Source: Pavlovales sp. CCMP2436 (taxonomy: Eukaryota; Haptophyta; Pavlovophyceae; Pavlovales). From it: a stretch of DNA of 18,547 bases. The DNA lies in contig MU631536.1 of NCBI GenBank assembly GCA_026770615.1, positions 10,914-29,460 of the forward strand, written 5' to 3'. Within the stretch, counting starts at the first letter, position 1, and the number at the start of each line of letters is the position of its first letter. Below, one piece after another: positions 1-18,547 of this stretch. A program made the position numbers and the translations under genes. The notes beneath the pieces were generated by a model, which did no database searches, was not told the DNA's origin, and saw only the letters and a program-made list of their open reading frames with translations.

Positions 1-619
1 GGCACGGGCTCCACCTCGGGAGATGTTGCTGCCTGTGGCTTCGTCCACTGCTGCCTCGATCGCCTGTTTGAGTGACACTCGTTCGGCTTGTGTCTGGGGG
101 CATTCCTGGAATAGATGATTCTTGGTGTCTTCCCCTGGTCGTCGTAACCCCCGCTGCAACGCACAGGGGGCATTTTGTGTTCATGCGTGTGAGCTTTCCC
201 CCAATATTCGCCGTGTACAGTCGAATTTCCGGGTACTCTACTGCGATCTCCGCGTTGTATCGTACCGAACCGGATATGCACCTTAGCATGAAGCGCGGGA
301 GTTTCTCAGGCCATGTAGGATGGGCAAGCATATATTCCGATTCGCGCTCCCAGAGTGCGGCTGTGTTCCCTTTGATGCTATATTTTCCAGGTTTGTTGGT
401 CATAAGTTCCTCAACCAGCTGTCTCCTAATGCGTGTTGCCACCGCTTTGCGGAGGTAAGACTCGTCAGCTCGTTGGATGTCCCCGTCTGGAGTCGCAACC
501 ATGTATTTTCCTGGGGTGAGGGCGGGTTTTCGTAGGTGTTGACCGTCCGTTTTTCCGTGCATAGTGACCTGTTTGGCTCCCCAGTCGGCTAAGGCATTGA
601 GCATTACGAGGTCATCCAT
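1..619 (-). pseudogene. LINE-type reverse transcriptase ORF, 3' remnant
   Basis: A minus-strand frame opens at an ATG ending at 619 and stays open to the left edge of the window. It starts with a stretch like the end of an RNase H or linker region (LNALADWGAK). Later it carries CPLC, followed after a shift of one base by HLFQEC and a helical tail. Together these give the C-x2-C...H-x4-C pattern of the zinc-binding domain that follows reverse transcriptase in many non-LTR retrotransposons (zf-RVT type). The CPLC half and the HLFQEC half lie in different frames, so this copy is frameshifted between roughly 125 and 165. The reverse transcriptase core, if present, lies outside the window. What is seen is the two half-motifs and the frame break; the family assignment is by motif only. 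Confidence 0.55.
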
Positions 620-633
620 ATGTGGGTCCTAAC

Positions 634-711
634 TAAATCAGGTTTTTAACAACTCATTAAGCGCCCTCAGACACTCAGACGACAGAGATGCTGTGACGGC
701 GCACCGGATTT
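634..711. repeat. ~78-bp dispersed repeat, copy 1 (upstream of the 809 gene)
   Basis: This block starts with TAAATCAGG, contains GCGCCCTCAGACACTCAGAC and ends with GGCGCACCGGATTT. It is closely matched at 4748-4831. Both copies lie upstream of a GC-rich gene: this one ends 97 bp before the ATG at 809. It could be a small mobile element or a shared promoter module. Confidence 0.8.
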
Positions 712-808
712 TGTGACGCTCTGACCTTCTTAACGCTTCATTCTCGCAGCGGGCGGTTCTGCACTGGCGCTGCACGCGGCGCAGCGCGCCGACGTACGCA
801 CAGGCCAA

Positions 809-1780
809 ATGCGGTGTAATACCAAGCCGAAAGGCCCGCTCCTGCCCGCCGGCGCGCCGAACTCCGACGCGCCGACGCCGACCGAGCCGCCGCCCGTGCT
901 GGACAGGACGACTCCCCTCGAGCTCGTCCTCGCGCTCATCGCGGCCGCCGGGCTCTGCTATGGCTACTACTGCGTCGGCGCGCTGCTCGGCCCACGCTGG
1001 ATGATCGGGCTCGGTGCCGCGTGGGCTGTGATGTTTTTCCGGTTCCACTTCCAGATCTGGTACTACGGCGGGATGAAGGGCTACCTCTACCTCACCTGGC
1101 GCTACCCGCACTGCTTCATCTACACGCATGCGCTCTGCCTGCTCTACAACATTTGGAAGCTGGCGGCGCTCGTGGTGCACAACCTCAACCCGCTCTTCGA
1201 CGACCGCGGCAAGATGTACAAGGTGACCACGCCTCCGAGCGGCCTCACGCTGCACGACTACACCAAGATGGCCATGGACCTCAACAAGCCACGCCACTTC
1301 AAGAAGGGCCACACGTACTGGTGGCCGATCATATACCCGAACGTCGTGTCGCCCACGATCTGCGTCAACGTCTACGTGATCGGCCCGTACGCGGGTTTCG
1401 GCTCGCTGCCGTACGTCTACTCGGACCACCATATCACCTTCCGCAACGACCTCCTCGGCACGCACCCTGGCTACAACAACCACGTGACGCTCTTCTTCAC
1501 CGACAAGAAAGAGGGCTACTGGTCAATCAACTCGATGGTCCTGCCGCCCTTCTCGTGGATGTACAAGTTCCTGTGGGAGTGGTACGCGACGTCGATGCAC
1601 CTGATCATCGCCGAGTCCGAAGAGCGCGCGACCAAGCACCCGACGCGCACCTACCAGGGCAATGGCCGCGACCTCTACTTCGGCGAGTACGACCCGCCCA
1701 CGTTTGAATCGATGTGGAAGCCCAAATGGAACGCCAAGGACGAGTGCGAGCTGCAGTGCTTCTCGCCCGTGTACGTGTGA
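809..1780 (+). CDS. Polytopic membrane protein of unknown function
   Basis: A 323-codon ORF with strong G/C third-position bias, matching the gene at 5273. Residues 1-35 are Pro-rich and probably cytosolic. Hydrophobic segments follow at about 37-59 and 64-80, with a third around 103-124. The remaining ~200 residues are rich in Tyr, Trp, His and Phe (for example GHTYWWPIIYP, YSDHHITFRND, WSINSMVLPPFSWMYKF). They include many histidines, but not in a spacing I can assign to a desaturase or hydroxylase. I do not recognise the family. An acceptor-like tract (pyrimidines, then CAG) ends at 749 and the frame is open from there to the ATG. An upstream exon is therefore possible and the true N-terminus may differ. 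The stop is TGA at 1778-1780. Substrate, partners and compartment are unknown. That this is a real gene is well supported by composition and length; its function is not. Confidence 0.75.
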   Translation: MRCNTKPKGPLLPAGAPNSDAPTPTEPPPVLDRTTPLELVLALIAAAGLCYGYYCVGALLGPRWMIGLGAAWAVMFFRFHFQIWYYGGMKGYLYLTWRYPHCFIYTHALCLLYNIWKLAALVVHNLNPLFDDRGKMYKVTTPPSGLTLHDYTKMAMDLNKPRHFKKGHTYWWPIIYPNVVSPTICVNVYVIGPYAGFGSLPYVYSDHHITFRNDLLGTHPGYNNHVTLFFTDKKEGYWSINSMVLPPFSWMYKFLWEWYATSMHLIIAESEERATKHPTRTYQGNGRDLYFGEYDPPTFESMWKPKWNAKDECELQCFSPVYV

Positions 1781-2152
1781 GGAGGTACCTCTCAGTTTGG
1801 TTCTCTGTTCGACGACGACGGCTGCGCGGTATTGCAAGCCATCTGGAATTCGTTGGCTGACCCAACCGGCGGGCCGACGCTAACTCCTTGTGGGCTGAAG
1901 TGCTCAGATGAGCACTTGTGCCTATTCTGACACAGTTTGCACACTGACGCCGTCATTCTCACGGCGCTTGCGCCCAGCGATTGAGCGAGGCCTACCTCGT
2001 CTGCGCCGTACACTATCCATTTTATCTATTTCATCTACCTTATGAATTTTATCCATTATTATGATTACTATTATTTAGTAATTATTGACTATTTACTACG
2101 TACTATTTAATATTATTAGTAGTATTCATTATTTGATTATGCTTGTAACTAA
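1781..2152. other. Intergenic, including an AT-rich island
   Basis: This is downstream of the 809-1780 gene. From about 2017 to 2150 the sequence becomes very AT-rich, with TTA/ATT-rich runs and a short TAAC repeat near 2147-2159, in contrast to the GC-rich genes on either side. No convincing ORF was seen. Confidence 0.6.
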
Positions 2153-2371
2153 CTAACTAAGCACCTCGTCAGCGCCGGAGACGACTTCCTCAGCCACGCG
2201 TCCGCCTAGCGCGACTCGCAAAGTGGCCTCAAGGTACTTCCGCGGGTAGAGGCCTGATGTACTCCCCCCGCAATAACGTTGGGTGCATAGGGTACACACT
2301 GCGAATGTAGGCCTTCCTGGCGTCCCCTCCGGCTGAAAAGTTAGTGCCCAGTCGCCTGGGACATGAGGCAC
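2153..2371 (-). pseudogene. FtsH-type (M41) AAA protease fragment
   Basis: A 72-codon minus-strand ORF. Residues 40-70 read SGLYPRKYLEA...VALGGRVAEEVV.GADEV. This is the stretch of FtsH proteases just after the zinc-binding HEXXH region (SGLY-R-YLE, then ALGGR-AEE), and residues 10-25 loosely resemble the preceding strand. FtsH proteins are membrane-bound ATP-dependent metalloproteases of mitochondria and plastids. The ATPase module, the HEXXH motif and the following zinc-ligand Asp are all missing, and a stop follows immediately. The piece is about a tenth of a normal protein. It is most likely a gene relic or a stray copied exon. I see no matching exons in the flanking kilobase. The motif match is seen directly; the relic status is inferred. 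Confidence 0.6.
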
Positions 2372-2449
2372 ATTTGGCTAGTTGACAAGTGCCCACTAAG
2401 AATAAAAATACATTTGGCTAGTTGACAAGTGCCCACTAAGAATAAAAAT
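2370..2449. repeat. 40-bp perfect tandem duplication
   Basis: Two head-to-tail copies of a 40-bp unit beginning ACATTTGGCTAGTTGACAAG lie at 2370-2409 and 2410-2449 and appear identical, which implies a recent duplication. Confidence 0.9.
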
Positions 2450-2714
2450 GAGTGCTCGGGTAAATAAGTAAATACATACATACAAAAGTGGTGGTTGAAT
2501 TTCAACTTTTGATAACCCGGCCGTCTACGCCGCGGGGACTCGGATCCCAGCCGCACCACGCCCGGAGATGGGGCAGCTGGGTTGAGGGCGGGCCTGGTGC
2601 TTGCAGGGAAGGCTCCCAGAACTCGCCGTGTCGCCTTTCAAGCGCGCAGGGCGGCCTTCGCGCCCTCGTTCGCCTGGGCCGGGCGGCGATCAGAGGCGAT
2701 GAGGCGGGTCTTCA
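2450..2714. other. Intergenic, GC-rich, no recognisable gene
   Basis: A short AT-rich stretch is followed by GC-rich sequence from about 2515 to 2710. An 82-codon frame (2488-2736) crosses it but runs into the terminal repeat of the adjacent MITE. A minus-strand frame near 2660-2710 looks mildly protein-like but is too short to assign. This could be old exon debris. Confidence 0.4.
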
Positions 2715-2884
2715 TACAGGAGATCACGGGCAATAATAAACCGTCGTGTTAAGAAACTGAGCCTCGTTTTTTTGCCCTTCACTAGCAATTTTAACCAAAA
2801 TTTAACCATTGTTTGTATGTAATTTGCTAAGAAACTCAGCTTCAGCCTCAAAAGCGCCGTTCTTATTGCCCGCGATCCCTTGTA
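2715..2884. mobile_element. MITE-like element, TACAGGGG family, copy 1 (full length)
   Basis: A 170-bp non-coding element. It opens with TACAGGAGATCACGGGCAAT and closes with the inverted form ATTGCCCGCGATCCCTTGTA. TA dinucleotides at both outer edges fit a TA target duplication, as made by Tc1/mariner-type transposases. The interior carries two related GAGGCTGAGTTTCTTA-like blocks and an AT-rich centre. It forms the outer end of the left ~1-kb inverted arm. Confidence 0.8.
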
Positions 2885-2945
2885 CTAAGGGTAGGGTCCG
2901 GGGGGGGGGGGAAGGGGGGATCCTCCGAGCCGAAGTAAAGAATGA

Positions 2946-2995
2946 CTTCGGCGCCCTTCATATTAAGATTTTAATTAATTTGAAGGGCGCCGAAG
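2946..2995. repeat. Perfect 15-bp stem hairpin
   Basis: CTTCGGCGCCCTTCA at 2946-2960 is the exact reverse complement of 2981-2995, around a 20-nt AT-rich loop. The right-arm counterpart, near 12624-12673, keeps the stem with about one mismatch. Confidence 0.85.
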
Positions 2996-3033
2996 GCTTT
3001 AAGAAACTGAGCCTGCTGCTCCGCCGACTCTAA

Positions 3034-3441
3034 GAAACAGCTCCGAAACTTACCCTCACTTTTTGTGCCCTTCAATAGTAATTATATAGCGGCTCAGCAT
3101 GGTTCAACAGGTGTTGTTCACTCACTGACTTGGTCGATGTCAGACTTTAGTCCTGGCAGCAGGGATGGTGGTGGTAGAGGTGAGGTTGGTGGTGAACTCG
3201 TAGCAATTGCCACAGGTCCCCCCCCCTCCCCCCCCACACACACAACGCTCACGTCCATTTAGATGCGTGTGCCCTGTCCGCCGCGGCCGCCGCGGCCACC
3301 GCGGCCGAGGCGTGCGCCCCGGTCGGCATTGTGGCTGCGCCAGTAATTCAAGCAAAATTTAAACATTTTTTGTATGTAATTTGTTAAGAAACTGAGCCTC
3401 AGCCTCAAATTCGCCGTCCTTATTGCCCGCGATCCCCTGTA
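3034..3441. mobile_element. MITE-like element copy 2, truncated at one end and split by an insertion
   Basis: Family interior sequence (AAGAAAC...CTCACTTTTTGTGCCC) starts near 3034, without the outer TACAGGGG end. It is interrupted at 3084 and resumes at 3349, ending in CCCGCGATCCCCTGTA at 3441. The right-arm counterpart (12436 to about 12580) is uninterrupted. Confidence 0.7.
3084..3341 (+). mobile_element. 258-bp insertion with 7-bp target-site duplication
   Basis: AGTAATT at 3077-3083 is repeated at 3342-3348. The intervening 258 bp are absent at the same position of the right arm, where the empty site reads ATAGTAATTCAAGC. The first ~92 bp (ATATAGCGGCTCAGCATGGT onward) recur at 16191-16282. 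GGCTCAGCATGG resembles a tRNA-type A box, and GGTCGATGTC about 35 bp further on is a weak B-box match, so a SINE is possible. The inner part has G-rich, C-rich and CCGCGGCCG repeats. No poly-A tail is seen. Confidence 0.7.
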
Positions 3442-3658
3442 CACTGAGAGATACAGGCTTCCGCACATTAATTTGTCTCTTTTTTTAGTTTGTGCTGCAG
3501 GTGCGGCATTTACGCAGGCGAGTTGCATCTTGAGACGACGAGCGAGATGCAGTGGAGGTCGGGCAACGCGCCATTAGAGAGTCGTCGACTGTCGTGTGTC
3601 TGATCCGAGCACACTATGTCTGGGCGGGAAAGATAATATGACGATTAAGCTCAGGGGT

Positions 3659-3875
3659 TGTAACTCCCAAGATTAAATCCTGGAATTGCTTGGGATTGGG
3701 ATTGGGAGTTGGGAGGCATAATGGGGATTGCAAGCAATCCCCGGGGATTGGGAGTTGAGATCTGCCACGGCGCTCTGGGATTGCTTGGGATTGGGATTGG
3801 GAGTTTAAGCAATTCCTTGGAACTCCCAAGCAATCCTCTGAAACTCCCAAGCAATCCCAAGCAATCCCTTAAAAT
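3659..3875. repeat. AAGCAATCCC / GGGATTGCTT repeat cluster, left arm
   Basis: Many copies of GGGATTG, GGGAGTT and their complements are arranged in both orientations, so the block can fold on itself. A close copy in inverted orientation lies at about 12003-12215, and a divergent cluster at 4446-4665. ORFs crossing this area (Asn/Pro/Ser or Gly/Ile/Leu repeats) are products of the low-complexity sequence. Confidence 0.75.
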
Positions 3876-3909
3876 GAATAATTTTGGATTCAGAGGTGAG
3901 CCAGCCACA

Positions 3910-4080
3910 TACAGGGGATCGCGGGCAATAAGAACGGCGCTTTTTGAGGTTGAGGCTGAGTTTCTTAGCAAATTACATACAAACAATTGTTAAATTTTGG
4001 TTAAAATTACTATTGAAGGGCAAATAAATGAGGCTCAGTTTCTTAACACGACGGTTTCTTATTGCCCGCGATCCCCTGTA
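3910..4080. mobile_element. MITE-like element copy 3 (full length)
   Basis: Starts TACAGGGGATCGCGGGCAAT at 3910 and ends in the inverted form CCCGCGATCCCCTGTA at 4080, 171 bp with TA at each edge. The large inverted-repeat match ends inside it, near 3972. Confidence 0.85.
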
Positions 4081-4196
4081 GAGAGAAATAAAGGCGGTTA
4101 GACGTAAGAGCATCTTAAGCTTTACCAGCATGCATCTAGAAAACTGCTGAGTCGCGAATAATAATATAATTATCCATATATATGCATACAGATATG

Positions 4197-4200
<4 letters not shown>

Positions 4201-4243
<43 letters not shown>
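4201..4243. repeat. (AT)n microsatellite
   Basis: An uninterrupted AT dinucleotide run of about 43 bp. Confidence 0.95.
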
Positions 4244-4244
<1 letters not shown>

Positions 4245-4270
4245 GTATAACAATTGCCGTTACAGAGAGG

Positions 4271-4438
4271 ATGCGGGGCTCAGAGGAGACGCGCACGGTG
4301 GGCTCATTGGCGTATTTGCACGCGCGCGAGGTATCGGTGTGGGCTGTCAAGCCTGCAACCCTGCGCGAGCTCAAGGCGAAGAACCCGGAGAAGAACCCGC
4401 GAAAGCTGCTGCAGCGTTCATCTTCAATCTTGTTTTAA
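4271..4438 (+). pseudogene. Possible small gene fragment, unrecognised
   Basis: A 55-codon ORF after the AT microsatellite reads like ordinary protein, with a helical charged tail (LRELKAKNPEKNPRKLLQ). Its TAA stop lies inside the terminal repeat of the element beginning at 4433, so the last codons come from that element. This suggests a gene or exon truncated by the insertion. I do not recognise the family, and chance coding in GC-rich DNA is possible. Confidence 0.3.
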
Positions 4439-4687
4439 AATGAATCAAGCATTCCCAAGCAATCCCAAGCAATCCCACAAGCAATCCCAAGCAATCCCCA
4501 GGGAGTGTGGTTATGGAGGTCAACTCCCCTGAGAGTTAGGGAATTGGGAGAACTGTTCCCGGCAGAGCCTGGAATTGGGTTTGGGATTGGAACTCCTTTT
4601 GATTGCAATCCCCCGGGGAGTTGTGGAGATTGCAATCCCATGGGAGTTGGGGAGTTACAACCTCTACTTAATTAACTCATTTTAAAA
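4433..4687. mobile_element. 255-bp element with 11-bp terminal inverted repeats
   Basis: TTTTAAAATGA at 4433-4443 is inverted as TCATTTTAAAA at 4677-4687. The interior is the AAGCAATCCC / GGGATTG repeat type seen in both large arms (AATCCC-rich left part, GGGAGTT-rich right part). No target duplication is obvious. Confidence 0.55.
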
Positions 4688-5272
4688 TAAATAGCCTTAC
4701 TTCAGATAATGAATTTCAAATAGATGCAGTTCGTGTCACAGCATCTCTAAATCAGGTTTCTAATCAACTCATATTATTAGCGCCCTCAGACACTCAGACG
4801 ACACAGATGTTGGTGACGGCGCACCGGATTTCAGCGTGTTGGGTTCGCCGATCTGGTCCTTGATGCCGAGCGGGGTCGGCTGGCGACGATGTCGCCCTTG
4901 ATTGATCCTTGAGTGTCCTCGACCGAGAGGGACGTGTGCGATCAGCACGAGGTATCCTCGATGACGTCATGTTGGGTTCGCCGATCTGGTCCTTCTCTAG
5001 ACTAGTCCTTGCAGCGCTAGTCGGATCCCGAGCCTCGGGAAGCAGGTCGAAGTAAGTCTAACATCCTACATTTACAGGAAGGTAAATGAGGGCACGAGCC
5101 CCAAAATCCCGACGTAACAGTCTGAATCCGGCTCTGCGCCCACACTGATAGTCCAGTCAGTGTCTGCGGCCAGACCAGCACCACGCTGGATCCGTAGCCT
5201 GACAAGCGACCTTCAGCAAGGGGGCTTCAAGCTGCTGCTGCTGCTGTTGCGGCCTTCTAGCGAGCGAGAGCC
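4688..5272 (+). promoter_or_regulatory. Upstream region of the lipoxygenase-fusion gene
   Basis: About 585 bp without a convincing gene. It holds the second copy of the dispersed repeat (4748-4831) and a direct repeat starting TGTTGGGTTCGCCGATCTGG at 4837 and 4970. ATGACGTCAT, a perfect palindrome containing the bZIP/CRE-type core TGACGTCA, lies at 4961-4970. An in-frame TAG 15 bases before the ATG at 5273 limits the 5' UTR. A promoter role is inferred from position only. Confidence 0.4.
4748..4831. repeat. Dispersed repeat copy 2 (upstream of the 5273 gene)
   Basis: Matches 634-711 with a few substitutions and small insertions. Just left of it, GTCACAGCATCTCT (about 4734-4747) is the reverse complement of the AGAGATGCTGTGAC inside copy 1. 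The full element may therefore be a small one with terminal inverted repeats of about 14 bp. Confidence 0.75.
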
Positions 5273-8200
5273 ATGCAAAAGATCGCGGCCCACTGCGCGC
5301 CGCCGCCGCCGTCGAAGAAGAACGCGGGCCTGGCCAAGGTGCGCCTGCTCTCGGAGGACGCGGTGCGCTCCGACGCGATCGGCACCTCGCCGCTCGCGGT
5401 CGGCCACTCGCACGCGCCGGCGTCCTCGGCCGAGGTCGGTGGCCGCGCGCTGCTGGCCACCCTGTTTTTGGTCAAGTCGATCGGCACCCTCCTCCTCGGC
5501 TTGGCCATCGTGCTCATCCCGGGCGTTATCGGCACTGGCTTCCCGCTCTACCTTTCCAAGACCCTCGCCGACGATCCGATTGCTGTCGACTACATTCGCG
5601 CGGCGGCGACCGCTCTCGCCATGGGCGGCCTCGGCGGAATCCCGACGGCGCTCTATAATCGATCGGTGCTCGTGTTCGCGTCCATCTTCAACTCGATCGC
5701 GCTCAGCATCCAGGCCTCGATCGCCTACTCCCTTGGCATCCTCCCGCTCTCCCTTCTCGTCATTGTGCTCGCCACTGACTTGGGCTCGAGCCTCGTGGCT
5801 GTCGCCATCACGTATGTCTTCCCGGATGCGATCCCCGTCGACAAGCGCGCGCTGCTCTGGGCGGTGAAGGCGCCGGCGGTCCGCTCCGCGCGCTCGTACG
5901 CCGTCGAGGTTGAAGGCTACGCGCTCATGACGTTTTACCTCTTGCTCTCGCTCCCGTGGGTCGGTCGCGCGTTTGTCGCCGCGAACTCTGAGCGTCTCGG
6001 CTTTGTGGACGACGGCATCAACGACCTGAGCGGCCCCTGCTTGGAGATGTTTTCGATCGCAACCTTCTGGCTGGCCAGCATGTACTGGTTCTACGTGCCG
6101 GCCGCGCGCTCTATGTCTCTCGGCACGCTGCGCAGCGCGCGCCTGCAGCGCATCGTCCTGCTGATGCTCGTCGCATACGTGCACTTCACCGGCGGCGACG
6201 CGGTCGATCATCGCAACCTGTTTTACACGATCGGGCTACTCGCCGCGCTCTTCCTCGGCCTCGACTACTACTGCACTTTCTACGACGGCATCTTTTCGGG
6301 GTACGCCAACGAGGACCCCGACGCTGAAACCAAGCTGCGCGCGACGGAACACACGCTCTACCACCAGGTGCGATCAAGCGGGCGGGCCATCCAGTGGGAC
6401 TTGGCGCGGGCGTCGCGCGCGCGCGAGGTGCCGCGCGCGCGTGTACGCGCGCTGACGCGCGCGCGCACGCGCGCCCTGCCCTCTTTCTGCTCGGGCGCTG
6501 TCTGGCTGGCATGTCGTCCCTTGCTCCTCACCTCCGCCCCTCTCCTCGCGCTCTCGCGCACAGGACGGGCTCTCGACGCCCGCGCGCTGGGTGACCATCT
6601 CCGCCGCCGCGCAGTTTCTGTTCACGGCAGTCTGGACGCTCCTCTCGAGCTCGGGTATGCCTTTCCTCTTCCCCAAGGTGTTGCCGGGCGTGGCTGCTGT
6701 CGCCTACAAGATCCACGTGCAGGTGTGCGCCGCGCGCCGCAGCCGCGCGCGCGCGCTCTCGCTTTCTCCGCGCCTCTCGCCCTCGCGCGCGCGCCGCTCG
6801 TGCTGCGCTCGAGTGCTCTCGACCGGCGCGCTGACCCTACGATCCAACCTTGGCCCGCAAATGCGCCGCTCGCGCCGCTTGCCCGCCTCATCGCGCGTTG
6901 CATCGCACAGGACGTGCTCGTCTGCTTTCTTAATGCCCTCGTCGGACTTGTGCTGCTCCCACTCATACCATCATCGGACGCGGCCGGCCAACGGCTGCAC
7001 GCTCTTGTCGCCTTCTTCGTGCCGCTGGTCTCGTGGTGGTATTCGCTACAGACCAAGCTGCTGATGCACATGCAAGGTGGCTCGCCCTTCCTCCCGTCGT
7101 GGCTCGCGGAGGGCGTCGGCACGACCTTCACCGACATCATCGCGGATGCGACCACGTGGGGCGCGAGCGTCGCGCTCAACCTAATCCTCCCCATCACGCT
7201 ACTCGTGATCGCGCACCGCATCGCGCCGCAGCCGTTCGCGGAGCTCGCCAGCGCGAAGGCGATTGGCGAGACCGCGCGGCCGCTCCGCGCGCTGATGGTG
7301 CAGCAGATGCTCGCGCAGGTTAGCCTCTCAAACGTGTGGCTGCTCGTCGCCTCGTCGGGCCTGCCGATGCCGACGCAGTTCCTCACGTCGCTCATCGGCA
7401 TCCCGGCGCTGCTGCCGGTGAACGCGAGCGTGGCTGAGCAGATTAACCGCTACGACCTGATCGGCGCCTTATTCCTCGTCTTCGTCGGCGCGGCGCTGCC
7501 CGACTGCGGTCCGGAACGACTTGGAGTCGTCAAGCGCGCGGCGCCGCTCGTTGTCGGCGCGTCGTGGTTCTACAGCCTCGCTGTCAAGATCGCCGCGCAT
7601 GCCGGCACGACGCCCGCCTTCCACCGCTCGTGGCAGGACATGTTTGGCACGCCCACGCACGCGTCGCCCGCCGCCGACGTGCTCTCGTGGCTCGCATTTG
7701 CACTGCTCAATTTTGTGGCGCTGCCGTACGTGACCTACGCCTTCTGGCCGTGCGTCTCGCTCACCAAGATGCGCGGCGCCAACCCGCGCTTCAGGCAGCA
7801 GGTGTGCGCGGGACGAGGAGGGGATTGCGCGCCACCTGGCGAGCGGGCGCTCGCGAGCGCCGCACGTCGCGCGTTCCTCGCGCGCGCGCGCTGGCGAGCG
7901 CGCCCTCCGTTGTGCGCGCACTCACGCTTTTTTTTTTTTTTTTTTTTTTGCGCCGTGTGCCGCAGACGCACGTCGAGGTGATGCACTACAACCGCACGAT
8001 GGTCTTTCAGCACGCGCTTGTCTTCGTGTGGACGGCTGGCGTCTGGGCGCTGCTCACGTCCTCCGGCCTTGTCTGGCCGCTCGAGGCGCTCGCCTCGGCC
8101 AACGTGCAGCCGCCGCTGCAGTCGTACGCCAAGCCCAACCCGGCTGGGTGGGAGCACGTGCACACGCAGGACATGCTCCTCGCGCTGCAATTCGGAATCG

Positions 8201-9020
8201 TCGCCATCGTCCTCGACTACGTGCCGATCAAGCTAACGGGCGCGCGCGAGAAGATCGTGACCAACGCGCAGCTCGCGCTCCTCACCAGCTGGGCGCTGAG
8301 CATCTGGTCCAAGGTGCGAGCGCGCGCTCGCGCGAGGGAGGGGAGGCAGGGCTCGCGGCGTAGCCCCCGTGACCAGAGCCCGTCGCTCGTCCTGCGCCCG
8401 CCCTGCCCACGTCTTGACCTCGCCTGGCCGTTTGTGCTCGCGCCGCCCCGGACGCCCCCTCTCGCCCTCCCCTCTCCCCCAGGTGATGGTTAACGCCATC
8501 TGGAACGGCGCCGGCTCGTACGGCCACTGGAGCTACCGCAGCGGCGACAGCACGTACGCCAAGGAGCAGGGCGTGCTCGACATCTGCTTTGTGGTCGCGT
8601 GCACGCTCGGCTACGTCGTGAGGTATGTCTTGCTTGCACTTAGAGAAACGTGCATACCTCATGCAAGCCCAACGAAACACATGATCAAACAAAACATGGG
8701 TTCTGTTGCGTTCTTCTTGCAATCTCCCCCCCCCCCCCCCCCCCCCCTCCCCCAGCCCGCTCTTCATCTTCTTCACTCTGCGCAACGCCATCGGCCGCTT
8801 CGCGCATTCGCTCGCCATTGGCAAGAAGCACCACGTCGAGGAAGGTGGCCGTCGGCCCCACGCGACAGCCGCACGCACGCCTCCACGCGGCTCTGTCGAT
8901 GCGCGCGCCTCCTCACGTGTCATCTGCCCCCCCCCCTCCCTTCAACGCGCAGCCGTGGTCGAGAACGACCTCTGGTCCATGTGGATCACACTCATCGGCC
9001 GCCTCCTCGTCAACACTAAG
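5273..9020 (+). other. Membrane region of the fusion (exons 1-7), with a triplicated module
   Basis: Residues 1-57 are a soluble N-terminus. Exon 1 then has hydrophobic segments near 58-83, 155-180, 215-235, 255-278, 291-307 and 316-335. Exons 2-5 repeat a ~150-residue plan three times. Each repeat has a helix ending in VW-LL-SSG (VWTLLSSSGMP; VWLLVASSGLP; VWALLTSSGL), then a D-led hydrophobic helix, then an SW-containing helix (SWWYSL; SWFYSL; SWALSIW). A Trp-containing loop and another helix follow. The first two repeats have GG/GTT...F-SW before the last helix. I cannot assign this region to a known transporter or enzyme family. Total helix number needs a predictor; by eye it exceeds twelve. 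Confidence 0.6.
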
Positions 9021-10868
9021 GTATACTATTTATAATGACGTGCGCTACAAACGCCGAGGGCGGTAATCTCCAACCCCTGGTCTAGTCCCAGGCGGCAGGG
9101 TGAGTCAATAATCCTCCATTCATCAAATAACTCTCTCCTCAGGCCTACCACCTCATGGCGCTCCTCTCGCGGGTTTTTGCGCCGCCCGAGCAGCAGTTCC
9201 TCACCGTCGACCGCATCGCGTACGCAATGCAGGCCCCGTCCAAGGAGCTCCGCCGCAAGCACTTCAAGGAGGTAGAGGTTTCGCGCGATGAGCACGGCTG
9301 GTACTACTGCTCCAAGGTGCCCGACGCGATCGAGAAGTTCCAGCGCACCGAGATCCTCCCCGCGATGGCCATGCACACTCTCGAGAAGGCGCCCGGCACC
9401 TTTTTGGAGATCATGCGCACGCGGCTCTTCCACGCGGCGCCGGGCTGGATGTCCTACACGCACCTCACCGACGAGCTCTTCAACGACATCTTCCACTCGC
9501 GCTTCGGCGCCGAGGTGCTGCGCAAGCCGACCGCCGCCGAGCGCGAGCTCGTCAAGTCGCTCCTGTCCAAGAAGGGCAAGTACGTGATCATGCGCAAGTC
9601 GAGCACCAAGGCGCGGCTGGAAGGCGCTGTCAAGCTCGTCCAGGTCGCGCTTTCACCTCTCACACCTCACCTCTCACACCTCACCTCTCACCTCTCACAC
9701 CTCACCTCTCACACAGTCACACCTCACCTCTCACACCGATTCGTCCAGGCCGCCGGCATCAACTTTGACAAGGAGCTGACCATCTGCGACCTCTCTCTCT
9801 TCACCAAGGGCTGCGAGCGCAAGGAGCACGTCTTCTGGGTGCCTGATACCAAGCTCTTCTTCTCGGCCTCGTCGCGCGGCATTGACTGCGTCGCGATCGA
9901 GTTCCAGCACAAGGACGGCTCGATCGAGCACTACGTCGACTCGGGCGCGAGCGACTCGGACGAGTGGCACTTTGCAAAGCGGCTGGCGGCGACAGCGCTG
10001 ATCACGGCGCACCAGCTGGGCGTGCACCTCGCGCACGGCCACCTGCTCGCCGAGTCGCAGGTCGTGCTCGCCTACAAGCACCTGACGCCGACGCACTGGC
10101 TCTTCAACTGGGTCGAGCCGCTCGCGGGCGACGTGCAGTTCATCAACGAGACTTGGGGCCTTGAGGTGATCATCTACGGCACCATCATGGACATGGGGCC
10201 CATGACCAGCCCTGGGCTCGCAAAGGTGCGCGCGAGCGCGCGGACTGCCTTGCGCGCGCCACCGCCTTTGCTCACGCGCGTGTCGCGCGCGCCGCCGTCC
10301 GCGCCGCCTCCGTTGCGCGCCGCCCGTCGTCCGCTCAGATCCTCGAGAACGCCAAGTCCCTCGCCTTCGAGGGCGACCTGACGTGGGATCTGATGGAGCG
10401 CCTCAAGCCCGAGCACAGCGGCGTGCCCGAGCACTGCCCCTTCAACTACCGCTTTACCGCGCGAATCCTCCAGGGCTACGTGCGCGAGCTCGCGACCGCG
10501 GTCGCCGACAAGTACTGGTCGCCGGCCGACAAGGCGACGATCAACTTTCTGCGCGAGGTCTACTGGTGGAAGGCGCCGCCGAATACCGTGACCAAGAAGG
10601 ACGCGATCGACTGGATGACGGGCTTCTTCATGAACGCCTCGTACCGCCACGATTACTCGCACGACGACTACCTCTGGCGGATCGGCCACGCGCTGCCGAC
10701 GGTGCTCATGGCCAACCCGGTGCCGAGCGACCCGTCGACCTACATGTGCGCGCCACGCTGCGCGCGCCCCGAGCAGCGCGACGATACGCGCGCGCGCGCC
10801 AAGCGTGCGCGCGCGTCGGCTCGCGACGTTGCCCCGTTCACCGCGTCGTAAAATCCCCGACCGCGCGC

Positions 10869-10902
<34 letters not shown>

Positions 10903-11259
10903 TATGTATAGAACTATGCCACTCCGGGAGACCTCTTTCGGGGACAGACGTCCTAACTGAAATCTTATCTTTTACTCTTACTCAATACGTGCTCGACAAA
11001 GAGATCATGGTTATAACTATACCTTGCTTACCTGCGCAGGCCGAACAAAAAGATCTTCTCGATGTCGCTCCAGATCGCGCACTCGCTGCAGGCGGGCGTG
11101 ATCGAGACACCGCTTGAAGCCTACTATTATTTAGTAGAAGGAGACGCCGACAAGGACATCCGCCTGGCCGTCGACAAGTTTGTGAGCAACGTGCAGGGCC
11201 TGCTCGTGCTCGGCGGCCGGCACGAGCACATGAACCAGTGCGGCTCGATGACCCACTAG
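5273..11259 (+). CDS. Polytopic membrane protein-lipoxygenase fusion, 11 exons
   Basis: Proposed exons: 5273-6367, 6564-6722, 6911-7801, 7966-8313, 8483-8622, 8756-8844, 8953-9020, 9143-9643, 9749-10225, 10339-10745 and 11040-11259. Every intron is GT-AG (105-294 bp). Phases agree at every junction, including the phase-2, phase-1 and phase-2 introns after exons 5, 6 and 10. The joined frame is 4,395 nt, or 1,464 aa plus stop. An in-frame TAG at 15 bases upstream and a GCC context support the ATG at 5273. Residues ~58-930 contain many hydrophobic segments; residues ~931-1464 are a lipoxygenase catalytic domain. Lipoxygenases use non-haem iron to add dioxygen to 1,4-diene fatty acids; here the enzyme would be membrane-bound (inference). 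No PLAT or signal peptide is evident. The weakest points are the intron 8 donor (GTCGCG, alternatively read through as 35 codons) and the 3' end. Two adjacent genes would be the alternative, but exon 7 joins exon 8 in frame and no stop or start separates them. Confidence 0.82.
9644..9748 (+). other. Intron 8, tandem CACCTCTCA repeats, flanked by 9-bp direct repeats
   Basis: The intron is 105 bp, built mostly of CACCTCTCA/CACACCT repeats. TCGTCCAGG occurs at 9636-9644 and again at 9741-9749, spanning both splice junctions. Read through, it adds 35 codons without a stop. The donor GTCGCG is weaker than the other donors, so retention or coding use cannot be excluded. Confidence 0.6.
10746..11039 (+). 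other. Intron 10, the longest, with a 30-nt poly-T
   Basis: The donor at ACAT|GTGCGC and acceptor at GCGCAG|G complete an ATG (Met) codon across the junction. At 294 bp it is the longest intron. T30 lies at 10870-10899, far from the acceptor, followed by AT-rich sequence unlike the CG-rich first part. This could mark an inserted element in antisense orientation. Confidence 0.6.
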
Positions 11260-11570
11260 GGGCGTGCCTCGGCAGGCACCCTGCGGCGCGCCTCAGTGCT
11301 GGGCGCGACCGCTATGCGTGCACGCGCGCACCCTGCTGCACGCGACCGCTATGCTTCTTACCGCACGCGACCGCTATGCTTGCACGCGACCACTTGCACG
11401 CACGGTGAGCGCGAGGTGCCACGCCCACTCCTCGGGGCTCCACTCTTCCAGCTGGCCGCTCCACGGCAGGATCGGAAGCGTGACGAGCTCCGGCTCGGCC
11501 TATTATATTTGAATTAATAAAATCTAATAATTTATTAGAATTTTATTAGATTTCATTAGACCCAAAAGTA
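11260..11570. other. 3' flank of the lipoxygenase gene: short repeats, AATAAA and AT hairpin
   Basis: CGCGACCGCTATGC occurs three times between about 11305 and 11380. AATAAA lies at 11516-11521, about 257 nt after the stop. AAATCTAATAA pairs with TTATTAGATTT (about 11519-11552) as an 11-bp AT stem. This may include the 3' UTR; no gene is seen. Confidence 0.45.
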
Positions 11571-11765
11571 TTATCTCCCACCTACACTGCCAAGAGTACG
11601 AACAATATGACCATCATAAAAAGGTAGAGAAATCAAATCTATATATATTACCACACCGCCAAATTGTCTGTCGAGACCGGCGGGCCGCGTCATCGGGAGT
11701 GTCTTCAGTTGACAGGTGGGCATCGTTGAGCATGCTGGACAATTCCATCTGCTGGAGCCAGGCAC
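11571..11765 (-). pseudogene. Retroelement integrase-like fragment
   Basis: A 64-codon minus-strand ORF reads CPAC, then a Pro/Arg linker (LKTLPMTRPAGLD), then FGGVVIYIDLISLPFYDGH. This resembles the junction of many retrotransposon integrases, from the last Cys pair of the zinc-binding region through a short linker to the first catalytic-core strand with its Asp (IDL). The rest of the core is missing. An old LTR-type or similar element fragment is likely; the match is by motif only. Confidence 0.4.
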
Positions 11766-11904
11766 CAGTGCACAACCCCCCCTCCCCGGGCGGGGGGTTC
11801 GATTTTGTTTTTTTTCGTGTTATTTTATTAGTGAAACTTTGAAGATACCTCTAGACGTAGAATTGGGCTAGAAACAACTTCATTCTTGCAGTTTGACATC
11901 TGAT
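11766..11904. other. Spacer between integrase fragment and right arm
   Basis: Contains a C7/G7 imperfect hairpin around 11777-11799 followed by a T-rich run. No gene is seen. Confidence 0.4.
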
Positions 11905-11967
11905 TTTGCTAAGAAACTCAGCCTCAGCCTCAAAAAGCGCCGTTCTTATTGCCCGCGATCCCCTGTA
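11905..11967. mobile_element. MITE-like element copy 4, 3' end only
   Basis: Begins near GCTAAGAAACTCAGCC and ends CCCGCGATCCCCTGTA at 11967. The rest is cut off, which marks the inner boundary of the right arm. Confidence 0.75.
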
Positions 11968-12002
11968 TCTGGCTGGCTCGCCTCTGAATCCAAAATTATT
12001 CA

Positions 12003-12215
12003 TTTTGTGGGATTGCTTGGGATTGCTTGGGAGTTCCAGAGGATTGCTTAGGAGTTCCAGGGAATTACGCAAACTCCCAATCCCAATCCCAAGCAATCCC
12101 AGAGCGCCGTGGCAGATCTCAACTCCCAATCCCTGGGGATTGCTTGCAATCCCCATTATGCCTCCCAACTCCCAATCCCAATCCCAAGCAATTCCAGGAT
12201 TTAATCTTGGGAGTT
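12003..12215. repeat. AAGCAATCCC repeat cluster, right arm
   Basis: Inverted counterpart of 3659-3875, with the same mix of GGGATTG and CAATCCC in both orientations. Confidence 0.75.
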
Positions 12216-12435
12216 ACGACCCCTGAGCTTAATCGTCATATGATCTTTCCCGCCCAGACATAGTGTGCTCAGATCAGACACACGACAGTCGACGACTCTC
12301 TAATGGCGCGTTGCCCGACCTCCACTGCATCTCGCTCGTCGTCTCAAGATGCAACTCGCCTGCGTAAATGCCGCACCTGTAGCACAAACTAAAAAAAGAG
12401 ACAAATTAATGTGCGGAAGGCTGTATCTCTCAGTG

Positions 12436-12580
12436 TACAGGGGATCGCGGGCAATAAGGACGGCGAATTTGAGGCTGAGGCTCAGTTTCTTAACAAATTA
12501 CATACAAAAAATGTTTAAATTTTGCTTGAATTACTATGGAAGGGCACAAAAAGTGAGGCTAAGTTTCTGAGCTGTTTCTT
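12436..12580. mobile_element. MITE-like element copy 5, uninterrupted, one end missing
   Basis: Starts TACAGGGGATCGCGGGCAAT at 12436 and runs to GAGGCTAAGTTTCTGAG without a closing terminal repeat. It shows the empty site (TTGAATTACTATGG) for the insertion found in the left arm. Confidence 0.7.
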
Positions 12581-12727
12581 AGGGTCGGAAGAGCAGCAGG
12601 CTCAGTTTCTTAAAGCCTTCGGCGCCCTTCAAATTAATTAAAATCTTAATATAAAGGGCGCCGAAGTCATTTTTTACTTCGGCTCGGAGGACCCCCCTTC
12701 CCCCCCTCCCCCGGACCCTAACCTCAG

Positions 12728-12898
12728 TACAGGGGATCGCGGGCAATAAGAACGGCGCTTTTTGAGGCTGAGGCTGAGTTTCTTAGCAAATTACATATAA
12801 TCAAATGTGAAATTTTTGTTAAAATTACTATTGAAGGGCAAAAAAGTGAGGCTCAGTTTCTTAACAAGACGGTTTCTTATTGCCCGCGATCCCTTGTG
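12728..12898. mobile_element. MITE-like element copy 6 (full length)
   Basis: Opens TACAGGGGATCGCGGGCAAT and closes CCCGCGATCCCTTGTG, 171 bp. It is the inverted counterpart of copy 1. Confidence 0.8.
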
Positions 12899-12924
12899 TC
12901 TTATTCACTATAATAAGCTGGCTT

Positions 12925-13010
12925 TTGAGCAGGCTCGGTTTCTTCGGGCAAAAAAAATGAGTCTCAGTTTTTTTAACGTTACATTTTCTTATTGCCTGCG
13001 ACCACCTGTA
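12925..13010. mobile_element. Degenerate MITE end, copy 7
   Basis: Family-like AATGAGTCTCAGTTT...TTCTTATTGCCTGCGACCACCTGTA lies at the right end. The left part has decayed. Confidence 0.5.
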
Positions 13011-13706
13011 CACATTAGGGGCTTTTTGACTTTTGTGTTGCCTGGTCTACCTCACCCCCTCAGGGGATTGTGCATCCTGCTACCGGTGGTGGGTCGGGCC
13101 GTTGTTCGTCCCTCTTACGCGTTTGGCGTGTTTCTACCGGTAGGTGGGTTGTGCGGGGCTGTGCCGTTCCATCGTGGGGGTGGCCCATTGGGCCGTTTGG
13201 ATGAGCGCATCGTGCGCAGCGGTATGGCCTCGTATTGTACGGCAGGTATGCCTGACGCTGGAGGCGCTGGTTCTTGACTGTTTTTGAGGTGAGTTTCCCT
13301 GGCTTGGTATGGCGTGGTGGCCTGGCTAGCTCCAATAAGCCGTTTGGATGAGCGCATCGTGCGCGCAGAGGTATGGCCTCGTGTTGTTTGGTAAATATGG
13401 CTGCTGCTGGTGACACTGGGGGGGTAGCTGGGGTCGGCCTCTGTGGTGTGGTAAGCTTGGTATTGCCCGATGCGTGGGTGTCGAGCGGGTCTTGGGTAGC
13501 TTTCGGGCTTGCTGGCAGGGTTCGTGATTTCGACTTGAAATAGCAAAATCCTATTTCGAGCTCGAAAATTCGGGTAGAAATTTCATAGGGCGAAATTTTG
13601 GGCTCCAAAATTCGAGCGAAATAGCACGATATAGAATAGCACGAAAGTTCGTGCTCTTTCGCTCGAAATTTTGTGCTCTTTCGGCGGCTAGAGAAGCTGT
13701 GCTGAC
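13011..13706. other. Unassigned accessory stretch with direct and inverted repeats
   Basis: A ~47-bp direct repeat (GCCGTTTGGATGAGCGCATC...) lies at 13192 and 13339. From 13554 the composition changes to repeats of CGAAA/TTTCG. TTTCGAGCTCGAAA is a perfect palindrome at 13554-13567, and a ~24-bp inverted pair lies at 13607-13629 and 13648-13672. Long minus-strand frames (13060-13608 and 13115-13546) cross the direct repeats and overlap each other; I could not assign either. Nothing here is a confident gene. Confidence 0.5.
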
Positions 13707-13718
13707 GCAGTGTCGCCG

Positions 13719-13860
13719 GAGATGGTTGAGATTGTGTTGACAGGCTGGAACAAAGGCTTCAGGGAGATCACCACGAAGGACAAGCACATCGTGCTGGCCA
13801 AGTCCCCGATCGATGATGAGTTCTTCGTAGCTCACGAATCATATCCACGCTCAAAGTGGG
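13719..13860 (+). pseudogene. Possible gene fragment, unrecognised
   Basis: The plus-strand frame here reads like globular protein (VEIVLTGWNKGFREITTKDK..., PIDDEFFVAHESYP) and then runs into a G-rich tract at about 13856. No family is recognised. It may be the end of a decayed exon or repeat-derived ORF. Confidence 0.25.
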
Positions 13861-13882
13861 GAAGGGGGGGGAAGGGGGGGGT

Positions 13883-14056
13883 CTCTGTCATAGTCCAGTC
13901 ATATTCTTCGTCTGCGAGTGCTGCGAGGCGCGCACGCTTGGAGACGTAGAGCTTGGCGGTGACGGTGCCCGCGACAGCGACTTTCGTCATCTCCTTCTGC
14001 GGATGGTCCGAGCAGTAGCCGAACGCAATGTGGCACAAGAGCCTTGTGGAGTGCAC
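13883..14056 (-). pseudogene. Possible gene fragment, unrecognised
   Basis: A minus-strand frame from an ATG at 14056 reads plausibly (LLCHIAFGYCSDHPQKEMTK, VTAKLYVSKRARLAALADEE) before it enters the G/C-rich tract. It faces the plus-strand fragment just to its left. No family is recognised. Confidence 0.25.
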
Positions 14057-14444
14057 GAACTCGTTAGTTAATTTCGAATTTTCTCGATGGCAGATTGAAG
14101 ACGGCAGAGTTGCGGTTTTTCTGCCGTCAATGAGCCGTCAACTCTGACGTGGTGGCTGCACAGTTGCGGTTTTTCTGCCGTCGGTGGATGGTGTCTGAGC
14201 GCATGGATAAGGGTCGTGTGTTGCGTCACGAATGTATAGCACATGGGCCTGCATACTGCTGTGGTGATTGCGGGCAGGATTGCCCTTAGGATATTGCTCT
14301 GCCTCTTGTGATTGAGTCGCATAAAATTGCCAGGTACTCTTCTTTGAAAAGGGCCTTTGCCACCGCTGGGATGTCCGCGTCTGATCGTAGGGCACTTTAA
14401 AGTCAGCTGAGCGTGTCCCGTATGTTGGTGCTGCCTGACCGGAG
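14057..14444. other. Unassigned stretch with a 20-bp direct repeat
   Basis: GTTGCGGTTTTTCTGCCGTC occurs at 14109-14128 and 14163-14182. A minus-strand frame (about 14138-14440) has a weakly protein-like segment (TSQRWQRPFSKKSTWQFYAT) that might be retroelement debris. The adjacent MITE would interrupt it. Confidence 0.35.
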
Positions 14445-14613
14445 TACAGAGGATTGCGGGCAATAAGAACGGCAAATTTGAGGCTGAGGCTCAGTTTCTT
14501 AGCAAAATACATACAAACAATCGTTAAATTTTGCTTGAATTACTATATTGAAAGGCACAAAAAACGAGGCTCAGTTTCTTAACGTTGCGTTTCTTATTGC
14601 CCGATCCCCTGTA
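14445..14613. mobile_element. MITE-like element copy 8 (full length)
   Basis: Starts TACAGAGGATTGCGGGCAAT and ends TTGCCCGATCCCCTGTA, 169 bp, with TA at both edges. The right terminal repeat lacks a few bases compared with the others. Confidence 0.8.
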
Positions 14614-14919
14614 TGTCCTCTTCGGCATCACTTAGAGCCTCCAATTGGCTGTTCATGTCCCCGGGCGCCGGGGCATTGCAGGAGGCGCGTGGTTGCGCCA
14701 GACTGCGTACGGATCCGGCACTTATCGCTGCTAATGTCACCGCTGACACCAAGGGACTATAGCGGGGGCAAGTTCGCCCATGGGTGTCGATTGCAGGCAT
14801 GCATAATTCTCGAATATATCCCAACTCTTTTCTCCCAGGGGTGCCTCGGCCAATCTTCTGATTGTCCCTCTTGCTGTGGGCATGGTCCTCGCCTTGGCTT
14901 ATTTCGCGGCTCCATGCTG
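14614..14919. other. Spacer between two MITEs
   Basis: An open minus-strand frame covers most of it (MPAIDTHGRTCPRYSPLVSA, LEALSDAEEDI), but it begins and ends in MITE sequence and has no recognised family. It may be part of the host sequence into which both MITEs inserted. Confidence 0.35.
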
Positions 14920-15089
14920 TACAGGGGATCGCGGGCAATAAGAAACCGTCGTGTTAAGAAACTGAGCCTCATTTTTAGCCCTTCAATAGTAATTTTAACC
15001 AAAATTTGACCATTGTTTGTATGTAATTTGCTAAGAAGCTCAGCCTCAGCCTCAAAACCCGCCGTTCTTATTGCCCGCGATCCCCTGTA
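14920..15089. mobile_element. MITE-like element copy 9 (full length, best preserved)
   Basis: TACAGGGGATCGCGGGCAAT at the left and its exact inverse ATTGCCCGCGATCCCCTGTA at the right, 170 bp. This is the best reference copy for the family. Confidence 0.88.
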
Positions 15090-15473
15090 CCTAGGATATT
15101 CATTAATATAGTTTATTTCGCTCGAGACCCCTCATCGTCGTTGGATCATAACGACGTCACTCCAAGGATTGAATCCGCCGTGCCAGCAGGTACCTCTTGC
15201 GCGCCTCTCACTTGGCACGCCGTAGCCAAGGGTGGACTGGAGTTTTGGAAATAACGCCGGAGAAGAAGTTGATTGAATCAATCAACCCGCAGGCGCCCGG
15301 CCGGCAGGCCTCTTTCGATTGCGAAAAATTGTGTAGGGTCTATTTAAGCCGTTTTATGGTCTAAATAGGCCATATCCTATGTTGCACGTGCGCTACGAGC
15401 GGTCGGCCTACAGCCAACCGCCCAAAGAATCAAGTAATCAAGTTCGAAATAAAGTCCACAGTAGTACTATATA
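15090..15473. other. Intergenic, no gene seen
   Basis: Contains the perfect palindrome TTGATTGAATCAATCAA (15269-15285) and a CTATTTA...TAAATAG stem near 15340-15370. The end (AAGTAATCAAGTTCGAAATAAAG) leads into the AT-rich edge of the next element. Confidence 0.4.
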
Positions 15474-16194
15474 TATATTTATGATAGGGATTCAAGCTGG
15501 CGTCTGACTGTTCTGAATGTTGTGCTGGTCTGAGCGCTGCGTCGCCCATTGCCTGCTGCGTGCCTTAGTCGGCTGCGCTGTCTTGGGTGCCACCGTACTA
15601 TATATATATGCTCGACCGGACGGCCTCGCGTTGCCTGGTTGGGCTCCTTCGGCTCCTTCTTCAACTAGTCCTTCCACCGCTCTCCCGCGCGGCGGCCCGC
15701 GCCCTGCACGCGCGAACAAGTTCACGGCATTCAAAATCCAAACCCGCCATCAAATGGACTCGCTCGCGCTCGACGTCTCGGCTCCTTCGGCTCCCTCTTC
15801 AACCAGTCCTTCCACCGCGCCCCCGCGCTGCGGCCCGCGCCCTGCACGCGCAAACGAGTTCTCGACATTCAAAACCCCATCGCTTCCCAGCGATACGTCC
15901 CCGCTGGGATCACCAATGGACTCGCTTGCTCGCGCACTGTAGGGCGGCCCCGCGTTGCGCAGCGACTTCAGCGCTTTGTTTTCGGCTTCCTCATCATCCA
16001 CCACTTCGTAGCGCGTAGGAGCCTGCGTCGGAGCGCTTAGATCAGCCTGACTTGAACTTGAAACGTACCGCCAGCCCGAACCCCCCTACATTAATATATA
16101 TATATAGCGCAGCAGGCGATGGGCGACGCAGCGCTCAGACCAGCACAACATTCAGAACAGTCAGGCGCCAGCTTGAATCCCTATCATAAATATA
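15474..16194. mobile_element. 721-bp transposon-like element with 87-bp terminal inverted repeats
   Basis: 15474-15560 and 16108-16194 are reverse complements with about two mismatches. The interior contains a 138-bp in-frame tandem duplication (copies starting near 15642 and 15780). It carries a 141-codon plus-strand frame (15517-15942) that repeats PSAPSSTSPSTA and GPRPARAN; this is low-complexity and not a transposase. Probably a non-autonomous DNA element. No clear target duplication was found in the AT-rich flanks. Confidence 0.75.
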
Positions 16195-16282
16195 GCGGCT
16201 CAGCATGGTTCAACAGGTATTGTTCACTCACTGACTTGGTCGACGTCAGACGTTAGTCCTGGCAGCAGGGATGGTGGTGGTA
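16191..16282 (+). mobile_element. Second copy of the head of the 258-bp insertion element
   Basis: ATATAGCGGCTCAGCATGGT onward matches 3084-3175 with about three substitutions and then diverges after GGTGGTGGTAG. It directly abuts the right terminal repeat of the 721-bp element. Confidence 0.75.
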
Positions 16283-17120
16283 GTACAGTCCTCAGTCACA
16301 CATCACGGAGCGGTTTTGCGTGTGCCCGTCTCAAGTTTTTCCATCAGCATCCTGTGTACGTGGGCGCAATAACCTCACGCACGCAATCATCATTATGAGT
16401 TATACATACTATTCGCTGCTTCAATAACTAGATGTAAGAATACTAAGATGAATATGATACTAAGTATCAGGCCCAGTTTTTCCGTGTGCGCATGCATATC
16501 CCCGCGTTTTATCCAGTATTGGCGGGCCGCATAATCGCTCGCGGCGCGGGCCCGCCTGACAACGGCCAATTTTAGAAAGCGGTCACTCGAGCTGCAGAGC
16601 CGATTCTCGTGTGTCTGATCAGCCTTAGCGGTGGGGACGGTATCCGTGTTCTGCAAAGGTCCCTTGATCCGAGTGTTTCTCAACACTTGGGTCCGGTGAA
16701 GACCTGTCAGGGGACGGACGCATTTTTAGATATTTACACACGCAGCCATCAGCTCAGGATTGAGAAACGGCGCGCCGCCGCCGCCGCCGCCCTCCGCCAG
16801 GTTGAAATTGAGCACAGAGGCGGGTGCGAGGCCCGCGGCCGAGATAGTTTCGGTGAAACTTTCCAGCCGCAGTGAGCGCCCCTTCTCGGCAGTACCTGTC
16901 GGTCGTGTCAGGTGGAACTCGAGCCTAATAAAGAACCATTGTCATTTTCATTATCATTTGGGGCATGTGTGTGTGTATGTGGGGGGTAGGGGTAGGGGTG
17001 GGGCTCCAGGGTAGGGGGGGGAAGTGGTCGATGGAGGTCGATGGGAGATGCGGGTGTGCGTATGAGGGGATGGGGGAGGAGAGTGGGGAGGGGGGGAGGG
17101 GGGTATTCCGCGCGTACCCC
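16283..17120. other. Unassigned stretch; short repeats and a G-rich tract
   Basis: An 88-codon plus frame (16609-16875) includes a GCC-repeat Ala run, and a 97-codon minus frame lies at 16393-16686. Neither resembles a family I know. A possible AATAAA lies at 16928-16933. From about 16965 to 17105 a GT run passes into a strongly G-rich purine tract. No confident gene. Confidence 0.4.
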
Positions 17121-17342
17121 AGCGGCAAGCGGCCGTACCCGTGCGACGAGCCGGGCTGTGAGTATAGCGCCACTTAGACGGGCGCCCTCACGAGGCACAA
17201 GCGCACGCACAGTGGCGAGCGTCCGTACGCCTGCGACGAACCGGGTTGCGACTTCAGGGCTACTATTGCGGGTAGCCTCGCGAGGCACAAGCGCACGCAC
17301 AGCGGTGCCGAGCGGATGTACACAGATCATAATCATATTTAA
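17121..17342 (+). pseudogene. C2H2 zinc-finger fragment with internal stop
   Basis: Two fingers of the same type as the minus-strand gene: RPYPCDEPGCEYSAT is followed by TAG at 17175-17177, then [18 protein letters not shown], then a complete finger [23 protein letters not shown], ending at TAA 17340-17342. The TAG sits inside the first finger exactly where the helix begins, so this copy is broken. It faces the minus-strand array to the right. Confidence 0.8.
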
Positions 17343-17389
17343 TCATGATTGCCATCGTCCTACAATTATAACTGTGCTTGCGCACGCTC

Positions 17390-17552
17390 GTGCCTCACGA
17401 GGGTACCCACCTCAGCAGCCCTGAAGTCGCAGCCCGGCTCGTCGCACGGGTACGGCCGCTCGCCACTGTGCGTGCGCTTGTGCGTCTCGAGCGAGGGTAG
17501 CCGCATCAGCGGCCCTGAAGTCGCAGCCCGGCTCGTCGCACAGGAAGCAGCG
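17390..17552 (-). pseudogene. Two degenerate C2H2 fingers downstream of the zinc-finger gene stop
   Basis: Just after the TAG of the minus-strand gene the sequence continues with [18 protein letters not shown]. About four extra bases before the THKRTH part then shift the frame, and a second finger follows ([23 protein letters not shown]). These resemble the plus-strand DFRAT fingers more than the EYSAT fingers of the intact array. Confidence 0.65.
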
Positions 17553-18547
17553 CTAGGGCTCGTCGCCCGGCGGGGCTGAGTCCGAGCCCTCGACGCCGCC
17601 GAAGACGATGAACGAGCAGTGTTCCGAGACCACGAACGCGTGCACGCAACCGCGGCGGGGGCAGCTTCGCGCCCCGCGCCCCGCGCACGGGGTTGTCTCC
17701 TCCGCCGGTGGGGGGACTGCGCGCGCCGCTCGGCGCGATCCCGGGAGGGGATGGTGGGGCGGCATTCGCGGCTCGAGCTCGTGCTCTAGCTGGCGCTCGC
17801 TCACTTGAGCTTGGCTCGCCCGAACATTCAGCGGAGTGTGTCGAGCCCCGTGTCCGCTGTGCGTGCGCTTGTGCTCCTTGAGGGTGCCCGCCTGAGCGGT
17901 GCTGTACTCGCAGCCCGGCTCGTCGCACGCGTACGGCCGCTCGCCGCCGCTGTGCGTGCGTTTGTGCGTCGTGAGATGGCTCGACCGAGTGGCGCTGTAC
18001 TCGCAGCCCGGCTCGTCGCACGGGAACGGCCGCTCGCCACTGTGCGTGCGCTTGTGCTCCTTGAGGTGGCCCGCCTCAGTGGCGCTGTACGCGCAGCCCG
18101 GCTCGTCGCACGGGAATGGCCGCTCGCCGCTGTGCGTGCGCTTGTGCCTCGCGAGGTTGCCCAGCTGAGTGGCGCTGTACTCGCAGCCCGGTTCGTCGCA
18201 TGCGTACAGCCGCTCGCCGCTGTGCGTGCGCTTGTGCTTTGTGAGGTGGCCCGCAGTAGTGGCGCTGTACTCGCAGCCCGGCTCGTCGCACGGGAATGGC
18301 CGCTCGCCGCTGTGCGTGCGCTTGTGCTTTGCAAGGTTGTCCGGCTGAGTGGCGCTGTACTCGCAGCCTGGTTTGTCACATGCGTATGGCCGCTCGCCGC
18401 TGTGCGTGCGCTTGTGCTTTGCGAGGCTGCCCGGCCGAGTGGCGCTGTACTCGCAGCCCGGCTCGTCGCACGGGAATGGCCGCTCGCCGCTGTGCGTGCG
18501 CTTGTGCTCCTTGAGGGTGCCCGCCTGAGCGGCGCTGTACTTGCAGC
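17553..18547 (-). CDS. C2H2 zinc-finger protein, tandem array (partial, runs off right edge)
   Basis: A minus-strand frame open from the right edge to TAG at 17553-17555 (331 codons including the stop). Seven complete fingers and one partial finger follow the pattern C-x4-C-x12-H-x3-H with linkers HSGERP(F/Y). The repeat unit is 28 residues (84 bp); one linker has an extra Gly. The framework (CDEPGCEYSAT...[11 protein letters not shown]) is nearly constant while the helix positions that contact DNA vary, so a sequence-specific nucleic-acid-binding protein is likely. After the last finger comes a ~98-residue tail with Pro-rich sequence and HAFVVSEHCSFIVFGGVEG, which is weakly kelch-like. The N-terminus and start codon are outside the window. 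The listed shadow frames here are out of register with the fingers. Confidence 0.85.
   Translation of the reverse strand, partial: CKYSAAQAGTLKEHKRTHSGERPFPCDEPGCEYSATRPGSLAKHKRTHSGERPYACDKPGCEYSATQPDNLAKHKRTHSGERPFPCDEPGCEYSATTAGHLTKHKRTHSGERLYACDEPGCEYSATQLGNLARHKRTHSGERPFPCDEPGCAYSATEAGHLKEHKRTHSGERPFPCDEPGCEYSATRSSHLTTHKRTHSGGERPYACDEPGCEYSTAQAGTLKEHKRTHSGHGARHTPLNVRASQAQVSERQLEHELEPRMPPHHPLPGSRRAARAVPPPAEETTPCAGRGARSCPRRGCVHAFVVSEHCSFIVFGGVEGSDSAPPGDEP

Follow-up and report, generated by a model that had tools for sequence, protein, structure and literature searches.

A gene of Pavlovales sp. CCMP2436 joins a polytopic membrane region to a divergent lipoxygenase homologue

Analysis of a window of 18,547 nt from Pavlovales sp. 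CCMP2436 revealed a transcribed single gene (5273–11259, plus strand, as are all features below) that comprises a membrane half and a lipoxygenase (LOX) half, while an origin from two genes is very unlikely. On balance, we favor the explanation that it encodes one membrane-integral protein, with an N-terminal polytopic domain containing repeats and a C-terminal divergent LOX catalytic domain that would peroxidize polyunsaturated acyl chains.

Gene Organization

Removal of ten GT-AG introns resulted in a single frame of 1464 codons plus stop without internal stop codons, beginning at the ATG at 5273, which is the first ATG downstream of an in-frame stop. Exon 1 (5273–6367, aa 1–365) encodes the N-terminus and the first hydrophobic segments and is identical to the JGI protein P0003 (1499 aa). 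It is followed by exon 2 (6564–6722, aa 366–418), exon 3 (6911–7801, aa 419–715), exon 4 (7966–8313, aa 716–831), exons 5 (8483–8622) and 6 (8756–8844), both placed by the splice model and the alignment with P0003, and exon 7 (8953–9020), the final exon of the membrane half, reaching to aa 930. The LOX half begins with exon 8 (9143–9643, aa 931–1097) and continues with exon 9 (9749–10225, aa 1098–1256), which holds the HQx3Hx4Hx3E motif, exon 10 (10339–10745), which holds the Hx3H pair His1360 (10648–10650) and His1364 (10660–10662), and exon 11 (11040–11259), which encodes the C-terminus HMNQCGSMTH and includes the stop codon.

The initial annotation had proposed eleven exons and ten introns in one frame, and this was largely retained, given the open frame of 1464 aa and the absence of nine of the ten introns from the cDNA-sized P0003. 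Intron 8 (9644–9748, 105 nt) is doubtful, as it has no in-frame stop and is present as 35 aa in P0003. A translated-tail comparison showed no insertion at this position in P0004, a protein from a second, distant species, and the stretch is apparently either an intron retained in the P0003 transcript or not an intron. The position of intron 2 is common to P0004, which reveals a read-through stretch at this site. An intronless version of exons 1–3 (906-aa ORF, 5261–7981) was rejected: it is exon 2, read in a different frame, that matches P0004, and the read-through sequence is rich in Ala and Arg.

Connection of the Two Halves

The initial annotation had also postulated one gene with a LOX domain after a large polytopic membrane region, and P0003 and P0004 both carry this fusion. 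P0003 matches the spliced model throughout, including across the exon 7–8 junction (9020/9143), apart from the 35-aa insert (97.7% over 1499 columns, i.e., 1464 identities plus the insert). Its longest contig has 4938 nt (CDS of 4500 nt with stop) compared to a genomic span of 5987 nt, and judging from these lengths it would therefore derive from spliced RNA. Thus, the suggested check of transcripts over this junction is answered by a cDNA-sized contig encoding a protein that crosses it. The suggested search for other proteins with the same order of halves led to P0004 from another organism, which is 36–37% identical to the membrane half (E=4.5e-164). A single frame of P0004 runs from the membrane half through 'SYFYRTLTWISHIVSPPEQQYLTVDRIA' into the LOX half, passing the boundary of the two halves without an intron, and is followed by an apparently unspliced stretch. 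The tail in the next frame fits LOX residues 959–1137 with a score of 248 (at most 61 in 12 shuffles), identity to the LOX half being possible at 114 of 173 positions. Searched separately in the genome, the two halves matched only their own exons (4 and 7 places).

Two adjacent genes, or read-through between two genes, taken for one would be in line with the location of intron 7 (9021–9142) at the domain boundary, where the first frame, if left unspliced, stops at 9033–9035 and the LOX frame opens at 9131, and also with the existence of P0001, a stand-alone LOX half from a third species (646 aa, labelled 'complete' in its transcriptome source). However, the halves are just 122 nt apart, separated by a GT-AG intron that is rich in pyrimidines toward its 3' end and is removed in P0003; P0003 is continuous over the junction, and P0004 crosses the boundary in another species. 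Since both proteins would have to be assembly artefacts, we rejected this reading as extremely improbable. P0001 rather shows that the LOX half is modular, and the fusion in the window still stands.

Lipoxygenase Half

Residues 931–1464 (534 aa) were identified as a divergent LOX homologue. In a profile search of the PDB, all 15 sequences at E<=0.1 were LOXs (best E 9.7e-5), as were 17 of 18 in a single-sequence search (best E 0.0011). Comparison of the LOX half with LOX by hhalign resulted in 96% (E=4.7e-9) for an alignment of 238 columns that covers both His motifs, using a template built from segments found by searches with the LOX-half protein; the control with the membrane half gave 0.1%. 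An AlphaFold model of the LOX half was poor (pLDDT 40.6), and with this model Foldseek listed LOXs on ranks 1–38, with the first non-LOX at E=0.32 (best 50 of 296 matches) and query-normalised TM values of 0.10–0.17 for the LOX matches. The Pfam score for PF00305 was 16.2 bits, below the curated cut-off of 23.6, and the relatives P0001 (15.6 bits), P0002 (12.5 bits) and P0003 (13.8 bits) also remained below it. An NCBIfam search of the protein resulted in no match, and the Pfam search in none to PLAT. Based on profile hits, profile–profile comparison and Foldseek on a poor model, the assignment as a divergent LOX homologue appears to hold.

The protein contains the motifs HQLGVHLAHGHLLAE (HQx3Hx4Hx3E) and RHDYSHDD (Hx3H). 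His1190 (10025–10027) and His1195 (10040–10042), which fall on the His motif when the protein is aligned to described LOXs, are predicted metal ligands (10025–10042), and together with His1360 they line up with the LOX motif histidines and are identical in all three aligned sequences (window, P0001 and P0002). The fourth metal position corresponds to His1364 by spacing from His1360, while automatic alignments, shifted by one residue, give Ser1363; both would be allowed at this position, for which a 2026 review names His, Asn or Ser (PMC13059375). According to the same review, the last residue of LOXs is Ile or, in very rare cases, Val. This terminal Ile/Val is absent here, as His is the last residue in the window, in P0003 (the same protein) and in P0001, the three sequences compared, since P0002 and P0004 stop short of the C-terminus. 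We rejected a missing last exon supplying the Ile on the grounds that P0001 and P0003 both terminate with HMNQCGSMTH, a chain end that is invariant between the protein of the window and P0001. Overall, 7 of 644 ten-column windows were fully identical between the protein of the window and P0001, four over the Hx3H site, two over LQAGVIETPLE and one at the extreme C-terminus. Thus, of the LOX catalytic domain claimed in the initial annotation, the motifs are in place and homology is indicated by profiles, while the Pfam score lies below the cut-off and the usual terminal residue is lacking.

Based on these deviations, the half might also represent a LOX fold without dioxygenase activity, i.e., a catalytically changed or dead LOX whose role within a membrane protein would be regulatory, through lipid or redox binding. 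Its divergence from every LOX of known structure (E about 1e-4 for the best PDB match), His in place of the C-terminal Ile/Val and the Pfam score would fit this, which we nevertheless regard as fairly unlikely, given that, of only three places where ten consecutive columns are identical to P0001, one covers the Hx3H site and another the extreme C-terminus, and that the histidines of both motifs are identical in all three aligned sequences. This conservation argues for a metal site under selection and is in keeping with the catalytic domain favored here.

Membrane Half

The description of exons 1–7 as encoding about 930 mostly hydrophobic residues was borne out by simple KD hydropathy, which revealed 13 strong segments, all within residues 64–883, in the hydrophobic residues 1–930. 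A looser threshold, with hydropathy averaged with P0004, resulted in 21 peaks. BLAST without composition correction detected internal repeats (aa 381–510 against 553–687, E=1.4e-11; aa 544–737 against 725–918, E=1.3e-7), which were also seen by alignment. Thus, the half contains three related tandem repeats, probably of four helices each, namely R2 (6582–7288, aa 372–544, split by intron 2), R3 (7289–7992, aa 545–724, split by intron 3) and R4 (7993–8990, aa 725–920, split by introns 4–6). Candidate repeats R0–R1 further upstream (aa 55–371) found no confirmation with the R2–R4 profile, which gave E=0.35 with R0R1 of the window, and the match in P0004 includes the start of R2. With 12 spans hand-chosen from the 21 hydropathy peaks, K+R on the two faces of aa 356–930 amounted to 23 and 8, compared to 25 and 11 in P0004 with one loop left out; the positive-inside rule therefore predicts a cytosolic location of the catalytic half.

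Pfam revealed no family at E<=1 for the membrane half of the window, while that of P0004 reached UPF0154 at best (E 0.026, 14.9 bits with a cut-off of 27.1). Comparison with PDB profiles gave a best E of 1.2 to an MHC chain, and searches of NCBIfam and PHROGs yielded nothing above threshold. A six-repeat profile found no match in the PDB and, in Pfam, PepSY_TM at best (0.012, for one of the six repeats). The half thus reached the threshold of no known family in Pfam, NCBIfam, PHROGs or PDB, so that the proposed HMM search of each half resulted in a relation to LOX below the Pfam cut-off for one and no match above threshold for the other. The AlphaFold model of exon 3 was poor (pLDDT 47.6), and its Foldseek matches, many of them GPCRs, were discarded as weak (best E 0.63).

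This half might be the functional core of the protein, a transporter or a lipid scramblase/transfer protein composed of related repeats, whose cargo is edited or sensed by the LOX half. Its size (930 aa, the LOX half having 534 aa), the internal repeats and the polar residues kept in each repeat (S, D, K and E, along with three W, among 11 columns invariant over six repeats) point in this direction, but neither Pfam nor the PDB revealed similarity above threshold to known transporters, nor did the exon-3 model lead to any, and we consider such a role improbable.

Proposed Function and Distribution

For the favored membrane-integral LOX, we suggest that the N-terminal half is a polytopic domain with 13 strong hydrophobic segments, or as many as 21 when weaker ones are counted, and that three of its blocks are the related tandem repeats. 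The C-terminal half may bind iron (or manganese) via His1190, His1195 and His1360, with His1364 at the fourth position (His/Asn/Ser in LOXs) and the chain-end carboxylate, here on His1464, presumably replacing that of Ile/Val, and could peroxidize polyunsaturated acyl chains taken out of the membrane that holds the N-terminal half, or offered by it. The coupling of lipid peroxidation to membrane sensing or lipid transfer put forward in the initial annotation is likewise a hypothesis. More tentatively, the protein may stand for a new class of membrane-integral LOX in marine protists, in which a repeat-built domain extracts or presents lipid to the attached LOX and the C-terminal His completes the metal site with its carboxylate, a self-contained machine for membrane-lipid peroxidation. 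A LOX-like domain kept in a large membrane protein across distant species would offer a direct way into lipid delivery to the active site, its changed terminal residue tests the strictness of the C-terminal carboxylate rule, and the membrane half forms a protein family with internal repeats outside known families.

In the three protein searches, about 8000 candidates each were scored, resulting in 2, 2 and 1 matches; absences from them prove little because the third missed the known P0004. No relative was found in viral contigs (queries A1 and A2) or genome contigs (query A1). A canonical LOX in the same genome was detected neither by Pfam search nor with a 5-LOX segment, results that carry no weight since both lacked a positive control. 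On contig C615, a fragment of psaA interrupted by in-frame stops indicates no more than that the lineage possesses a plastid or once possessed one. Among the matches listed from the literature on LOX and on haptophyte genomes (titles and abstract openings), none concerned a LOX with a polytopic membrane region attached, and within these we could not find a description of a LOX combined with a many-helix membrane protein.

Comparison with Known Systems

LOXs are generally seen as soluble, visiting membranes with the help of either PLAT or a second protein. Plant, animal, fungal and bacterial LOXs (PF00305) share with the protein described here the homology of the catalytic domain over about 240 columns with both His motifs, and its C-terminal half (534 aa) is near the size of a solved LOX chain of 569 aa, which we take to lack PLAT. 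While they end in Ile or Val, our protein ends in His, scores below the Pfam cut-off, shows no PLAT match and has a many-helix membrane region attached. A LOX partner located in the membrane is FLAP, a separate small four-helix protein. 5-LOX working with FLAP (PMC4501781) provides a working analogy for the proposed mechanism; in our case, the membrane part is covalently attached and far larger, and no PDB chain matched it better than E=1.2. The coral AOS-LOX and HPL-LOX fusions (PMC3925239, PMC5617202) likewise carry a C-terminal LOX behind a large partner fused to it at the N-terminal side, but in these corals the N-terminal part is catalase-like, an AOS or HPL enzyme, and here it is a polytopic membrane region. 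Similarly, the SRPBCC-LOXs of red algae and marine bacteria, e.g., PhLOX (PMC11507377), include algal LOXs with a non-PLAT N-terminal domain, which that paper describes as beta barrels, in contrast to the membrane domain of the protein presented here.

Gene Structure and Fusion of the Two Halves

The window lies on contig C227 (29,460 bases) of a 119-Mb assembly of 703 contigs, and its introns mark it as eukaryotic. The gene on the forward strand at 5273–11259 was initially annotated with eleven exons separated by ten GT-AG introns; spliced accordingly, it has 1464 uninterrupted codons plus a stop. Its start ATG is preceded by an in-frame stop codon, and GC3 amounts to 0.89 in the membrane half (residues 1–930) and 0.93 in the lipoxygenase (LOX) half (residues 931–1464). 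Queried separately against the whole assembly, both halves matched only their own exons (seven and four places, respectively) among the best candidates, which alone were scored.

A protein search with the membrane half resulted in two matches among 7992 candidates scored, namely P0003, a JGI protein of 1499 aa from four contigs (longest 4938 nt), and P0004, a relative of 1238 aa from a second species (contig of 6118 nt). P0003 aligned with the spliced model over 1499 columns (97.7%), N-terminal Met and C-terminal His included, and differed only by 35 additional residues, the exact translation of 9644–9748. Thus, nine of the ten proposed introns were confirmed by their absence from P0003, while intron 8 (9644–9748), which is read through there, is at best optional. 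A copy of TCGTCCAG marks each end of this doubtful 105-nt stretch (9636–9643 and 9741–9748), a pattern as after insertion or tandem duplication, and its interior consists of CTCACCTCTCACAC-type repeats.

As proposed initially, both halves belong to one gene, since P0003 continues across their junction (9020/9143). Because a contig of 4938 nt is too short for the genomic locus of 5987 nt, we infer that P0003 derives from spliced RNA. P0004 has the same order: its membrane half, 36–37% identical to that of the window, leads without a frame change into 'VSPPEQQYLTVDRIA', a stretch with homology to the beginning of the LOX half, after which the frame is lost. Read in the adjacent frame, its tail is compatible with LOX residues 959–1137 (script score of 248 vs. 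61 for the best of 12 shuffles); the other frame scored 28 vs. 49 for shuffles. A read-through stretch in P0004 coincides precisely with the site of intron 2. Because P0003 spans both halves and P0004 passes into the LOX half, the fusion is present in two distant species. Altogether, the analysis shows a real gene in which the two halves are covalently linked, which is transcribed (as argued from the lengths), and which is conserved in two species.

Since only 63 residues without similarity precede the LOX half in P0001 (646 aa, MMETSP, labelled complete), a third-species protein, leaving no room for a membrane half, the fusion does not seem to be universal. The partial relative P0002 (442 aa) spans only model residues 1000–1392 and is uninformative in this respect.

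Lipoxygenase Homology

A PDB search with the single LOX-half sequence revealed LOX or AOS-LOX in 17 of 18 sequences at E ≤ 1 (best E 0.0011), the remaining one being ribosomal L38e, and with a profile of three relatives all 15 matches at E ≤ 0.1 were LOX (best 9.7e-5). Profile–profile comparison with segments of three solved LOXs gave 96% and E = 4.7e-9 over 238 columns, figures that are somewhat generous because the template segments came from searches with the same protein; the membrane half, as a control, reached 0.1%. The Pfam LOX model scored 16.2 bits, below its cut-off of 23.6. AlphaFold on P0001 (three-sequence input) gave a poor model (pLDDT 40.6), with which Foldseek, among the best 50 of 296 matches, placed LOXs at ranks 1–38 (E 5.8e-5 to 1.4e-2) and a cohesin chain at rank 39 (E 0.32); query-normalised TM-scores of the LOX matches (0.10–0.17) are too low to show the global fold.

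According to a recent review (PMC13059375), the features common to LOXs are three His, a fourth position with His, Asn or Ser, and a terminal carboxyl, usually of Ile and very occasionally of Val. The His motifs of the LOX half align with those of known LOXs, and its terminal residue is His instead of Ile/Val. Since the window and P0001 (two independent ends) agree in all of their last ten residues, despite only 8 identities in the preceding 30 columns, an error in this His seems unlikely; uninterrupted identity over ten columns (7 of 644 windows) occurs at three places, of which the C-terminus is one. Given the conserved His motifs together with the atypical terminal residue and the Pfam score below cut-off, the proposed lipoxygenase domain is regarded as a divergent LOX homologue, set apart from standard members. 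It probably works like a LOX; a catalytically changed LOX serving as a sensor is less likely.

Membrane Half

No family or relative above threshold was found for the membrane half in Pfam, NCBIfam, PHROGs, or PDB. With a loose threshold, hydropathy averaged with P0004 gave 21 hydrophobic peaks; a strict threshold gave 13. Residues 372–920 form three repeats of 173–196 aa (between-repeat E down to 2.3e-12, composition correction off), each probably of four helices. Across the six repeats from the two species, 11 columns do not vary (W, S, G, D, L, W, K, W, A, P, E). Over 12 spans chosen by us, the peak at 576–592 being treated as not crossing, K+R on the two faces amounted to 23 vs. 8 in the window and 25 vs. 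11 in P0004 (one read-through-bearing loop excluded). Because one face is richer in K+R, the LOX half would lie in the cytosol by the positive-inside rule.

Genomic Surroundings

The gene lies between the two arms of an inverted repeat, each about 1 kb long (2716–3972 and 11905–12897; pieces 88–97% alike), the left one carrying a 258-nt insert (3084–3341). Its pieces occur at many genome places, with at least 111 matches for 11905–12760; among the matches listed, a 631-nt 97% repeat pair occurs on this contig only. MITE-like units, each about 170 bp long and with termini resembling TACAGGGGATCGCGGGCAATAAG, lie at 3910–4079, 12728–12897, and about 14920–15090. An array of 90-bp units occupies 17120–18547; most units are on the minus strand, the part at 17120–17321 is inverted, and by eye they read as putative C2H2 zinc fingers. 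An open frame of 348 aa (734–1780, plus strand), which has no Pfam match and, judged by eye, a hydrophobic segment close to its N-terminus, is possibly a separate gene upstream.

Elsewhere in the assembly, psaA fragments at L013 (G000:C615:16059-17982) contain an in-frame TAA and TGA, and one of their flanks shares a repeat with the window at about 15481–15560; they are probably plastid DNA in the nucleus.

Proposed Function and Known Fusions

Most likely, the membrane half would tether the LOX half to a membrane as well as deliver or select polyunsaturated acyl chains, which the LOX half would then peroxidise; metal, substrate, reaction, and topology are what we infer for the fused protein. 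Less probable still than the sensor reading is one in which the membrane half acts as a transporter and the LOX half edits what it carries. Among the literature matches listed, with most subscription journals outside coverage, no LOX joined to a polytopic membrane region was found. The membrane partner matched no known family above threshold, and LOX fusions as such are already described: fusions with catalase-like enzymes in corals (PMC3925239, PMC5617202), and SRPBCC-LOX in red algae and marine bacteria as well as PLAT-LOX (PMC11507377).
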